A stretch of DNA of 64,000 bases from Bacteroidota bacterium (GTDB lineage Bacteria > Bacteroidota > Bacteroidia > UKL13-3): NCBI GenBank assembly GCA_040388375.1, contig JAZKBU010000004.1:1-64000 (forward strand), in the 5' to 3' direction. This document shows, piece by piece, positions 1 through 64,000 of the stretch. A model generated the notes under the pieces. That model was not told where the DNA came from, did not search any database, and worked only from the letters and a program-made list of their open reading frames with translations. The stretch's first letter is position 1. The number at the start of each line of letters is the position of its first letter. Position numbers and translations under genes: made by a program.

Positions 1-832
1 CACGTTTTAAACCTGGTGAGGTAAAAGTATAAGTAAAGTGGTTTTTGTATTTAGCCGTATCAATATAACCTGCATAAACACCTGCTGTAGTACGGTTGTA
101 ACCAGGGTATAATGGGTTTTCATCAGGTAAGTTCCAAAACACACGGCTTTGAAAACTTGAAGTATTTAATATAGTTTGTGGACTGTTAATCCAAACGGTA
201 TCAGGTGTATAGAAATTAGCAATAGGAGGTAGTAAATTATTTGCACCAACGCCCGGTATCATATCTACTCCAAAATTAAATAAATTTGCATCCTGACCAG
301 AATAAGCCATGGTACAACCACTTACATTCCAAGTTCTTCTGAAGCCAGATTTTGAAACATTAGTAACTGTAAATGCCCCTGAATTGGTAGAACAAATAGT
401 AATTTCAATTACTAAACTTTGAGCCGGGTCATAAACAAATGGTGTTTGTAAGGTAATGGACATCCAACCGGCAGCATCAGATGAAGCCGTGAGTGTGGCT
501 GCAGTATAAACATTTGTTAATCCTGTAACAATGGAAGAAGCAGGCAATGTTGTTGCTGCTGTTTGCCCCATATTAATGGTTACACCGGTAAAATTAGAAG
601 TATTGCTTGCAGTACCCTGAAAATACAATGTTGTTATTCTACCTATATAGGCTCCTGTTAATTCACCGGGAGCAACCAGAGATTGCATTGATTTTCCGGC
701 AGTACCCCAGTTAAAAGGAAAGGAATTACTAGGTGCATTTATATTCCCAGTGTAAAAGGTTGGTTGAGCACTGATTTTGCTTGCTATAGCAAGCAAAAAT
801 AAAATCAGTAATAAGTGTACGTGTTTATTCAT
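1..832 (-). CDS. Secreted surface protein, 3' part cut off by window edge
   Basis: An open frame starts at an ATG (830-832) and runs without a stop off the left edge, giving 277 codons. The first 23 residues are a classic signal peptide: MNKH, then a leucine-rich core, ending KISAQ. The rest is rich in Thr, Ser, Asn and Gly, as in beta-sandwich surface proteins. A segment near residues 215-250 (PPIANFYTPDTVWINSPQT) resembles the start of a PKD-like domain. Such proteins in Bacteroidota are often type IX secretion cargo, but the C-terminal sorting domain would lie outside the window, so this is inference. No enzyme motif is visible. The divergent neighbour is gmhA, 156 bases away. Confidence 0.8.
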   Translation of the reverse strand, partial: MNKHVHLLLILFLLAIASKISAQPTFYTGNINAPSNSFPFNWGTAGKSMQSLVAPGELTGAYIGRITTLYFQGTASNTSNFTGVTINMGQTAATTLPASSIVTGLTNVYTAATLTASSDAAGWMSITLQTPFVYDPAQSLVIEITICSTNSGAFTVTNVSKSGFRRTWNVSGCTMAYSGQDANLFNFGVDMIPGVGANNLLPPIANFYTPDTVWINSPQTILNTSSFQSRVFWNLPDENPLYPGYNRTTAGVYAGYIDTAKYKNHFTYTFTSPGLKR

Positions 833-988
833 ATTATTCTTAATTTATTATTTTATAGTTAATTAAATGCAATTTGGTAATAAATTATTAATTTATTAAA
901 CTCTAATACGAAAAAAAATGCTATTGGTTTGTAAATGTATTTAATTTTATAGATTAATGTTAATATTGAAGCAAATTATAATTTTAGC

Positions 989-1555
989 ATGAACTCTATT
1001 AAACAGCACTTTGAAGAAGCTTCTCATATTTTAACACAATTTTTAAATAATGATTCCAATTTTGAAGCTATAGAAAAAGCTGGGCAATTAATGGTAGATG
1101 CGGTTAAAAATGACGGTAAAATTTTAAGTTGTGGCAATGGAGGCAGTATGTGCGATGCCATGCACTTTGCAGAGGAATTAACCGGTAAATATAGAAATGA
1201 CAGGCCTGCTATTGGGGCTATTTCTATGAGTGACGTGAGCCACATGGCTTGTGTGGGAAATGATTACGGTTACGATTACGTTTTTAGCAGATACCTCGAA
1301 GCCGTTGGCCGCAAAGGGGATGTACTTTTGGCTATTTCCAGCAGTGGTAATTCTACTAACGTAATTAAAGCCATGGAGGTGGCAAAACAAAAAGGTATTA
1401 AAATAGTAGGACTAACGGGTAAAGACGGTGGCAAAATGGCTGGCTTATGCGATGTAGAAATAAGAGCGCCACACAGCCCGTATGCTGACAGAGCCCAGGA
1501 AATTCATATTAAAATTATTCATTCGCTGATTGACTATATCGAAAATCACGTTTAG
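989..1555 (+). CDS. gmhA: Sedoheptulose-7-phosphate isomerase GmhA
   Basis: This cytoplasmic enzyme converts D-sedoheptulose 7-phosphate to D-glycero-D-manno-heptose 7-phosphate, the first step of heptose synthesis for LPS. The 188-residue length fits the family. It is a single SIS domain with the GNGGS sugar-phosphate loop at residues 49-53 and SSSGNS at 117-122. His59, Glu63, Gln170 and His178 match the zinc/catalytic set of E. coli GmhA (His61, Glu65, Gln172, His180), all shifted by two. The gene is monocistronic and its 3' end overlaps the convergent gene by 4 bases. No other heptose genes lie in the window. Confidence 0.93.
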
Positions 1556-2403
1556 TCTCTGCTAAAAATAAAAATATTACTTCCGTCAAAGCAATAAATA
1601 TATTCTTTGCTTACAAAAGCCCATTGGGTTTTATAACTGTAACTAAAACTAAAGGAGTTTTTCACTATGCCTATTTTTAAATCAATCATGTTAACATGAT
1701 TGGCTGAAGTATGAAATAAATATTCAGTACCTAACTGCAGTGTAGTGGCATTATTTACTTTTAGTGTGCGGGTATAGGAAGCAAACACATCAAAAAATAA
1801 GATAACACTATCGTTGGACAAGATTACCTGCTTACCATTATCGGCTAAATAATTGGGTACAAAATTAAAGTTGCAAAATTGTTTTATGTTACCTGAACTT
1901 TGGTATTGTTTACCTTCTTTATCTAATTTTTTTAGCTGTAAATCGCCTAAATCAAATACCCATAAACCATTGTCATAACTTCTGGCAACGGAAGATGCCT
2001 GAATGATATTTGATTTTGTTAAATCTATTTCGCCCCGGTAGGCTAAATTATTATCTAAAAATATTACCCTGTTTATTTCTTTATAAAACACATATAACTC
2101 CATAGGGTTGGAAGCATCTATACTGGTAATATTACCACTGTAATTGTAATTTAGGGTAGCTAGTATTTTACCTGACTGGTCGTATTTATATAATTGATTG
2201 GTGGCTGAAACTACGTAAATATTGCCGAGTTCATCGGCCTGAATATACTTGGCACTTAATTTAAAGTTGCTTTTTAGTTTAGTACTGTCAAGCACCTGGC
2301 TTAACGCTTGTTTCTGACCCAAAATAAACAGCCCCGCCAAAGCAATTATTTTTACAAAAACGCTTAATTTTTTTTTAATAATTATTTGAAACTTTTCCAT
2401 CAT
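1552..2403 (-). CDS. Exported beta-propeller-like protein, function unknown
   Basis: A 283-residue protein with a long basic n-region ([12 protein letters not shown]), a hydrophobic core to about residue 30 and a QALSQ end, so it is probably exported. The mature part has repeated short blocks of the type '[24 protein letters not shown]', '[10 protein letters not shown]' and '[22 protein letters not shown]'. These look like blades of a WD/NHL-like propeller. No enzyme motif was found. Its ATG overlaps the lpxH stop by 4 bases (ATGA), so the two are probably translationally coupled, which suggests but does not prove a link to lipid A or the envelope. Confidence 0.75.
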
Positions 2404-3173
2404 TTTTCCGAGTAAACAAAACTCTCTGAGGGACTTGTGTAACTTTTTAACGCTACACTATCTTCATCAATTACTAAATAGGTATTGTATTCAATCCAAT
2501 CGCCTAAATTAATATAGGAACTTGTTTTGGTGAGTTGATAAACCATAGGCAAATGCCTGTGACCAAAAATAAAAAAATCAATATTTTCATGTGCTAAAAA
2601 TTGACGCGCATGTTGAATTAAGAATTCTTTTTCACCATAAAAAGCATGGTTATCGCTATAGGTTTTTTCTTTGCTTTTATGGCTAAACCAGTTGGCTATA
2701 CCTATACCTATGTTTGGGTGAAAAAAGGCAAATAAGCGTTGAAAAAACTTGTTCCTGTATATGCCTAATATGAATTTAAATTTAAACTGACGCGGGCCTA
2801 ATCCATCGCCATGGCCAATGTATAATTTTTTACCTGCTATGGTTTTTATAATGGGTTTACTGTAAACCATACATCCAATTTCTTTCTCTAAATAACCAAA
2901 TTGCCATAAATCGTGGTTACCGTGAAAAACATGAACGGGAATTCCACTATCTGTAAAATGGGCTAATTTAGCCAGTAAACGGACAAAACCTTTTGGAACA
3001 ACGGTTTTAAACTCAAACCAAAAATCAAAAATATCACCAACAATATAAAGCTCTTTGCAATCGGCTTCTATTTCATTTAAAAATGATATGATACGTTTTT
3101 CGCGTTCTCTACTTTCTTCAAAAGTGGGAATACCTAAATGAAAGTCTGATATGAAGTAAGTTTTTTTTTGCAC
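2400..3173 (-). CDS. lpxH: UDP-2,3-diacylglucosamine diphosphatase (LpxH-type)
   Basis: A calcineurin-like metallophosphoesterase of 257 residues. LpxH family members cleave UDP-2,3-diacylglucosamine to lipid X and UMP at the inner membrane, step four of lipid A synthesis. The metal motifs appear in order: SDFHLG (Asp10, His12), GDIFDFW (Asp47), GNHD (Asn86, His87), GHGD (His121) and GHRH (His205, His207). The region at residues 130-165 is basic and aromatic, as in the membrane-facing lid of the family. The start codon is GTG, directly before a run of A bases. It sits 17 bases after the LUD gene and overlaps the next gene by 4 bases. An LpxG/LpxI role is excluded by family type. Confidence 0.87.
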   Translation of the reverse strand: MQKKTYFISDFHLGIPTFEESREREKRIISFLNEIEADCKELYIVGDIFDFWFEFKTVVPKGFVRLLAKLAHFTDSGIPVHVFHGNHDLWQFGYLEKEIGCMVYSKPIIKTIAGKKLYIGHGDGLGPRQFKFKFILGIYRNKFFQRLFAFFHPNIGIGIANWFSHKSKEKTYSDNHAFYGEKEFLIQHARQFLAHENIDFFIFGHRHLPMVYQLTKTSSYINLGDWIEYNTYLVIDEDSVALKSYTSPSESFVYSEK

Positions 3174-3190
3174 GTTACAGAATCTGTTTC

Positions 3191-3856
3191 CTAGTCTTTT
3201 CTTTCATCGTCCACCACAAAAACAAAAATTTCTGTAGGACCATGGGCCCCAATTACCAAGGTGCTTTCAATATCTGCTGTTCTGCTAGGGCCTGTAATAA
3301 AACTAAGCATAGATGGTATGTTTTTTCCGTACCTGTTTTTAACCAGTTGAAAGCCATCTTTCATTTCCATTACCACTTGCGATTTTTTGGCCATTACTAT
3401 ATGTACCGGAGGCCATATGGTTAATGCCCTGCTATTGGCACTTGAACTTACTAATATAGTGCCTGTACGTGCAATTAAAGCCTCGCACGAAGTAATAGCA
3501 CCCTGCACTTTATCTAAAAATTCTTTTCTATGGCTAAAATTAATACCGGTATCTTTTAGCATATCCTGCAATTGATGTTCCCAACAGAAAAAATGTTTCC
3601 ATTTACGTTGGTCAAGTAGGGTTATCAATTTATCTAAAAAATCGAATTGGTTGCTGCAGTATATAAACTGGCCACTTGCTTCGGTTAGTTGCCTGGCAAA
3701 TACTTCTACTACATTGCTATCTGAGCTGGGCTGCACATAAACATTGCTATCCAAATCAATATTGGCATATTGATTTTTACCTTTAAAAGTAAGTGCTTGT
3801 CTTACTTTTTTAAGTATTTTTTCTTTAGGCGTTACTTGCTGCTCCACTAGTTGCAA
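3191..3856 (-). CDS. LUD-domain protein (LutC/YkgG-like)
   Basis: A 221-residue protein. The C-terminal half carries the LUD fold hallmarks: a CEALIARTGTILVSSS segment near residues 129-144 with its conserved Glu and TGT, then RALTIWPPVHIVM, then SFITGPSRTADIE near 186-198 and a GAHGPTE ending. LutC belongs to the iron-sulfur lactate dehydrogenase complex LutABC, but lutA and lutB are absent here and stand-alone LUD proteins are common in Bacteroidota. The lactate role is therefore unsupported. The start used is TTG; a GTG nine bases further in is an alternative. It probably shares a transcript with lpxH, 17 bases downstream. Confidence 0.8.
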   Translation of the reverse strand: MQLVEQQVTPKEKILKKVRQALTFKGKNQYANIDLDSNVYVQPSSDSNVVEVFARQLTEASGQFIYCSNQFDFLDKLITLLDQRKWKHFFCWEHQLQDMLKDTGINFSHRKEFLDKVQGAITSCEALIARTGTILVSSSANSRALTIWPPVHIVMAKKSQVVMEMKDGFQLVKNRYGKNIPSMLSFITGPSRTADIESTLVIGAHGPTEIFVFVVDDERKD

Positions 3857-3907
3857 GGTATAAATATTTTATAAAATAAAAACTCCATTTAACAACATTT
3901 TGGGTTG

Positions 3908-5470
3908 TTAGGCTTTATACTCTCCAAAAACATTTCTAAATGTATCAGCTACTTCGCCCAATGTAGCATACTGTTCAACGGCATCAATAATAAAAGGCAT
4001 TACATTACTTCCATCTTTAGCCGCTTGGTCTAATTGGGTTAAACAATATTTTACTTTGTCATTATCACGTTCTGCTTTTAGCTGGTTTATTCTGGCTGTT
4101 TGCTGTACTCTGATACTATCATCAATTTTAAATGCCGGAGGAGCTACTTCTTCTTTTACGGTAAACTTATTTACACCTACAATTACTTTTTCATTGCGTT
4201 CTATATCGGTTTGGTATTTATAACTGGCACTGGCTATTTCATTTTGCATATAGCCTTGCTCAATAGCATTTACACTGCCCCCCATGGCATCAATACGTTC
4301 AATGTATTTCCACGCTTCAGCTTCTACTTGGTTAGTTAATTCTTCTATAAAATAACTTCCACCTAACGGATCAACGGTATCAACCACACCACTTTCAAAA
4401 GCTATTATTTGTTGAGTGCGTAAAGCTGTTCGCGCTGCAGCTTCGGTAGGTAAACTCAATGCTTCGTCAAAACCATTGGTATGTAAACTTTGGGTACCAC
4501 CCAATACGGCTGCCATGGCTTGTATCGTTACACGGGCTATATTGTTTTCTGCTTGTTGTGCTTGTAATGTACTGCCTCCTGTTTGGGTATGAAAACGCAA
4601 CATCATGGCTTTTGGATTGGTTGCTCCCAGGTCTTTAGCCATTTTAGCCCACATTCTGCGTGCAGCTCTGAACTTGGCTATTTCTTCAAAAAAATTATTG
4701 TGTGCATTGAAAAAAAACGACAAGCGCTGACCAAATACATTTATATCTAATCCTTTGGCAATAGCTGCTTCGCTATAGGCTTTAGCATTGGCTAAAGTAA
4801 AGGCTATTTCTTGCACTGCGGTACTTCCAGCTTCACGTATATGGTAACCTGAAATAGAAATGGTATTCCATTTAGGAACTTCTTTACTACAGTATTCAAA
4901 AATATCGGTAATAATGCGCATGCTGGGTTTTGGCGGATAAATATAGGTGCCGCGCGCAGCGTATTCTTTCAATATATCGTTTTGTATGGTACCTGAAATT
5001 TTCTTTATATCGGCTCCTTGTTTTTTTGCCAGTGCAATATAAAACGACAATAAGGTGGATGCCGTTGCATTGATGGTCATACTGGTTGTAATGTCTTGTA
5101 ATTGTATGCCGTCAAAAAGCGTTTCTATATCGCGTAAGCTATCAATAGCCACTCCTACTTTACCTACTTCTCCTTCGCTCATTACATGGTCGCTATCATA
5201 CCCTATTTGGGTTGGTAAATCAAAAGCTACTGATAAACCCATAGTACCGTTGGCTAATAAATATTTATACCGTTTGTTAGATTCTTCGGCTGTTGAAAAA
5301 CCTGCATATTGGCGCATAGTCCATAAACGTCCTCTATACATATCTGGCTGAACGCCTCTTGTGTAAGGAAATTCACCCGGTAATTCATTATTTACTAAAT
5401 TACCTGCGGGGCTATAAAGTTCTTTTATTTCTATGTTGCTATCGGTTATAAATTTTTTGTTTTCCGTCAT
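3908..5470 (-). CDS. Acyl-CoA mutase large subunit (methylmalonyl-CoA mutase type), no B12 domain
   Basis: The TIM-barrel, substrate-binding part of a cobalamin-dependent acyl-CoA mutase, 520 residues. Members interconvert succinyl-CoA and (R)-methylmalonyl-CoA. Tyr55 in RQYAGFST and Arg173 in [10 protein letters not shown] match the Tyr/Arg pair of true methylmalonyl-CoA mutases, and His210 lies in [11 protein letters not shown]. The protein ends at FGEYKA, before the usual B12-binding domain (DxHxxG), as in archaeal-type enzymes with a separate cobalamin subunit. No such subunit lies in the window. ATG 5470 was chosen because a TATATTTG box at 5494-5501 lies inside a longer open frame that begins at 5506, so the transcript probably starts after 5494. 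Confidence 0.88.
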
Positions 5471-5493
5471 TATACCATTAATTAAAAGGAGGG

Positions 5494-5501
5494 CAAATAT
5501 A
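5494..5501 (-). promoter_or_regulatory. Bacteroidota -7 promoter box of the acyl-CoA mutase gene
   Basis: On the minus strand this reads TATATTTG, an exact match to TAnnTTTG. It lies 23 bases upstream of the chosen ATG. No clear TTG box sits at the usual distance upstream, so the promoter may be weak or activator-dependent. Confidence 0.5.
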
Positions 5502-5574
5502 ACCAAAGTTAAAAGGTTTCTATTTTTTGTTATGGCTTATTCCTTGAGTCATTAACCCAATTAACTAAACTAAA

Positions 5575-5605
5575 AAGGGTGCTTCAACAAGTTGAAACAC
5601 CCTTT
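5575..5605 (-). terminator. Rho-independent terminator of gapA
   Basis: A hairpin with arms AAAGGGTG/CACCCTTT and TTCAAC/GTTGAA, one unpaired base on each side between the arm pairs and an AA loop. On the minus strand it is followed by a T-rich tract and begins 26 bases after the gapA stop. Confidence 0.82.
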
Positions 5606-5630
5606 CGTAATATTACTAAATTCAGTATTA

Positions 5631-6638
<1,008 letters not shown>

Positions 6639-6672
6639 TTATTTAATAATTAAGACTTTAAATAACTGGCTG

Positions 6673-6702
6673 CGAAAATAAAATTGATTTTAAGTAAAAC
6701 AA
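6673..6702 (-). promoter_or_regulatory. gapA promoter, Bacteroidota type
   Basis: On the minus strand a TTG (6700-6702) is followed after 19 bases by TATTTTCG (6673-6680), close to the TTG-N19-TAnnTTTG pattern. Transcription would start about 35-40 bases before the gapA ATG. Confidence 0.6.
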
Positions 6703-6725
6703 CTCTATTTTTTGGAGGCTGATAT

Positions 6726-7910
6726 TTATTGGTTTTTAGGTGTTTCCAAAACCGGTTCGGCAAATGCTTGTTTACGGCTAAAAAGTAAATAGTTAATATG
6801 GAACCAAATAAAAATGCAAGGTACTGCTTTTAATACGTATGGAGTAACTATATGTACTCTTACATAAGGCGGAAATAAATCGGTTGGCGAAAGGCTGGTA
6901 AACAACAAACAAAATACCAATAAGCCATTTTTTAATTTGCTTGGTGGTGCAACCAAATAATAAATAGCCACCCCAACCAAAGCTATATTAAAGGTAGACG
7001 ATTCAGCTTTATGGTTAAAAATAATAACCCAGATTAAACTGCTGGCAAATAACAAAGCCCGTTTTGTCCAGTCGGTGGTTTTAATATGTAAAACAATACT
7101 TACTAATAAAATAAGCAGACCTAAACCAACCACCAATGTTTTGTTTGGTTCTATAAAAAACCAAGTTTTTAACCAACCCATTACGGAAAGACCAAAACTC
7201 ACGGAATGGTCTTGTTGTAACATATTCCACCAACTTATATACAAATGCAGTAGTTGATTCATATTAACCACTAAGAGCGGAATAGCCAATAAAAGCATAA
7301 ACCAAACGGCTGACCAAACAATGAATTTTTCTTTGTATTTGTACAATAAGAACAATGGGAAAAGTATTAAACCAAATAATTTAATAAACACGGAAAGCAT
7401 GAGCATTAAAGCCGCCCAGTGTGGTTTGTCTGTTTCGAAAAAATGATAGGCAAACAAAAACAAAGCCACCATCATTACATTGGTTTGGGCACTTTGTAAA
7501 CTGGTAAGCGTTTCGAAAAAAATAAGTAATAAGGCTATTTGTTTCTGTGTATTGGTAAATAGTTTTAGTTTAAAAACCGCCCAAAGTAATAAAGAGGTAT
7601 TGAGTAAATTCCAAATTACTAAGCCAAACCAATTGGGCAACAAAGCAAATGGCGCCATAGCCAAGGCAAAAGCCGGGCTGTATTTGAATAAATCATATTG
7701 GTCGGTTAAATGTTCAATGTATAAATCCTGCCCATTTATTAAATGCCAGAATGAATACTTAAAAATAATAAAATTATTGTAATGGGTATAGGTTCCGCCA
7801 AAAGTATTGTCGGGTAACAAATACAAATGTACGCTTGCTATAATGGTGGCTAAAATATAAAGCCCAATGAGGGTTTTATTTTGCATAAAGAAGGCTTTTA
7901 TTTTTTGCAT
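6726..7910 (-). CDS. GT87-family membrane glycosyltransferase
   Basis: An integral membrane protein of about 394 residues with roughly ten hydrophobic segments. It resembles the DUF2029/GT87 family, whose characterised actinobacterial members are polyprenyl-phosphate-mannose-dependent mannosyltransferases. Supporting features are a periplasmic loop after the first segment with acidic and aromatic residues (HLINGQDLYIEHLTDQYDLFKYSPAFAL) and short charged cytoplasmic turns. The donor and acceptor are unknown here. Two adjacent ATGs (7913 and 7910) are possible starts. The stop of the upstream RDD gene is at 7919, so the two are probably cotranscribed. Confidence 0.72.
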   Translation of the reverse strand: MQKIKAFFMQNKTLIGLYILATIIASVHLYLLPDNTFGGTYTHYNNFIIFKYSFWHLINGQDLYIEHLTDQYDLFKYSPAFALAMAPFALLPNWFGLVIWNLLNTSLLLWAVFKLKLFTNTQKQIALLLIFFETLTSLQSAQTNVMMVALFLFAYHFFETDKPHWAALMLMLSVFIKLFGLILFPLFLLYKYKEKFIVWSAVWFMLLLAIPLLVVNMNQLLHLYISWWNMLQQDHSVSFGLSVMGWLKTWFFIEPNKTLVVGLGLLILLVSIVLHIKTTDWTKRALLFASSLIWVIIFNHKAESSTFNIALVGVAIYYLVAPPSKLKNGLLVFCLLFTSLSPTDLFPPYVRVHIVTPYVLKAVPCIFIWFHINYLLFSRKQAFAEPVLETPKNQ

Positions 7911-7918
7911 CATCGTAT

Positions 7919-8308
7919 TTATAATTCTATCATCACACTTCCCGAAACAAAATCATGAATTGCTCTTCTGTTGGGATTGCTATGAATAGTTAAAAATGAA
8001 ATTGAACCTAAAATTAATTTAATAGGATATCTAAAAAGTGCTTGAAAAAAATCAATTTTCTTACTGGTATCCTCTGCTTTCCTCACTCTTATCCCCATCA
8101 TATAATTTCCTAAAGTACATCCTAAACTTACACAAATTGGATCAAACAAAACTACAATCAGTACAAAAAGAAAAACTCTAATCTCATCATAAATATTAGG
8201 AAATTTATCTAGCAGCATAGATGTAATATACATTAAAATAATAACTAGGATTCCATCAATAAGGGAAGACTGTATTCTTGCTAAAAGTGTTGGATATTTT
8301 TCTTCCAT
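7919..8308 (-). CDS. RDD-family membrane protein
   Basis: A small membrane protein of 129 residues with three hydrophobic segments, near residues 18-33, 41-62 and 85-105. RDD hallmarks are Arg11 and Asp18 in the first segment (ARIQSSLIDGILV), the CTLGNYMMGIRV turn near residues 64-75, and the C-terminal NRRAIHDFVSGSVM. RDD proteins are poorly characterised; some act in ion or osmolyte transport. It sits between comM (upstream, 6 bases) and the GT87 gene (downstream, about 5 bases), probably in one operon. Confidence 0.82.
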   Translation of the reverse strand: MEEKYPTLLARIQSSLIDGILVIILMYITSMLLDKFPNIYDEIRVFLFVLIVVLFDPICVSLGCTLGNYMMGIRVRKAEDTSKKIDFFQALFRYPIKLILGSISFLTIHSNPNRRAIHDFVSGSVMIEL

Positions 8309-8314
8309 ATTCTA

Positions 8315-9871
8315 TTAATTATTATTACCAGCCCATGTTTCTCTATCCAAACTACGGTATTGAATAGCTTCTGCTAAATGTTCTGTTTTTATTTCTTCGC
8401 TACCTGCTAAATCGCTAATGGTACGTGCTACTTTTAAAATCCTGTCATATGCTCTGGCCGACAGTTGTAATTTATTCATGGCTGTTTTTAACAGGGTTTG
8501 CCCTATATTACTTATCTGGCAAAGTTCTCTTACCTGTGTACTGCTCATTTGGGCATTACTATAAATATTGGGGTTACCGGCAAAACGATTGCTTTGAATT
8601 TCTCTTGCTTTGATAACACGTTCTCTGATTTTTTCGCTGCGTTCGGCTTTTCGCGAATCAGCTAACTGGTCAAAATTAACGGGTGTTACTTCTATATGTA
8701 TATCTATCCTGTCTAATAAAGGACCTGATACTTTACTTAAATATTTTTGCACTACGCTTGTTCCGCATACACACTCTTTTTCAGGATGGTTAAAATAACC
8801 GCAAGGGCAAGGATTCATGCTTGCTACCAACATAAAACTGGTTGGATATTCAATACTAAATTTAGCTCTTGAAATTGTTACACGCCTTTCTTCTAAGGGT
8901 TGGCGCATTACTTCTAAAACGGTTCGTTTAAACTCGGGTAATTCATCTAAAAATAAAACACCGTTATGGGCCAAACTTATTTCGCCCGGTTGTGGTACAT
9001 TGCCTCCGCCTACCAATGCTATATCGCTAATGGTATGGTGTGGCGCCCTGAAAGGACGTGAATACAATAAGGATGAGTTGCTTTTAAGTCTGCCTGCTAC
9101 TGAATGTATTTTAGTTGTTTCTAAGGCCTCGTGTAAGTTTAAAGGCGGCAATATGCTCGGTAAACGCTTAGCCAACATGGTTTTTCCGGCACCCGGAGGG
9201 CCAATCAAAATAACATTGTGTCCACCTGCTGCTGCTATTTCTAAAGCTCGTTTTATATTTTCCTGTCCGCGTACATCTGCAAAATCATCTTCGTTTAAAG
9301 CCAAATTATCTTCAAACTCCTTGCGGGTATCAATTTCGTATGGTGCTAAATGGCTTTCATCGCCATTGAAAAACTCAATAATTTCGCGAATATGGGTAGC
9401 ACCGTATACTTTTAAATTATTTACAATGGCTGCCTCACGTGCATTTTCTTTGGGTAAAATAAAGCCTGCAAAGCCTTCTTCGCGTGCTTTAATGGCAATG
9501 GGTAAAGCTCCTTTGATGGGTTTTAAATAACCATCTAAGCTTAGTTCGCCCATAATAATATACTTTTCTACATGCTCTGCATTCAACTGGTCTGATGCGG
9601 CTAAATAACCAATGGCTATTGTTGCATCGTAAGCGGAACCCTCTTTGCGTATATCGGCAGGTGCCATATTAATAACTACTTTTTGCCTTGGCATTTTATA
9701 GTGGTTATTTTTTAAGGCTGTTTCTATTCTGTGTTGACTTTCTTTTACGGCATTGTCAGGTAAGCCTACTAAAAAATAGCCTACTCCATTTCCCTCTCCC
9801 ACATTTACCTCTACGGTTATAGTTACAGCATCAACACCATGTACTGCGCTGCCAAATGTTCTAACAAGCAT
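8315..9871 (-). CDS. comM: ComM/YifB-type Mg-chelatase-like AAA+ ATPase
   Basis: A 518-residue member of the YifB/ComM family. ComM is a hexameric helicase that promotes branch migration during natural transformation. The N-terminal ChlI-like domain (residues 1-170, with VGLPDNAVKESQHRI) is followed by an AAA+ core with Walker A GPPGAGKT (224-231), Walker B VLFLDE (305-310) and a Cys cluster at 354, 356, 367 and 369 (NPCPCGYF...ECVCG). The C-terminal Mg-chelatase domain ends with SARAYDRILKVARTIADL-like sequence. The start MLVRTFGSAVHG matches the family; a longer in-frame extension to 9937 has no family support. Confidence 0.94.
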   Translation of the reverse strand: MLVRTFGSAVHGVDAVTITVEVNVGEGNGVGYFLVGLPDNAVKESQHRIETALKNNHYKMPRQKVVINMAPADIRKEGSAYDATIAIGYLAASDQLNAEHVEKYIIMGELSLDGYLKPIKGALPIAIKAREEGFAGFILPKENAREAAIVNNLKVYGATHIREIIEFFNGDESHLAPYEIDTRKEFEDNLALNEDDFADVRGQENIKRALEIAAAGGHNVILIGPPGAGKTMLAKRLPSILPPLNLHEALETTKIHSVAGRLKSNSSLLYSRPFRAPHHTISDIALVGGGNVPQPGEISLAHNGVLFLDELPEFKRTVLEVMRQPLEERRVTISRAKFSIEYPTSFMLVASMNPCPCGYFNHPEKECVCGTSVVQKYLSKVSGPLLDRIDIHIEVTPVNFDQLADSRKAERSEKIRERVIKAREIQSNRFAGNPNIYSNAQMSSTQVRELCQISNIGQTLLKTAMNKLQLSARAYDRILKVARTISDLAGSEEIKTEHLAEAIQYRSLDRETWAGNNN

Positions 9872-9954
9872 AAACGAACTGTTTAAATAATATTGTAAAG
9901 CAATAAAATGAATTGTTCCCTGATTTGAAAGGCACAATTACTGAAAAAATAAAT

Positions 9955-10386
9955 TTATTTTTTCTTGCCAGGCTTTGGACCAAAGCCTTGTTCAATTAAG
10001 GCGTCCCAGTATTCACGTCCATAAGCTACAAAAACTTCATCGCTTGGCTTTAAGTTACGGCTGGCTATAATATATACTCTACCGCGAATAATTTCGAAAC
10101 GTGCATTGTTTCTTAAGCCGGGTATTTTGGTAAAGCCGTTGGCATCGTTGCAATAACGTGCCATACTATCTAAATGGTTTTGGGCATCAATGCATTTCTT
10201 TTCGCTTATGTAAAAGTAATAGGCTCCTACACCATCTTTCATATCGCCATTTCTACGCTCACACTCTTTCCAGGTTATTACATCACCTGTGTATTCAACT
10301 ACTTTTTCTCCTCTTTTTATTAATGAATCTGTAAACAATCCTTTGCCCGCACCTTTTAAAATGCTGTTATCAATATATAATGCCAT
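9955..10386 (-). CDS. SET-domain protein lysine methyltransferase-like
   Basis: A 143-residue protein that is essentially a minimal SET domain. GKGLF (residues 14-18) starts the fold, GVGAYYFYI (52-60) follows, the AdoMet/pseudoknot motif appears as RYCND (77-81; RFxNH in eukaryotes), and GREYW (123-127) closes the site. Pre- and post-SET zinc clusters are absent, as in viral and bacterial minimal SET proteins. It would transfer methyl groups from AdoMet to a lysine, but the substrate is unknown. The C-terminus is basic (GPKPGKKK). It starts 65 bases after the GH3-family gene on the same strand. Confidence 0.85.
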   Translation of the reverse strand: MALYIDNSILKGAGKGLFTDSLIKRGEKVVEYTGDVITWKECERRNGDMKDGVGAYYFYISEKKCIDAQNHLDSMARYCNDANGFTKIPGLRNNARFEIIRGRVYIIASRNLKPSDEVFVAYGREYWDALIEQGFGPKPGKKK

Positions 10387-10450
10387 TGTTGCAAATGTGC
10401 TTTTTTTAAAGCAAAAAGTAAAGTGTTGCTTTTAAGAGAAAGAAAATATG

Positions 10451-11977
10451 TTATAAAGAAACGCTGTGACCCTGCATACCTAATATTTCTTCCACAATAT
10501 CTCGGTGGTTACTTAAGCGGGGAACTTTGTGCTGCCCTCCTAATTTTTGTTTATATTTAAGCCAATTATTAAACGCTCCTCTTGGTAAGCAATTGATTTT
10601 AGGCATTTGCATTGCCATATCTTTATATCGTTTGGCTTCGTAATCACTGTTTAACTCTTTCAAATAGTTATCTAAATAGCTCGAAAACTCATCAATATTT
10701 GCCGGTGCTTTGTCAAACTCTATTAACCATTCGTGCCCACCTTTCTGGTTATCGTCAAAGTAAATAGGTGCTGCTGTATAATCAACTATATGTGCATCTA
10801 ACTCATGGCATGCTTTGCTAATAGCGGAGTCTGCATTCTCTATCATTAATTCTTCGCCAAAGGCATTGATAAAATGTTTGGTGCGGCCTGTAATTTTAAA
10901 TTTATATGGTTTGGTAGAAGTAAACTTAATGGTATCGCCAACTATATAACGCCATAAACCTGCATTGGTGGTTATAACCAACGCATAATTTTCATTCATG
11001 CTTACTTCGCCTATGCTTACTGTTTTAGGTTGTTCTTTGCCATATTCGCTCATAGGCATAAACTCAAAAAACACCCCGTAATCAAGCATCAATAGCATAT
11101 CGTCACGTTTCAAATCATCCTGAATACCAAAAAAGCCTTCTGAGGCATTGTAGGTTTCTAAATAATTAAGCTGGCTGTTGTTGATTAACTTTTTAAATTT
11201 TTGCTTATAGGGAGTAAAGCTTACTCCACCATGAATATATAATTCTAAATTAGGCCAAATATCTGTTAAACAATTTTTACCAGTTATCTCATATAACTTT
11301 TCTATTAGTACGATTGTCCATGTAGGAACACCTGACATATTGGTTACGTTTTCGCTTAAAGTAGCTCTTGCCATTTTCTCTACTTTTTCGTCCCAATTAT
11401 TCATTAATGCTATAGCCAATTCAGGAGTACGTAAATAATGTGCCCAAAAGGGCATGTTCTGCATCATGACGGCTGATAAATCGCCATAAAAACTTTCTTC
11501 GTTTAATTTATTTACATTGTTACTTCCACCTATTACCAAACCTTTTCCATCAAACAAATTGCTATCGGGGTTTTGTAATAAATAAAACAGTAAAGCATCT
11601 TTACCTCCTTGAAAATGGCACTCGTCTAAACTTTCATAAGTAACGGGAATAAATTTACTTTTATCGCTTGTTGTGCCTGATGATTTTGCAAACCAACGGG
11701 TATCGCTGGGCCATACTACATTTTGTTTGCCATTTAATATTTCGTCAATATACGGTTTAAAACCATCGTAGTTGGTAATGGGAACTTGCTTCTGGAAATC
11801 GTCAAAATTACGAATGGTCTTAAAATTGTGCCTGATACCAAAAAAAGTATCTTCTGCCTGGTTTAACAAACTCATTAATTGTTCTTCCTGCACAGCATGA
11901 GGATCAAGCATTATTCTATCAATAAACGGAACCCGCTTTTTTAAGTACCAGCTTACTAATGAATTTACTATCGGCAT
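10451..11977 (-). CDS. GH3 auxin-responsive-promoter family acyl-adenylating enzyme
   Basis: A 508-residue protein of the GH3 family, part of the ANL adenylating superfamily. Plant members join amino acids to jasmonate or auxin; bacterial roles are mostly unknown. The ATP-binding P-loop-like segment is FAKSSGTTSDKSKFIPVT near residues 92-109. ETYNASEGFFGIQ near 276-288 matches the second adenylate motif, and LWRYIVGDTIKFT with KITGRTKHFINAFGEEL near 340-375 matches the hinge region. No carrier protein or amino acid pathway gene lies beside it, so the substrate cannot be assigned. Confidence 0.88.
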   Translation of the reverse strand: MPIVNSLVSWYLKKRVPFIDRIMLDPHAVQEEQLMSLLNQAEDTFFGIRHNFKTIRNFDDFQKQVPITNYDGFKPYIDEILNGKQNVVWPSDTRWFAKSSGTTSDKSKFIPVTYESLDECHFQGGKDALLFYLLQNPDSNLFDGKGLVIGGSNNVNKLNEESFYGDLSAVMMQNMPFWAHYLRTPELAIALMNNWDEKVEKMARATLSENVTNMSGVPTWTIVLIEKLYEITGKNCLTDIWPNLELYIHGGVSFTPYKQKFKKLINNSQLNYLETYNASEGFFGIQDDLKRDDMLLMLDYGVFFEFMPMSEYGKEQPKTVSIGEVSMNENYALVITTNAGLWRYIVGDTIKFTSTKPYKFKITGRTKHFINAFGEELMIENADSAISKACHELDAHIVDYTAAPIYFDDNQKGGHEWLIEFDKAPANIDEFSSYLDNYLKELNSDYEAKRYKDMAMQMPKINCLPRGAFNNWLKYKQKLGGQHKVPRLSNHRDIVEEILGMQGHSVSL

Positions 11978-12063
11978 GAAGCAATTTTACTCAAAAAAAA
12001 TCACAATTCGTAATCTAAAAACAGGAAGCATGATTTACCTAGTATTAAACCAACTAACCTAAC

Positions 12064-12093
12064 AAAAAAAACCTGCTTTTAAGCAGGCTTTTT
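12064..12093 (-). terminator. Terminator downstream of the phosphohexomutase gene
   Basis: A hairpin CCTGCTT/AAGCAGG with a 2-base TT centre (12072-12087). A-rich and T-rich flanks on both sides make it functional on the minus strand, where it ends the phosphohexomutase transcript 30 bases after its stop. Confidence 0.82.
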
Positions 12094-12122
12094 CACTATT
12101 ATTTGAATACTTAAACTATTTG

Positions 12123-13526
12123 TTAAGCCAACAATACTGTTTTGGTTGCTTCTAAAATAGCTGTAGCTTTTTCATTGGTACTTGACTCGCTATACACACG
12201 CAATACGGGTTCAGTTCCGCTTGCACGAATCATAACCCATTCGCCATTTCCTAAATGGAATTTGAAACCATCTAAATCTTCTGTTTTTTCTATTTTATAA
12301 GCACCAAACTGGGTGTATTTACCTGCTTTGCAATTGGCTAATACTTTTTGTTTAATTTCTTCGGTAATATGTAAATCAATTCTGCCCATAGCAAAACTTC
12401 CTACTACATCATACACTTCCTGAATCAATTCATCTAAGCTTTTACCTGTTTTAGCCATAAACTCCCAAAGGGTTAAACCAATCCAAATACCATCGCGTTC
12501 CGGAATAAATCCTTTAATAGCTATTCCTCCACTTTCTTCGCCACCTACCAATACATTTTCGGTAACCATTTTTTCGCAAATGTATTTAAAACCAATTTTG
12601 GTTATTTCTATCGGTAATCCGTACGCTTCGGCCAGTTTAGTAATTTTTGAAGTAGCGCTGAAAGTAGTAATTACTTTACCATCCATGCCTTTGTACTTGT
12701 GTAAATAATGCACCAATAAAAGTATGATGTGATGCGAATCAACAAACTCTCCTTTTTTATTGTATAAACCTATTCTATCAGCATCGCCATCGGTTACCAA
12801 ACCGCAATCTATCTCTTCGCTGATACGTATTAACTCACTAAACTCTGTCAGGTTTTTATGAATAGGCTCCGGTGCCTGCCCGTCAAAACCCGGGTTGTAC
12901 TCGCAATGCAACATAGTAATATCAGGAAAAACCCTGCGCATTACATTTTGTCCTGCGCCATACATAGCATCGTAAGCAAACTCAAACTTACTTTCTTTTA
13001 TAATTTTTAAATCAAATTTGCTTTCTACTTCATCCACATACATGGTTTCTAAATCAGTATAACTAACCATGCCTTCTGCAACTAAAATGTCTATATTTTT
13101 TAAGGTTAAAGAAACAGTTGAAGGAATAGCATTTTCTACTGCATCTATTACCGCTGGACTACTTGGCCCACCGTAATGTGCTTTTAATTTAAACCCATTA
13201 TATGCCGGTGGGTTATGGCTTGCTGTAATAATTACGCCCAATGCAGCACCTTGTTTTACGGCACCTAAACTAATCATAGGGGTGCTTACAAAACCTTTAG
13301 CCATAATTACTTTTATGCCATTGGCACATAAAACTTTGGCTGTAGTTTCTGCAAACAACTCGCCTGCAAAACGGCAATCGTGACCTAAAACTACTTTTAA
13401 ATTATTGGCAAAATTTGCTTTCACATAATCAGCTGTTCCTTGCGCTACACGTTTTACATTTTCTACAGTAAATTCATCGGCTATAATTCCACGCCAACCG
13501 TCAGTTCCAAATTTTATTACGTACAT
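12123..13526 (-). CDS. Phosphoglucomutase/phosphomannomutase family protein
   Basis: An alpha-D-phosphohexomutase of 467 residues, interconverting hexose 1- and 6-phosphates for glycogen, nucleotide sugars or LPS. The fold starts with FGTDGWRG (6-13). The phosphoserine loop is TASHNPP (Ser103), the metal loop DGDAD (246-250), the sugar-specificity loop GGEESGG (328-334) and the phosphate loop RASGTEP near 436. GEESGG fits glucose/mannose enzymes; phosphoglucosamine mutase (GlmM) is less likely. The start MYVIKFGTDGW was chosen because every family member begins close to FGTDG; a 32-residue extension upstream is hydrophobic and unlikely. Confidence 0.92.
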   Translation of the reverse strand: MYVIKFGTDGWRGIIADEFTVENVKRVAQGTADYVKANFANNLKVVLGHDCRFAGELFAETTAKVLCANGIKVIMAKGFVSTPMISLGAVKQGAALGVIITASHNPPAYNGFKLKAHYGGPSSPAVIDAVENAIPSTVSLTLKNIDILVAEGMVSYTDLETMYVDEVESKFDLKIIKESKFEFAYDAMYGAGQNVMRRVFPDITMLHCEYNPGFDGQAPEPIHKNLTEFSELIRISEEIDCGLVTDGDADRIGLYNKKGEFVDSHHIILLLVHYLHKYKGMDGKVITTFSATSKITKLAEAYGLPIEITKIGFKYICEKMVTENVLVGGEESGGIAIKGFIPERDGIWIGLTLWEFMAKTGKSLDELIQEVYDVVGSFAMGRIDLHITEEIKQKVLANCKAGKYTQFGAYKIEKTEDLDGFKFHLGNGEWVMIRASGTEPVLRVYSESSTNEKATAILEATKTVLLA

Positions 13527-13700
13527 AATTTTTATAATATAATGCTGCAAAAAAGTAAAAATAATACAAAGTGTGGCTATAGGGTATCTATTATTTTTAC
13601 AACATTGTCTATTTTGTAACAATTTTTATCTAACATATAATTTCAGTAGCACCTAAGTATTATTTGTTTCAAATAGGTGTAATAAATAAATTCTCTTGGC

Positions 13701-13735
13701 AAAAACCAAAACCTTTCACTTATGTTTGGTTTTTT
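13701..13735 (+). promoter_or_regulatory. Terminator-like hairpin directly before idi
   Basis: AAAAACCAAA (13701-13710) pairs with TTTGGTTTTT (13725-13734) around a 14-base loop, and the last T run ends three bases before the idi ATG. It may be an attenuator, a terminator protecting idi from upstream transcription, or an mRNA start-site structure. Confidence 0.4.
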
Positions 13736-13737
13736 AA

Positions 13738-14256
13738 ATGGCATTAGAGTACGTAATTTTAGTAGACGAAAACGACCGGGAAACAGGTTTAATGGAAAAA
13801 CAGGAGGCGCACGAAAAAGGTTTGTTGCACCGTGCCTTTTCTGTTTTTATATTTAACCATAAAAACGAGTTGCTGTTGCAACAACGTGCGCTCCACAAAT
13901 ACCATAGTGCCGGCCTTTGGACTAATACCTGTTGTAGCCATCCGCGGGCGGGAGAAAATATTGAACAGGCCGCTCACCGCAGATTACAGGAAGAAATGGG
14001 GTTTGATTGCGAATTGCATACAAAAACAAGTTTTATTTACAAAGCATCATTCGAAAATGGCTTAACCGAACATGAGTTTGACCATATTTTAGTAGGCCAA
14101 TACAACCAAGCCATAAACATTAACCCACAAGAAGTGGCTGCTTATAAATGGGTTAACACAGAATGGCTAAAAACCGACCTGTTACAAAACCCTGAAAACT
14201 ACACTGCTTGGTTTACCATTATTGCTGAAAAATTCTGGGAAATAGTTAACCAATAA
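13738..14256 (+). CDS. idi: Isopentenyl-diphosphate delta-isomerase, type I
   Basis: A Nudix-fold enzyme of 172 residues that interconverts IPP and DMAPP. The metal/catalytic signature is conserved: His25, His31, TNTCCSHP with catalytic Cys66, the Nudix-like REx-type helix RRLQEEMGF (81-89), and EHEFDH with Glu111/Glu113. The length matches E. coli Idi. It lies 118 bases upstream of uppS on the same strand, so precursor supply and the polyprenyl synthase are adjacent. The ATG at 13738 immediately follows an unusual hairpin. Confidence 0.94.
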   Translation: MALEYVILVDENDRETGLMEKQEAHEKGLLHRAFSVFIFNHKNELLLQQRALHKYHSAGLWTNTCCSHPRAGENIEQAAHRRLQEEMGFDCELHTKTSFIYKASFENGLTEHEFDHILVGQYNQAININPQEVAAYKWVNTEWLKTDLLQNPENYTAWFTIIAEKFWEIVNQ

Positions 14257-14374
14257 CATTTATTGCCAAGTAGTTAAAATTAAACCATATTAGTGTAATA
14301 CTTACGCTTAAGCAAAAACATCCTTTTCCATTCCAACATTTTCGTTATTTTCGTCCGATTTTGCTAAAAACAAC

Positions 14375-15118
14375 ATGTCCGACAAAAATAAAATAGATAC
14401 CAAAAAACTGCCTCAACACATAGCTATTATAATGGATGGAAATGGGCGTTGGGCCAAGGGTTTTGGTAAATTTAGAATTTTTGGCCATCAAAATGGAGTT
14501 ACTGCTGTGCGTGAAAGTACAGAAGCTGCGGCAGAGCTTGGTATTAAATATTTAACGCTTTATGCGTTTAGCACTGAAAACTGGAGCCGTCCGCAAGCCG
14601 AAGTAATGGCATTAATGGAACTGTTAGTAAATACCATTAAAAAGGAAACAGCTACTTTACAAAAAAATAATATTCGCCTGGCTTTTATTGGAAATATGAG
14701 TGATTTACCTCCAAAATGCCAAACACAACTATTAGAAACCATAGATGCAACCAAAGATAACACAGGGCTGACTTTAGTGCTGGCACTAAGTTATAGCGCT
14801 AAGTGGGATATGGTAAATGCAGTAAAAAAGATAGCCGAAAAAGTAAAAAATAATACGCTTCGTATTGACGAAATAAATGATCAGGTAATTGACAATCATT
14901 TATCGACCAATGGAATGCCACATCCTGATTTAATGATTAGAACAAGTGGAGAACAACGTATTAGCAATTTTTTACTTTGGGAGTTGGCTTATGCTGAACT
15001 CTATTTTACTGAGAAATTGTGGCCTGATTTTACACGTGAAGATTTTTACAAAGCAATTGTTGATTTTCAAAACAGAGAAAGGCGCTTTGGAAAAACAACA
15101 GAACAAATTAGTAACTAA
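14375..15118 (+). CDS. uppS: Isoprenyl transferase (undecaprenyl diphosphate synthase)
   Basis: A cis-prenyltransferase of 247 residues that builds the C55 lipid carrier for peptidoglycan and O-antigen. It shows IIMDGNGRWAKG with catalytic Asp21, the LYAFSTENWSRP motif near residues 65-76, and DLMIRTSGEQRISNFLLWELAYAE near 190-213. The first of these binds the diphosphate and the last is the C-terminal family signature. A TATTTTCG box at 14346-14353 may be its -7 element. It leads the conserved uppS-bamA-ompH-ompH block, with bamA 26 bases downstream. Confidence 0.95.
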   Translation: MSDKNKIDTKKLPQHIAIIMDGNGRWAKGFGKFRIFGHQNGVTAVRESTEAAAELGIKYLTLYAFSTENWSRPQAEVMALMELLVNTIKKETATLQKNNIRLAFIGNMSDLPPKCQTQLLETIDATKDNTGLTLVLALSYSAKWDMVNAVKKIAEKVKNNTLRIDEINDQVIDNHLSTNGMPHPDLMIRTSGEQRISNFLLWELAYAELYFTEKLWPDFTREDFYKAIVDFQNRERRFGKTTEQISN

Positions 15119-15144
15119 AGGATTCATTATTTCGTACTAGACGC

Positions 15145-17664
15145 ATGACAAAGAAAATTGCACTTATTGCATATATATTTTTAAGTTTAACCAATACCTT
15201 ATTTGCCCAATCAGACAGCACTAATAAATACGCTGTGATTGATTACAATGCATCTAAAACGTATATAGTGGCCGGCTTTGAAATAACGGGTACGAGTTAT
15301 TACGACAAATCGGTTATTCAGGTTATTGCCGGTATTTCGTTAGGCCAAAAAATAAAAATCCCATCGGATGATGTGACCAAAGCCATTAGTTCACTTTGGA
15401 AGCAAAAACTTTTTGATGATGTTAAAATAAAAATCCAAAAAATTGAAGACGACAGAATTTGGCTTGAATTGGTTTTAAAAGAAAAGCCCCGTTTGTCAAC
15501 CTTTAGTATTACAGGTATTAGAAAAGGGAAGGCTGAAGATTTAAGTGACGAATTATCTATTAAATCAGGGCAAATAATAAACGAAAACTTATTGGTTACT
15601 TTAGACCGTGAAATTAAAAAGTTTTATGCTGACAAAGGCCGCTCGGACACAAAAGTAAAATTTGATTTGGTTGAATACAATCCAATAAAAAACACCAATA
15701 AGTTAAAGATATATGTAACGCCCGGCCCAAAAATAAAAATCGAAAACATTGAATTTGTTGGCAACAAAGCACTAACAGACAGACAACTGCGTGCCCAGAT
15801 GAAAGAAACAAAATGGAAACGCAGGTTATTTGCCAAATCAAAATTTATTGATGAAAACTACACTGATGACAAACAAAAAATTATTGAAAAATATTTAAGT
15901 TTAGGTTATAGGGATATTCAAATAACATCTGATTCTATCTGGCGGGGAAAAAGTCAAAATGTAAATATTAAAATAAATATCAATGAAGGAGCTAAATACT
16001 ATTTCAGAAATATTAAGTTTATAGGGAACTCTAAGTACAAAGATGAAGAATTGAGTCGTGTACTGAATATAAAACGTGGCGATATTTACGACCAAACCTT
16101 ATTGGATCAACGTTTAAATATGAGCCAGCAAGGGCTTGACATCAGTACTTTGTATATGGATGACGGGTATTTGTTTTTTAGGGTAGAGCCTGTTGAAGTA
16201 TTGATTGAAAATGACAGCATTGACCTTGAAATTAGAATTAGTGAAGGTGAGCAGGCTCGCATAAACAAGGTAACTGTAAAAGGAAATACCAAAACCAGCG
16301 ACCACGTTATTTTACGTGAATTACGTACTAAACCAGGCCAATTATTTAGTAGAACTGATATAACAAGAAGTTTACGTGAATTAAGTCAAATTGGTTATTT
16401 TAACCCGGAAGCATTGGGTGTAAATCCGGTGCCAAACCCTAATACGGGTACGGTTGATATTGAATATAAAGTAGAAGAGCGTGCCAATGACCAAATAGAA
16501 CTTTCAGGAGGCTGGGGAGCCGGGATGATTATAGGAACTTTGGGTTTAACCATTAATAATTTTTCAGCACGTAAGGCTACTAAAGCTAGTGCATGGAACC
16601 CTATACCTAGTGGAGACGGACAACGTATTTCATTAAGGGCTCAAACCAATGGAACTTATTATCAATCATATTCAGCCTCGTTTACGGAGCCTTGGTTGGG
16701 TGGCAAAAAACCAAATGCATTGAGTGTTTCTGTTTTCCATTCGCGCCAAAGTAATGGTTACAGCAGCGAAGACGAGCGCAGAACCGGGTTATATACTACC
16801 GGATTAACGGTTGGATTAGGAAAAAGATTAAAATGGCCTGACGATTATTTTATTTTACAATACCAAGCCAGCTTCCAGCAATATGACCACCAATACAGTA
16901 AAGCCGGCTTGCCTTATATATCATCTATTGGCGAAGGCATTTCAAACAATTTAAGTTTTAAAATGGTTTTGGGTAGAAACTCAACTGACCAAATCATTTA
17001 CCCTCGTTCGGGTTCTAATATTTCTTTGTCGCTTCAATTTACCCCACCATACTCGTTGTTTAGTAATACCGACTATTCTCAAGTACAGGAAAGTGAAAAA
17101 ATGCGTTGGCTTGAATTCCATAAATGGAAGTTTGATGCTTCTTTCTTCAATAGAATTTTTGGCGATTTGGTTTTAATGACGCGAATAAACTTTGGAGCCA
17201 TTGGTTATTACAACAGTACACTTGGTGTAACCCCCTTTGAAAGATTTTGGGTGGGTGGTGCCGGTCTTACCGGATTTAACCTTGATGGTAGGGAGCTGAT
17301 TGCTTTACGTGGATACCAGGACAATACATTAACACCTTTGTATAATGATCCACGCACAGGTCAAATTGCACCAAAAGGAGCAACCGTTTACAATAGATAC
17401 ACCATGGAGTTGCGTTACCCTATTTCATTAAACCCTCAAGCTACTGTGTTTCCATTGGTATTTGCCGAGGCAGGAAATGCACAATTGGAATTCAGGGATT
17501 TTAACCCCTTTAAGTTGTACAGAAGTTATGGAATGGGTGTTCGTATATTCTTACCTATGTTTGGTATGATTGGACTTGACTACGGATGGGGAATTGATGA
17601 TGTGCCTTTACGCCAAGGTGTAAACGGAGGTAATTTCCACTTCTTAATTGGACAGCAGTTTTAA
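15145..17664 (+). CDS. bamA: Outer membrane protein assembly factor BamA
   Basis: An Omp85-family protein of 839 residues that inserts beta-barrel proteins into the outer membrane. The signal peptide ends TLFAQ (residue 22). Five POTRA-type repeats follow up to about residue 440, seen as recurring 'I.....V.GN..... L...' blocks such as NIEFVGNKALTDRQL, NIKFIGNSKYKDEEL and KVTVKGNTKTSDHVILRE. The C-terminal half is a 16-strand-type barrel rich in alternating aromatic residues, with a GLTGFNLDGRELIALRGY segment matching the VRGF/LRGY lid motif and a terminal Phe in GQQF. A cleft of lipid-flippase genes is absent; the partner chaperones follow directly. Confidence 0.96.
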   Translation: MTKKIALIAYIFLSLTNTLFAQSDSTNKYAVIDYNASKTYIVAGFEITGTSYYDKSVIQVIAGISLGQKIKIPSDDVTKAISSLWKQKLFDDVKIKIQKIEDDRIWLELVLKEKPRLSTFSITGIRKGKAEDLSDELSIKSGQIINENLLVTLDREIKKFYADKGRSDTKVKFDLVEYNPIKNTNKLKIYVTPGPKIKIENIEFVGNKALTDRQLRAQMKETKWKRRLFAKSKFIDENYTDDKQKIIEKYLSLGYRDIQITSDSIWRGKSQNVNIKININEGAKYYFRNIKFIGNSKYKDEELSRVLNIKRGDIYDQTLLDQRLNMSQQGLDISTLYMDDGYLFFRVEPVEVLIENDSIDLEIRISEGEQARINKVTVKGNTKTSDHVILRELRTKPGQLFSRTDITRSLRELSQIGYFNPEALGVNPVPNPNTGTVDIEYKVEERANDQIELSGGWGAGMIIGTLGLTINNFSARKATKASAWNPIPSGDGQRISLRAQTNGTYYQSYSASFTEPWLGGKKPNALSVSVFHSRQSNGYSSEDERRTGLYTTGLTVGLGKRLKWPDDYFILQYQASFQQYDHQYSKAGLPYISSIGEGISNNLSFKMVLGRNSTDQIIYPRSGSNISLSLQFTPPYSLFSNTDYSQVQESEKMRWLEFHKWKFDASFFNRIFGDLVLMTRINFGAIGYYNSTLGVTPFERFWVGGAGLTGFNLDGRELIALRGYQDNTLTPLYNDPRTGQIAPKGATVYNRYTMELRYPISLNPQATVFPLVFAEAGNAQLEFRDFNPFKLYRSYGMGVRIFLPMFGMIGLDYGWGIDDVPLRQGVNGGNFHFLIGQQF

Positions 17665-17713
17665 ATTTATATATTGGTACACTAAAAATTTTAAAAAGCA
17701 GTTTTAAATTATC

Positions 17714-18292
17714 ATGAAAAAAATAATTATTCTTATTGCTGTATTATTAACCTTAGGCGCTTCTAAAGCGGTAGCTCAAAAATTTGCCTACGTTGATACG
17801 GAATATATACTGGATTTAATTCCTGAATACCGCTCTGCTCAAAAACAATTGGATGCGTTAAGTGAAGAATGGCAAAAAGAGATGGAGCGTAAAATGGCCG
17901 AATTGGAAAAAGCTGAAAAAGAATTTGCTGCTGAGCAAATTTTGATGAGCGATGAAATGAAGAAAAAACGCGTTGAAGAGTTAAAGCAAAAACAAGAAGA
18001 ATTAAGGGACTATAGAAATAAAAAATTTGGTTTTGAAGGGGAATTATTCAAAAAAAGACAAGAGTTAGTTAAACCCATTCAAGATAAAGTTTTTGATGCT
18101 ATACAAAAATTAGCAAAAGCTCGTGCTTATGACTTTATATTTGCAAAAGGTGGCGAAGTAGTAATGCTTTACACCAATGCTAAATACGATATGAGCAATG
18201 ACGTATTGTTTGAACTTGGCATAGCAATTGATAAAAGCACTAAACCAAAACAAAATAATCCTGACCCAAGTAATACTGGGACAAAACCTTAA
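17714..18292 (+). CDS. OmpH/Skp-family periplasmic chaperone, copy 1
   Basis: A 192-residue protein: signal peptide ending KAVAQ (about residue 22), a short KFAYVDTEYIL strand, a long charged coiled coil (residues 40-125) and a return segment ending in YDFIFAKGGEVVMLYTNAKYDMS. This is the Skp/OmpH layout; trimers hold unfolded outer membrane proteins and pass them to BamA. A low-complexity tail of Lys, Pro and Asn follows. It sits 49 bases after bamA and 27 bases before a second copy, consistent with one transcript. Confidence 0.9.
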   Translation: MKKIIILIAVLLTLGASKAVAQKFAYVDTEYILDLIPEYRSAQKQLDALSEEWQKEMERKMAELEKAEKEFAAEQILMSDEMKKKRVEELKQKQEELRDYRNKKFGFEGELFKKRQELVKPIQDKVFDAIQKLAKARAYDFIFAKGGEVVMLYTNAKYDMSNDVLFELGIAIDKSTKPKQNNPDPSNTGTKP

Positions 18293-18319
18293 AACAAAAA
18301 TTAAAATAAATAAACACGA

Positions 18320-18874
18320 ATGAACAGAATGATCAGAAAATTTGCATTGGCAATGGTATTTGCACTTTGCGGTGGAGTATTTGTTGCAAATGCTCAAAAG
18401 TTGGGTTATGTAGACTTACAAGAAATTATGGTTGCTATGCCGGAATACAAAAAGGCTAACAGCGATATGGAAAAATACCAAAAACAATTGGAAGATGATT
18501 TGGCTAAACTACAACAAGAGTTTAAAACCAAATACGAAGACTACGAAAAAAATACACCAACAACTCCAACTATGCGTGAATTCAAGGAAAAAGAATTACG
18601 CGATTTACAAGCTCGTATCCAAGAGTTTCAACAATCAGCAGTAGAAGAAAGCAGAAAAAAAGAAGCTGATTTGTTAAAACCAATTGTAGAAAAAGCAAAA
18701 CAAGCTATTGCTCAGGTTGCTAAAGATGCCGGTTACACTTATGTTTTTGATAGCAATACTGCAGGTATGTTATATAAACCTGAAGGCGATAACATTACTG
18801 ATTCAGTTAAAAAGAAATTAGGTATTGTAGATGCTCCTCCAACAGCTCCAAAGCCAACTGCACCTAAAAAATAA
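18320..18874 (+). CDS. OmpH/Skp-family periplasmic chaperone, copy 2
   Basis: A paralogue of the preceding gene, 184 residues. The signal peptide ends VANAQ; KLGYVDLQEIMVAMPEYKKA starts the fold, a coiled coil spans about residues 50-120, and AGYTYVFDSNTAGMLYKPEGDNIT closes it. The tail is rich in Pro, Ala, Thr and Lys. The sequences diverge except at the YVD start and the (Y/F)xF(D/A) return strand, so this is an old duplication. The strong terminator at 18894 ends the block. Confidence 0.9.
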   Translation: MNRMIRKFALAMVFALCGGVFVANAQKLGYVDLQEIMVAMPEYKKANSDMEKYQKQLEDDLAKLQQEFKTKYEDYEKNTPTTPTMREFKEKELRDLQARIQEFQQSAVEESRKKEADLLKPIVEKAKQAIAQVAKDAGYTYVFDSNTAGMLYKPEGDNITDSVKKKLGIVDAPPTAPKPTAPKK

Positions 18875-18893
18875 TTAATATTTTTAGCTTAAC

Positions 18894-18930
18894 AAAAAAG
18901 CCAGTGTTCAATTGAACACTGGCTTTTTTT
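18894..18930. terminator. Strong bidirectional terminator
   Basis: A perfect palindrome with arms AAAAAAGCCAGTGTTCAA and its complement, ending in seven Ts. It ends the uppS-bamA-ompH block on the plus strand and, because of the A tract on the other side, also the ribH-side transcript on the minus strand. Confidence 0.93.
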
Positions 18931-18932
18931 AT

Positions 18933-19037
18933 TTATTGATTATCTTCTTTGTCTCCATTCCGCTTGGAATACTTTTTAAATAGTAAATACATACCTAAAA
19001 ATACGGAAACAAATACAAATGCAAAAAAATAACTCAT
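18933..19037 (-). CDS. Candidate 34-residue single-span membrane protein
   Basis: A short open frame with an ATG at 19035-19037, starting 11 bases after the ribH stop on the same strand and ending at the edge of the shared terminator. The product begins MSYFFAFVFVSVFLGMYLLF, one clean membrane helix, then KKYSKRNGDKEDNQ, a charged cytoplasmic tail. Position, topology with positive charges just after the helix, and fit between ribH and terminator argue for a real small gene. No family is recognised, and chance cannot be excluded at this length. Confidence 0.5.
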   Translation of the reverse strand: MSYFFAFVFVSVFLGMYLLFKKYSKRNGDKEDNQ

Positions 19038-19048
19038 ACGTTTTTTAA

Positions 19049-19540
19049 TTAACTTAACTCTTGTTGTAAAGCAACCATTTTTAAAGCTGTTTCAGCAGCT
19101 TCAATTCCTTTATTGCCATGTTTACCTCCACAGCGTTCCTGCGCTTGTTTGAGGTTGTCAGTAGTAAGTACACCAAAAACTACCGGTTTATTACTTTGCA
19201 AGCCAACTTGCATAATTCCATGTGCACAAGCATCACTGATAAAATCAAAATGTGGTGTATCGCCTTTTATTACACAACCTAATGTAATTACTGCATCAAA
19301 CTTTTTATTGTTTGCAAGCCATTGCGCACCTAAAGCCAATTCATAGGCTCCGGGGACATAGCTAATTAATATATTTTTGTCTTTAACACCCATTTCGGTC
19401 AAAAAAGCTATTGCTCCATCTCTTAATGCAAATGTTATTTCACTATTCCATTCAGCTACTACTAAAGCTATTTTAAACTTTCCGTACGCCTCGTTTGTTT
19501 TTATACTGGTATTTGATAAATTTTTTAAATGACTAGCCAT
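19049..19540 (-). CDS. ribH: 6,7-dimethyl-8-ribityllumazine synthase
   Basis: The penultimate enzyme of riboflavin synthesis, condensing the ribityl-aminopyrimidine with dihydroxybutanone phosphate. The protein has 163 residues. Signatures are VAEWNSEIT near residues 28-36, SYVPGAYELALGAQWLA near 63-79 and ITLGCVIKGDTPHFDFISDACAHG near 85-108, which contains the catalytic His. The ATG at 19540 is preferred because a longer in-frame start at 19573 lies within the terminator hairpin of the upstream gene. Other rib genes are not in the window. Confidence 0.95.
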   Translation of the reverse strand: MASHLKNLSNTSIKTNEAYGKFKIALVVAEWNSEITFALRDGAIAFLTEMGVKDKNILISYVPGAYELALGAQWLANNKKFDAVITLGCVIKGDTPHFDFISDACAHGIMQVGLQSNKPVVFGVLTTDNLKQAQERCGGKHGNKGIEAAETALKMVALQQELS

Positions 19541-19561
19541 GCTGTTTTTTATTTTATAAAA

Positions 19562-19587
19562 AAAGCCAAACAAATTGCTTGGCTTTG
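19562..19587 (-). terminator. Terminator between the TPR gene and ribH
   Basis: Arms AAAGCCAA/TTGGCTTT around a 9-base loop, followed on the minus strand by seven Ts. It sits 11 bases after the TPR stop and just upstream of the ribH ATG, so ribH may rely on read-through or on its own promoter. Confidence 0.75.
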
Positions 19588-19597
19588 TAAATACTAT

Positions 19598-20293
19598 TTA
19601 GCTGTTTTCTTTTGATGCTTTAGCTCTTGCTATAAACTTATCAATATCGGTTGCTTCTGTTGACTCAGGATATTCTGATTTTATTTTTTCATACATATCT
19701 AAAGCATTTCCCCATTCTTTTTGCTCTTCGTAAACTAAACCTGCTTTCTTTAAAAAGATAGGTGAGGTTAATTTATTTTTGCCCATGCTAGCAGCTTTAG
19801 TATAATGTTTTACTGCTTTACTATAGTCGTTTGTTTCGCTATAAGCATCGCCTAATAAACCTTCTGCTAAAGGACCTACTAATTTATTATCGGTTTTAAA
19901 ATCTTCCAATTGCTCAATTGCATTGGTAAAATCTCCTTTTTGCATGTAACAAGCACCAGCGTAATAATGCGCAAGGTTTCCTGTTTTAGTCATTCCAAAC
20001 TCGTCAGCAATAGCAATAAAACCTAATTTATCACCTTTACCATTCAATGCTAAATCTACTGAGTCCATTTCAAACCAAGCTTGTGCCGGATAGATAGCAA
20101 CTTCTGCTTCTTTTTGTTTTGGCTCAACGTAAAATTTATTATAACAAACGTATAGTAATATGGCTCCTAAAATAACACCACCAACTATTAATATATTTTT
20201 CTTATTGTCATGATAAAATTCTTCTACTTTATGGGTTGTTTCCATTAAAGTAGCGTCTATATCTAATTCTGATTCTTTGTGCTTTTCTGACAT
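19598..20293 (-). CDS. Membrane-anchored TPR protein
   Basis: A 231-residue protein with an acidic cytoplasmic start, one membrane helix at about residues 33-51 (NILIVGGVILGAILLYVCY) and a periplasmic domain with three to four TPR-like helix pairs, for example AHYYAGACYMQKGDFTNAIEQL and AEGLLGDAYSETNDYSKAVKHY. The architecture resembles YfgM-type ancillary factors at the SecYEG/chaperone interface, but sequence similarity beyond the TPRs cannot be judged by eye. It precedes ribH, an order that recurs in Bacteroidota as far as I recall. Confidence 0.85.
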   Translation of the reverse strand: MSEKHKESELDIDATLMETTHKVEEFYHDNKKNILIVGGVILGAILLYVCYNKFYVEPKQKEAEVAIYPAQAWFEMDSVDLALNGKGDKLGFIAIADEFGMTKTGNLAHYYAGACYMQKGDFTNAIEQLEDFKTDNKLVGPLAEGLLGDAYSETNDYSKAVKHYTKAASMGKNKLTSPIFLKKAGLVYEEQKEWGNALDMYEKIKSEYPESTEATDIDKFIARAKASKENS

Positions 20294-20337
20294 GCTGTAT
20301 TTGTTTTTGATAATAATTTAAATAATATTTTTGTTGC

Positions 20338-21327
20338 TTACTCTGTTATAAACGGATAGTTAGGTTCTGCGTATACATCTTCCCATAGTGCTGAACCTTC
20401 AGGGTATGGAGAGTTTTCGCTAAAATCAACCGAAGCCTGAACTTCTGTTACTATTTTTTCCTCTATACTATCCAATTCTGCTTCGGTAGCCCATTTGTTA
20501 GTTAAAATAGTTTGTTTTACTCTTTCTAACGGGTCACGCATTTTATATTCTTCTACTTCTTCTTTTGTACGGTATTTAGCCGGGTCACTCATAGAATGTC
20601 CGCGGTATCTATAGGTTTTAATCTCTAAAAATGTTGGCCCGTTTCCTGCTCTTGCTCTTTCAGCTGCTTCAGCTATAGCTGCATGAACGGTTTCTGCCTG
20701 CATACCGTCTACTTCTGAACAAGGCATATCGTAGGCTAAACCTATTTTATAAATATCCATTTGGTTGGTGGTACGCTCCACTGAAGTTCCCATGGCATAT
20801 CCATTGTTTTCACAAACAAATATTACAGGAATTTTCCATAACATAGCCATATTAAAGGCTTCGTGTAATGCGCCTTGGCGCACTGCTCCATCACCCATGT
20901 AACAAACAGTAACTTGTTTGCCTCCTCTATACATATCGGCAAAGGCAATACCTGCACCTAATGGAATTTGCCCACCAACTATACCATGTCCGCCAAAAAA
21001 GTTATGCTCTTTGCTAAACATATGCATTGAACCACCTTTTCCTTTTGAACAACCGGTAACTTTACCATATAATTCCGCCATTACCGCATCAGCAGAAATA
21101 CCACAAGCCAAAGCGTGTGCATGGTCTCTGTATGCAGTTATTATTCTATCGTCTTTTTCCAAAGCACTCATAGTACCTGCAACAACAGCCTCCTGACCAA
21201 TGTATAAATGGCAAAAACCTTTTATTTTTTGCTGGCCATACAATTGAGCCGTTTTCTCTTCGAATCTGCGCATAAGCATCATTTGCTCGAACCAGCGCAT
21301 GTATGTTTCTTTTGTGTAGCTTGTCAT
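20338..21327 (-). CDS. pdhA: Pyruvate dehydrogenase E1 component, alpha subunit
   Basis: The thiamine-diphosphate-binding subunit of the E1 heterotetramer, 329 residues. It shows RRFEEKTAQLYGQQKIKGFCHL at the N-terminus, the ThDP motif GDGAVRQGALHEAFNMAMLWKIPVIFVCENN near residues 150-180 and the phosphorylation-loop-like YRYRGHSMSDPAKYR near 255-269. PDH is preferred over branched-chain E1 because of the GQEAVVAG and MHMF segments. The start MTSYTKETY was chosen; six residues upstream lack support. The beta and E2 subunits are not adjacent, so the complex is encoded at dispersed loci. Confidence 0.93.
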   Translation of the reverse strand: MTSYTKETYMRWFEQMMLMRRFEEKTAQLYGQQKIKGFCHLYIGQEAVVAGTMSALEKDDRIITAYRDHAHALACGISADAVMAELYGKVTGCSKGKGGSMHMFSKEHNFFGGHGIVGGQIPLGAGIAFADMYRGGKQVTVCYMGDGAVRQGALHEAFNMAMLWKIPVIFVCENNGYAMGTSVERTTNQMDIYKIGLAYDMPCSEVDGMQAETVHAAIAEAAERARAGNGPTFLEIKTYRYRGHSMSDPAKYRTKEEVEEYKMRDPLERVKQTILTNKWATEAELDSIEEKIVTEVQASVDFSENSPYPEGSALWEDVYAEPNYPFITE

Positions 21328-21532
21328 TATTTTAAAGGAATGCAAAAAAACAAAAAATATGCTAAGTTAAAAAGTAAGTACACTAAATTAATTCTCTGAT
21401 AATCAGCTGTAGATTTATTATTAAGCCTGTTTTACTGAATATAATCCATTTGATAGCCCAAATGCTAAGCCGTATAAATTATGGCTATTTTATACATTAA
21501 CAACCTTTTGTAAGATTATACCATACCTGTTT

Positions 21533-21952
21533 TTAAGCTTCAAAAACCATTTTTACATGTTCAATATCTGCTTCCCAAAAATTTTCGCCTGACGGCTTAA
21601 AATTATGTTTGGCATACAAAGGAGCAGCTGTTAACTGGGCATGTAAATATATTTTTCTTTTAAACGGAATGGTTTCATTTAGTAAATGAGTCACTAAAGC
21701 TGAGCCAATGCCTTTGTTTCTAAACGCATCTAATACTGCAAAACGCTCCAGTTTATAACCGTTTTCTGTTTCTCTTATCCTTGCCGTTCCTGCTGCCTGG
21801 TTATTATAGTAGGCTATAAAATGAATGCTTTCTTCTTCAAATTCATATTCAATTTCTTTTGGGCAATTCTGACCTATTACAAAAACTTCGTGTCTTATAT
21901 CCCAAACTTTTTGTTGCGTTTCAGCATCGGTTATTTTTTCAATTTTTATCAT
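21533..21952 (-). CDS. GNAT-family N-acetyltransferase
   Basis: A 139-residue protein in the GNAT fold. The acetyl-CoA loop is [14 protein letters not shown] near residues 78-91 (the Q/RxxGxG/A motif), preceded by the [12 protein letters not shown] strand. [19 protein letters not shown] near 99-117 is characteristic of the ElaA/YjcF-like subgroup. The N-terminus, [22 protein letters not shown], also fits that subgroup, whose substrates are unknown. Its ATG overlaps the kynU stop by 4 bases, so the two are coupled. Confidence 0.88.
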
Positions 21953-23208
21953 TTGGAAAAATATTTACTCAATGCCTGGCCAACTAAAAACACATCTTCA
22001 AAGGTATTATACATAGGTACCGGGCTCATTCTTATTACATCAGGTTCTCGCCAATCGGGCATTATGTTTTCACTTACCAGATAGTCAAATAATTGTTTGC
22101 CATTTTCTTTTACAATAATAGAAAGCTGGCAGCCTCTCTCCTCTTTATTTTTCGGGGTTATAATGGTTAAGTTTTCTGAAAACTGATTCAGTATAAACTC
22201 TAAATAAGCCGTTAACAATTCGCTTTTGGCTCTCAGGTTTTCCATACCTGCTTCTACAAACATTTCAAGCGATGCTTTGTGAATAGCCATTGGAAAAATC
22301 TGTGCATTGCTCAATTGCCAACCTTGCGCACCTGCAATAGGTTTAAATCCTTTTTTCATTTGGAAACGTTCGCCTTCATCGTGTCCCCACCAACCTGCAA
22401 AACGGTTCAAATCAGCCGTAGCATGTTTTTCATGCACAAACACACCGCTTGTTCCTCCTGGTCCTGAGTTCAAATATTTATAGGTACACCAAACTGCAAA
22501 ATCAACACCCCAATCGTGCAATTGTAAATGCAGGTTACCGGCTGCATGCGCTAAATCGAAACCGGCATAAGCACCCACTGCGTGTGCTGCTTTGCTAATG
22601 GCTTGCATATCGAAAACCTGACCTGTATAGTAATTTACTCCGCCTAACATAACCAAAGCCAAACTATCGGCATTGGCATTAATGGTTGCTATAATATCTT
22701 CTGTTCTTATGGTATGCTCTCCTTCGCGAGGCTTTAATTCAATAATAGCCTCATCCGGATTTAAATTGTGGTGTTTTACTTGTGTTTCCATAGCGTACAA
22801 ATCGCTCGGAAAAGCAGCGGCTTCCATTATAATTTTATAACGGGTGGCTGTTGGCTTGTAAAAGCTAACCATCATTAAATGCAGGTTTACCGTAAGGTTA
22901 TTCATAATAACTACTTCGACTGGTAAAGCCCCTACTACTTTTGCTGCGTTTTCGGTTAATAAATGGTGGTATCCAAACCACGGATTTTTAGCATCAAAAT
23001 GTCCTTCTACTCCATATTTTGCCCAATCATTTAATTCTTGTTCAACAGCTGCACGAGCCGATTTTGGCTGTAAGCCTAAAGAGTTACCGCATAAGTAAAC
23101 AACGTGTTTATTGTTATTGGATAATAAATGAAATTGGGTTTTAAAATGGGCTAATTTATCGTTAGCATCCATTTGCTGGGCAAAGGTCAAAGTATTCTCA
23201 AAATGCAT
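21949..23208 (-). CDS. kynU: Kynureninase
   Basis: A PLP-dependent enzyme of 419 residues that cleaves kynurenine to anthranilate, or 3-hydroxykynurenine to 3-hydroxyanthranilate, plus alanine. It shows [13 protein letters not shown] (38-50), the PLP-aspartate segment [14 protein letters not shown] (212-225) and the Schiff-base lysine in [13 protein letters not shown] (Lys244). The [14 protein letters not shown] ending binds the carboxylate. Other kynurenine pathway genes are absent nearby, so it could serve NAD synthesis through dispersed genes or stand-alone tryptophan breakdown. Confidence 0.94.
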
Positions 23209-23249
23209 GGGGCAATTATACTAAATGATTTATTGCCTTAATAAAAAAA

Positions 23250-23711
23250 TTATTGCGGATAGCTTGTTACACGCAAATAATTGCCACTGTGTGTAACATA
23301 ATATTGTCTGAGTGCTCTTTCTGCGGGCCCTTTACTTACGGTGCCTGTGGTTATAAAAAATTCGCTGGCACAACAGCGGCTGTTACCGGGGCCACACTGA
23401 AAATTGGAACTATTGCTACTTACATATATTTTGCTGCAGGCGCTATCTACTTTATAAGGACAGGCTCTGTCAAAAGCTATATAATCGTCAAAGTTGTTAT
23501 AGATAACTATTCCTTTGTAACCAACTCCCTGCCCATCTCTATACACATAACCGCCTACATTTAAAAGCGGAGCTGCATCGGGCAATGATAAATTGATATT
23601 GATATCGAAATTAACGGGAGGAAAAAAATCGCTGTTTTGATTACTTTTATCTTTCTCGCACGATAAATTCAAAAAAATGATACCTAATATAATTAATAGT
23701 TTATACTTCAT
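23250..23711 (-). CDS. Lipoprotein with a degenerate Rieske-like domain
   Basis: A 153-residue lipoprotein with lipobox LNLSC (Cys18). The mature part follows the layout of Rieske-type ferredoxin domains: an N-terminal strand, GKGIV-like hairpin (GYKGIVIYNNFDDYIAFDRACPYKVDSACSK), a cysteine-rich loop CGPGNSRCCASEF and SKGPAERALRQYYVTHSGNYLRV, where a Rieske protein has G-P-A-x-x-x-L-x-x-Y. The two CxH/CxxH cluster motifs are not intact, since the histidines are missing, so a 2Fe-2S Rieske centre is unlikely. The cysteines may form disulfides or bind another metal. Confidence 0.68.
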   Translation of the reverse strand: MKYKLLIILGIIFLNLSCEKDKSNQNSDFFPPVNFDININLSLPDAAPLLNVGGYVYRDGQGVGYKGIVIYNNFDDYIAFDRACPYKVDSACSKIYVSSNSSNFQCGPGNSRCCASEFFITTGTVSKGPAERALRQYYVTHSGNYLRVTSYPQ

Positions 23712-23726
23712 TTATAATACTCTTCT

Positions 23727-24629
23727 CTATTTTAACCAGGCTATAATCCTTGGTAAAAAATTTTGTTTCAGTTTAAAATAAGGCTTGTTAAATGCGCCAA
23801 ACGATTTATAAAATCTTTCTATGCCTTCTTTTTCTGACCCTTCAAAATCAACCATCATATTTTTGCCTGCCAACTGTACAATTAATGCATCTATTAAATA
23901 GTGCATGGCGCCACAACTCTTACCTTTGGGATTTGCTGCACCCATGTGGTAAATAATACGGTCTTTATGCATTAAGAAAACGGCACAGGCTAATAATCCG
24001 TGTTGTTTTGTAAAAACGCCATAAGCCATTAAATAGTTTTGTTTCTTACAAATTTTGTAAAGTTTTTTAAGGGTTCTATAGTCGTTTGATTTTACGCCTT
24101 TTGTTTCTTTACCTTTATACTTTGCATAAAAATCAACTACTTGTTTATGAGGCAGGGCTTGCAAAAAAACACCTTCCTGCTTGGCCTTTTTTATATTTCG
24201 TTTTGCTTGGTCTTTATAAGCAGAGTAAATTTCTTTATAATCATTATCTATGGGTAATACGTAGTTTTTACGTGGCTTTAATTCAAATGATTCACAATCG
24301 TTTTCTTCATTTAGATTTACGTCAACGTATTTAAACTTGCTTGGTATTGATACCAGAAAACTTCTGGTTAATTCTGACTGGTTTTCAAAGCGGCTAAATA
24401 CTCCTAACTGTTGTGTAAAAAAGGGCTGGTATAAATAATTAATCAGAAATTTCTTTTTATGGGTTAGTGGCATTACTGCCTCATAATCGTTGTATACCAG
24501 AGCCTCCCAGTTAGGACTCACTACATCTAAAAACCAACTGTAAGCATATATTAGCGTATTGTTGGCGTGGTCAATACAATTGTCCCACTTAATTTTATCA
24601 AGTTCGTTATGTGTTACGTGTTTTATCAA
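23727..24629 (-). CDS. FemAB/GNAT-like acyltransferase
   Basis: A 300-residue protein resembling the FemAB-like double-GNAT group. KDQAKRNIKKAKQEGV near residues 132-147 matches the conserved R-x-x-I-K-K-A motif, and GVFTKQHGLLACAVFLMHKDRIIYHMGAANPKGKS near 208-240 matches the second half. The 'DFEGS...IERFYKSFGA' ending near 262-282 is the usual family close. FemAB proteins transfer aminoacyl groups in cell-wall synthesis; relatives in Bacteroidota may act on exopolysaccharide or lipids, so the substrate is open. The start appears to be TTG, as an in-frame stop lies two codons upstream. Confidence 0.75.
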   Translation of the reverse strand: MIKHVTHNELDKIKWDNCIDHANNTLIYAYSWFLDVVSPNWEALVYNDYEAVMPLTHKKKFLINYLYQPFFTQQLGVFSRFENQSELTRSFLVSIPSKFKYVDVNLNEENDCESFELKPRKNYVLPIDNDYKEIYSAYKDQAKRNIKKAKQEGVFLQALPHKQVVDFYAKYKGKETKGVKSNDYRTLKKLYKICKKQNYLMAYGVFTKQHGLLACAVFLMHKDRIIYHMGAANPKGKSCGAMHYLIDALIVQLAGKNMMVDFEGSEKEGIERFYKSFGAFNKPYFKLKQNFLPRIIAWLK

Positions 24630-24730
24630 AAGTTATATGATGCACAAAAATAGCAGAAAGTAGCAAATTTTCGTATATTTTACTTTCTGTTAAACTTTAC
24701 ACAACTTCATGCAATTGTGTTTTTTATGGG

Positions 24731-26164
24731 TTAAAAATACATTTTACAAACAACTATTCCTGCTATAACACATACCAGGTCAACCAACAACATAATGCTT
24801 AACGTATAGCGTGAGTTTTTTACATTTACTGAACCAAAGTATAAAGCCACTACATAAAAAGTAGTTTCTGCAGCTCCCTGAAATAAGCACGATAAACGAC
24901 CTGCCAAACTATCGGCTCCATAGGTATTCATGGCATCGAGCATAAAGCCGCGCGAACCACCTGCACTAAACGGACGCATAATGGCTACAGGAATAGCATT
25001 TATTATTTGTGGATCGACCTGAAATACTTTTAATACGGCAACAATGCCACCCATTACAATGGTCATTAAGCCTGAATTGCGAAAAATACTCAAGGCAACC
25101 AACATGGCAATCATATAAGGTAATACGCGCACTCCTGTAGTAAATCCATCTTTTGCTCCATGTACAAATGAGTCGAATATATTGGTGTTATTCAGCTTAA
25201 ATATTTTCTCATGGAAAATACAATAGATAACTATTAGCAGGATGATACATAACAATACGCCATTACTTAAGTTACCTGTAAAATGAAATTTTTCTATGCC
25301 ATCTAATTTATTAATATAAAATAACAACAAACTTATAATGGCACTTACTACAGTTACAAAACCTATCACCACCCAGTTAATTAAATTGATACGTTGTTTT
25401 ATACTTACAAATATGAGTGCCGCTAAGGTTCCTATAAATGAAGTGATAATGCAGGGAAGCATAATATCGGCTGGATTAGCTGCGTTCTGAGCTGCCCTGT
25501 AACCAATAATGGAAGTGGGAATTAAAGTTAAACCTGCCGCATGCAAACACAAAAACATAATCTGGCTATTGGATGCTTTGTCTTTATCGGTATTTACTTC
25601 CTGCATACTTTCCATAGCCTTTAAACCAAATGGAGTAGCAGCATTGTCTAAGCCTAAAAAATTAGCAGCAAAGTTCATGGTCATGAAACCATAAGCAGGA
25701 TGGCCTTTAGGTAACTCTGGAAAGACCCGAATAAAAAACGGGGCTAACACACCTGCCAGTTTTGCTATGGCATTGGAATCGTTTAACAGGTTTAACAAAC
25801 CACAGAAAAAAGTGAGATAACCAATTAATGGAAGCCAGATATCCATAATGGTGTTTTTACAAATAGGGAATATTCCATCGGCTGCTTGTTTTCCTGAACA
25901 TATTTCTATTGTTCCATTGTCAAGTATTCTGTATAGGGTATCGCCTTGCACATAGCCTGAAGGTTTATTGGCTATAATGGAGGCATATAAAGTAGTATCG
26001 CTTATTTGTATATTTTTTGCGGGTATTTCACTAACTATAATTGGTTCATTTTGTTTACCATTAACCATGCTGTTTAAAGTATACAGCTGACCAGTGGCTA
26101 ACATAAAAAAAATGTACCCGATACTACCTACTAAAATATAAGACCAAAACCTACTTAATGCCAT
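24731..26164 (-). CDS. SpmA-SpmB fusion membrane protein (nucleoside-recognition domains)
   Basis: A 477-residue polytopic membrane protein. The first half carries the SpmA gate domain (MTMNFAANFLGLDNAATPFGLKAMESM near residues 163-189), the second half SpmB (GAKDGFTTGVRVLPYMIAMLVAL and MRPFSAGGSRGFMLDAMNTYGADSLAGRLSCLFQGAAETTFYVVALYFG). In Firmicutes spmA and spmB are separate spore maturation genes; fused versions are widespread in non-sporulating bacteria and their role is unclear. A loop of about 80 residues (roughly 30-110) between the first two membrane helices is probably periplasmic. Confidence 0.88.
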   Translation of the reverse strand: MALSRFWSYILVGSIGYIFFMLATGQLYTLNSMVNGKQNEPIIVSEIPAKNIQISDTTLYASIIANKPSGYVQGDTLYRILDNGTIEICSGKQAADGIFPICKNTIMDIWLPLIGYLTFFCGLLNLLNDSNAIAKLAGVLAPFFIRVFPELPKGHPAYGFMTMNFAANFLGLDNAATPFGLKAMESMQEVNTDKDKASNSQIMFLCLHAAGLTLIPTSIIGYRAAQNAANPADIMLPCIITSFIGTLAALIFVSIKQRINLINWVVIGFVTVVSAIISLLLFYINKLDGIEKFHFTGNLSNGVLLCIILLIVIYCIFHEKIFKLNNTNIFDSFVHGAKDGFTTGVRVLPYMIAMLVALSIFRNSGLMTIVMGGIVAVLKVFQVDPQIINAIPVAIMRPFSAGGSRGFMLDAMNTYGADSLAGRLSCLFQGAAETTFYVVALYFGSVNVKNSRYTLSIMLLVDLVCVIAGIVVCKMYF

Positions 26165-26274
26165 AATTACTAATTGTGTAACAATGGTAGCATTTTTACC
26201 ACAAAGCCAAAAATGTAATTTATAGGCAGTTGTTAATATGTACTATTTACTGACTAGTAAATAAACCTTACGTG

Positions 26275-27063
26275 TTATAATAAATAATAAACACCCAGTC
26301 GTAAGCTAATAAGGGTATGCAAAGCAGCTTGCTTTAATATTTCTTTATTTAGATCCTCTTTTTTTAATCCACCATAGTTACTTCCCCCAAACCCTCTTCT
26401 CTCTGCATTATAATCACCCAAAGAAGAACCAGCATAGATAAACCCCGTATTCGCTTCAAAAGACAATGCACCATCTATCAAAATCTTATCAAAAAAAACT
26501 CTCCTTTTTCCAAAACGCATGGTTAAACCTATATCACTAAGCGGATCTAAATCAATGGTTTTACCTTCAATATCAACCATTTTTGGCGATATAGATTCGT
26601 AAGAAAGCCCTATAGCAAAATAATTACCACGAGGTGCTATTGCTTTAGAGGTAACTAAAGACAAGGTAAACTTATTAGAAGTGGTATAAACGTAACTACA
26701 GTCATACAGGCCGAATTCTCTGAACATACTTTCCTCATCGTAATAATCATCTTTTGAAACTAATTTTCCTTCTCCATTTAAATTACTGATAACACCCCAC
26801 TTTTGGAATGAATAATCGAATGAAAGGGTGGTATGTTCGCTTACAACATAGTTTAAATCTATACGGTGTTTTATGTTTAATGCCAGTCCTGTTAAATCGG
26901 TTCCATCGGCTGCTTTAAAATCAAAAATGCTGGCAAAGGGCATTATACTCGGGGCATAGCCAATAGCCAGTCGTTTTCCTAAATAACCGGGCACTTGTGC
27001 ATGGGCATTTACCAAGTACAGTAAAGAACTTACTACTAAAAATATATATCTAAATCGGGTCAT
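26275..27063 (-). CDS. Predicted outer-membrane beta-barrel protein
   Basis: A 262-residue protein with a signal peptide ending NAHAQ (about residue 23). The mature chain has alternating polar and aromatic stretches typical of a small barrel, such as HTTLSFDYSFQKWGV, FTLSLVTSKAIAPRGNYFAIGLSYES and LSFEANTGFIYAGSS, and ends LISLRLGVYYLL with a terminal hydrophobic strand. Its ATG lies 2 bases after the M48 protease stop, so the two are probably cotranslated. No specific family is recognised. Confidence 0.72.
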   Translation of the reverse strand: MTRFRYIFLVVSSLLYLVNAHAQVPGYLGKRLAIGYAPSIMPFASIFDFKAADGTDLTGLALNIKHRIDLNYVVSEHTTLSFDYSFQKWGVISNLNGEGKLVSKDDYYDEESMFREFGLYDCSYVYTTSNKFTLSLVTSKAIAPRGNYFAIGLSYESISPKMVDIEGKTIDLDPLSDIGLTMRFGKRRVFFDKILIDGALSFEANTGFIYAGSSLGDYNAERRGFGGSNYGGLKKEDLNKEILKQAALHTLISLRLGVYYLL

Positions 27064-27065
27064 TA

Positions 27066-29327
27066 TTATTTCAGTTTAATCAGTAAATTATATAATTCAG
27101 AGGTCAGTAAATCTTTGCTGTCTCTCTCCGCACTGTACTTAATATTTCCATATTTAATTTCGCCAGTTTTAACATTATACACGGCTAAAACCAATGCATT
27201 TGAACGTTCTGGTTTGGTTAAATTATAAATGAAAAAAGGTAAATATATTCCGTAAGTAAGTACTGAATAAATGCAACCAAACAATATATCTCCGCCATCT
27301 TTTTTATCAGTAATAGCTAAATCAACAAGCATGGCTACATATTCGGTATTGTGCTTTTCTACAAAATTATGAATGGCTAAATTATCGGTTGCTAAAGGTT
27401 TAAAATCTTCGTTGTTAAAACACTCTATCATTCTCGATTTAATGAGCGTGTATTCATTATAATCATCTGAATTGTTTATTTCGGCAGGAATAATAAAATC
27501 TGCTTCGAGCTTAGCGGCTTCGGTACATTTAACAATGGTATTTTTAAACTCAACTTCTTTTTGCTCTGACTCTATATACCTTGTTGATTGCGTTTTTCGT
27601 TGGTCAATAACCAAATAGTTAGGATCTAAAAAAACCAGTTTCTTAATGCCTAAATTTTTGGTCTTTGTTATTTTTATACTGGCTTTGGTCTTTTCAAAAT
27701 CCGATTCGGTATCCTCATCTTCTTTTGTTTTTTCATCAATTTTATCGGTTACATCTAAAAAATAATCTTTAAAGTCATTGGTCGATAAATAAGGTATCAT
27801 AGTGTATATAGCAAAGGTTCCTTTATGCTTTATTTTATTACCGTATTTACTCTTGTTCTTTTTTGATTTCCACTCGCTTTTATTTTCAACTACCTGTTGC
27901 ACATACCACGATTGTACTAAACTGTCATTATAGTCTTTTTTAAAGTAACTATACTTGGTGCTTATGTTATTGGCAAAGCTGTAAACTATGCTTTTCATAT
28001 AATCGTTATCAGTTGATTTATCTGAAAAGTTATACTTTGTTTTAATATCCCAGGCCATGCGCAAGCATACAACGCTTACTTCTTCTTTGGTCATGTTATA
28101 AAAAGCATAATGCAGTTTTTGAATTTCACCCTGTACTTTATCTGGTTTTGATAAAATGGATTTACGGTAACCCTTATTAACAGCAGTAATAATCTGGTAT
28201 AGACTGCGCAGTTTTGCTTCGGCCAAATATTTACTGTTGGGATTGTCTTTTTCCAACAAGTAAATGGTATATAAATTTTCTATGGGTCTAAAATTTAAAC
28301 TGTATAGCCTGCACAATTCGAACCGGGCTGTTTTTTGTGTTAAATAAAAATCTTTCTCTGAAACCACAAAAAGTAATCCACCCTCTCTTTCATTGTTACC
28401 TAGATTTACTTTATCTAAAGTACGTATACGTTTGGCTATACCGGGGTGTGTGCTATTGGCATCACTTTCTTTGTCACCATCTTCTTCGTCATCGCCTGAC
28501 TCTAAATTATCGTCTTTTATGGTATAATCTTGTGCAGTATCAGGCCAATATACCCTTGGTAACATCATATATGGTCTGCTTATATATGATGATGATAAAA
28601 ACCTGTTTTCAAATGGTTCACCGGCATAGTGTAACATGTCTAAAGCCTTTTTAGGCTCATCCATGTTATACTGTGTTTTGGCATATAGCTTTAAGCCTTC
28701 TGCATCGGCTTCTATTTCCTGCTCTTTGTTATAGCTGTTGCTTGCAAAAATTTTATCGGCATCATCCAAGTCTTCGTACTCATCTATTCCTTTTTGTATT
28801 TTTTTTCTTTCTACAAAAATGTTAAACGAATGGCCTTTGGCATAATGTGATATTTCGTGCGCTAATATAAACGCTAATTGTGCTTCTGATTTAACATGAG
28901 CCAATAAGCCCATATTGATAAATATTTTTCCATCGCTAAAAGCAAAAGCATTTACTGATGGCGATTGTACTACATATACTTTTACTTCGTTACTTAACTT
29001 GGTATTTGATTCTAAAAGTTTATCAACTATTTTATTGATATAATCATTGACAGGTGAATTAAATAAAATTCTTCCCCCGCGCAGTAAATCGGATACAGCA
29101 AAATTCGACTCTAATAAAAACTCTTTTTTGTCTCTTAACTTTACGTTTTTATCGTTCTTACTTTTATGTTCCTGTACGTTTTGTTTGTACTGCTCGCTGG
29201 CAAAGTTGGTATATTCCGCAGGAAGATTTCCTGTATTTTTTATATTCTTATAATTATCAAAATCCTGCGATGTGGCAACTTTTATACTTAATAAAAATAC
29301 GGCTAAAATTTTTATTCTCAATTTCAT
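27066..29327 (-). CDS. Exported M48-family metalloprotease with large C-terminal extension
   Basis: A 753-residue protein: signal peptide to about residue 20, then an M48 peptidase domain with the zinc motif HEISH (157-161) and the third ligand in EIEADAEG (Glu206). An acidic linker (GDDEEDGDKESD near 280) and HPGIAKRIRTLDKV follow, the latter being the usual M48 substrate-side segment. About 430 residues of unrecognised sequence come after, including a Lys-rich block. Near residues 690-730 a short hydrophobic stretch (GGDILFGCIYSVLTYGIYLPFFIYNL) may touch the membrane. BepA-like envelope quality control is possible but the TPRs of BepA are not evident. Confidence 0.82.
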   Translation of the reverse strand: MKLRIKILAVFLLSIKVATSQDFDNYKNIKNTGNLPAEYTNFASEQYKQNVQEHKSKNDKNVKLRDKKEFLLESNFAVSDLLRGGRILFNSPVNDYINKIVDKLLESNTKLSNEVKVYVVQSPSVNAFAFSDGKIFINMGLLAHVKSEAQLAFILAHEISHYAKGHSFNIFVERKKIQKGIDEYEDLDDADKIFASNSYNKEQEIEADAEGLKLYAKTQYNMDEPKKALDMLHYAGEPFENRFLSSSYISRPYMMLPRVYWPDTAQDYTIKDDNLESGDDEEDGDKESDANSTHPGIAKRIRTLDKVNLGNNEREGGLLFVVSEKDFYLTQKTARFELCRLYSLNFRPIENLYTIYLLEKDNPNSKYLAEAKLRSLYQIITAVNKGYRKSILSKPDKVQGEIQKLHYAFYNMTKEEVSVVCLRMAWDIKTKYNFSDKSTDNDYMKSIVYSFANNISTKYSYFKKDYNDSLVQSWYVQQVVENKSEWKSKKNKSKYGNKIKHKGTFAIYTMIPYLSTNDFKDYFLDVTDKIDEKTKEDEDTESDFEKTKASIKITKTKNLGIKKLVFLDPNYLVIDQRKTQSTRYIESEQKEVEFKNTIVKCTEAAKLEADFIIPAEINNSDDYNEYTLIKSRMIECFNNEDFKPLATDNLAIHNFVEKHNTEYVAMLVDLAITDKKDGGDILFGCIYSVLTYGIYLPFFIYNLTKPERSNALVLAVYNVKTGEIKYGNIKYSAERDSKDLLTSELYNLLIKLK

Positions 29328-29351
29328 TCTTAATGTATGCTATAGTTTAAA

Positions 29352-31025
29352 TTAATCGTATAAAGGCAACTCTATTTTGTTAAAATAAAACACGCTGCGT
29401 TTTTTATTTTTACCTTTTTCGTTTTTGTTTTTTATATCTAAACTACCACTTGCTATGTAATAATCATCGTACCAGTATTCTATATCGCTATTGGTATAAG
29501 AAGCTGTTATTTTATCTCCTTTTTTCTCGGTATTACTCATATCTACCTGTTTAAAGTTACGGGTATTATTTTCTTTGTCGAAAGTTTGGGTTTTTAAAAT
29601 ATACCCATCATTGTACACAACGGTATATTCATTATCACCGGTTTCATAAAACTTAAAGCGTTCTTTTAAGAAGAATGTCAACGGGCCGTTCACGTTAAAT
29701 CCGTTATCCCAAAGCAGCTCACCTTCGTTACTAATAGCAAATATCAAAGTGCCTGAATATTGGTAACCTACAAAAACAGTTACTGTTCTGGTTTGCATTC
29801 TTCCATTTACCATTGAAACTTCTGTATGGGTTTCATATTTCGGATAATAGGTTTCTCCAAAAAATACTTTCTCATCTTCTCTTACTATTACATCGTGGAA
29901 AATAACCTGCATGGTAATATTAGCAGCCTTGCCCGTTTTAGCGCTTTTCTTAATGGCTTTATCCTCGGCTCTGGTAGTGGCTACTTTAAAGTTTTTAAAT
30001 TTATTCCAAGGAATTGTTTTAAAGAATTTTTGTTTGTTGTTGGTCATCATTCCCACATAAATTCCCTGGGTAACATTTCCTGTTCCTGTTTTCATACCGG
30101 TAATAGGCCCGTAAGCACCAACTATTACTTTGTTTTCAGCATCTATGTGGTTTAGCTTTCCTTTATATACTTCAATGTTTTGTGGTATTTTAATATTTAC
30201 ATCGGCATTTAGCTTACCGCCTTTAATTGTCCTGATAGATAATTTAGATATTTTCTTGTACTTATGTTTAACAGTAAAGCTTAATTCATCAATACTGTCA
30301 TGTTGATCAATATCTACAATTTCGCCAATTCCTTTTCCATAGTTTTCCATTAAAAACTCTTTCTTGGAACCACTTTTAGTTTTCATATCAACATTTACTA
30401 TATATGGCTTGAAGGTTGGTGTGTAAAAAATAAGTGGTATATAGCATAAGCAAGCTGACAGGCAGGTAACCATTTGTAAGTCGCTTTGTGTCGGGCCTAT
30501 TTTTCCGGCTAAACTAACTACGCCATTTTTAACCAGCATTTGTTTTAAATGCAAGGCTTTATCTAACAAGCCAGGAAATGTTTTTATTTCTTTGGTAGCA
30601 ATGTTTAATTTAACCAACAGGTAATCTTTAAAGTAAGGATCAGTCAAAAATGTATTGCCATGTGAGTTTTTATTATTAGTAAACAAAAAATACAGATTCT
30701 CTCCTTCAAACTGGTAATCTAAAATCTTATAGTCTTTATTTATGGTAATTTTTGTTTTGTAGTCTTCTTCAAACGAAACATCTAATTTTTTAAAGATGAA
30801 ATCTTTCAAACCATTTTTAGCTTTCGATTCCGGCATATAGGCAACGATTAAACCTTGGCTATCAACTGGAATAACTTTAAAGCTTGCTTCCGCATCATCC
30901 ATATTTAGTTCTTTATGAATTTTTATGGCGTCTTTAATGGTTTCTGCTTCCGGAGCTTTGTTTTTTTGGGCAATTACCCCTAAGCAGCTAAAAATTACTA
31001 AACTAAATAGTATTATTTTTTTCAT
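29352..31025 (-). CDS. Large exported protein of unknown function
   Basis: A 557-residue protein with a signal peptide ending GVIAQ (about residue 19). The mature chain is rich in beta-forming and Lys/Asn residues, with segments like NLYFLFTNNKNSHGN and VGYQYSGTLIFAISNEGELLWDNGFNVNG that suggest a beta-propeller or repeat of sensor type. A Cys-containing hydrophobic stretch (VTCLSACLCYIPLIFYTPTF, near residues 185-204) is unusual in an exported protein. It starts 25 bases upstream of the M48 gene and probably heads that operon. No family is recognised. Confidence 0.7.
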   Translation of the reverse strand: MKKIILFSLVIFSCLGVIAQKNKAPEAETIKDAIKIHKELNMDDAEASFKVIPVDSQGLIVAYMPESKAKNGLKDFIFKKLDVSFEEDYKTKITINKDYKILDYQFEGENLYFLFTNNKNSHGNTFLTDPYFKDYLLVKLNIATKEIKTFPGLLDKALHLKQMLVKNGVVSLAGKIGPTQSDLQMVTCLSACLCYIPLIFYTPTFKPYIVNVDMKTKSGSKKEFLMENYGKGIGEIVDIDQHDSIDELSFTVKHKYKKISKLSIRTIKGGKLNADVNIKIPQNIEVYKGKLNHIDAENKVIVGAYGPITGMKTGTGNVTQGIYVGMMTNNKQKFFKTIPWNKFKNFKVATTRAEDKAIKKSAKTGKAANITMQVIFHDVIVREDEKVFFGETYYPKYETHTEVSMVNGRMQTRTVTVFVGYQYSGTLIFAISNEGELLWDNGFNVNGPLTFFLKERFKFYETGDNEYTVVYNDGYILKTQTFDKENNTRNFKQVDMSNTEKKGDKITASYTNSDIEYWYDDYYIASGSLDIKNKNEKGKNKKRSVFYFNKIELPLYD

Positions 31026-31065
31026 CTATTATTAATTATTTTGCGGAAAAATAATTTTTTTTATA

Positions 31066-31428
31066 ATGTTTCCAAACAAATTTGTATTAATTCTGTTATT
31101 GTTTTTCGTTAAACACGGATTCTGTCAATCGGCATTAACACTTGAAAACATTATACAAGTAAAACTGAGTACACAACCTTTAGTAAAACACGTCAATAAA
31201 AAATCTCTTTTATTTCGCTTTTATAAAAATTTAATTTCATCGCAAGATGGTAACTCCTGTGGGTTTTATCCAAGCTGCTCGCAGTTTGCGGCAGAATCTA
31301 TCAGTAAGAAAGGAATTGTTATTGGCACCTTTGCTGCATTTGACAGGTTGAGCAGATGCAATGGACATAACCATGAATTTTACTTGTTTCACCCCACCAC
31401 TCAAAAGCTACTCGATTTAGTTCAGTGA
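31066..31428 (+). CDS. Exported YidD-like protein
   Basis: A 120-residue protein with a YidD domain behind a signal peptide (MFPNKF, hydrophobic core, GFCQ at 18-21). The YidD signatures are FRFYKNLIS (50-58), CGFYPSCSQFAAESISKKG (65-83; C-x-F-x-PSCSxYxxEAixxHG in YidD) and AFDRLSRCNGH (91-101). Cys65, Cys71 and Cys98 align with YidD. Ordinary YidD is a short inner-leaflet protein of about 70-85 residues next to yidC, with no signal peptide. Here the domain would be outside the inner membrane, and yidC, rnpA and rpmH are absent. It overlaps the next gene by 4 bases. Confidence 0.82.
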   Translation: MFPNKFVLILLLFFVKHGFCQSALTLENIIQVKLSTQPLVKHVNKKSLLFRFYKNLISSQDGNSCGFYPSCSQFAAESISKKGIVIGTFAAFDRLSRCNGHNHEFYLFHPTTQKLLDLVQ

Positions 31429-32237
31429 AGTTTGTCATATTTTCATTATTGGTTTTTAGTTGGGGGTTTTCTAAAGCCCAGAATATTTTTGACTATGAGC
31501 ACAACATAACTTACGCTAAATATTTATATGAGCATAAAGACTATAAACAAGTATTGGGAATATTGAATACGTTTGACTCGAATACAAATAATAAAAACGA
31601 AATAGCTATTTGGAAAGTACGGTGTTACTTAAATCTTAAGCAATATACAGAAGCTGATTATACACTTCAATCTATACAAGTAAATGTAAAGCATAAACCG
31701 GAGTATGATTTCTTATTGCTTAAAAATAGTTTATTAAGTAATAATTTCACTAAATATAATAGTTATGTATTTGACAGTACAAATGCCCTCATAGCAGAGT
31801 TGCTTTGTTACCGAGAGTTTTATACCAAAGGAATTGATAGCGCTATTGTTTATACGCAAAAAAACATACACGATACTTTATTAATGCAGTATATGGTTGG
31901 TGTTTTTAGCAAAGCCAAGCCTGCTTACCGTTATAAAAAGCCTTGGCTAGCTGCTACTTTATCCATTGTTCCCGGATTAGGGCAAGTTTATACCCGACAA
32001 TATGCAGACACTTATCTGGGCTTAATTCCTTTTTATTTACATGGTACTATTGCTTACATGGCGTTTTCGCAAGCGGGGATACAAAGTATTTTTGGTTGGT
32101 TAAATACCGCTATGGCTTCGGGCTTTTATATAGGTAATATTTACGGTGCAGCACAATCAGCCAAACGTATTAATCAAATAAATTTTTTAAAAACAAATGA
32201 TGAAATTAAAAAGCGTATTAGTAGCTTGGAGTTTTAG
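31425..32237 (+). CDS. Exported TPR-like protein with PGLGQ membrane segment
   Basis: A 270-residue protein starting with GTG that overlaps the YidD-like stop. A signal peptide ends SKAQ (about 19). Residues 25-150 form TPR-like helix pairs (AKYLYEHKDYKQVLGIL, WKVRCYLNLKQYTEADYTL). Then KKPWLAATLSIVPGLGQVYTRQYADTYLGL (171-200) carries the PGLGQ signature seen in TM2-like and DUF5683-like membrane hairpins, followed by two to three hydrophobic segments and GNIYGAAQSAKRIN. This layout suggests a periplasmic TPR part tethered to the inner membrane. The function is unknown. Confidence 0.78.
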   Translation: MKFVIFSLLVFSWGFSKAQNIFDYEHNITYAKYLYEHKDYKQVLGILNTFDSNTNNKNEIAIWKVRCYLNLKQYTEADYTLQSIQVNVKHKPEYDFLLLKNSLLSNNFTKYNSYVFDSTNALIAELLCYREFYTKGIDSAIVYTQKNIHDTLLMQYMVGVFSKAKPAYRYKKPWLAATLSIVPGLGQVYTRQYADTYLGLIPFYLHGTIAYMAFSQAGIQSIFGWLNTAMASGFYIGNIYGAAQSAKRINQINFLKTNDEIKKRISSLEF

Positions 32238-33048
32238 TTTGTTTTTTTCTTTTTGTTTTGGTCAAACTATTGAGCAAACAAAAACCAAAGCAGATTCATT
32301 ACTAACATCAGGTTTGTATCAGCAGGCGGATGTTTTGTATGACCGTATTATTTTTTTTGCTGACAGTACGCAACAACTACAAGCATTGGAAAAAGGAGCT
32401 GTTTGCAAGGCTGCACTTAATAAATTTGCCGAGGCTGCTCAATATTATAAATTGGCAAGTAAACTCGTATCGGCTGACAGCTTGTACTATAATTTATTAC
32501 TACAACAAGCTTTATGTTTGGTAATGGATGAGCAGTTTGAAACGGCTCAAAAAATATTAACAGAAATACAATTGTTTGAACCTGCTGAGTATTACAAACA
32601 GAAGTCGTTTTTACTCAATGGCATTATAGAAACGCAACAATTAAACTTTTTAACGGCTAAAATTTATTTTGATAGTAGTGCCCATTTAGTACATACCAAT
32701 GATAGCATTCTACTGTACGATTTATTAAATAAAAACTACAAAGCTGTAAGCTTTAACCCTAATGCAGCATCCTTTTACAGTGCTGTTCTACCGGGCTTAG
32801 GCCAATCTGTTCATGGCGATTTTAAAAACGGAATAAACTCATTTGTTATCAATGCTGCTTTAATTACAGCTTTTGTTTATACAGGTATCCAGTATAACTT
32901 TATCAGTTCGTTCTTGTTCTTTTCTGTTTACTGGCCCCGTTTTTATATAGGAGGCATAACAAGCAGCAAGGATATTGCAAACCGCAAACTTAAAGCCATA
33001 CAAAAAGAGTACTTGCGCAGCTATTTAAAAATATACCTGAAGTATTAA
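32197..33048 (+). CDS. Second TPR-like protein with PGLGQ membrane segment
   Basis: A 283-residue protein and distant paralogue of the previous gene. Its ATG lies 41 bases inside that gene, another coupled overlap. The signal peptide ends FCFGQ (about 23), TPR-like pairs fill residues 28-165, and the membrane part begins FYSAVLPGLGQSVHGDFKNG (193-212) with two later hydrophobic segments. It ends in a basic helix (RKLKAIQKEYLRSYLKIYLKY). Together with the YidD-like gene it forms a compact cassette. A start one codon later (32200) is equally possible. Confidence 0.78.
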   Translation: MMKLKSVLVAWSFSLFFSFCFGQTIEQTKTKADSLLTSGLYQQADVLYDRIIFFADSTQQLQALEKGAVCKAALNKFAEAAQYYKLASKLVSADSLYYNLLLQQALCLVMDEQFETAQKILTEIQLFEPAEYYKQKSFLLNGIIETQQLNFLTAKIYFDSSAHLVHTNDSILLYDLLNKNYKAVSFNPNAASFYSAVLPGLGQSVHGDFKNGINSFVINAALITAFVYTGIQYNFISSFLFFSVYWPRFYIGGITSSKDIANRKLKAIQKEYLRSYLKIYLKY

Positions 33049-33054
33049 TCGAAA

Positions 33055-34806
33055 TTATTTAGTGTTTACACTAATTCCCAACTCATTCAATTGTTTTTGA
33101 TCAATCGGGCTAGGGCCATCTATCATTACATCGCGTCCTGAATTGTTTTTAGGAAAAGCTATAAAGTCTCTGATTGAGTTTTCGCCACCAAAAAGTGAAC
33201 ATAACCTGTCAAAGCCAAAAGCAATTCCACCATGTGGTGGTGCACCATATTCAAAGGCATTCATTAAAAAGCCAAACTGTGCTTGTGCTTCTTCTTTTGT
33301 AAAGCCTAATACTTCAAACATTTTACCTTGTAATGTTTTATCGAAAATACGGATAGAACCTCCTCCTACTTCCACTCCATTAATAACCATATCATAGGCA
33401 TTGGCTCTTACTTTAGCATAATCACCATTAGTTAAAAAGGCTATATCTTCGGGTTTTGGTGCGGTGAACGGATGGTGCATAGCGAACCAGCGGTCTTCTT
33501 CTTCAATAAACTCTAATAAAGGAAAATCAACTACCCAAAGACACGAATACACTTCCGGGTTACGTAAACCCATGCGTGTTCCCATTTCTAAACGTAATTC
33601 GCATAATGCTTTACGTGTTTTATCAACTCCACCTGCCATTAATAATAACAAATCGCCAGGCTGCGCCTGCATAGCTTCTGCCCAAGTTTTTAAAGCTGCT
33701 TCATCATAAAATTTATCTACTGATGATTTAATGGTTCCATCGGCATTTACACGTGCATACACTAAACCTGTTGCGCCAATTTGTGGGCGTTTTACAAATT
33801 CGGTTAATTCATCTAATTGCTTACGGGTATATTCTGCACAACCTTTGGCACAAATACCCACTACTAATTCTGCATTATCAAATACGGGAAAACCTGTGCC
33901 TTTGGTTAATTCATTTAACTCTACAAATTTCATATCGAAACGTGTATCGGGCTTATCGGAACCATAATATTTGGCCGCATCGGCAAAGGTCATTCTTGGT
34001 AAAGTATCAATATCAATTCCTTTTACATTTTTGAACAAGTGTTTTACCAATCCTTCAAACATGTTTAAAATATCTTCCTGCTCCACAAAGCTCATTTCGC
34101 AATCTATCTGCGTAAATTCCGGTTGGCGGTCAGCACGTAAATCTTCATCTCTGAAACATTTTACTATCTGGTAATAGCGATCCATACCCGCTACCATTAA
34201 CAACTGCTTAAATGTTTGTGGTGATTGTGGCAAAGCGTAAAACTGTCCTTGGTTCATACGGCTTGGCACCACAAAATCGCGTGCGCCTTCGGGTGTCGAT
34301 TTAATTAGAACAGGTGTTTCTACTTCTGTAAATTGTTGTGCATCTAAGAAAACGCGCGTTTGCTGGCTCATTTTATGGCGCAACAATAAATTATCGCGAA
34401 CGGGTTTTCTGCGAATATCTAAATAACGGTATTTCATGCGCAAATCATCGCCACCATCGGTATTGTCTTCAATGGTAAATGGAGGTGTTTGTGCTTCATT
34501 TAATACTTCAAATTCCGTTACTTCTATTTCTATTTCGCCTGTAAGAATATTGTTGTTCTTGCTACTGCGCTCTATTACTTTACCTGTAATTTTTAATACA
34601 AACTCACGACCGCATTTGCGGGCTTTTTCGCAAATAGCAGCATTGGTTTCCATATTAAAAGCCAATTGGGTAATACCATACCTGTCGCGTAAGTCTATAA
34701 AAGTCATTCCACCTAAATCGCGGCTTTTTTGTAACCAACCGCTTAGGGTAACAGTTTTATCAATATCAGTAATTCTAAGTTCTCCGCAGGTATGTGTTCT
34801 GTGCAT
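33055..34806 (-). CDS. aspS: Aspartyl-tRNA synthetase, bacterial type
   Basis: A class II synthetase of 583 residues. The N-terminal OB-fold anticodon domain (residues 1-110) has [22 protein letters not shown]. The catalytic core holds motif 2, [18 protein letters not shown] near 217-234, and motif 3, GIAFGFDRL near 530. A GAD insertion domain spans about 290-420 and identifies the bacterial form. It charges tRNA-Asp; whether it is discriminating cannot be decided by eye. It has its own promoter (34860-34889) and a leader hairpin, and is convergent with the YidD-like cassette with only 6 bases between. Confidence 0.96.
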
Positions 34807-34822
34807 AAATGTATATTTAACA

Positions 34823-34843
34823 AACTTTTCTTAACAAGAAAAG
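34823..34843 (-). promoter_or_regulatory. Hairpin in the aspS leader
   Basis: ACTTTTCTT and AAGAAAAGT form a perfect 9-base stem with a 3-base loop between the promoter and the aspS start, ending 16 bases before the ATG. No T run follows on the minus strand, so it is a leader structure rather than a clear terminator. Confidence 0.5.
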
Positions 34844-34859
34844 TCAATTTTTTAAGGTG

Positions 34860-34889
34860 CGAAAGTAATAAAATATTTAGCTACTCAAA
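34860..34889 (-). promoter_or_regulatory. aspS promoter, Bacteroidota type
   Basis: On the minus strand TTTG (34886-34889) is followed after 18 bases by TACTTTCG (34860-34867), near the TTTG-N18/19-TAnnTTTG consensus. It implies a leader of about 50 bases containing the hairpin above. Confidence 0.65.
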
Positions 34890-35031
34890 CAGAATTATAG
34901 CACCAAAACGGATATAGTTTTAACAACTCCTGTTTTGTCAGCAAAAAGTAAATTTACCTGATATGGCTGTTTTGGCTATTCTATTTTTTAAGTGGTACTT
35001 TTTGTTACCGTATCTTTTTTATATTGCTCCC

Positions 35032-36702
35032 ATGTTTACATTTAAAAATATAGTTGTTTCTATTAAAAAATATAAAATAGTTTTTGCCTTTTTAATCGTT
35101 GGCTTAGTGTCATTTAAAGGGGTTGATACTTACTTTGAAATTTCTAAAAACATGGATTTGTTTTCTACTGTTTTTAAGGAAATAAATACGTACTACGTAG
35201 ATGAAATAGATGCGGGTAAACTAACCAAAAAGGCTATTGACGAAATGTTAAATACGCTGGATCCTTACACCAATTATATTAGCGAGGCGGAAGCGGAAGA
35301 TTTCAGGTTTCAAATGACCGGGCAATATGGTGGTGTGGGTGCACAAATTGGAACCAAAGGCGACTATGTAGTTGTTACCGATCCATACGAAGGTTATCCT
35401 GCACAAAAGGAAGGTTTGTTACCGGGCGATTTAATTGTGGCTGTAGAGGGAAAAACAACCAAAGGCAAAAACACTACTGAAATAAGCAAATTGTTAAAAG
35501 GCCAGGCCGGAAGCAAAGTAAATATAACTATTAGCCGTAATGGGGTTGAAACGAAAAAAACACTTACACGTGAAGAAATTAAAGTGAAAAATGTACCCTA
35601 CTTTGGTATGATTAACAATGAAACCGGTTATATTAAACTAAGTGGTTTTACCAATGATGCGGGCGAAGAGGTTCGCAATGCTTTTATTGATTTAAAGAAA
35701 AATAATAACTTAAAAAATATAGTACTGGATGTAAGGGGAAATCCGGGTGGCTTACTACACGAAGCTGTTAATATTGTAAATATTTTTGTACCGCAAGGAC
35801 AAGAAGTGGTAAGCACTAAAGGTAAAGTTAAGGAATGGGAAAAAACCTACAGAACTTTAAATCCTAGTACTGATGAAGCTATTCCTTTGGTGGTTTTAAC
35901 CAATAAAAATTCAGCATCGGCATCGGAAATTGTAAGTGGTACTATTCAAGACTTAGACAGGGGGATTATTATTGGCCAAAAAACTTTTGGAAAAGGATTG
36001 GTACAATCTACCCGACCATTAAACTACAATGCACAAATAAAAATTACAACTGCTAAATACTACACACCAAGCGGTCGTTGCATTCAGGCGCTTGATTACT
36101 CTCACAAGGACGAAGAAGGCCATGCAGAAAGTGTACCTGACAGTTTAAAGAAAGCTTTTAAAACAAAAATTGGCCGTAAGGTACTTGATGGTGGTGGTGT
36201 TGACCCTGATATAAAAGTGGAGTTGAAACAACTATCTAAAATTAGTGAGAGTTTAATGGGTAAACAATTGATTTTTGATTTTGCTACTTACTACAGAAAC
36301 AAAAATGCAAGCATTGCCGATGCTAAGACTTTTAAATTAAGCGAGGCTGATTTTGACGACTTTAAAAAGTTTATTGCTGATAAAGATTACGCCTATAGTA
36401 CTGCTACGGAAACAGCCTTATTGGAAGTGAAAAAGAAAGCAGAGGATGAAAAATATTTTGATGCTATTAAAACACAATTTGAAAGTATTAAACAAAGTTT
36501 AAACCATGATAAACTGGCTGATATTGATAAAAACAAAAAAGAAATTATTGAATTATTAGAGGAAGAAATAGTAAGAAGATATTATTTCCAAAAAGGTAAA
36601 ATTGAAGCTGGTTTCGCACACGACAATGATATACAGGAAGCATTAAAAATATTTGCTGATAAAAATGCTTACCAAAAAACACTAACTGTAGCTAAACCAT
36701 AA
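35032..36702 (+). CDS. S41-family C-terminal processing protease
   Basis: A carboxyl-terminal processing peptidase of about 556 residues. After a membrane anchor (residues 14-30), a PDZ domain (about 95-170) has GQYGGVGAQIG and EGLLPGDLIVAVEGK. The catalytic core carries NKNSASASEIVSG (291-303) and the lysine in GQKTFGKGLVQ (Lys317). It trims proteins at their C-termini in the periplasm. The ATG at 35032 is preferred, since MFTFKNIV followed by a basic stretch fits the family; a 23-residue extension to 34963 would be hydrophobic and lacks support. It touches the next gene in a TAATG junction. Confidence 0.92.
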   Translation: MFTFKNIVVSIKKYKIVFAFLIVGLVSFKGVDTYFEISKNMDLFSTVFKEINTYYVDEIDAGKLTKKAIDEMLNTLDPYTNYISEAEAEDFRFQMTGQYGGVGAQIGTKGDYVVVTDPYEGYPAQKEGLLPGDLIVAVEGKTTKGKNTTEISKLLKGQAGSKVNITISRNGVETKKTLTREEIKVKNVPYFGMINNETGYIKLSGFTNDAGEEVRNAFIDLKKNNNLKNIVLDVRGNPGGLLHEAVNIVNIFVPQGQEVVSTKGKVKEWEKTYRTLNPSTDEAIPLVVLTNKNSASASEIVSGTIQDLDRGIIIGQKTFGKGLVQSTRPLNYNAQIKITTAKYYTPSGRCIQALDYSHKDEEGHAESVPDSLKKAFKTKIGRKVLDGGGVDPDIKVELKQLSKISESLMGKQLIFDFATYYRNKNASIADAKTFKLSEADFDDFKKFIADKDYAYSTATETALLEVKKKAEDEKYFDAIKTQFESIKQSLNHDKLADIDKNKKEIIELLEEEIVRRYYFQKGKIEAGFAHDNDIQEALKIFADKNAYQKTLTVAKP

Positions 36703-37526
36703 TGCTTGAAATTTCAGACTTCATTATTTTAGCTTTAGCAGGTTGTTTAGGTGGCTTTCTATCAGGTTTTTTAGGTGTTGGCGGAGGTATTATTTATGTA
36801 CCCATACTTGATTATTTCCTGTCAAAATATTTTAGCAATAGCAGCGAGATAGTAAAAGCAGTACTCGCCAACTCTTTGTTTACTATTTTATTTTCGGCCA
36901 CCATTGCCAGTTACAAGCAATACAAACTGGGTAATTTCTTTTTAAAGGAAATTGTATTAACCGCTATACCAGGTATTGTTACGGTTGTTGTTATGCATAC
37001 GCTTATTAACCAAGGAAGCTGGTATAACCGCGAAACTTTTTTATGGTTTTTCTTAATCATGTTACTTTTTGTAGTGATTAAAATGTTTTTATCAAAACCT
37101 AAAAGCCATGAACAGGAAACAGCGATAGCTAGTCCTTTTAAATACTATGTTACTGGTGGTTTTGCCGGTATAGTAACTGCTATGTCGGGGCTTGGCGGTG
37201 GTGTTATTATGACACCTATATTTACCGAATGGTTAAAAATAAATATTAAAAAAGCCAGTGCTATTTCAACAGGTGTTATACCGGCCTTTGCTTTTGTAGT
37301 GGGTATACTTAATTTAAAAGAAGTTCCTGAAACCCAAATAAGCCAATGGCAAATAGGTTTTATTATATTTCCGGTAGTGTTACCGCTTATACTGGCCACC
37401 TTTATTTTTGCCCCCTACGGAGTTAAAATAGCACAAAAAAGTAATTCGAAAACAATTCAAATAACTTTTGCTAGTTTTGCTTCTCTTATATTACTCAAAG
37501 TTATTTATGAATTATTTGTACAATAA
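36702..37526 (+). CDS. TSUP (TauE/SafE) family membrane transporter
   Basis: A 274-residue polytopic protein with two repeats of about four helices. Each half has the family glycine signature: GFLSGFLGVGGGIIYVP near residues 17-33 and GIVTAMSGLGGGVIMTP near 155-171. TSUP members export organic anions such as sulfoacetate or sulfite, or take up thiosulfate or formate; the substrate cannot be told. The start codon shares its A with the stop of the S41 gene and the 3' end overlaps the M28 gene by 20 bases, so the three are one operon. Confidence 0.9.
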   Translation: MLEISDFIILALAGCLGGFLSGFLGVGGGIIYVPILDYFLSKYFSNSSEIVKAVLANSLFTILFSATIASYKQYKLGNFFLKEIVLTAIPGIVTVVVMHTLINQGSWYNRETFLWFFLIMLLFVVIKMFLSKPKSHEQETAIASPFKYYVTGGFAGIVTAMSGLGGGVIMTPIFTEWLKINIKKASAISTGVIPAFAFVVGILNLKEVPETQISQWQIGFIIFPVVLPLILATFIFAPYGVKIAQKSNSKTIQITFASFASLILLKVIYELFVQ

Positions 37527-39195
37527 GCTAAGCGCTTCTGTTTTTATTTTATTGGCATTGGTAAGCCAAACCAAAGCTCAATCCATTCAAAAAAGTGATG
37601 ACGATATTATTAACTCATTGCAACAAAATATAAGCTACCTGTCTGATGAAAAACTGGAAGGCCGATTAATGGGAAGCAGAGGCGAAAAAATGGCTTACGA
37701 ATTTCTGGTAGATAATTTTCAATCATTGGGTTTTGTGGCCAAAGGAACTAACGGTAGCTTTATACAAACTTTTTCGCTCAATAAACTGTCGTATAACAAT
37801 GTAAATTTCAGCATTAAAAAGAAAAGCTACGAACAGGTTTTTAAAGGGCTTAATCCAATAGAATTTTACCCGTTAACGCAAAGCAATATTGGCAAAATAA
37901 AAGGTAAAACTATTTGGTTGGGTTTAGGCGAAGCTGCTGACTACGTAAACAAAAAAAATATTGACGGAAAAATATTTGTAATAAAATTAGGTGCGCCAAA
38001 CATAAGCACTAAACCATTAGAAGATAGAATTGATACAGCCATTAAATTAGGTGCGGAAGCCATTGTAATTGTAAACCAATACCAAGATATACTGGAGCCA
38101 GAATTTAAACCTTTTTTTAAACCTAATTTTAGAAAAGTACCTGTTTATTTATTTACCCATAAAACAAAAATAGATACGCTTAATTTTGATAATGCTACGG
38201 TTGAATTAAACATTGATACTGTTACACGCTCCTTAGAAGGACACAATGTAATTGCATACATTAACAATAAAGCACCCAACACGGTTGTTATTGGTGCGCA
38301 TTACGACCATTTAGGCTATAACGAATTGGGTGGCTCTACTTACAGAAGAACAGAAAACGAAAAACCACAGATACACAATGGTGCTGACGACAATGCCAGT
38401 GGGACTGCTGCTTTAATTGAATTAGCAGAGATTATTAAAAAAGCCAACTTACGTAAAAACAATTATTTGTTTATTGCCTTCAGTGGTGAAGAAGAGGGTT
38501 TATTGGGCTCGAATTATTTTGTCAAAAACCCGACCATTGATATAAGCAAAGTAAACTACATGATTAACATGGATATGGTGGGCAGATTGGATTCTACTAA
38601 AAACACTTTTTCAATCAATGGGGTAGGTACATCGCCTATTTGGCGTGAAGCTTTGAGAGTGGTAAATGTAAAAGGTTTAAATGCACCTATAACTACCGAA
38701 AGTGGTTCAGGCGCAAGTGATCATACTTCGTTTTACAACATGGATATACCAGTATTGCATTTTTTTACCGGCTCACATTACGATTACCATAAACCCAGCG
38801 ATGACCATGATTTAATTAATTATAAAGGAGAGATGAATATTATAAAATATATTTATCAATTGGTTTATAACCTGGAGAAGGTAGATAAATTAACTTTTAC
38901 CAAAACTAAAGATACGGACCATAGCGGAACGGCTTCATCATTTAAAGTTACTTTAGGCATTATGCCTGATTATTTATACGAAGGCAAGGGCATAAAAATA
39001 GATGGTGTAACAGAAGGCAAGCCTGCTGCCAATGCCGGTTTAAAGAAAGGCGATAATATTGTAAAATTAGGTAGTTACACTATTGCCGATATGACTTCGT
39101 ACATGGAAACTTTGGGTAAATTTAACAAGGGTGATAAAACAACCATTACATATATAAGAGATGGTAAAACGATAGAAGCCAATGTTACTTTTTAG
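37507..39195 (+). CDS. Exported M28 peptidase with C-terminal PDZ domain
   Basis: A 562-residue protein with a signal peptide ending TKAQ (25). The M28 aminopeptidase core has VVIGAHYDHLG, NGADDNASGTAALIE, FSGEEEGLLGSNYF, NMDMVGRL and SGASDHTSFYNMDIPVLHFFTG, covering the five di-zinc ligands and the catalytic Glu. A protease-associated-type insert lies before the core (about 115-230). The C-terminal 80 residues form a PDZ domain (GIKIDGVTEGKPAANAGLKKGDNIVKLG). The ATG at 37507 gives a proper signal peptide; an earlier in-frame start would add 13 hydrophobic residues. Confidence 0.9.
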   Translation: MNYLYNKLSASVFILLALVSQTKAQSIQKSDDDIINSLQQNISYLSDEKLEGRLMGSRGEKMAYEFLVDNFQSLGFVAKGTNGSFIQTFSLNKLSYNNVNFSIKKKSYEQVFKGLNPIEFYPLTQSNIGKIKGKTIWLGLGEAADYVNKKNIDGKIFVIKLGAPNISTKPLEDRIDTAIKLGAEAIVIVNQYQDILEPEFKPFFKPNFRKVPVYLFTHKTKIDTLNFDNATVELNIDTVTRSLEGHNVIAYINNKAPNTVVIGAHYDHLGYNELGGSTYRRTENEKPQIHNGADDNASGTAALIELAEIIKKANLRKNNYLFIAFSGEEEGLLGSNYFVKNPTIDISKVNYMINMDMVGRLDSTKNTFSINGVGTSPIWREALRVVNVKGLNAPITTESGSGASDHTSFYNMDIPVLHFFTGSHYDYHKPSDDHDLINYKGEMNIIKYIYQLVYNLEKVDKLTFTKTKDTDHSGTASSFKVTLGIMPDYLYEGKGIKIDGVTEGKPAANAGLKKGDNIVKLGSYTIADMTSYMETLGKFNKGDKTTITYIRDGKTIEANVTF

Positions 39196-39244
39196 GTAAA
39201 TCGGAAAGAATAGCTTTGCTTTATAAACATCAACCCCAAATACA

Positions 39245-39736
39245 ATGAATAATAAATGGTCATTCTTAAAAGATAGCTACTGGTATGTTCCGGTAAAATA
39301 TTTACCCGCTCTTCAAATGAGCCCCGAAACAACAGAACCAACTCAAATGTTAGACCAAACGGTTTGGCAAATTACGGGTTACAATGATGGTTATTTTTGG
39401 GGAAATTGTGCAGCTTTGATATATGAAGCAGGAACGCAACCGACCAACAGCCCAAATGCAATGAGGCTGGTTGGCACTATTACACCTGAAGGTACTGTTC
39501 AAATTGCATTTATGCCTATTATAAATATTGGGGCATCAATGGCTACTTCGGGATTTGGTAAAATGAAAGAAGATAATAAACAATGGGTATTTGAAATGCA
39601 GATGTCATCAGGCGTTACAGATCTGGTAGCTCATTGGGCGGAAATGTATGAAACAAGTGAAGGAGAACCTTCATGGAAAAAGCTTCCAGGAACTGATTAT
39701 TCTGTACCTGATTTTTTAGCTGCTGCAGGATTTTAA
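39245..39736 (+). CDS. Conserved-looking protein of unknown function
   Basis: A 163-residue acidic, soluble protein without signal peptide. It opens WSFLKDSYWYVPVKYLPALQ and has repeated Trp/Tyr/Gly patches (QTVWQITGYNDGYFWGNCAALI), then a PEGTVQIAF strand and SGFGKMKEDNKQWVFEMQMSSG, consistent with an all-beta fold of the lipocalin or beta-sandwich kind. I recall similar hypothetical proteins opening WYVP(T/V)xYLPA in Proteobacteria, with no known role. It sits 49 bases after the M28 gene and is closed by the terminator at 39755. Confidence 0.72.
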   Translation: MNNKWSFLKDSYWYVPVKYLPALQMSPETTEPTQMLDQTVWQITGYNDGYFWGNCAALIYEAGTQPTNSPNAMRLVGTITPEGTVQIAFMPIINIGASMATSGFGKMKEDNKQWVFEMQMSSGVTDLVAHWAEMYETSEGEPSWKKLPGTDYSVPDFLAAAGF

Positions 39737-39754
39737 TATTTCATTTAATGCAAT

Positions 39755-39783
39755 AAAAAAGCCCCGAAGTTCGGGGCTTTTTT
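39755..39783. terminator. Bidirectional terminator between the unknown gene and glyS
   Basis: Arms AAAGCCCCGAA/TTCGGGGCTTT with a 1-base centre, A tract on the left and T tract on the right. It ends the S41-TSUP-M28-unknown transcript and also glyS, whose stop is 3 bases away. Confidence 0.92.
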
Positions 39784-39785
39784 AT

Positions 39786-41258
39786 TTATTGAGCTAACAT
39801 CTTTTTCCAACTGATAGCCTCATCTAATATGGACTTAATTTGTGCTATCGGAATACGCTCTTGCACCATTGAGTCGCGATGGCGAATGGTTACAGTTTGG
39901 TTTTCCAGGCTTTCATGATCAACAGTAATACAGAAAGGAGTACCTAATGCATCCTGTCTGCGGTAACGTTTGCCTATGGCATCTTTCTCTTCGTAAAAAC
40001 AATTGTAATCAAATTTCAAATCGTCAATTATTTTACGGGCTACTTCTGGTAAACCATCTTTTTTGGTTAACGGGAAAATAGCTACTTTATAAGGAGCCAA
40101 TACCGGAGGTAAACTCAATACCACACGGGTATCTTTTTTATCACCTTCGCCTACTTCTTCTTCCTTATAGCTGGCACATAAAGTATATAAGAATAATCGG
40201 TCTAAACCTATACTGGTTTCAATAACGTAAGGAATATAGTTGCCATACGCTTTGCCGTTTTCATCCAGCTCCGCATCAAAATATTGCATTTTTTTGCCTG
40301 AGTGTTCCTGATGGCTGCTTAAATCAAAATCAGTACGCGAATGAATACCTTCTACTTCTTTAAATCCAAATGGAAAATCAAATTCAATATCAACAGCAGC
40401 ATCAGCATAATGGGCTAGTTTTACATGGTCGTGGAAACGGTAGCTGGCTTTATCAAAACCAAGCGCATGGTGCCATTTTATGCGCGCTTCTTTCCAATAT
40501 TCGTACCATTGTTTTTGTGTACCCGGGCGAACAAAAAACTGCATTTCCATTTGTTCAAACTCGCGCATACGCATAATAAACTGGCGTGCTATAATTTCGT
40601 TTCTGAATGCTTTACCTGTTTGGGCTATACCAAAAGGTATTTTCATTCTACCTGTTTTTTGTACATTTAAAAAGTTGACAAAAATACCCTGAGCCGTTTC
40701 CGGACGTAAGTATATTTTATCAGCATCTTCAGCCATAGCACCCATTTCGGTACTAAACATCAGGTTAAACTGACGTACGTCTGTCCAGTTGCGGGTTCCG
40801 CTAATCGGACAAGCTATTTCGTGTTGTTCTATTAATGTTTTTAGTTGATTTAAATCGTTTGCCAATAAAGCATTGTCAAGCGCAGTTTGTAATTCCTCCG
40901 CTTTATTGGTTTTACCATCTTTCTGGTATTTAGCAATTTTATCTTCTAATAAGTTATCAGCCCTGTAACGTTTTTTGCTATCCTTGTTATCAATCATCGG
41001 GTCGCTGAAACCATCAATATGGCCGCTGGCTTTCCATGTTTTAGGATGCATAAAAATGGCAGCATCCAAGCCTACTATATTTTCGTGCATTTGCACCATA
41101 GCTTTCCACCAGTATTGACGCAAATTATTTTTTAATTCTACTCCATTCTGACCATAGTCATAAACAGCACCAAGTCCGTCATAAATTTCGCTACTTGGAA
41201 AAACAAAGCCATACTCTTTGCAATGTGATACTACCTTCTTAAAAATTTCTTCGCTCAT
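39786..41258 (-). CDS. glyS: Glycyl-tRNA synthetase, dimeric alpha2 class
   Basis: A class II synthetase of 490 residues, the single-subunit homodimer type also found in eukaryotes and archaea rather than the two-subunit type. It starts with KVVSHCKEYGFVFPSSEIY, has motif 2 GIAQTGKAFRNEIIARQFIMRMREFEQMEMQFF near residues 205-237 and motif 3 ETSIGLDRLFL near 347-357, then the anticodon domain. An insertion with KDSKKRYRADNLLEDK near 92-107 is usual. A TATTTTGCG-like box just upstream of the ATG may be its -7 element. Confidence 0.96.
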   Translation of the reverse strand: MSEEIFKKVVSHCKEYGFVFPSSEIYDGLGAVYDYGQNGVELKNNLRQYWWKAMVQMHENIVGLDAAIFMHPKTWKASGHIDGFSDPMIDNKDSKKRYRADNLLEDKIAKYQKDGKTNKAEELQTALDNALLANDLNQLKTLIEQHEIACPISGTRNWTDVRQFNLMFSTEMGAMAEDADKIYLRPETAQGIFVNFLNVQKTGRMKIPFGIAQTGKAFRNEIIARQFIMRMREFEQMEMQFFVRPGTQKQWYEYWKEARIKWHHALGFDKASYRFHDHVKLAHYADAAVDIEFDFPFGFKEVEGIHSRTDFDLSSHQEHSGKKMQYFDAELDENGKAYGNYIPYVIETSIGLDRLFLYTLCASYKEEEVGEGDKKDTRVVLSLPPVLAPYKVAIFPLTKKDGLPEVARKIIDDLKFDYNCFYEEKDAIGKRYRRQDALGTPFCITVDHESLENQTVTIRHRDSMVQERIPIAQIKSILDEAISWKKMLAQ

Positions 41259-41401
41259 AAAATGTGGCGCAAAATAATGTATTTTAGTTTGTATGGATAC
41301 TATAAAATAGAAATTTATATCGGTTTATGAGTAAGCAATGGATATTTGGAACCCTTTAATATTCTGTTTTTTTTAATCGGTTTTATGTTATTTTTGTTCT
41401 G

Positions 41402-41788
41402 TTGAAAAAGCTATTAGCCATATTATTCTTAACTGTATATGTGTTTTCGGCTACGGAATTTAGTCAGTTGCTAAAGCTTCCGTTGTTGGTGGAGCATTAT
41501 ATTGAACACAAAGAAGAAAACAAGCTTATTACTTTTTTAGAATTTTTGCACATGCATTATTCTACAGCTCACGCTAAAGATGCTGACTACAATAAAGACA
41601 TGAAATTGCCTTTTAAATCGCCAAGTAATACCATTGCTTTTAATGCGCTAAATTGTTTGCAGGCTAATTTTGAAACAGAATTAAATTATCCTGTTCAAAA
41701 CTCCAAAGCCTTTTATTTTATTTATTCGGAACATATTCCAAACTCTGCATTATTAAACGCCATCTGGCAACCACCTAAACAAGCTTAA
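41402..41788 (+). CDS. Small exported protein leading the metal-efflux operon
   Basis: A 128-residue protein whose first 18 residues (MKKLLAILFLTVYVFSAT) form a signal peptide or anchor. The rest is rich in His, Lys and acidic residues (LLVEHYIEHKEENKLITFLEFLHMHYSTAHAKDADYNKD), with five His between about 30 and 60, a possible metal-binding patch. It starts at TTG, as no ATG is in frame upstream, and lies 77 bases before the RND fusion. Similar short proteins beside czc/cus genes in Bacteroidota are known to me only as hypotheticals. Confidence 0.7.
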   Translation: MKKLLAILFLTVYVFSATEFSQLLKLPLLVEHYIEHKEENKLITFLEFLHMHYSTAHAKDADYNKDMKLPFKSPSNTIAFNALNCLQANFETELNYPVQNSKAFYFIYSEHIPNSALLNAIWQPPKQA

Positions 41789-41865
41789 GTATTTTATTTT
41801 TCGGTTAAATCAGCTGCATTTTGCGGTTTGGTTTTATTTTTATTAACTAAATAATACTTTAGCTT

Positions 41866-44800
41866 ATGCTGAATAAAATTATCATGTTTTCTGTTAAGCA
41901 GAAACTAATAATTGGGTTATTTGTGTTGGGTTTAATTGCATTGGGCAGTTACCAGTTTAGCAAATTACCTATTGATGCCGTACCCGACATTACCAATAAC
42001 CAGGTACAGGTAATCACCATTGTTCCCTCGTTGGGAGCAACGGATATTGAAAGGTTAATTACCTTTCCCATTGAACAAGCCAATAGCAATATTCCTGGCT
42101 TGATTGAAATACGTAGTTTTTCGCGCTTTGGCCTTTCTCTAGTAACCATTGTTTTTGACGACAATACGGATGTGTATTGGGCACGACAACAGGTAAGCGA
42201 GCGGTTGCAATTGGTTAAAGAAGTTATTCCTGCAGGAGTAGGCATACCTACTTTAGCACCCGTTACCACAGGTCTTGGCGAAATATACCAATACACTGTA
42301 AAAGCGAAAAAAGGCTACGAAGAAAAATTCAACTTAACTGACTTGCGCACCATTCAGGATTGGATGATAAGACGCCAGTTATTGGGTGTACCCGGAGTAG
42401 CTGATGTAAGTAGCTTTGGCGGCTATTTAAAACAATATGAAATTGCAATCAATCCTGATAAACTTAAATCGTATAATATTACCATAGCCGATGTATTTAA
42501 AGCTTTGGAACAAAACAACCAAAATACCGGAGGCGCTTATATTGAAAAACACTCTACCGTATTATCCATTAAAAGTGAGGGTTTAATTGGCAGCATTGAC
42601 GACATTAACAATATAGCCGTTAAAAGTACCAGCAACGGAACACCTTTATTTATAAAAGATGTAGCCGAAGTAAAAATTGGTCATGCTATACGTTATGGGG
42701 CACTTACCCGCAATGGCGAAGGTGAAGTAGCCGGAGCAGTGGTCATGATGCTAAAAGGAGCTAATAGTGAAATAGTTATTGATAAAGTAAAAGAACGCAT
42801 TGAACTGATAAAACAAACTTTGCCTGAAGGAGTAGAAATAGATGCCTTTCTGGACAGAACCAAAATGGTAAAAAATGCCATTGGCACGGTAGAAACAAAC
42901 TTATTGGAAGGTGCATTGATTGTTATTTTTGTATTGGTGTTGTTCTTAGGTAATTTCAGGGCAGGCTTACTCGTAGCATCCGTTATTCCTTTAGCCTTAT
43001 TATTTGCCATAATTATGATGAACTTATTTGGCGTAAGTGGCAACTTAATGAGTTTAGGTGCACTCGACTTTGGCTTGATAGTAGATGGAGCTGTTATTAT
43101 AGTAGAAGCAGTTATGCATCAACTGGCGAGAAAAAATGCCAATCAACTCAATTCTTCTTTACAGGTATATACAGATAAAGAAATGGACTCGCTGGTAACG
43201 GAATCATCGAAGAAAATGATGAACAGTGCGGTGTTTGGACAAATTATTATTTTAATAGTGTACTTACCTATTTTTAGTTTACAGGGTATTGAAGGCAAAA
43301 TGTTTAAACCCATGGCACAAACTGTATCGTTTGCATTGTTAGGTGCTTTCATTTTATCGCTAACTTATATACCTATGATGAGTGCATTGGTTTTAAGTAA
43401 AAAAATGAAACTTAAAATGAACTTTTCTGATAAGTTAATGGCCTGGATTGAAACCCGTTTTGAAAAGCTATTGAGCCGCATTCTACATTTTCCTAAAACA
43501 GTTATTCTTATCAGTATTTCTTTATTTATAATGGCTGTTTTTACGTTAACCAATTTAGGTGGCGAGTTTATTCCCTCCTTAGAAGAAGGTGACTTTGCTG
43601 TTGAAACAAGGGTATTGCCGGGCAGCAACTTAAACGTATCTGTTGATGCTACTTCAAAAAGCGAAAAACTTTTACTCGCTCAATTTCCGGAAGTAATAAA
43701 AGTAGTAAGTAAAATAGGTAGTGGCGAAGTACCAACCGACCCCATGCCTATTGATGCCAGTGATATGATGGTTATTTTAAAAGACAAAAGCGAATGGACC
43801 TCTGCCAAAACTTTTGATGAACTGGCAGAAAAAATGACCACAGCTTTAGAAGCCATACCCGGTGTTACGTTTGGTTTTCAGTATCCTGTTCAAATGCGTT
43901 TTAATGAGTTAATGACTGGGGCTAAACAAGATGTGGTATGCAAAATATTTGGCGAAAACTTAGATACGCTTACCCATTATGCCAACAAGCTAGCTCATAT
44001 TATTGAAACTGTTGATGGAGCCATTGGTTTATATGTAGAACCTGTTGCAGGGATGCCGCAAATAGTAATTACTTATAACCGGGCCAATATTGCACAATAT
44101 GGTTTAAACATTGCCGATATCAATAAAATTATCAATACAGCTTTTGCGGGGCAAAGTACTGGTATGGTTTACGAAGGTGAAAAAAGATTTGATTTAGTAG
44201 TGCGCATGAATAGTGCACAGAGAACAGACATAGCAGATGTACAAAACTTATTAATTCCAACGTCAAACGGAGCGCAAATACCACTTAACCAAGTAGCCGA
44301 TGTACAGATAAAAGAAGGGCCAAACCAAATACAACGGGAAGATACCAAACGCAGAATTGTGGTAGGCTTTAACGTACACAACAGGGATGTAGAAAGCATA
44401 GTAAACGAACTGAAAGAAAAAGTAAATGCACAAGTTAATCTGCCCGATGCTTATTATGTAACTTATGGTGGTGCTTTTGAAAATTTAACCGCTGCTAAAA
44501 AGCGTTTAAGCATAGCCGTTCCTGTTTCCTTATTGCTTATATTTTTACTGCTGTACTTTGCTTTTAAATCAGTTAAACATGGTTTACTTATTTATACCGC
44601 TATTCCACTTTCAACCATTGGTGGTGTGTTTGCTTTAGCCGCACGTGGCATGCCTTTTAGCATTAGTGCGGGCATTGGTTTTATAGCTTTGTTTGGCGTA
44701 GCCGTACTCAATGGTATAGTGCTTATAGCAGAGTTTAACAAACTAAAACAAAGCGGTATGACCAACTTAAAAGAATTGGTTATACAAGGTACCAAGCTAC

Positions 44801-46236
44801 GTTTACGACCTGTATTAATGACTGCTTTTGTTGCCTCGTTAGGATTTTTCCCGATGGCTTTTAGCAATGGTGCAGGAGCCGAAGTACAAAGACCTTTAGC
44901 CACCGTAGTAATTGGGGGTTTACTCGTAGCCAGTTTTTTAACCCTATTTGTATTGCCCCTGCTATATATATTATTTGAAAACGGCTTTAGCAGTAAAAAC
45001 AATAAAGGTATGGCAACTACTTTAAGCATTATACTTGTTTTGGTGTTGAGTACCTATAGCCAACAAAGTCAGGCACAAAACACCATTACCTTATCGGCAG
45101 CTATTGACAGTGCTTTGGCCAATAACCTTCAAGTAAAAAGCGATCGTTTAAAAGCCGACTATAGTAAAAAGTTGATTAACTCAGGAGCAGCTTTACCACA
45201 AACTACCATAAGTGGCGAGTTTGGTCAAATAAATAGTTACTATACCGACAATAAGTTTTCCATTAGTCAAACACTCAATTTTCCTACAATTTACAGCAAA
45301 CAAAAAGAAACCTTATTGCAACAATGGAAAGGCAATGTAATAGCTGTTAACTTAAAAGAAATAGAAGTAAAGAAACAAGTACGCTTAGCCTATGCTACCT
45401 ATTTGTATTTGGTTGCCAAGCAAAAATTATTATGGCATATTGATTCACTCTATACCGATTTTTTAAGCAAAGCTACACTTAAATTCAAAGCTGGCGAAAG
45501 CAATATATTAGAGTTAAAAACAGCCGAAAACCAACGTACCCAAATAGCTATTCAATTGCAACAATTGAATACAGATATGGATATAATGATTACACAATTT
45601 CAGTTGCTACTCAATACCAAAACCATCTTTATTCCTGCCAATGCACCTTTAAAACTAAGCAACAACTTGTTGCTTGATAGCAGTCAGATAAACAACCACC
45701 CAAGCATACAGTTAAGTATGCAATACAAACAATTGTTATTGGCGCAAACCCGGTTTGAAAAAGCAAGATTATTACCTGATATAAGCTTTGCTTATAATAA
45801 CATGACCATGCGTGGCTTGGGTGCTAATGATGTACTTTACGACAATACTACCCGTTTCCAATCAGCACAAATAGGCTTAGGTATTCCTTTGTTTTACGGT
45901 GCTTACAAGGCACGTATTAAAGCCGCTAAATCGAATGAGTTAATAGCTGAAAACAATTTGCTGCTTGAAAAAAACACCTTACAGTTACAGCTAAAAAATG
46001 CTTTTACCCAATACTACAGTTACATAAAAACAGTTGATTACTACGAAACAAGCAGCTTGCAGGGTGCCAACAGTATCATAGAAACAGCCAATAAGCAACT
46101 AAGCAATGGCAGCATTAGTTATATTGAATGGACTATGCTGAGTAACCAAGCTGTTAACATACAAAGCGACTATTTGAGCGAAGTGCTTAAGCTAAACGAA
46201 AGCATTATTTACTTACAATACTTAATGAATAAATAG
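41866..46236 (+). CDS. RND metal-efflux pump fused to TolC-type outer membrane channel (CzcA-CzcC)
   Basis: A 1456-residue fusion. Residues 1-1040 are a heavy-metal-efflux RND pump. Its fourth membrane helix has DFGLIVDGAVIIVE with Asp401, Asp407 and Glu414, as in Co/Zn/Cd/Ni pumps (CzcA) and unlike Cu/Ag pumps (CusA). Helix 12 ends LLYILFENGF near 1035. After a 7-residue cytoplasmic link, Met1049 begins a signal-peptide-like segment, hydrophobic and ending SQAQ near 1071. Residues 1072-1456 are an outer-membrane factor with two coiled-coil halves (LPQTTISGEF, AYATYLYLVAKQKLL, AQIGLGIPLFY). Fusions of this kind occur in Bacteroidota. The operon continues with a CDF exporter after 1 base. Confidence 0.93.
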   Translation: MLNKIIMFSVKQKLIIGLFVLGLIALGSYQFSKLPIDAVPDITNNQVQVITIVPSLGATDIERLITFPIEQANSNIPGLIEIRSFSRFGLSLVTIVFDDNTDVYWARQQVSERLQLVKEVIPAGVGIPTLAPVTTGLGEIYQYTVKAKKGYEEKFNLTDLRTIQDWMIRRQLLGVPGVADVSSFGGYLKQYEIAINPDKLKSYNITIADVFKALEQNNQNTGGAYIEKHSTVLSIKSEGLIGSIDDINNIAVKSTSNGTPLFIKDVAEVKIGHAIRYGALTRNGEGEVAGAVVMMLKGANSEIVIDKVKERIELIKQTLPEGVEIDAFLDRTKMVKNAIGTVETNLLEGALIVIFVLVLFLGNFRAGLLVASVIPLALLFAIIMMNLFGVSGNLMSLGALDFGLIVDGAVIIVEAVMHQLARKNANQLNSSLQVYTDKEMDSLVTESSKKMMNSAVFGQIIILIVYLPIFSLQGIEGKMFKPMAQTVSFALLGAFILSLTYIPMMSALVLSKKMKLKMNFSDKLMAWIETRFEKLLSRILHFPKTVILISISLFIMAVFTLTNLGGEFIPSLEEGDFAVETRVLPGSNLNVSVDATSKSEKLLLAQFPEVIKVVSKIGSGEVPTDPMPIDASDMMVILKDKSEWTSAKTFDELAEKMTTALEAIPGVTFGFQYPVQMRFNELMTGAKQDVVCKIFGENLDTLTHYANKLAHIIETVDGAIGLYVEPVAGMPQIVITYNRANIAQYGLNIADINKIINTAFAGQSTGMVYEGEKRFDLVVRMNSAQRTDIADVQNLLIPTSNGAQIPLNQVADVQIKEGPNQIQREDTKRRIVVGFNVHNRDVESIVNELKEKVNAQVNLPDAYYVTYGGAFENLTAAKKRLSIAVPVSLLLIFLLLYFAFKSVKHGLLIYTAIPLSTIGGVFALAARGMPFSISAGIGFIALFGVAVLNGIVLIAEFNKLKQSGMTNLKELVIQGTKLRLRPVLMTAFVASLGFFPMAFSNGAGAEVQRPLATVVIGGLLVASFLTLFVLPLLYILFENGFSSKNNKGMATTLSIILVLVLSTYSQQSQAQNTITLSAAIDSALANNLQVKSDRLKADYSKKLINSGAALPQTTISGEFGQINSYYTDNKFSISQTLNFPTIYSKQKETLLQQWKGNVIAVNLKEIEVKKQVRLAYATYLYLVAKQKLLWHIDSLYTDFLSKATLKFKAGESNILELKTAENQRTQIAIQLQQLNTDMDIMITQFQLLLNTKTIFIPANAPLKLSNNLLLDSSQINNHPSIQLSMQYKQLLLAQTRFEKARLLPDISFAYNNMTMRGLGANDVLYDNTTRFQSAQIGLGIPLFYGAYKARIKAAKSNELIAENNLLLEKNTLQLQLKNAFTQYYSYIKTVDYYETSSLQGANSIIETANKQLSNGSISYIEWTMLSNQAVNIQSDYLSEVLKLNESIIYLQYLMNK

Positions 46237-46237
46237 T

Positions 46238-47230
46238 ATGGAAACAAAAAAAGTAAACAGCATAAAAATGCAACAGCTATTGGTAGCCGTATCCATTGTT
46301 TTATTTATTTTAAAAGTAATCGCATGGTATATTACTTCATCAGTAGCTATACTAACCGATGCCATGGAAAGCACCGTAAATATTATAGCGGGGCTGATAG
46401 GCTTGTACAGCATTATTCTTTCTTCCAAACCACGCGATAAAGAACATCCTTACGGACATGGTAAAGTAGAATTTTTATCATCAGCCATTGAAGGCATTTT
46501 AATAAGCATAGCAGGCCTGATTATTATATATAAAGCATCACTTAATTTTATACATCCACCACAGTTAAAACAGCTTGATTACGGTTTAATTATTGTAGCT
46601 GTTACCGCGCTTATTAATTATATTGTCGGTTACTTTTGTATTCAAAAAGGAAAAAAAGAAAACTCTCCTATCCTTATTGCCAGCGGTTCCCATTTACAAA
46701 GCGATACTTATTCAACTATTGGTTTATTAGCAGGTATTGGTTTGATATTATTAACAGGTTATACCTGGTTAGATAGTGCAGCAGCTATATTGTTTGCCTT
46801 CATTATTATTTACACAGGTTACAAAATTATACGCAAAGCCATTTCAGGTATCATGGATGAATCGGACACCGAAATAATAGGCCGTATAGTAAGCGTATTA
46901 AACGAACATAGAAATACCAATTGGATTGATGTACACAATATGCGTGTAATAAATTATGCCGGCTTTTATCATATTGACTGCCATTTAACAGTGCCTTATT
47001 ATATTAATGTAAAAGAGGGACACCACCTATTAGATACCTTAACTGATCTACTCAAAAAACACTTTGACAACAGCGTGGAATTTTTTATTCATATAGATGG
47101 ATGTATCCCTACACAATGCGCCATTTGTAATATACCCAAATGCCCAGTAAGGCAAACAGCATTTATTAAACATATTGATTGGACTAACGATAATATTTTA
47201 TCAAATCAAAAACACACATTACTTTCATGA
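46238..47230 (+). CDS. CDF-family cation efflux protein (CzcD-like)
   Basis: A 330-residue cation diffusion facilitator that exports Zn, Cd, Co or similar divalent ions from the cytoplasm by proton exchange. It has six membrane helices. Helix 2 contains TDAMEST with the metal-binding Asp, and the following loop HPYGHGKVEF is a family signature; helix 5 contains LDSAAA with its Asp. The cytoplasmic C-terminal domain ends with a Cys cluster, CIPTQCAICNIPKCPV, that could bind metal. It overlaps the adaptor gene by 4 bases (ATGA). Confidence 0.93.
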   Translation: METKKVNSIKMQQLLVAVSIVLFILKVIAWYITSSVAILTDAMESTVNIIAGLIGLYSIILSSKPRDKEHPYGHGKVEFLSSAIEGILISIAGLIIIYKASLNFIHPPQLKQLDYGLIIVAVTALINYIVGYFCIQKGKKENSPILIASGSHLQSDTYSTIGLLAGIGLILLTGYTWLDSAAAILFAFIIIYTGYKIIRKAISGIMDESDTEIIGRIVSVLNEHRNTNWIDVHNMRVINYAGFYHIDCHLTVPYYINVKEGHHLLDTLTDLLKKHFDNSVEFFIHIDGCIPTQCAICNIPKCPVRQTAFIKHIDWTNDNILSNQKHTLLS

Positions 47231-48441
47231 AAACATCACATTTTATATATCATATTTTAAAAAGTCAGTTTGAGCGGAGTCCGATAGCTATCGGACGAGA
47301 ACTTGTTGGACAAAGAACTTTTACTTATACAACCCTACTCCTTTTGCTACTCTTGACCGCTTGTGGCAACAACAAACCCGTGGAGCAAGCAACAGCAGTT
47401 GATAATGAAACCTTGATTGAATTAAGCAACGAACAATTGGTAAATGCCAATATTGTGGTAGGCAAATTGGAGCAAAAAAATATATCGAGTGTATTAAAAG
47501 TAAATGGCAAAATAGATGTACCACCACAAAACATGGTATCTATCAGTGTTGCACTTGGTGGTTATTTAAAAGAAAGCAAATTATTGGCTGGTATGCATGT
47601 AAGCAAAGGCGAAGTATTAGCCGTTATGCAGGACCAACAGTATATACAACTGCAACAAGATTACTTAACCAATAAAGCACAACTAAACTATATACAAAAC
47701 GAGTACGTAAGGCAAAAGGAATTAAACCAGAGCAAAGCCAGTAGCGACAAAGTATATCAGCAAGCCGAAGCCGATTTTATAACCCATAAAGTAATGGTAA
47801 AAGCTTTAGCAGAAAAGCTAAAACTAATTGGCATCAACCCTGAGCAGTTAAACGAAAACAATATATCAAAAAGCATTAATATTTATTCACCTATTAACGG
47901 ATATGTATCAAAAGTAAATGTAAATATAGGCAAGTACACCCAACCAAGCGAAGTACTTTTTGAATTGGTAAATCCGTTGGATATACATTTGGCTTTAACC
48001 ATTTTTGAAAAAGATTTAGCTAAAATATCGGTTGGGCAAAAACTGGTAGCCTATACCAATAACGAGCCCGATAAAAAACATCCATGCGAAATTATATTGA
48101 TAGGACAAAACTTAGGCAACGACAGAAGTGCCGAAGTACATTGTCATTTTAACGATTACGATAAAACCCTATTGCCGGGTATGTATATGAATGCCGAAAT
48201 TGAAACTAAAAACAACAAAGCATTTGTTTTGCCTAGCGAGGCCATTGTAAGGTATGAAGGAAAACAATATGTATATGTACAAAAAAGCAAAAATCAATTT
48301 GAAATGGTAGCCGTAAAAACAGGTGCTATCGAAAATAACTATACCGAAATATTGGAAAGCGAAAACCTAAGCCAGCAAAACATTGTGGTAAAAAATGCTT
48401 ATACATTATTGATGAAAGCCAAAAACAAATCGGATGAGTAG
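47227..48441 (+). CDS. Periplasmic adaptor lipoprotein of the RND metal pump (CzcB-like)
   Basis: A membrane-fusion lipoprotein of 404 residues that bridges pump and channel. The lipobox is LTAC with Cys46. The barrel-sandwich half-motifs are SVALGGYLKESKLLAGMHVSKGEVLAVMQD near residues 105-134 and NIYSPINGYVSKVNVNIGKYT near 217-237, flanking an alpha-hairpin (135-205). The N-terminus is odd: residues 13-28 (SQFERSPIAIGRELVG) are encoded by a palindromic interspersed repeat, and there is no alternative start after it. The leader therefore has an unusually long n-region, and export depends on reading through the repeat. Confidence 0.92.
   Translation: MKTSHFIYHILKSQFERSPIAIGRELVGQRTFTYTTLLLLLLLTACGNNKPVEQATAVDNETLIELSNEQLVNANIVVGKLEQKNISSVLKVNGKIDVPPQNMVSISVALGGYLKESKLLAGMHVSKGEVLAVMQDQQYIQLQQDYLTNKAQLNYIQNEYVRQKELNQSKASSDKVYQQAEADFITHKVMVKALAEKLKLIGINPEQLNENNISKSINIYSPINGYVSKVNVNIGKYTQPSEVLFELVNPLDIHLALTIFEKDLAKISVGQKLVAYTNNEPDKKHPCEIILIGQNLGNDRSAEVHCHFNDYDKTLLPGMYMNAEIETKNNKAFVLPSEAIVRYEGKQYVYVQKSKNQFEMVAVKTGAIENNYTEILESENLSQQNIVVKNAYTLLMKAKNKSDE
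47264..47309 (+). repeat. Palindromic interspersed repeat within the adaptor gene
   Basis: A left part GTCAGTTTGAGCGGA is followed by the perfect 18-base palindrome GTCCGATAGCTATCGGAC (47279-47296) and a right part GAGAACTTGTTGG. It resembles the short 'GTCAGTTCGAGCGGAGTC...GAGAACTTG' intergenic repeats common in Bacteroidota. Here it lies inside a reading frame. The palindrome would form a strong hairpin in the mRNA about 52 bases after the start codon. Confidence 0.75.
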
Positions 48442-48445
48442 AAAT

Positions 48446-48589
48446 GTAGAGACGTTGCATGCAACGTCTTTTTACGTGCAAATCAAGAATCAGCCAAACA
48501 GCTAAAATAGCATAGGCGGAACGCCAACTTATAAACTCACTCGCGAAACGCGAGCGAGTGCAAGGAGACGTTGCATGCAACGTCTCTAC
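48446..48589. mobile_element. 144-bp MITE-like element with palindromic terminal inverted repeats
   Basis: Perfect 24-base terminal inverted repeats: the left end starts GTAGAGACG (48446) and the right end closes CGTCTCTAC (48589). Each contains the 20-base palindrome AGACGTTGCATGCAACGTCT (48450-48469 and 48566-48585). Between them lie smaller hairpins, GGCG/CGCC around GAA near 48516-48526 and CTCGCG/CGCGAG around AAA (48540-48554). It encodes nothing, sits 5 bases after the adaptor stop, and has no clear target duplication. It is either a non-autonomous element or a composite of REP-like units, and could also fold as a terminator. Confidence 0.72.
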
Positions 48590-48596
48590 AAAATCC

Positions 48597-48620
48597 GTCA
48601 GTTCAAGCCAAGTCTAGAAC
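48597..48620 (+). repeat. Degenerate remnant of the palindromic repeat
   Basis: GTCAGTTCAAGCCAAGTC followed by TAGAAC matches the flanks of the repeat at 47264-47309 (GTCAGTTTGAGCGGAGTC and GAGAAC), with the central palindrome missing. It lies 7 bases after the MITE-like element. Confidence 0.45.
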
Positions 48621-48708
48621 AATTTGAACCTATTACAAAACTGTTTTCTAGTTTTTTTGTATTTATATTTACCATTACAAAAGAAAAACACGGCCTACAC
48701 ATTAAACA

Positions 48709-49590
48709 ATGAATAGAAAATCATTCATAAAAACCCTGTTATTAACGCCATTACTCAGCAAAGCAATGAACAATAAAGAATTTGAAAACCTAATGGGAGA
48801 CAAAACAAGCAGCGATAAAATGCCTGTACTATTTGTTGGCCATGGTAATCCCATGAACGCCATTACCGATAATAAATACCGCACCAAATGGGAAGAAATA
48901 GGTAAAAAACTAAATCCGCCCAAGGCTATTTTATGTATTTCGGCTCACTGGCAAACCAAAGGCACCGCTGTAACCTTAGCCGAAAAACCCAAAACCATTC
49001 ACGACTTTGGCGGATTTCCAAAAGAACTGTTTCAGGTACAATACCCTGCACCGGGTGCAGTTGATTATGCTAAATTAGCCATTAGTACCGTGCAATCAAC
49101 CAAAATACACGAAGACTTTGAGTGGGGTTTGGACCACGGAGCCTGGTCAGTATTACGCAATATGTACCCCAAAGCTGATGTACCTGTTTTTCAAATGAGC
49201 CTTGACTATGACCATAGCCAAAACCCGCTTTACCATTATAATTTGGCCAAAGAATTAGCGGCTTTGCGTAACAAAGGTGTGTTAATTGTTTCCAGTGGCA
49301 ATGTGGTACATAATTTAGGGGCACTTAAGTGGAGCGACAATTCGCAACCTTACGACTGGGCTTTGGAATTTGATCATTTGGTAAAAAAATCGTTAGAAGA
49401 TAACAACCCGACTCCATTAATTGAGTACCAAAAATTAGGGAACGTGGCGCAAATGGCTCACCCTACAAACGAGCATTATTTACCCCTCATGTACACCCTT
49501 GGCCTGCGCCAGCAAAACGATGAGTTACATTTCTTTAACGACAATTTTGATTTGGGCTCTTTAAGTATGCGTAGTGTATTGCTCCAATAA
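48709..49590 (+). CDS. ygiD: 4,5-DOPA-type extradiol dioxygenase (YgiD family)
   Basis: A LigB-like extradiol dioxygenase family protein of 293 residues; the E. coli homologue YgiD opens L-DOPA at the 4,5 bond. Conserved metal-ligand histidines are seen in VGHGNPMNA near residues 44-52, ISAHWQTKG near 77-85, SSGNVVHNLG near 198-207 and AHPTNEHYLP near 244-253. The N-terminus has NRKSFIKTLLLTPLL, a Tat-like pattern with Arg-Lys in place of Arg-Arg, yet the protein would otherwise be cytoplasmic. The next gene is tatA. The natural substrate in this host is unknown. Confidence 0.9.
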   Translation: MNRKSFIKTLLLTPLLSKAMNNKEFENLMGDKTSSDKMPVLFVGHGNPMNAITDNKYRTKWEEIGKKLNPPKAILCISAHWQTKGTAVTLAEKPKTIHDFGGFPKELFQVQYPAPGAVDYAKLAISTVQSTKIHEDFEWGLDHGAWSVLRNMYPKADVPVFQMSLDYDHSQNPLYHYNLAKELAALRNKGVLIVSSGNVVHNLGALKWSDNSQPYDWALEFDHLVKKSLEDNNPTPLIEYQKLGNVAQMAHPTNEHYLPLMYTLGLRQQNDELHFFNDNFDLGSLSMRSVLLQ

Positions 49591-49686
49591 TCAAAATTGA
49601 ATATAACATAAATCAATTATTGAACTAAAAACTAGTTTCCAAAACCAAAAATAAAACTTACATTCGTAGCCCAAAATCAATCAATT

Positions 49687-49899
49687 ATGAATCATACATT
49701 ATTATTTATAGGAAACTTAGGTGGTGGCGAATGGATACTAATTTTGTTAGCTATACTATTATTATTTGGTGGTAAAAAAATTCCTGAATTAATGCGTGGC
49801 ATTGGCCAAGGAATGCGTGAATTTAACGATGCCAAGAAAAACGTAAAAGACCAAATTGAAGAAGGCATGAAAACCAAAGAGAAAAAAGAAGCAGAATAA
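49687..49899 (+). CDS. tatA: Sec-independent translocase protein TatA/TatE
   Basis: A 70-residue TatA/E family protein with a short N-terminal membrane helix (about 17-27, [11 protein letters not shown]), the [20 protein letters not shown] hinge and amphipathic helix, then a charged tail ([21 protein letters not shown]). TatA forms the pore that passes folded proteins. tatB and tatC are not near it. It follows ygiD by 96 bases and has its own terminator (49936). Confidence 0.95.
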
Positions 49900-49935
49900 G
49901 TTCCTTTTTATCCGTTTGCCTTAAACCATATTTTA

Positions 49936-49965
49936 TTAATTCCTCTGCACAGAGGAATTTTTTTG
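49936..49965 (+). terminator. Terminator after tatA
   Basis: Arms AATTCCTCTG/CAGAGGAATT with a CA loop, followed by a T run (TTTTTT), about 40 bases after the tatA stop. Confidence 0.88.
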
Positions 49966-50009
49966 TTTAATAATCGGGCTGATTTAGCCTCCTAAATAAA
50001 AAATTATCA

Positions 50010-51434
50010 TTGGAAAATTTTATATCATATACTCAAATTAACCAAGCCATAGCCAACAAACAAACCAATGTTGAAAGCATAGTAAACCAATATTTAAAAC
50101 GTATTGAGGAAACAAAGCACCTGAATGCTTTTTTAGAAGTTTGGGCTGATGAAGCCATAGCTGCTGCTAAAAATATTGATGAAAAAATAGCCCAGGGAAA
50201 AGCAGGTAAGTTGGCTGGAATGGTAATTGGTATAAAAGACAATATTTGTTATAAAAACCACCATGTATCAGCCTCTTCAAAAATTTTAGAAGGCTTTACC
50301 TCTCTTTATTCTGCTACTGCCATTGAAAGACTTTTAGCGGAAGATGTAATTATTATTGGCCGATTGAATTGCGATGAGTTTGCCATGGGTGCTTCTAACG
50401 AAAACTCTGCTTATAAAACCGTTTTAAACCACGCGGATAATACCAAAGTTTCGGGCGGTAGTTCTGGAGGTTCTGCAGTAGCAGTGCAAGCCCATTTATG
50501 CCATGCTGCTTTAGGAAGCGATACAGGAGGCTCTGTTCGCCAGCCTGCATCTTTTACAGGTACCTTTGGTTACAAACCCACTTACGGTTATATTTCGCGT
50601 TGGGGTTTAATAGCTTATGCAAGTAGTTTCGATATTATTGGCCCTATTACCCAATCAGTAGCCGACACCAAGCTTTTATTGGAAATAATGGCTGGTCCTG
50701 ATGAATACGATGCAACCACTATTCAAGAAAAACCAGTTAATTTTAACTTTGATACCGAAGGTAAAATATACAAGTTTGCTTATATAAAAGAAACGCTTGA
50801 AATGGAAGGCATACAACCCGAAGTAAAACAAGCAACTGAAAATTTAATTAAAGAATTAACCAGCAAAGGTCACCAGGTAGAAGGAGTTAGTTTACCCGAA
50901 TTAAACTTAATGATTCCTGTTTACTATACCTTAACTACTGCTGAAGCCTCAAGCAATTTATCGCGTTATGCTGGTATGCATTACGGGCATAGAAGTAGTT
51001 CAGCTGTCGATATTGAAACAACCATACGTCAATCTCGTTCCGAAGGGTTTGGACCAGAAGTAAAACGCAGAATTATGTTAGGTACTTTTGTATTAAGCTC
51101 AGGTTACTACGATGCTTATTATACCAAAGCTCAAAAAGTGCGTAGGTTAATAGCCAATAAAACCAAAGCTATATTTCAGGATTTTGATTTTATACTATCG
51201 CCAACAGCACCAACAACTGCTTTTAAAATTGGCGAAAAAAGCAACGATCCTATTCAAATGTATTTAGCCGATATATTTACGTTACATGCCAATATAGTAG
51301 GTATTCCAGCACTTTCATTTCCTTATGAAAAAGACCAGAACAATATGCCTATTGGCTTACAGTTAATGGCCAACCATAAAGAGGATGGAAAACTGCTTTC
51401 AATGGTCAACAATATAAGACCAATTACCCTTTAA
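50010..51434 (+). CDS. gatA: Glutamyl-tRNA(Gln) amidotransferase subunit A
   Basis: The glutaminase subunit of GatCAB, 474 residues, supplying ammonia to convert Glu-tRNA(Gln) to Gln-tRNA(Gln). The amidase signature is complete: GMVIGIKDNICYK with the catalytic Lys near residue 76, VSGGSSGGSAVAVQA near 148-162 and GSDTGGSVRQPASF near 170-183, which holds the Ser pair. The start is TTG at 50010; no ATG is in frame nearby. A short hairpin spans the stop codon (51431-51450). gatB and gatC are elsewhere. Confidence 0.95.
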   Translation: MENFISYTQINQAIANKQTNVESIVNQYLKRIEETKHLNAFLEVWADEAIAAAKNIDEKIAQGKAGKLAGMVIGIKDNICYKNHHVSASSKILEGFTSLYSATAIERLLAEDVIIIGRLNCDEFAMGASNENSAYKTVLNHADNTKVSGGSSGGSAVAVQAHLCHAALGSDTGGSVRQPASFTGTFGYKPTYGYISRWGLIAYASSFDIIGPITQSVADTKLLLEIMAGPDEYDATTIQEKPVNFNFDTEGKIYKFAYIKETLEMEGIQPEVKQATENLIKELTSKGHQVEGVSLPELNLMIPVYYTLTTAEASSNLSRYAGMHYGHRSSSAVDIETTIRQSRSEGFGPEVKRRIMLGTFVLSSGYYDAYYTKAQKVRRLIANKTKAIFQDFDFILSPTAPTTAFKIGEKSNDPIQMYLADIFTLHANIVGIPALSFPYEKDQNNMPIGLQLMANHKEDGKLLSMVNNIRPITL

Positions 51435-51529
51435 GATGTTTACATCTTAATTACTTAAACTAATTTTTGTTTTTTAAACGTTTAAAATTGTACAATAACC
51501 TCTGTACAACCTTAACTTATTTTTTGTCG

Positions 51530-52813
51530 ATGAAATATAAACAATCCAATTTTTTTATACGCCTTACGCAACTATTTGTATTTGTTATGACTGTATTGCC
51601 GTTTTTAGGCAATGCACAAGAGCAGGTATATATACAGCGTTTAGCACAATTGCGCTCGCAAACTGAGTTATTGTATAAACCAGAAGTAAAAAAATTTATT
51701 GAGTTATATTTACAAAACCCCGATAAAACAAAAGAACTAATAGGTTTAAGCAAATACTATTTTCCGTTATTAGAAAAACATTTAAAAGCAAAAGGCTTAC
51801 CTACCGATTTAAAATATTTGGCTTTATCATCGTCAGAACTAAATCCGCAATTTGTAAGTACTTCGGGTGCCAGTGGCATTTGGAGTATGAGTTACCCTGT
51901 TTCGCGTATGTACAAACTAAAGGTAAATACCTTTGTAGACGAAAGACGCGACCCAAACAAAGCTTCGGCCGTATTTGCACAGCATTTTAAAGATTTATAC
52001 AGTATTTATAAAAGCTGGCCATTGGTAATTGGTGCGTATGGTTGCTCACCAACAACCATGAACAAATGTATTCGCATGGCTGGTAACAGTCTTTATTTCT
52101 GGGACATTTATCCGTTTTTACCAACTGCTTGCCGCGATGCTTATCCGCAATTTGTAGCAGCTGCTTATATTATGAACTATTATAAAGAACATAATATTAA
52201 ACCGAGTAATCCTGATTTATTAATAGAAAGCGATAGTGTTTTAGTAAATAAACCTTTATCGTTTGAACAAATTGCATCAACGCTGACTGTTAGTATAGAA
52301 GACTTGCGCACGCTTAACCCTGTGTTTAAAAAAGACATTATACCCATGAGTGCTGATGGTTATTTTGTTAAATTACCTAAAGCCAAATCGCGTTTGTTTT
52401 ACTTACTACACGATAGTGTTTACAAACCAGTAAATACAGAAGTAACACCCATAATTATACAACAGGAAGAGCCGAAAACAGAAACAACGGAACCAGCAAC
52501 ACCAGAGGTTAAAGACGATTCGAAACCTAAAAAGAAAAAAACAGACGTTGTTGAAGAAGATGATGCAGGTGACAAAAAGGTAAAGCAAGCCAAAGTAACA
52601 TATGTAGTTAAGAAAGGCGATATTTTAAATGATATAGCCGATTGGTTTGACTGTACCAATGCCGACATAAAAAAATGGAATAAGATTAAATCTAATCAAG
52701 TTCAAAAAGGACAGAAACTAACCATTTATGTAGCTGCTAATAAAACAGGTTACTATAAGCGTATTAATAAAATGCCTACCAAAGAAAAGAAAAAAATTAA
52801 ACGTAAGGATTAA
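51530..52813 (+). CDS. Lytic transglycosylase-like protein with LysM, probably degenerate
   Basis: A 427-residue protein with a signal peptide ending GNAQ (30). Residues 80-190 align with the MltD/Slt domain: GLPTDLKYLALSSSELNPQFVSTSGASGIWSM and VDERRDPNKA. The catalytic Glu of the usual ES-x-(F/L)NP motif is replaced by Ser101 (SSSELNP), although a Glu lies two residues later, and AYNAGP is changed to AYGCSP (168-173). Activity is doubtful. A degenerate LysM (about 225-275) and a clear C-terminal LysM (TYVVKKGDILNDIADWF, about 360-405) would bind peptidoglycan, with a charged Lys/Glu/Thr linker between. ATG 51530 is preferred over an upstream TTG. Confidence 0.82.
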   Translation: MKYKQSNFFIRLTQLFVFVMTVLPFLGNAQEQVYIQRLAQLRSQTELLYKPEVKKFIELYLQNPDKTKELIGLSKYYFPLLEKHLKAKGLPTDLKYLALSSSELNPQFVSTSGASGIWSMSYPVSRMYKLKVNTFVDERRDPNKASAVFAQHFKDLYSIYKSWPLVIGAYGCSPTTMNKCIRMAGNSLYFWDIYPFLPTACRDAYPQFVAAAYIMNYYKEHNIKPSNPDLLIESDSVLVNKPLSFEQIASTLTVSIEDLRTLNPVFKKDIIPMSADGYFVKLPKAKSRLFYLLHDSVYKPVNTEVTPIIIQQEEPKTETTEPATPEVKDDSKPKKKKTDVVEEDDAGDKKVKQAKVTYVVKKGDILNDIADWFDCTNADIKKWNKIKSNQVQKGQKLTIYVAANKTGYYKRINKMPTKEKKKIKRKD

Positions 52814-52927
52814 TTTTAGTGGTTTCATAAAGCATAACTATAGTGTAAATGCTGTGTTAAAATATGTCTTAAAACATTTACAATACGCTAATAGTAAAGT
52901 TTCCTAAAAAGGCTATATTTGTTCGCA

Positions 52928-53857
52928 ATGAAAAAAATAACATCCAGGTATTTTTACTTTACATGTTTGCTTTTATTGGTATTTCAAACCGGTTTTGCTC
53001 AATCAAATCAAAACACCGATACAGCCAATACAGCAGTTTCTTCCATTAATAAAAAAAGACTCGCCATTGTTTTAGGCGCAAGTTCGTTAACCCTGGCCGC
53101 TTCTTATATTTATGTACAAAATGTTTGGTGGAGCGAAAACAAACAATCGTTTCATTTTGATGATGGAGCCGATTATAAATATGCCATCAATTTGGATAAA
53201 TGTGCGCATTTAATGGGTGGATTAATTTCGGCAGAGTTAACCCACGATGCTTTAAAATGGACTGGTTTAAATGAAAACAAAGCCTATTTATATTCTTTTG
53301 TATTAGGAACCACTATGCAAACTTTTATTGAAATAAAAGATGGTTTTGCCAAAACGTATGGTTTTAGTATTGGCGATATAGCAGCAGGAACTGTAGGCAG
53401 TGCCATTCCTTATTTAAAATATAAATTCCCTAAACTAAACGCTTTTAACTTTAAGTTTAGTTACTACAAACACGATGATTATTACTTCAAACAATTTTCG
53501 CATGGCGATTGGATTGACGATTATATGAACCATACTTATTGGCTCACTTTAAGTTTAAATGATTGGCTTCCTAAAGGCTCAAAGGTTGAAAAAGTATGGC
53601 CAGATTTTTTATGTTTGGCAGGAGGTTTTGGTGTTGACAATACTTTGAATTGGTACTATAAAGGCATTAATGAACCAGAAAACAAAGGAAAGGGTAATTA
53701 CGAATATTACCTATCGCTTGATATTGACTGGAGAAAAATAATACCTCAAAAAACCGATGGACAAAAAATATTAGCACGCACCCTGAATTATATAAAAATT
53801 CCTTTACCAACTTTGCGTGTAGGGCCAAGTACGGAGTTTTACTGGCTGTTTTTATAA
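52928..53857 (+). CDS. DUF2279 (YfiM-like) membrane protein
   Basis: A 309-residue protein. The signal or anchor helix ends TGFAQ (about 25). The DUF2279/YfiM core is DKCAHLMGGLISAELTHDALKWTGL (about 95-119), then a helix and FIEIKDGFAKTYGFSIGDIAAGTVGS, followed by LKYKFP. The rest has aromatic, barrel-like stretches, ending RVGPSTEFYWLFL. YfiM is an uncharacterised predicted periplasmic lipoprotein in E. coli. A perfect TATATTTG box (52914-52921) ends just 6 bases before the ATG, implying an almost leaderless mRNA. Confidence 0.83.
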   Translation: MKKITSRYFYFTCLLLLVFQTGFAQSNQNTDTANTAVSSINKKRLAIVLGASSLTLAASYIYVQNVWWSENKQSFHFDDGADYKYAINLDKCAHLMGGLISAELTHDALKWTGLNENKAYLYSFVLGTTMQTFIEIKDGFAKTYGFSIGDIAAGTVGSAIPYLKYKFPKLNAFNFKFSYYKHDDYYFKQFSHGDWIDDYMNHTYWLTLSLNDWLPKGSKVEKVWPDFLCLAGGFGVDNTLNWYYKGINEPENKGKGNYEYYLSLDIDWRKIIPQKTDGQKILARTLNYIKIPLPTLRVGPSTEFYWLFL

Positions 53858-53860
53858 ACC

Positions 53861-54220
53861 CTATCGTTCCTGCTTTACCAAAGTAAAAAAGTTTCCTTCT
53901 AAAGGCAAATAACCATACTCATAACAAAACAAATAAGTAACACCTGCTTTTGTTACATAAGTATGCGTATGGTATGAAAAGTTGAATCCTTTATCCTGTA
54001 ATTTTTTTAAACTTACGCTGGTCTTACTCTCATTTTCGGGAATAAGCTCTTCAATAATTCTCCTGTTCTTACGCAAAATATTATTTACCGACTTTACAAA
54101 GGCACTTGCATCGCTATTTAACCTATTGTTAAAATTACTCCTGCAAGCATCATCGCAAAATTTTTTATCAATTCTGCCCTTTAACGGTTCGCCACAGGTA
54201 GCACAGGTTTTTGTTTCCAT
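53861..54220 (-). CDS. Small zinc-ribbon protein
   Basis: A 119-residue soluble protein starting METKTCATCGEPLKGRIDKKFCDDACRSNFNNR. The CxxC...CxxxC pattern (Cys6, Cys9, Cys22, Cys26) forms a treble-clef or zinc-ribbon motif as in YgiT/DUF2116-like proteins. A charged helix and a C-terminal beta region (GVTYLFCYEYGYLPLEGNFFTLV) follow. It may bind nucleic acid, but this is inference from the ribbon only. It is convergent with the DUF2279 gene, 3 bases apart, and divergent from ssb. Confidence 0.78.
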   Translation of the reverse strand: METKTCATCGEPLKGRIDKKFCDDACRSNFNNRLNSDASAFVKSVNNILRKNRRIIEELIPENESKTSVSLKKLQDKGFNFSYHTHTYVTKAGVTYLFCYEYGYLPLEGNFFTLVKQER

Positions 54221-54312
54221 TTAGTTGAATTTTAAAGCAATATACATTTTATATTTTCCGATTGCAAACGGATAAATCGGATACTTCCGTTAATACGCGC
54301 TTACCATACGGC

Positions 54313-54339
54313 TTTGTTTTTAAGGCTGCCACATCTTTG
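54313..54339 (+). promoter_or_regulatory. Putative ssb promoter
   Basis: TTTG (54313-54316) and CATCTTTG (54332-54339), a near match to TAnnTTTG with a 15-base spacer, shorter than usual. It would give a leader of about 75 bases and supports the ssb start at 54418. Confidence 0.4.
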
Positions 54340-54417
54340 CATCGTTCATTTACAACAAAACATAAATGCAACAACAAGTTAAAAATTATTATTCATTTAA
54401 GAACAAAAACAACACGT

Positions 54418-54759
54418 ATGAACAACTTAAAAAACAGCGTTCGCTTAATTGGTAATTTAGGCATGAGCCCAGAAGTAAAAGAAACTACTAATGGAAAAAA
54501 ATTAGCTAAATTTAGTATTGCAACCAATGAAAGTTACAAAGATGAAAACGGCCAGAAAGTAGAGGAAACCATGTGGCACAACTTAATAGTATGGGGTAAG
54601 CAAGCAGATATAGCTGAAAAATATTTAACCAAAGGTAGCGAGGTAGCTATTGAAGGAAAACTAAGTAACCGTAACTATACCGATAAAGACGGTATAAAAA
54701 GATACGTTACAGAAATTATTGTCAATGAATTCCTCATGCTGGGCAACAAAGCAAAATAA
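54418..54759 (+). CDS. ssb: Short single-stranded DNA-binding protein
   Basis: An OB-fold SSB of 113 residues: NSVRLIGNLGMSPEVKETTNGKKLAKFSIATNESY, then TMWHNLIVWGKQADIAEKYLTKGSEVAIEGKL. The acidic C-terminal tip (DDDIPF type), which recruits other repair and replication proteins, is absent; the protein ends FLMLGNKAK. This looks like a secondary, minimal SSB. The ATG at 54418 follows a long leader; an upstream in-frame extension of 52 residues has no SSB similarity. Confidence 0.93.
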   Translation: MNNLKNSVRLIGNLGMSPEVKETTNGKKLAKFSIATNESYKDENGQKVEETMWHNLIVWGKQADIAEKYLTKGSEVAIEGKLSNRNYTDKDGIKRYVTEIIVNEFLMLGNKAK

Positions 54760-54781
54760 CAGTACGAGGTTTATTAAACGG

Positions 54782-54809
54782 AAAAGGCTGTCCAAAGAGA
54801 CAGCTTTTT
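54782..54809. terminator. Terminator between ssb and the GH3/beta-lactamase gene
   Basis: Arms GCTGTC/GACAGC around a CAAAGA-type loop, with an AAAA tract on the left and TTTTT on the right, so it works in both directions for two convergent genes. Confidence 0.8.
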
Positions 54810-54813
54810 CTGT

Positions 54814-57774
54814 TTAATCTTTTATAGCTCCGTAAATGGCGTCTTGCACTTTGGTTCTTACACTTAACTCGCCAAACTTTTTATTATCAGCACTCGGATG
54901 AACACGGTTACTTAAAAAAACATATACCAAATCATTTTCAGGATCCACCCAGGTGCAAGTGCCTGTAAAGCCCTGGTGGCCAAAAACGCTGCTATTGCAT
55001 TCGCGGCTGGCGGGACTGTCTTTTGTTAAATCCATTTCAGGTTTATCAAAACCTAAACCTCTCCTACTTTTTTTACTAAACTTATGGGTAAACATTTCTA
55101 CCGTACTTGCTTTTAAAACCCTGTTATTACCATAATATCCTTTGTTTAAAAGCATTTGCATAATAATACCTACATCGTTAGCCGTGGCAAATAATCCAGC
55201 ATGTCCGCTCACGCCTCCAAGCATAGCCGCTGCAGGGTCGTGTACATAACCTTTTACCAATTGTTTTCTAAAAACAGAATCGTACTCAGTTGGTACTATC
55301 CAATTATTGTTAACTGTTTTTATTGGATTATAAACCATAGTCGATAAGTTTAATGGCTTATAAAACTCTTCCTGCAAATAGCTTTCAAATTCCTGGTTGG
55401 TTATTATCTCTACCATTTTGCGCAGCATCATAAAACCTAAATCGCTATACAAATATTCACCTGGTTTTTTCAACTCACTATTGGCAATGGTTGTCCAAAT
55501 TTCTTTTTCGTAATTTTTATTGATATAAATATTTTTTGCCACCTCCAAAGTATATTCTTCATTGGGTGTATCAGCATAAACAATAGGATTTAATTGACCA
55601 TTGGCCAGTAAAGTACTTTTATAAAAAGGAATAAAAGGAGTTAAGCCTGCCTGGTGTGTAAGTATATCCTGTATTTTTATTTTTTCTTTATCAGTACCTT
55701 TCAAAAAGGGCAAATACATGCCTATTTTATCATCCAGTTTAATTTTTTTCTCTTCATACAGTTTCATAACAGCCAAAGTGGTACTGAGTATTTTGGTCAG
55801 TGAAGCCACATCGTATAAATGGTTATTTTTTACTGGTGTTACGCTGTCGTACATTTGAAAACCAAATGATTTATTATAAATTACTTTACCTCCTTTGGCA
55901 ACAAAAACCTGGCAACCTGGCATTGCTTTTTGGGCAATGGCATTGTTTACTATACTATCAATTTGTTTTAATTTTTTATGGTCAACCTTAGCCTCTTCCG
56001 GGTATACATAATCAAACTTAGGCAATGCTTCTGTTTCTATCCCACTTCCCAATGCAAAAGCCGAAGTTACAGAAACAGGTAACTTTCCTTTCGACTCTGT
56101 TCCGCCTCCTAATATTTGCGCAGCCATTTTATTGTAAATAGGTAAATCTTCGTAGGCTACAATTACATTTTTAAAACTATCAAAATGCTGTAAAATATAA
56201 GGATTACCATGGTTTACTAAAATGGCTTTATTGCGGCTGCCTAATTGTTTTACAAAATCAATTTGTGCTTGCGTTAAGCCCAATTTTTTACTTACAAACC
56301 TACTCGTATTGTGTAGGCTAACTACAATCAAATTATAGTAGTCACTTTTAGCTAAAAGACTATCAAAGTTTTCTTTTGTTTCGTTTTTATCTATCGCAAA
56401 ATAATCGGCTTTTAAATAATGACTTAGTTGTATCTGAAAATCGCTTAAGCCTGACGAACCCACATTAATGGAAGCTATTTTATATTGTTCAGGATTTTGA
56501 ATGGGAATAATTTTATCGCCATTACGTGCCACTACAATAGCATTTTTTATTACCTGATTAATTAATAAATCAGCTTCGTAATTGTTTAAATCAGCATATA
56601 AATTATTTACATCAATAGGTTGGTATTTGTTTAAGCCACACCAGTATTTAGCCAACAATATTTTTTTACAGCTTTGTTCAATTTGCGCCCAGCTTAGCTG
56701 CCCGCTTTTTATATAATCTTTAATAATAGAAATACTTAAAGGCACATCTTCTACAAACAATAAAAAATCGTTACCCGCTACCAAAGCTTTGGCTGCTACT
56801 TCGCCTGGCAAATAAGAACCACTTACGCCCTTCATGTTTAAAGCATCAGTAATAATAATGCCTTCAAAACCCATTTCTTTTTGAAGTACTCCTTTTATAA
56901 TTGCTGGCGAAATACTGGAAGCCAAATTGGGTGTACTATCCAAAGCAGGAACAGATAAATGCGCACTCATAATAGCAGCCACATCGTGGTTAATTAACTC
57001 TTTGAATGGATAAAGTTCCAGACTATCTAGTCGTTTACGCGAACCTTTTATGACTGGTAACCCAAAATGTGAATCGTTTTCAGTATCGCCATGACCGGGA
57101 AAATGTTTGGCAGAAGCCAAAATGTTTTCATCCTGCATGCCTTGCATATAAGCGATTCCGTTTTTAGCTACTATGTATTTGCTCTCTCCAAAACTTCTGT
57201 CATTTATAACCGGGTTGCTCATGTTATTATTCACATCAACATCGGGTGCAAAATTGAAATGAATACCCATTCGCTTGCACTGCTTACCCACCATTATACC
57301 AAAATTCCTAGTTAATTCTGTTCTATTAGCACTGCCAAAAACCAACTGACGAGGAAACACTGGAGTACTATCCAAACGCATACTTAAACCCCACTCACCA
57401 TCAATACCAATTAACAAAGGCACTTTGGCCACTTTTTGATACCTGTTGGTTAAAACAGCTTGTTTGGTTGGAGTGCCTTTAAAAAATATCAATCCGCCAA
57501 CTCCTATTTCGCTTACATGGCATTCCACATCTTTTTCGTGGGCTTTATCCTTATTGCTCCAAGCGGCTACTATCATTAGCTGCGCTATTTTTTCATCATT
57601 GCTTAGTTTAGCATATACGCTATCAACCCAATCGTTTTGCTTTTTCCAATTAATAGTTTGAGCATGGCTGCTGATAAAAAAAATACCACAAAATAAAAAA
57701 CTTACGGTGCGTTTATAAAAATAAAAATCTGATTTCAAAATTGTTAAATAATTACTTCGGCAAATTTGCAGCAT
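54814..57774 (-). CDS. GH3 glycosidase fused to a beta-lactamase-family serine hydrolase
   Basis: A 986-residue exported fusion; the signal peptide ends SSHAQ (about 39). Residues 45-580 are a GH3 hydrolase of the N-acetylglucosaminidase (NagZ) type: KHFPGHGDTENDSHFGLP near 222-239 and IIITDALNMKGV near 304-315, whose Asp is the nucleophile. Residues 600-986 are a penicillin-binding/beta-lactamase fold, with SxxK in ASLTK (Ser about 657), YSD near 770 and HQGFTGT near 930. The pair suggests removal of peptidoglycan sugars and peptide processing in the periplasm. Similar fusions are known in Bacteroidota. It is divergent from the DciA-like gene. Confidence 0.92.
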   Translation of the reverse strand: MLQICRSNYLTILKSDFYFYKRTVSFLFCGIFFISSHAQTINWKKQNDWVDSVYAKLSNDEKIAQLMIVAAWSNKDKAHEKDVECHVSEIGVGGLIFFKGTPTKQAVLTNRYQKVAKVPLLIGIDGEWGLSMRLDSTPVFPRQLVFGSANRTELTRNFGIMVGKQCKRMGIHFNFAPDVDVNNNMSNPVINDRSFGESKYIVAKNGIAYMQGMQDENILASAKHFPGHGDTENDSHFGLPVIKGSRKRLDSLELYPFKELINHDVAAIMSAHLSVPALDSTPNLASSISPAIIKGVLQKEMGFEGIIITDALNMKGVSGSYLPGEVAAKALVAGNDFLLFVEDVPLSISIIKDYIKSGQLSWAQIEQSCKKILLAKYWCGLNKYQPIDVNNLYADLNNYEADLLINQVIKNAIVVARNGDKIIPIQNPEQYKIASINVGSSGLSDFQIQLSHYLKADYFAIDKNETKENFDSLLAKSDYYNLIVVSLHNTSRFVSKKLGLTQAQIDFVKQLGSRNKAILVNHGNPYILQHFDSFKNVIVAYEDLPIYNKMAAQILGGGTESKGKLPVSVTSAFALGSGIETEALPKFDYVYPEEAKVDHKKLKQIDSIVNNAIAQKAMPGCQVFVAKGGKVIYNKSFGFQMYDSVTPVKNNHLYDVASLTKILSTTLAVMKLYEEKKIKLDDKIGMYLPFLKGTDKEKIKIQDILTHQAGLTPFIPFYKSTLLANGQLNPIVYADTPNEEYTLEVAKNIYINKNYEKEIWTTIANSELKKPGEYLYSDLGFMMLRKMVEIITNQEFESYLQEEFYKPLNLSTMVYNPIKTVNNNWIVPTEYDSVFRKQLVKGYVHDPAAAMLGGVSGHAGLFATANDVGIIMQMLLNKGYYGNNRVLKASTVEMFTHKFSKKSRRGLGFDKPEMDLTKDSPASRECNSSVFGHQGFTGTCTWVDPENDLVYVFLSNRVHPSADNKKFGELSVRTKVQDAIYGAIKD

Positions 57775-57975
57775 TTTAGCTTACATGTTTTCCAATAGTT
57801 TTTAACAATAACACACATCCTCAGGCATTTTGTTTAATTAATACTAACAGGCTAGTTACTAAAGCACTAAAAACGAACCAACTGAATAAAATTGAATGGA
57901 CAAGTCGTTCAAAAGGCCTTGAGATTGCTAAAAATGTTTGCCAAATTTGACCTATTATTGTTTTCTGTTAAAATT

Positions 57976-58272
57976 ATGCAAGCCAAAAAATCAAATGAAC
58001 AAACTTTAAAAAGTGCTATCAGCGAGTTTTTACATAGTCAACATCTTGATAGTAAACTGGCCGAAGTAAATATTATTAATAACTGGGAAAGGCTGGTTGG
58101 AGCCTTAATAGCTAAAAACACGCAAGAAATTTCCTTCAAAAAAGGAGTGATGCATTTAAAAATTGAATCGAATGCACTACGTAATGAATTGATGTATCAG
58201 CGTGGTAAAATAATGGCTATTGTAAACACAGAAGCCAATCAGCAATTAATTACAGATGTTATTATTCGTTAA
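57976..58272 (+). CDS. DUF721/DciA-like protein
   Basis: A 98-residue protein with the DUF721 core INNWERLVGALIAKNTQEISFKKGVMHLKIESNALRNELMYQRGKIMAIVN. DciA proteins load the replicative helicase in bacteria without DnaC, and many DUF721 proteins are related; the helicase-loader role here is inference. The ATG at 57976 places MQAKKSNEQTLKSAI at the N-terminus, as in family members. It leads a possible operon with the large membrane protein (18 bases on), menC and the PAS sensor. Confidence 0.83.
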   Translation: MQAKKSNEQTLKSAISEFLHSQHLDSKLAEVNIINNWERLVGALIAKNTQEISFKKGVMHLKIESNALRNELMYQRGKIMAIVNTEANQQLITDVIIR

Positions 58273-58290
58273 TCTATACTTTTAATCATA

Positions 58291-60576
58291 TTGGCAACCA
58301 AAACAAATACACACCGAGCAACAGCAGAAAATAATACTGAAAATAAAAACTATGTATTAGCTTATAAAGTAGCCCTCACTTTATTGTTTTTAGTTGGTGT
58401 TGTATTAAGTATAAAAAGTATTAAAGAACCCGATATTTGGTGGCAGTTGGCCACAGGGCAATGGATAATAGACCACAAAACCATTCCAACAACCGATGTG
58501 TTTTCATTTACCTTTTTTGGCGTTTCGTGGGTTAATATAAAATGGGGCTTTGAAGTAATAATTGCATTATTGGCTCAATTTTTTTCGCCTGCATCTATTC
58601 CTGTTTTACAAGTATTGGTAAGTGTTGGCCTTATTTATTACCTGCTTCAGTTTATCTATATAATTAATCCTTCTGTTCAAAAAAACTATTGGCAAAAAAA
58701 CATAGTCATATTCATTGCACTTTTAGTACTAGCCAATATTAGTTACCGTATTATTGGCAGACCTGAAATGTTTTCGCACCTTTTTGCACTGATGTTTTTG
58801 TACTATGTCAATCGTTTTAAAAGTAATAAGAAAATTATTTTTATACTGCCTCTTATTCAGCTTTTATGGACCAATTTACACGAAGCATTTGGACTCGGTT
58901 TAATTGTTATTTTTATTTATTTAGTTAGTGAATGGTTCATTTATTTTAAAAATAAAACCAGCGAAAAGCCTGTCTATTTAAGTATTGCTGCCATACTAAG
59001 CATACTGGTAATTGCTATTAATCCATACGGTACAAGCATGTACCAAAAACCTTTCGAAATTTTTCAGCAATTACAAACCAATAAATATACTGTTGAGTTG
59101 TCAAACTATACTTCATTTGAATATTGGCAATTAAACACCTACAGTACCCTCATTTTATTGATCATAACGTTTATTGGTTTTGTTTACCAATTTTTTCAAT
59201 CAAAAAGAAAATTATTTAACACCATACAACTAATAGGATTAGGAAACAGTTTAAGCATTGTAGCATTAACCATACTTGCTTTAGGGGCCTATAGAAATTT
59301 GGTTTTTATCAATATACTACTTGCTCCTTTTGTAGTACAAACTATTATTCAACTAGCACCGTTTTTAAATAAAAAAATAACCATTGCTCGTTTAAACTTA
59401 ATAAGCATAAGCATGGCTATAGTTTTAGGACTTTCGTTTTATATAGGTGTAGCAAGTAACTATTATTATACATTTAATCACTCAAACGATAGCTACGGAA
59501 TGAGTATTTTGGCCAGTAAAAATCCTATTGGAGCGGCTAATTTTATCAAACAAAATAATTTAGAGAAAGAAATAATTTTTTCCGACTACATCTCTTCATC
59601 CTATTTATTATACCAATTACAACCACACTTTAAATCGTTTATTGATTTAAGGGATTTAGATGTTTTTCCTGATTCTTTTTTTCAAAGGAACGCAGCCATT
59701 TACAGCTACTATAACGAGTACCAATATTTCGACAGCATTTACCATTTTAAAGCAGCTGTTGTACTCAACAGTCAGTTTAAAAAACTACAAACAGGTTTGT
59801 ACAATGACAGCAATTATTCACTCGCTTATTTTGATCCATTGGTTTCTGTTTTTATAAAGAAAAAAAATACCAGGAAACATATTAGCATAAGTGCTTACCC
59901 AACTTTGCAAACAGGCACATTGGCTAACTTATTTAATTACACATTCAATCCTTTTTACAAACAGGTAAACGAAAAATTTGATGCTGATATAGAAAGTGCC
60001 TTGTACTATTTATCGTTAGGCGACTACCAATATGCCAAAGAACTGGTAAGTAAAAAAGGCCAACAAGAAAACGAAAAGGTAAGTTATATTTTAGGTCAAT
60101 ATTATTTAAACAAAGCAGTAGCAGATACCAGCCAATCTATTTATTATAACGACAGTGCATACCAAATTTTAAGTAAAGCAGTAGCACAAAACAGTAATTA
60201 TTTAGATGCTCATTTTTCATTGGGTGTACTTGAATTAAACAGAAACAATTTAACCAAAGCTGCTTTATTATTTGAACAATGCTGTACTATTAATCCTAAT
60301 TTTTTAAACGGATATTTATATGCAGCAGAAACCTATAAAACCATGCTTGGCAATGGAAAAAACCAAAAACAATTAAGCAAATTGGTGTATTACCTCGAAA
60401 AAGCAAACCGAATGAATCCGAACAATCCTAGTTTAGAATGGAATTTAGGCGTAGCTTATTTTAAACAAGGTAAATGCAGTGCTTCTACTGAACTACTCAC
60501 TAAAGTTAAAGATTTTGAAGGCCTTTCAATAGAAGACAAAAACACCGCTATTTACTGTATTAACAACTGCAAATAA
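58291..60576 (+). CDS. Large polytopic membrane protein with C-terminal TPRs
   Basis: A 761-residue protein. Residues 25-400 hold about ten membrane helices, starting with a periplasmic first loop EPDIWWQLATGQWIIDHKTIPTTDVFSFTF that resembles lipid-linked sugar glycosyltransferases of the GT39/ArnT-like group. The C-terminal part (about 560-740) has TPR-type pairs such as AVAQNSNYLDAHFSLGVLELNRNNLTKAALLFEQC. A catalytic DD/DE pair typical of GT-C enzymes is not certain. It starts at TTG, the only candidate close to the first helix. Function is not known. Confidence 0.72.
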   Translation: MATKTNTHRATAENNTENKNYVLAYKVALTLLFLVGVVLSIKSIKEPDIWWQLATGQWIIDHKTIPTTDVFSFTFFGVSWVNIKWGFEVIIALLAQFFSPASIPVLQVLVSVGLIYYLLQFIYIINPSVQKNYWQKNIVIFIALLVLANISYRIIGRPEMFSHLFALMFLYYVNRFKSNKKIIFILPLIQLLWTNLHEAFGLGLIVIFIYLVSEWFIYFKNKTSEKPVYLSIAAILSILVIAINPYGTSMYQKPFEIFQQLQTNKYTVELSNYTSFEYWQLNTYSTLILLIITFIGFVYQFFQSKRKLFNTIQLIGLGNSLSIVALTILALGAYRNLVFINILLAPFVVQTIIQLAPFLNKKITIARLNLISISMAIVLGLSFYIGVASNYYYTFNHSNDSYGMSILASKNPIGAANFIKQNNLEKEIIFSDYISSSYLLYQLQPHFKSFIDLRDLDVFPDSFFQRNAAIYSYYNEYQYFDSIYHFKAAVVLNSQFKKLQTGLYNDSNYSLAYFDPLVSVFIKKKNTRKHISISAYPTLQTGTLANLFNYTFNPFYKQVNEKFDADIESALYYLSLGDYQYAKELVSKKGQQENEKVSYILGQYYLNKAVADTSQSIYYNDSAYQILSKAVAQNSNYLDAHFSLGVLELNRNNLTKAALLFEQCCTINPNFLNGYLYAAETYKTMLGNGKNQKQLSKLVYYLEKANRMNPNNPSLEWNLGVAYFKQGKCSASTELLTKVKDFEGLSIEDKNTAIYCINNCK

Positions 60577-60591
60577 CAACGCATCAATACA

Positions 60592-61629
60592 ATGTTTACC
60601 TATAAAAAACATGTTCTATTGTTTAACAAACCGGCTACTACAAGCCGTGGTAGTTTGCGAAGCCATACCGTTTATTACATCATAAAACACCACGAAAATT
60701 TAAACATATATGGTATAGGAGAAGCTGCTCCATTAGTAGGTTTAAGTATAGATGCAGTAGATAATTTTGAAATACAATTACAAAATGTTTTAAATAATTT
60801 AAATAACGGTGTTTTATTAAAAAACATTGATTTAACTGGGTGGCCTGCTATTGAATTTGGTATTGAAACAGCACTAGCCGATTTAAATTTTGGAGGTACC
60901 CGTAAAATTTGTGATAATCCATTTATCCAAAACAAACCCATAGCCATAAACGGCTTGGTTTGGATGAACCAGGCACCCGAAATGTTACAGGAAGCCGAAC
61001 AAAAAATAGCAGCCGGTTTCAACTGTATAAAATTTAAAATTGGTGCATTGGATTTTGATGAAGAATGTCGTTTACTGGAAAGTATCCGCAAAAAACACAA
61101 TGCCTTTAAATTGGAAATAAGAACCGATGCCAATGGCGCATTTGCCAATGCTGATGTATTTGAAAAATTAAACGAGTTAAAACGTTTTGATATACACAGT
61201 ATAGAGCAACCCGTAAAAGCCAAACAAACACCATTTATGCAGGAGGTTTGTGCCAAATCGCCTATTCCTGTTGCCTTAGACGAAGAGCTGATTGGTATAC
61301 AACAACAATATATTGCTACGCTTCTGCGTTTTATAAAACCACAATACTTAATTTTAAAACCTACACTTATTGGCGGTTTAGCCAAAAGTAAAATCTGGAT
61401 TGACCATGCACAACAACAAGGAATAAACTGGTGGTTTACCTCTGCATTGGAAAGCAATATTGGTTTAAATGCTATTGCCCAATATTGTAGCAGCTTAAAC
61501 ACCCAATTACCACAAGGATTAGGAACCGGAAGCCTTTATAAAAACAATATAGCTAGCCCATTGGAAGTAGCCAATGGTTTCTTAAAATACAATATAAACA
61601 AGCCTTGGCTATTAAGTGAAATTGTTTAA
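60592..61629 (+). CDS. menC: o-Succinylbenzoate synthase of the enolase superfamily
   Basis: A 345-residue muconate-lactonizing-type enolase superfamily protein. The acid-base Lys pair is in CIKFKIGA (K-x-K near residues 145-147). Metal ligands are Asp in RTDANGAF near 178, Glu in SIEQP near 202 and Asp in ALDEEL near 225. The second catalytic Lys is in LILKPTLIGG near 252. OSBS, which makes o-succinylbenzoate for menaquinone, is the best match; a dipeptide epimerase or N-acylamino acid racemase cannot be excluded by eye. No other men genes are adjacent. Confidence 0.82.
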   Translation: MFTYKKHVLLFNKPATTSRGSLRSHTVYYIIKHHENLNIYGIGEAAPLVGLSIDAVDNFEIQLQNVLNNLNNGVLLKNIDLTGWPAIEFGIETALADLNFGGTRKICDNPFIQNKPIAINGLVWMNQAPEMLQEAEQKIAAGFNCIKFKIGALDFDEECRLLESIRKKHNAFKLEIRTDANGAFANADVFEKLNELKRFDIHSIEQPVKAKQTPFMQEVCAKSPIPVALDEELIGIQQQYIATLLRFIKPQYLILKPTLIGGLAKSKIWIDHAQQQGINWWFTSALESNIGLNAIAQYCSSLNTQLPQGLGTGSLYKNNIASPLEVANGFLKYNINKPWLLSEIV

Positions 61630-61676
61630 AAATGGAGTATATAATTTAGGGATAACTTATTAATTTGCTACCTTAA

Positions 61677-64000
61677 ATGAATACAGAAAAAAGCACCAAT
61701 AAATCATTTATACTTTACTATTTATGTGCAACAGCACTAGGTATGGTATATCAATTATTTACCGGCCAGTGGGTGCTCTTGTTTCTGTCGAGTTTGCAAA
61801 TAACTATATATGGCACTATAGCCGCATTATTTAATACCAGCAAAACACAAAACCTGTTACTATTTTTCAATGGTTTTTCAGCCGTATTTTTTTATTTGTT
61901 TGATGATGGAATCAATGGCAATTCAGCTTACTATTTAAACTATTTAACATTACTCCTTATCAATTATGTATTGATACAGCAAAAAGCCAATAAAAATATA
62001 TTGGATTATGTAATGCCCATAGCTATGTTTTTAGCTGTATTTGCTTTGGTTAATTTTGCAAACACACCCAAACTGGTTGCCACACCATTTAGAACCAATA
62101 ATACACCTCTTTATTTTTTAATTAACTTAAGCAGTTTAATTGCTATAGGTATTTTAAGTATCAAAAAAATAAGTGTAGCACCTGCTGTCACAGCTGCTGA
62201 TAATATTCCAACCCCAATTGAAAGCAAGGAAGAAACAGAAGATATTCAAATAAAAAGTTTAATTGAAAATACTGCTAACGCTATTTGGAGTATTGATAAA
62301 AACTTTACCATTATTTACGGCAATCTTTCTTTTTTCAATACCTACGAATTGCTGTACAATCAAAAAATTTCACAAGGGCAAAAATTTTTCCAAGGCGATA
62401 ACCACGAGGACATTTCTTATTGGAAAAATTTATATGAAAGAGCATTAAACGGAGAAAAATTTAAGGTAGAAAAGCAGCTTTTTGTCAATAATGCCTATAG
62501 ATACGTAGACCTGTATTTAAGCCCTGTATTTAACAACAACGAAATTGTAGGCGTTACCATTAACGGAGCCGACATTACCGAGCAAATTATTAATCAAAAA
62601 GAGATTATTGAAAAAGAGAAAAATTTAGAAAATCTCATAGATTCATTAGATGATGTGGTTTTTGAATTTGATGAAAACTTACGTTATAAAAACATTTGGA
62701 TTAACGATGCTGATAAGTTAAAAAATGAAAAAGAATATTACATCGGTAAAACCATATCCGAAGCCGTTAACCCACAATTTGCGGCACCTTTAGAACGTGC
62801 CCTATTGCATACTTTTAATACCAGCGAAAACACCCAAACAGATTATCAGCAAGAGATAAATGGCGTAAAAAAATGGTTTTCTGCCAGAACCAAAGTAGTT
62901 AAAAACCAAGTACCCAAACATGTTTTAATGGTAGTTGAGGATATTAACGAACGTAAAAAACAAGAAATAAGAACCATCAGGCAACGCGATTTTTTAAATA
63001 AACTAATTGAAACCTTACCCGTTGGTATATTTGCTAAAGATGCTAAAAACGACATGGTTTATGTGCTCTGGAATAAAGAGCTTGAAAACATGTTTGGTAT
63101 TTTGCAACAAGATGTATTGGGTAAAACAGATTTTGATATATTTAACACTGATGAAAATATAGACGACTACATAGATACCGATGGTATGGTAGCACAATCA
63201 AAAGAAGCATTGTTGTTAAGCAATTTAAGTATCAATACACCCAATGGAACCATTATTACCAAAACTATTAAAGTTCCTTTATTAGATGAAGACAATGAAC
63301 CCGATTTAATTATTGGCATTATTGAAGACATTACCGATTTTCAGAACACACAAAAAGAACTGGAGATAGCAGAGAAAAGGTGGAATTTTGCTTTAACAGG
63401 TAGTAGAGATGGCGTATGGGATTTTGATTTAATAAAAGATACCATTTATTATTCACCTATTTATAAAGAAATGCTTGGCTACTCAGCAGACGAGTATGAT
63501 AACTCAACATTAACCTGGGAAAACTCCATACATGCAGATGACATTAATAATGTTATACAAAGCTTTACCGACCATATTTACGGGCGTACTCCATACTACC
63601 AAAACGAACACAGAAAAATAAAGAAAAACGGTTCTATTATTTGGGTATTAGATAAAGGTAAAGTAGCTGAATACAACGAACAGGGTAAAGCCATTAGGTT
63701 TATAGGTACCTTAACCGATATTACTTCACGAAAAGAATTAGAAGTAAAAGCAAACGAAACAGAAACCCTGCTCGAATCAATAAGTCAAAACATAAAAGAA
63801 GGTATATATAGGGTAAACAGTAACCACAAAGTAATGTATGCCAACAACCCTTTTATTGAAATGTTTGGCTATGCAAATTTCAACGAAGTATTGAGCATTC
63901 ATGCTTCAGAGTTTTATTATAACAAAGTAGATAGGGAACATTTTGTAGAATTAATCCGGGAAAGCAATTTTATTGAAAACAAAGAGATCGTTTTTAAACG
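61677..64000 (+). CDS. Multi-PAS sensor protein, 3' end outside window
   Basis: An open frame from ATG 61677 to the right edge (774 codons, no stop). The N-terminal 165 residues hold about six membrane helices, then a linker. At least five PAS-like repeats follow, starting 'SLIENTANAIWSIDKN', 'DSLDDVVFEFDENL', 'IETLPVGIFAKDA', 'WNFALTGSRDGVWDFDL' (with the PAC-type 'GTLTDITSRKELE') and 'ESISQNIKEGIYRVNS'. The effector, probably a histidine kinase or cyclase, lies beyond the window. It starts 47 bases after menC. Confidence 0.85.
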   Translation, partial: MNTEKSTNKSFILYYLCATALGMVYQLFTGQWVLLFLSSLQITIYGTIAALFNTSKTQNLLLFFNGFSAVFFYLFDDGINGNSAYYLNYLTLLLINYVLIQQKANKNILDYVMPIAMFLAVFALVNFANTPKLVATPFRTNNTPLYFLINLSSLIAIGILSIKKISVAPAVTAADNIPTPIESKEETEDIQIKSLIENTANAIWSIDKNFTIIYGNLSFFNTYELLYNQKISQGQKFFQGDNHEDISYWKNLYERALNGEKFKVEKQLFVNNAYRYVDLYLSPVFNNNEIVGVTINGADITEQIINQKEIIEKEKNLENLIDSLDDVVFEFDENLRYKNIWINDADKLKNEKEYYIGKTISEAVNPQFAAPLERALLHTFNTSENTQTDYQQEINGVKKWFSARTKVVKNQVPKHVLMVVEDINERKKQEIRTIRQRDFLNKLIETLPVGIFAKDAKNDMVYVLWNKELENMFGILQQDVLGKTDFDIFNTDENIDDYIDTDGMVAQSKEALLLSNLSINTPNGTIITKTIKVPLLDEDNEPDLIIGIIEDITDFQNTQKELEIAEKRWNFALTGSRDGVWDFDLIKDTIYYSPIYKEMLGYSADEYDNSTLTWENSIHADDINNVIQSFTDHIYGRTPYYQNEHRKIKKNGSIIWVLDKGKVAEYNEQGKAIRFIGTLTDITSRKELEVKANETETLLESISQNIKEGIYRVNSNHKVMYANNPFIEMFGYANFNEVLSIHASEFYYNKVDREHFVELIRESNFIENKEIVFK

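Follow-up and report, generated by a model that had tools for sequence, protein, structure and literature searches.

YidD-domain proteins with an export-like N-terminus (here sYidD) form a near-obligate pair with a second protein, T1, and the two probably act as a stoichiometric complex. Members of the YidD family are thought to help protein insertion into the inner membrane from inside the cell; the canonical YidD is a signal-less small protein encoded beside rnpA, and its role is, to our knowledge, poorly understood. The sYidD described here is encoded in the window, a stretch of 64,000 nucleotides from a Bacteroidota bacterium (contig JAZKBU010000004.1, positions 1 to 64,000), where its gene is followed by those of T1 and of a similar protein, T2 (Table). 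Genomic comparisons revealed the near-obligate pairing, natural gene fusions, the export-like N-terminus and the LolA/LolB-type fold of one modelled upstream protein; from these we infer a physical complex, its site, its cargo and its direction. Together, the results suggest an undescribed envelope machine in several bacterial phyla.

The gene cluster in the window

The window sYidD scores above the curated cut-offs of both YidD models, with 61.5 bits for PF01809 (cut-off 27) and 55.9 bits for TIGR00278 (cut-off 40). The protein contains the C-x5-C pair and a third cysteine, all three invariant in an alignment of 18 family sequences, as well as the PSCSQ motif. The initial annotation, which had described a complete YidD domain with Cys65, Cys71, Cys98 and PSCSQ, is confirmed by both profiles and by this alignment, and the overlaps of 4 and 41 bases that it had reported are exact to the base. 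The 4-base overlap between sYidD and T1 recurs in eight of 18 family loci, with starts set by a hydropathy rule, and the T1/T2 overlaps measure 23–62 bases across the 16 family loci that carry both genes.

Table. Features of the sYidD cluster and its minus-strand neighbours in the window.
Feature	Position	Strand	Evidence or occurrence
Exported protein, 262 aa, no Pfam match	26275..27063	-	14 loci, 8 distinct contigs
M48 metallopeptidase, 753 aa	27066..29327	-	PF01435 E 1.6e-23; 15 loci, 9 distinct contigs
Exported protein, 557 aa, no Pfam match	29352..31025	-	Divergent; beside the cluster type in 13 loci, 7 distinct contigs
sYidD, apparently exported YidD, 120 aa	31066..31428	+	PF01809 and TIGR00278 matches, family alignment
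Predicted signal peptide of sYidD, residues ~1-21	31066..31128	+	Hydropathy, nearly invariant Q21 (18 family sequences)
YidD domain (PF01809) with C65, C71, C98	31207..31368	+	Pfam
Overlap of sYidD stop and T1 start, 4 bases (GTGA)	31425..31428	+	ORF coordinates
T1, exported TPR-like protein with C-terminal PGLGQ domain, 270 aa, GTG start	31425..32237	+	
T1 PGxG domain (PGLGQ...FYIGNIYG)	31935..32234	+	
T1/T2 overlap, 41 bases	32197..32237	+	ORF coordinates
T2, second exported TPR-like protein with PGLGQ domain, 283 aa	32197..33048	+	
T2 PGxG domain	32755..33045	+	

The best 19-residue stretch ahead of the YidD domain in the window protein has a KD value of 1.87, and Q21 stands at the likely cleavage site. 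As first annotated, a hydrophobic, export-like stretch thus precedes the YidD domain, and sYidD is apparently exported, judging from hydropathy and the conserved Q21. Because the N-termini of its partners are signal-like, sYidD would face the periplasm. In the genome comparisons, the exported class comprises YidDs in which at least one run of 10 residues ahead of the YidD core averages KD 1.8 or higher; L126 and L191 were assigned to it manually, and L034, which is a truncated copy of the window, was manually removed. It is quite improbable that the hydrophobic N-terminus is instead an uncleaved anchor, with the YidD domain staying in the cytoplasm as that of an ordinary paralogue. An anchor would agree with the definition of the class by hydropathy alone and with canonical YidD, which also has an N-terminal membrane-seeking helix. 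However, sYidD has the helix of canonical YidD as well, and the hydrophobic stretch is added in front of it; across the family, this stretch ends in a conserved Q where a signal peptide would typically be cleaved, and the overlapping partner genes too start with signal-like stretches.

C65 and C71 are kept in all rows placed by the search pattern, which left two of the 86 exported rows unplaced. At the third position, Cys is found in 82 of the 86 strong exported rows and in 63 of 75 canonical rows, where the pattern missed most of the others and the examples shown have Cys. In 12 of the 13 divergent exported members, and in the two copies from UBA8530, this position is Asp, a swap that would, as a suggestion only, fit a metal site better than a disulphide. 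A Foldseek search with the sYidD model returned nothing credible (best E 3.3), and VIA-align against 15 chains gave a single match, confined to residues 1–36 (Z 3.3). By sequence, one search for YidD among PDB chains found none, and another gave two chance matches at E ~0.6. In a YidD tree of only 81 columns, which carries a long-branch warning, a branch with SH-aLRT 100 sets 14 canonical YidDs on one side, consistent with a single origin of the exported form. Neither type A nor type C clusters form a single group here, and for this reason, together with the few columns and long branches, the history within the family was left uninterpreted.

T1 and T2 each have a hydrophobic N-terminus and the PGLGQ motif, and both match TPR-type Pfam models weakly, below the cut-offs. 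The PGLGQ region had been annotated as a membrane hairpin; the motif is indeed present in both proteins, but the domain is only marginally hydrophobic and its membrane nature is doubtful for T1. The median best 19-mer KD of the PGxG domain is 1.14 over 85 T1 domains and 1.38 over 56 T2 domains, sets that include some second copies of one contig. With such marginal hydrophobicity, T1 might sit in the inner membrane, in the outer membrane or at a membrane surface. Scores for DUF5683 (PF18935) were 15.0 bits for T1 and 17.5 bits for T2, both under the gathering score of 26.7. The T1 and T2 proteins (P0002, P0003) have no Pfam match to TM2 (PF05154), and hhalign of the T1 domain against one TM2 protein gave a probability of ~1%. 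Exported TM2-domain proteins lie convergent to the B-type cassette in L037 (9529–9951), with counterparts in L040, L041, L042 and L049; they share a similar C-terminal ending (about NTKFFMW), and the TM2 Pfam match is shown for L037.

The M48, 262-aa-type and 557-aa-type genes form a conserved set that lies beside the A-type cassette mostly on the opposite strand; in L053, the M48 gene and that of a 253-aa protein share the strand of sYidD. This set (26275–31025) is possibly a functional neighbour of its own, and the 262-aa protein might, at a guess, be an outer-membrane barrel.

Pairing with T-domain proteins across genomes

After removal of duplicate domains, a T1/T2-type domain was found within 3 kb downstream or in the same ORF for 98 of 99 distinct exported YidDs and for none of 75 distinct non-exported ones, as counted with profiles made from the same loci. 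The corresponding Fisher p of 2.7e-49 overstates independence, the loci being related. Most non-exported loci have ~1.5 kb of downstream sequence, which covers the usual T1 distance of ~500–750 bases; one of the 75, L004, has only 214 bases. A further 29 loci, all from one family, gave the same picture, with a T domain in both exported or fused YidDs (2/2) and in none of the 27 others. The sole exported YidD without a detectable downstream T1/T2 domain belongs to L117 (6237 onwards), where the LolA-like gene described below is present. The neighbourhood is therefore conserved far above chance, and the recurrence in other phyla that the initial annotation had mentioned holds in distant genomes, so that its own ground for refutation, a neighbourhood not conserved there, did not materialise.

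The association also holds in reverse. Among 58 genomes of the family, 18 of 19 T1 matches above 200 bits, spread over 18 genomes, adjoin sYidD (in G012 one gene separates the two), and the 19th starts at base 4 of its contig. Eleven matches were weaker: ten are T2 positions, and one (G012:C2, 53.6 bits) lies away from any YidD.

The second partner is more variable. A pair of T domains follows 55 of the 99 exported YidDs, so that the two-partner arrangement first described for the window recurs widely without being universal; among 27 Poribacteria loci, some with less than 3 kb of downstream sequence, only L114 has a second T domain within 3 kb.

Three ORFs of two architectures fuse YidD to a partner domain. 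In L126 (UBA8530), a single ORF of 388 aa starts with YidD and continues with a PGxG domain, a TPR-like stretch and another PGxG domain. The ORFs of L191 and L243 (396 and 398 aa), which come from two genomes of one other family, have a single PGxG domain, preceded by YidD and a TPR-like stretch. As these genes are separate elsewhere, their fusion is good evidence for contact between the YidD and partner products. The stoichiometric complex that had been read from the gene overlaps thus gains support for physical contact, while the complex itself is something we infer. Both L191 and L243 have a lipoprotein-like gene with a hydrophobic Trp/Gly stretch directly before the fusion (981–1448 and 934–1401, respectively), and a PEGA domain is shown in the L191 protein.

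The window's own genome (34 contigs) has three YidD genes: that of the window, a canonical copy next to an rnpA-like gene (C4:101526), and a further exported copy (C6:370561), which is preceded by an rny-like and then a LolA-like gene and followed by T1 and T2; the rnpA and rny labels are read off the sequences. Across the 58 family genomes, this one included, PF01809 gives 19 lower-scoring second YidD copies; besides the window's copy, 17 of the other 18 are exported and followed by T1, in L039 after one intervening gene. The exception, L051 (G052, 2497–2709), is a short non-exported second YidD without T1, and no rnpA-like gene was noticed in the surroundings that were read. Canonical YidD is kept in all 17 family genomes with sYidD, and both forms are present in nine of nine cassette genomes checked; sYidD is therefore an addition and not a replacement. 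Profile A5, made from 35 sYidDs, separates exported (90–165 bits) from canonical (43–68 bits) copies in nine genomes.

A scan of the genome collection with one motif inside sYidD, which draws loci independently of their neighbours, gave 74 loci. By the records' own taxon labels, 27 are from Candidatus Poribacteria, one from Spirochaetes, one from a Rickettsiales-labelled genome and two from one Cyanobacteria MAG; the remaining 43 are Bacteroidota by title. Named isolates with the cassette include Cyclobacterium qasimii, C. roseum and Marinoscillum pacificum. With A5 at E 1e-20 or better, 66 of the 78 Poribacteria-phylum genomes carry sYidD, a count that covers sYidD and not T1 and includes at least three genomes (G068, G069 and G073) known beforehand to carry it. 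sYidD occurs in one of 146 genomes of the Cyanobacteria MAG's phylum (G066); for the phylum of the window, the count is at least 18 of 148. The latter comprise three strong and 15 divergent copies (in G328, a fusion), and the 13 divergent loci that were examined, all except G301:C115 and G250:C52, have T1. L103 contains two tandem cassettes on one contig, both of which come with a separate LolA-like gene and one or more T domains. The cassette of L077, from the MAG labelled Rickettsiales, is nearly identical to that of Marinoscillum pacificum (L072), and the label is probably wrong.

The upstream LolA-like gene and small hydrophobic proteins

Where at least 1 kb of upstream sequence is available, a LolA-like gene precedes sYidD in 65 of 92 exported loci, compared with none of the 75 non-exported ones, again by a profile made from the loci counted. 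It is missing from 27 exported loci, namely the family A and C types, the divergent branch, the L191 fusion, L057, L115 and L128. For the LolA-like protein of the window's own genome, the AlphaFold2 model (pLDDT 92.4) retrieves LolA/LolB structures first in the PDB, with Pseudomonas aeruginosa LolA at the top (Foldseek E 2.5e-11, probability 1.00, TM 0.45–0.50). We therefore assign the upstream family a predicted LolA/LolB-type fold, with one member modelled and the others placed by profile. Identification as LolA from sequence was tried and rejected: hhalign gave a probability of 19%, under the 28% of a T1 control pairing, with a LolA_like profile that held 10 of 15 fetched sequences. Zero of five and zero of two upstream proteins matched a Pfam LolA family above the cut-off (best 14.3 versus 30 bits). 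As both hhalign and Pfam fell short of LolA, the fold model was needed for this assignment.

Within the family, the LolA-like gene is found in six of 58 genomes, each time upstream of sYidD (in the B-type cassettes and G012); it was not found in the window cluster, the divergent branch or UBA8530. This patchy presence marks the gene as cassette-specific but dispensable, and its product is a putative carrier of lipoproteins.

Clustering of 1049 neighbouring ORFs from 92 loci, which include nine second copies of a contig (one of them, L048/L075, by equal length and identical rows), revealed that small hydrophobic proteins of two families, most of them exported, recur in these neighbourhoods. They occur in 30 loci from Bacteroidota and 15 from Poribacteria, and many are encoded immediately before the LolA-like gene. 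Among motif-scan loci with a LolA-like gene, after five without room were dropped, a small exported hydrophobic protein lies within 1.2 kb upstream of this gene in 34 of 54 loci (22 of 29 in Bacteroidota, 12 of 25 in Poribacteria), versus 12 of 175 more distant ORFs, a rough background. Upstream of the cassette, the Poribacteria loci L092–L124 often have several copies of such a small hydrophobic protein, exported or signal-less (25 proteins in 15 loci). By gene proximity only, the small exported hydrophobic proteins and hairpin lipoproteins are candidate cargo. The role in envelope assembly raised by the initial annotation becomes more plausible with the LolA/LolB-fold gene and the small exported proteins upstream; insertion from the periplasmic side is still a guess.

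Possible roles and comparison with known systems

The reading we favour, tentatively and with somewhat less than even confidence, is that the products of the three genes, translated together, make up an obligate complex of the envelope. This complex would take charge of hydrophobic or lipidated cargo from the periplasmic side and often be fed by a carrier. sYidD would keep the YidD core and work on the periplasmic side of the inner membrane; T1 would hold it, probably through the PGxG domain, and T2 would be a paralogous second arm. A dedicated LolA/LolB-fold carrier may feed the complex in many lineages, and the complex would collect such cargo proteins of the envelope from the periplasm and assist their arrival at, or insertion into, a membrane, as a periplasmic counterpart of canonical YidD's supposed service to YidC. 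The missing carrier in the window cluster, the barely hydrophobic PGxG domain of T1, the lone sYidD of L117 and the weak T1 match G012:C2 all count against this reading. A more specific version, in which the LolA-fold carrier hands small exported hairpin proteins to sYidD-T1(-T2) as the receptor for periplasmic insertion independent of SecYEG/YidC lateral release and lipidation, appears rather unlikely.

Other roles were weighed against the same observations. sYidD could be a general inner-membrane insertion factor that aids SecYEG/YidC from the periplasm, the small proteins being incidental: the YidD core is shared, and canonical YidD is reportedly linked to YidC-dependent insertion. We consider this unlikely, as no secY, yidC or rnpA was noticed in the neighbourhoods read or among the recurrent families listed, and sYidD occurs patchily (at least 18 of 148 genomes in the window's phylum, one of 146 in that of G066). 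A LolB-like receptor complex at the outer membrane, to which the LolA-fold carrier would deliver lipoproteins or lipids, is a doubtful alternative. It would suit the LolA/LolB fold of the upstream protein model and the marginal hydrophobicity of T1, which would let T1 avoid the inner membrane, and it has a precedent in the dedicated LolA2/LolB2 paralogues of the flexirubin operon of F. johnsoniae, as reported in PMC11885536. However, the window cluster has no carrier, none was found in family genomes with only A- or C-type cassettes except G012, and no lipobox was seen by eye in the three window proteins.

The patchy occurrence would also suit a mobile or conflict cassette, in which a toxin-like exported YidD is kept with immunity partners. 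Papers on staphylococcal haemolysin genes name yidD, and, read by eye, L050 has a restriction-enzyme-like ORF downstream of the cassette, and L124 a transposase-like ORF at a distance of ~6 kb. Against this stand the 66 of 78 Poribacteria-phylum genomes that carry sYidD and the otherwise stable neighbours, which make such a cassette very improbable.

In the literature searched, which largely excludes subscription journals, we found no description of an exported YidD with T1/T2 partners, and the available parts of PMC12419801, PMC10502375, PMC13066512, PMC11885536 and PMC13103446 contain none. The exported branch, its near-obligate partner, the fusions and the linked carrier define a complex to purify and test, and provide a function lead for a gene carried by most sampled Poribacteria genomes. 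If the favoured reading is true, part of YidD biology would move to the periplasm.

The cluster shares single features with several known systems. DUF5683 proteins, like T1 and T2, have the PGLGQ motif at the start of the C-terminal domain, but the profile match covers only 22–25 columns at 70–88% probability, and the DUF5683 protein of the window's own genome (L033) is shorter and encoded elsewhere. The modelled upstream protein has a fold of the type of LolA and LolB in the Lol pathway; unlike those, the upstream gene is linked to sYidD, and its products fall under the Pfam LolA_like cut-off and go unrecognised by hhalign. The flexirubin LolA2/LolB2 are likewise Lol paralogues inside a cargo-specific operon, and the main text of that paper mentions YidD and TPR zero times each (PMC11885536). 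With YidD itself (PF01809, TIGR00278), sYidD has the domain and the C-x5-C core in common. It differs from canonical YidD in its extra export-like N-terminal residues, in its near-obligate T1 partner and, in the divergent members and UBA8530 copies, in the change of the third Cys to Asp. Instead of the signal-less, rnpA-linked setting of the canonical copy, the window sYidD lies apart from that copy and among other neighbours.
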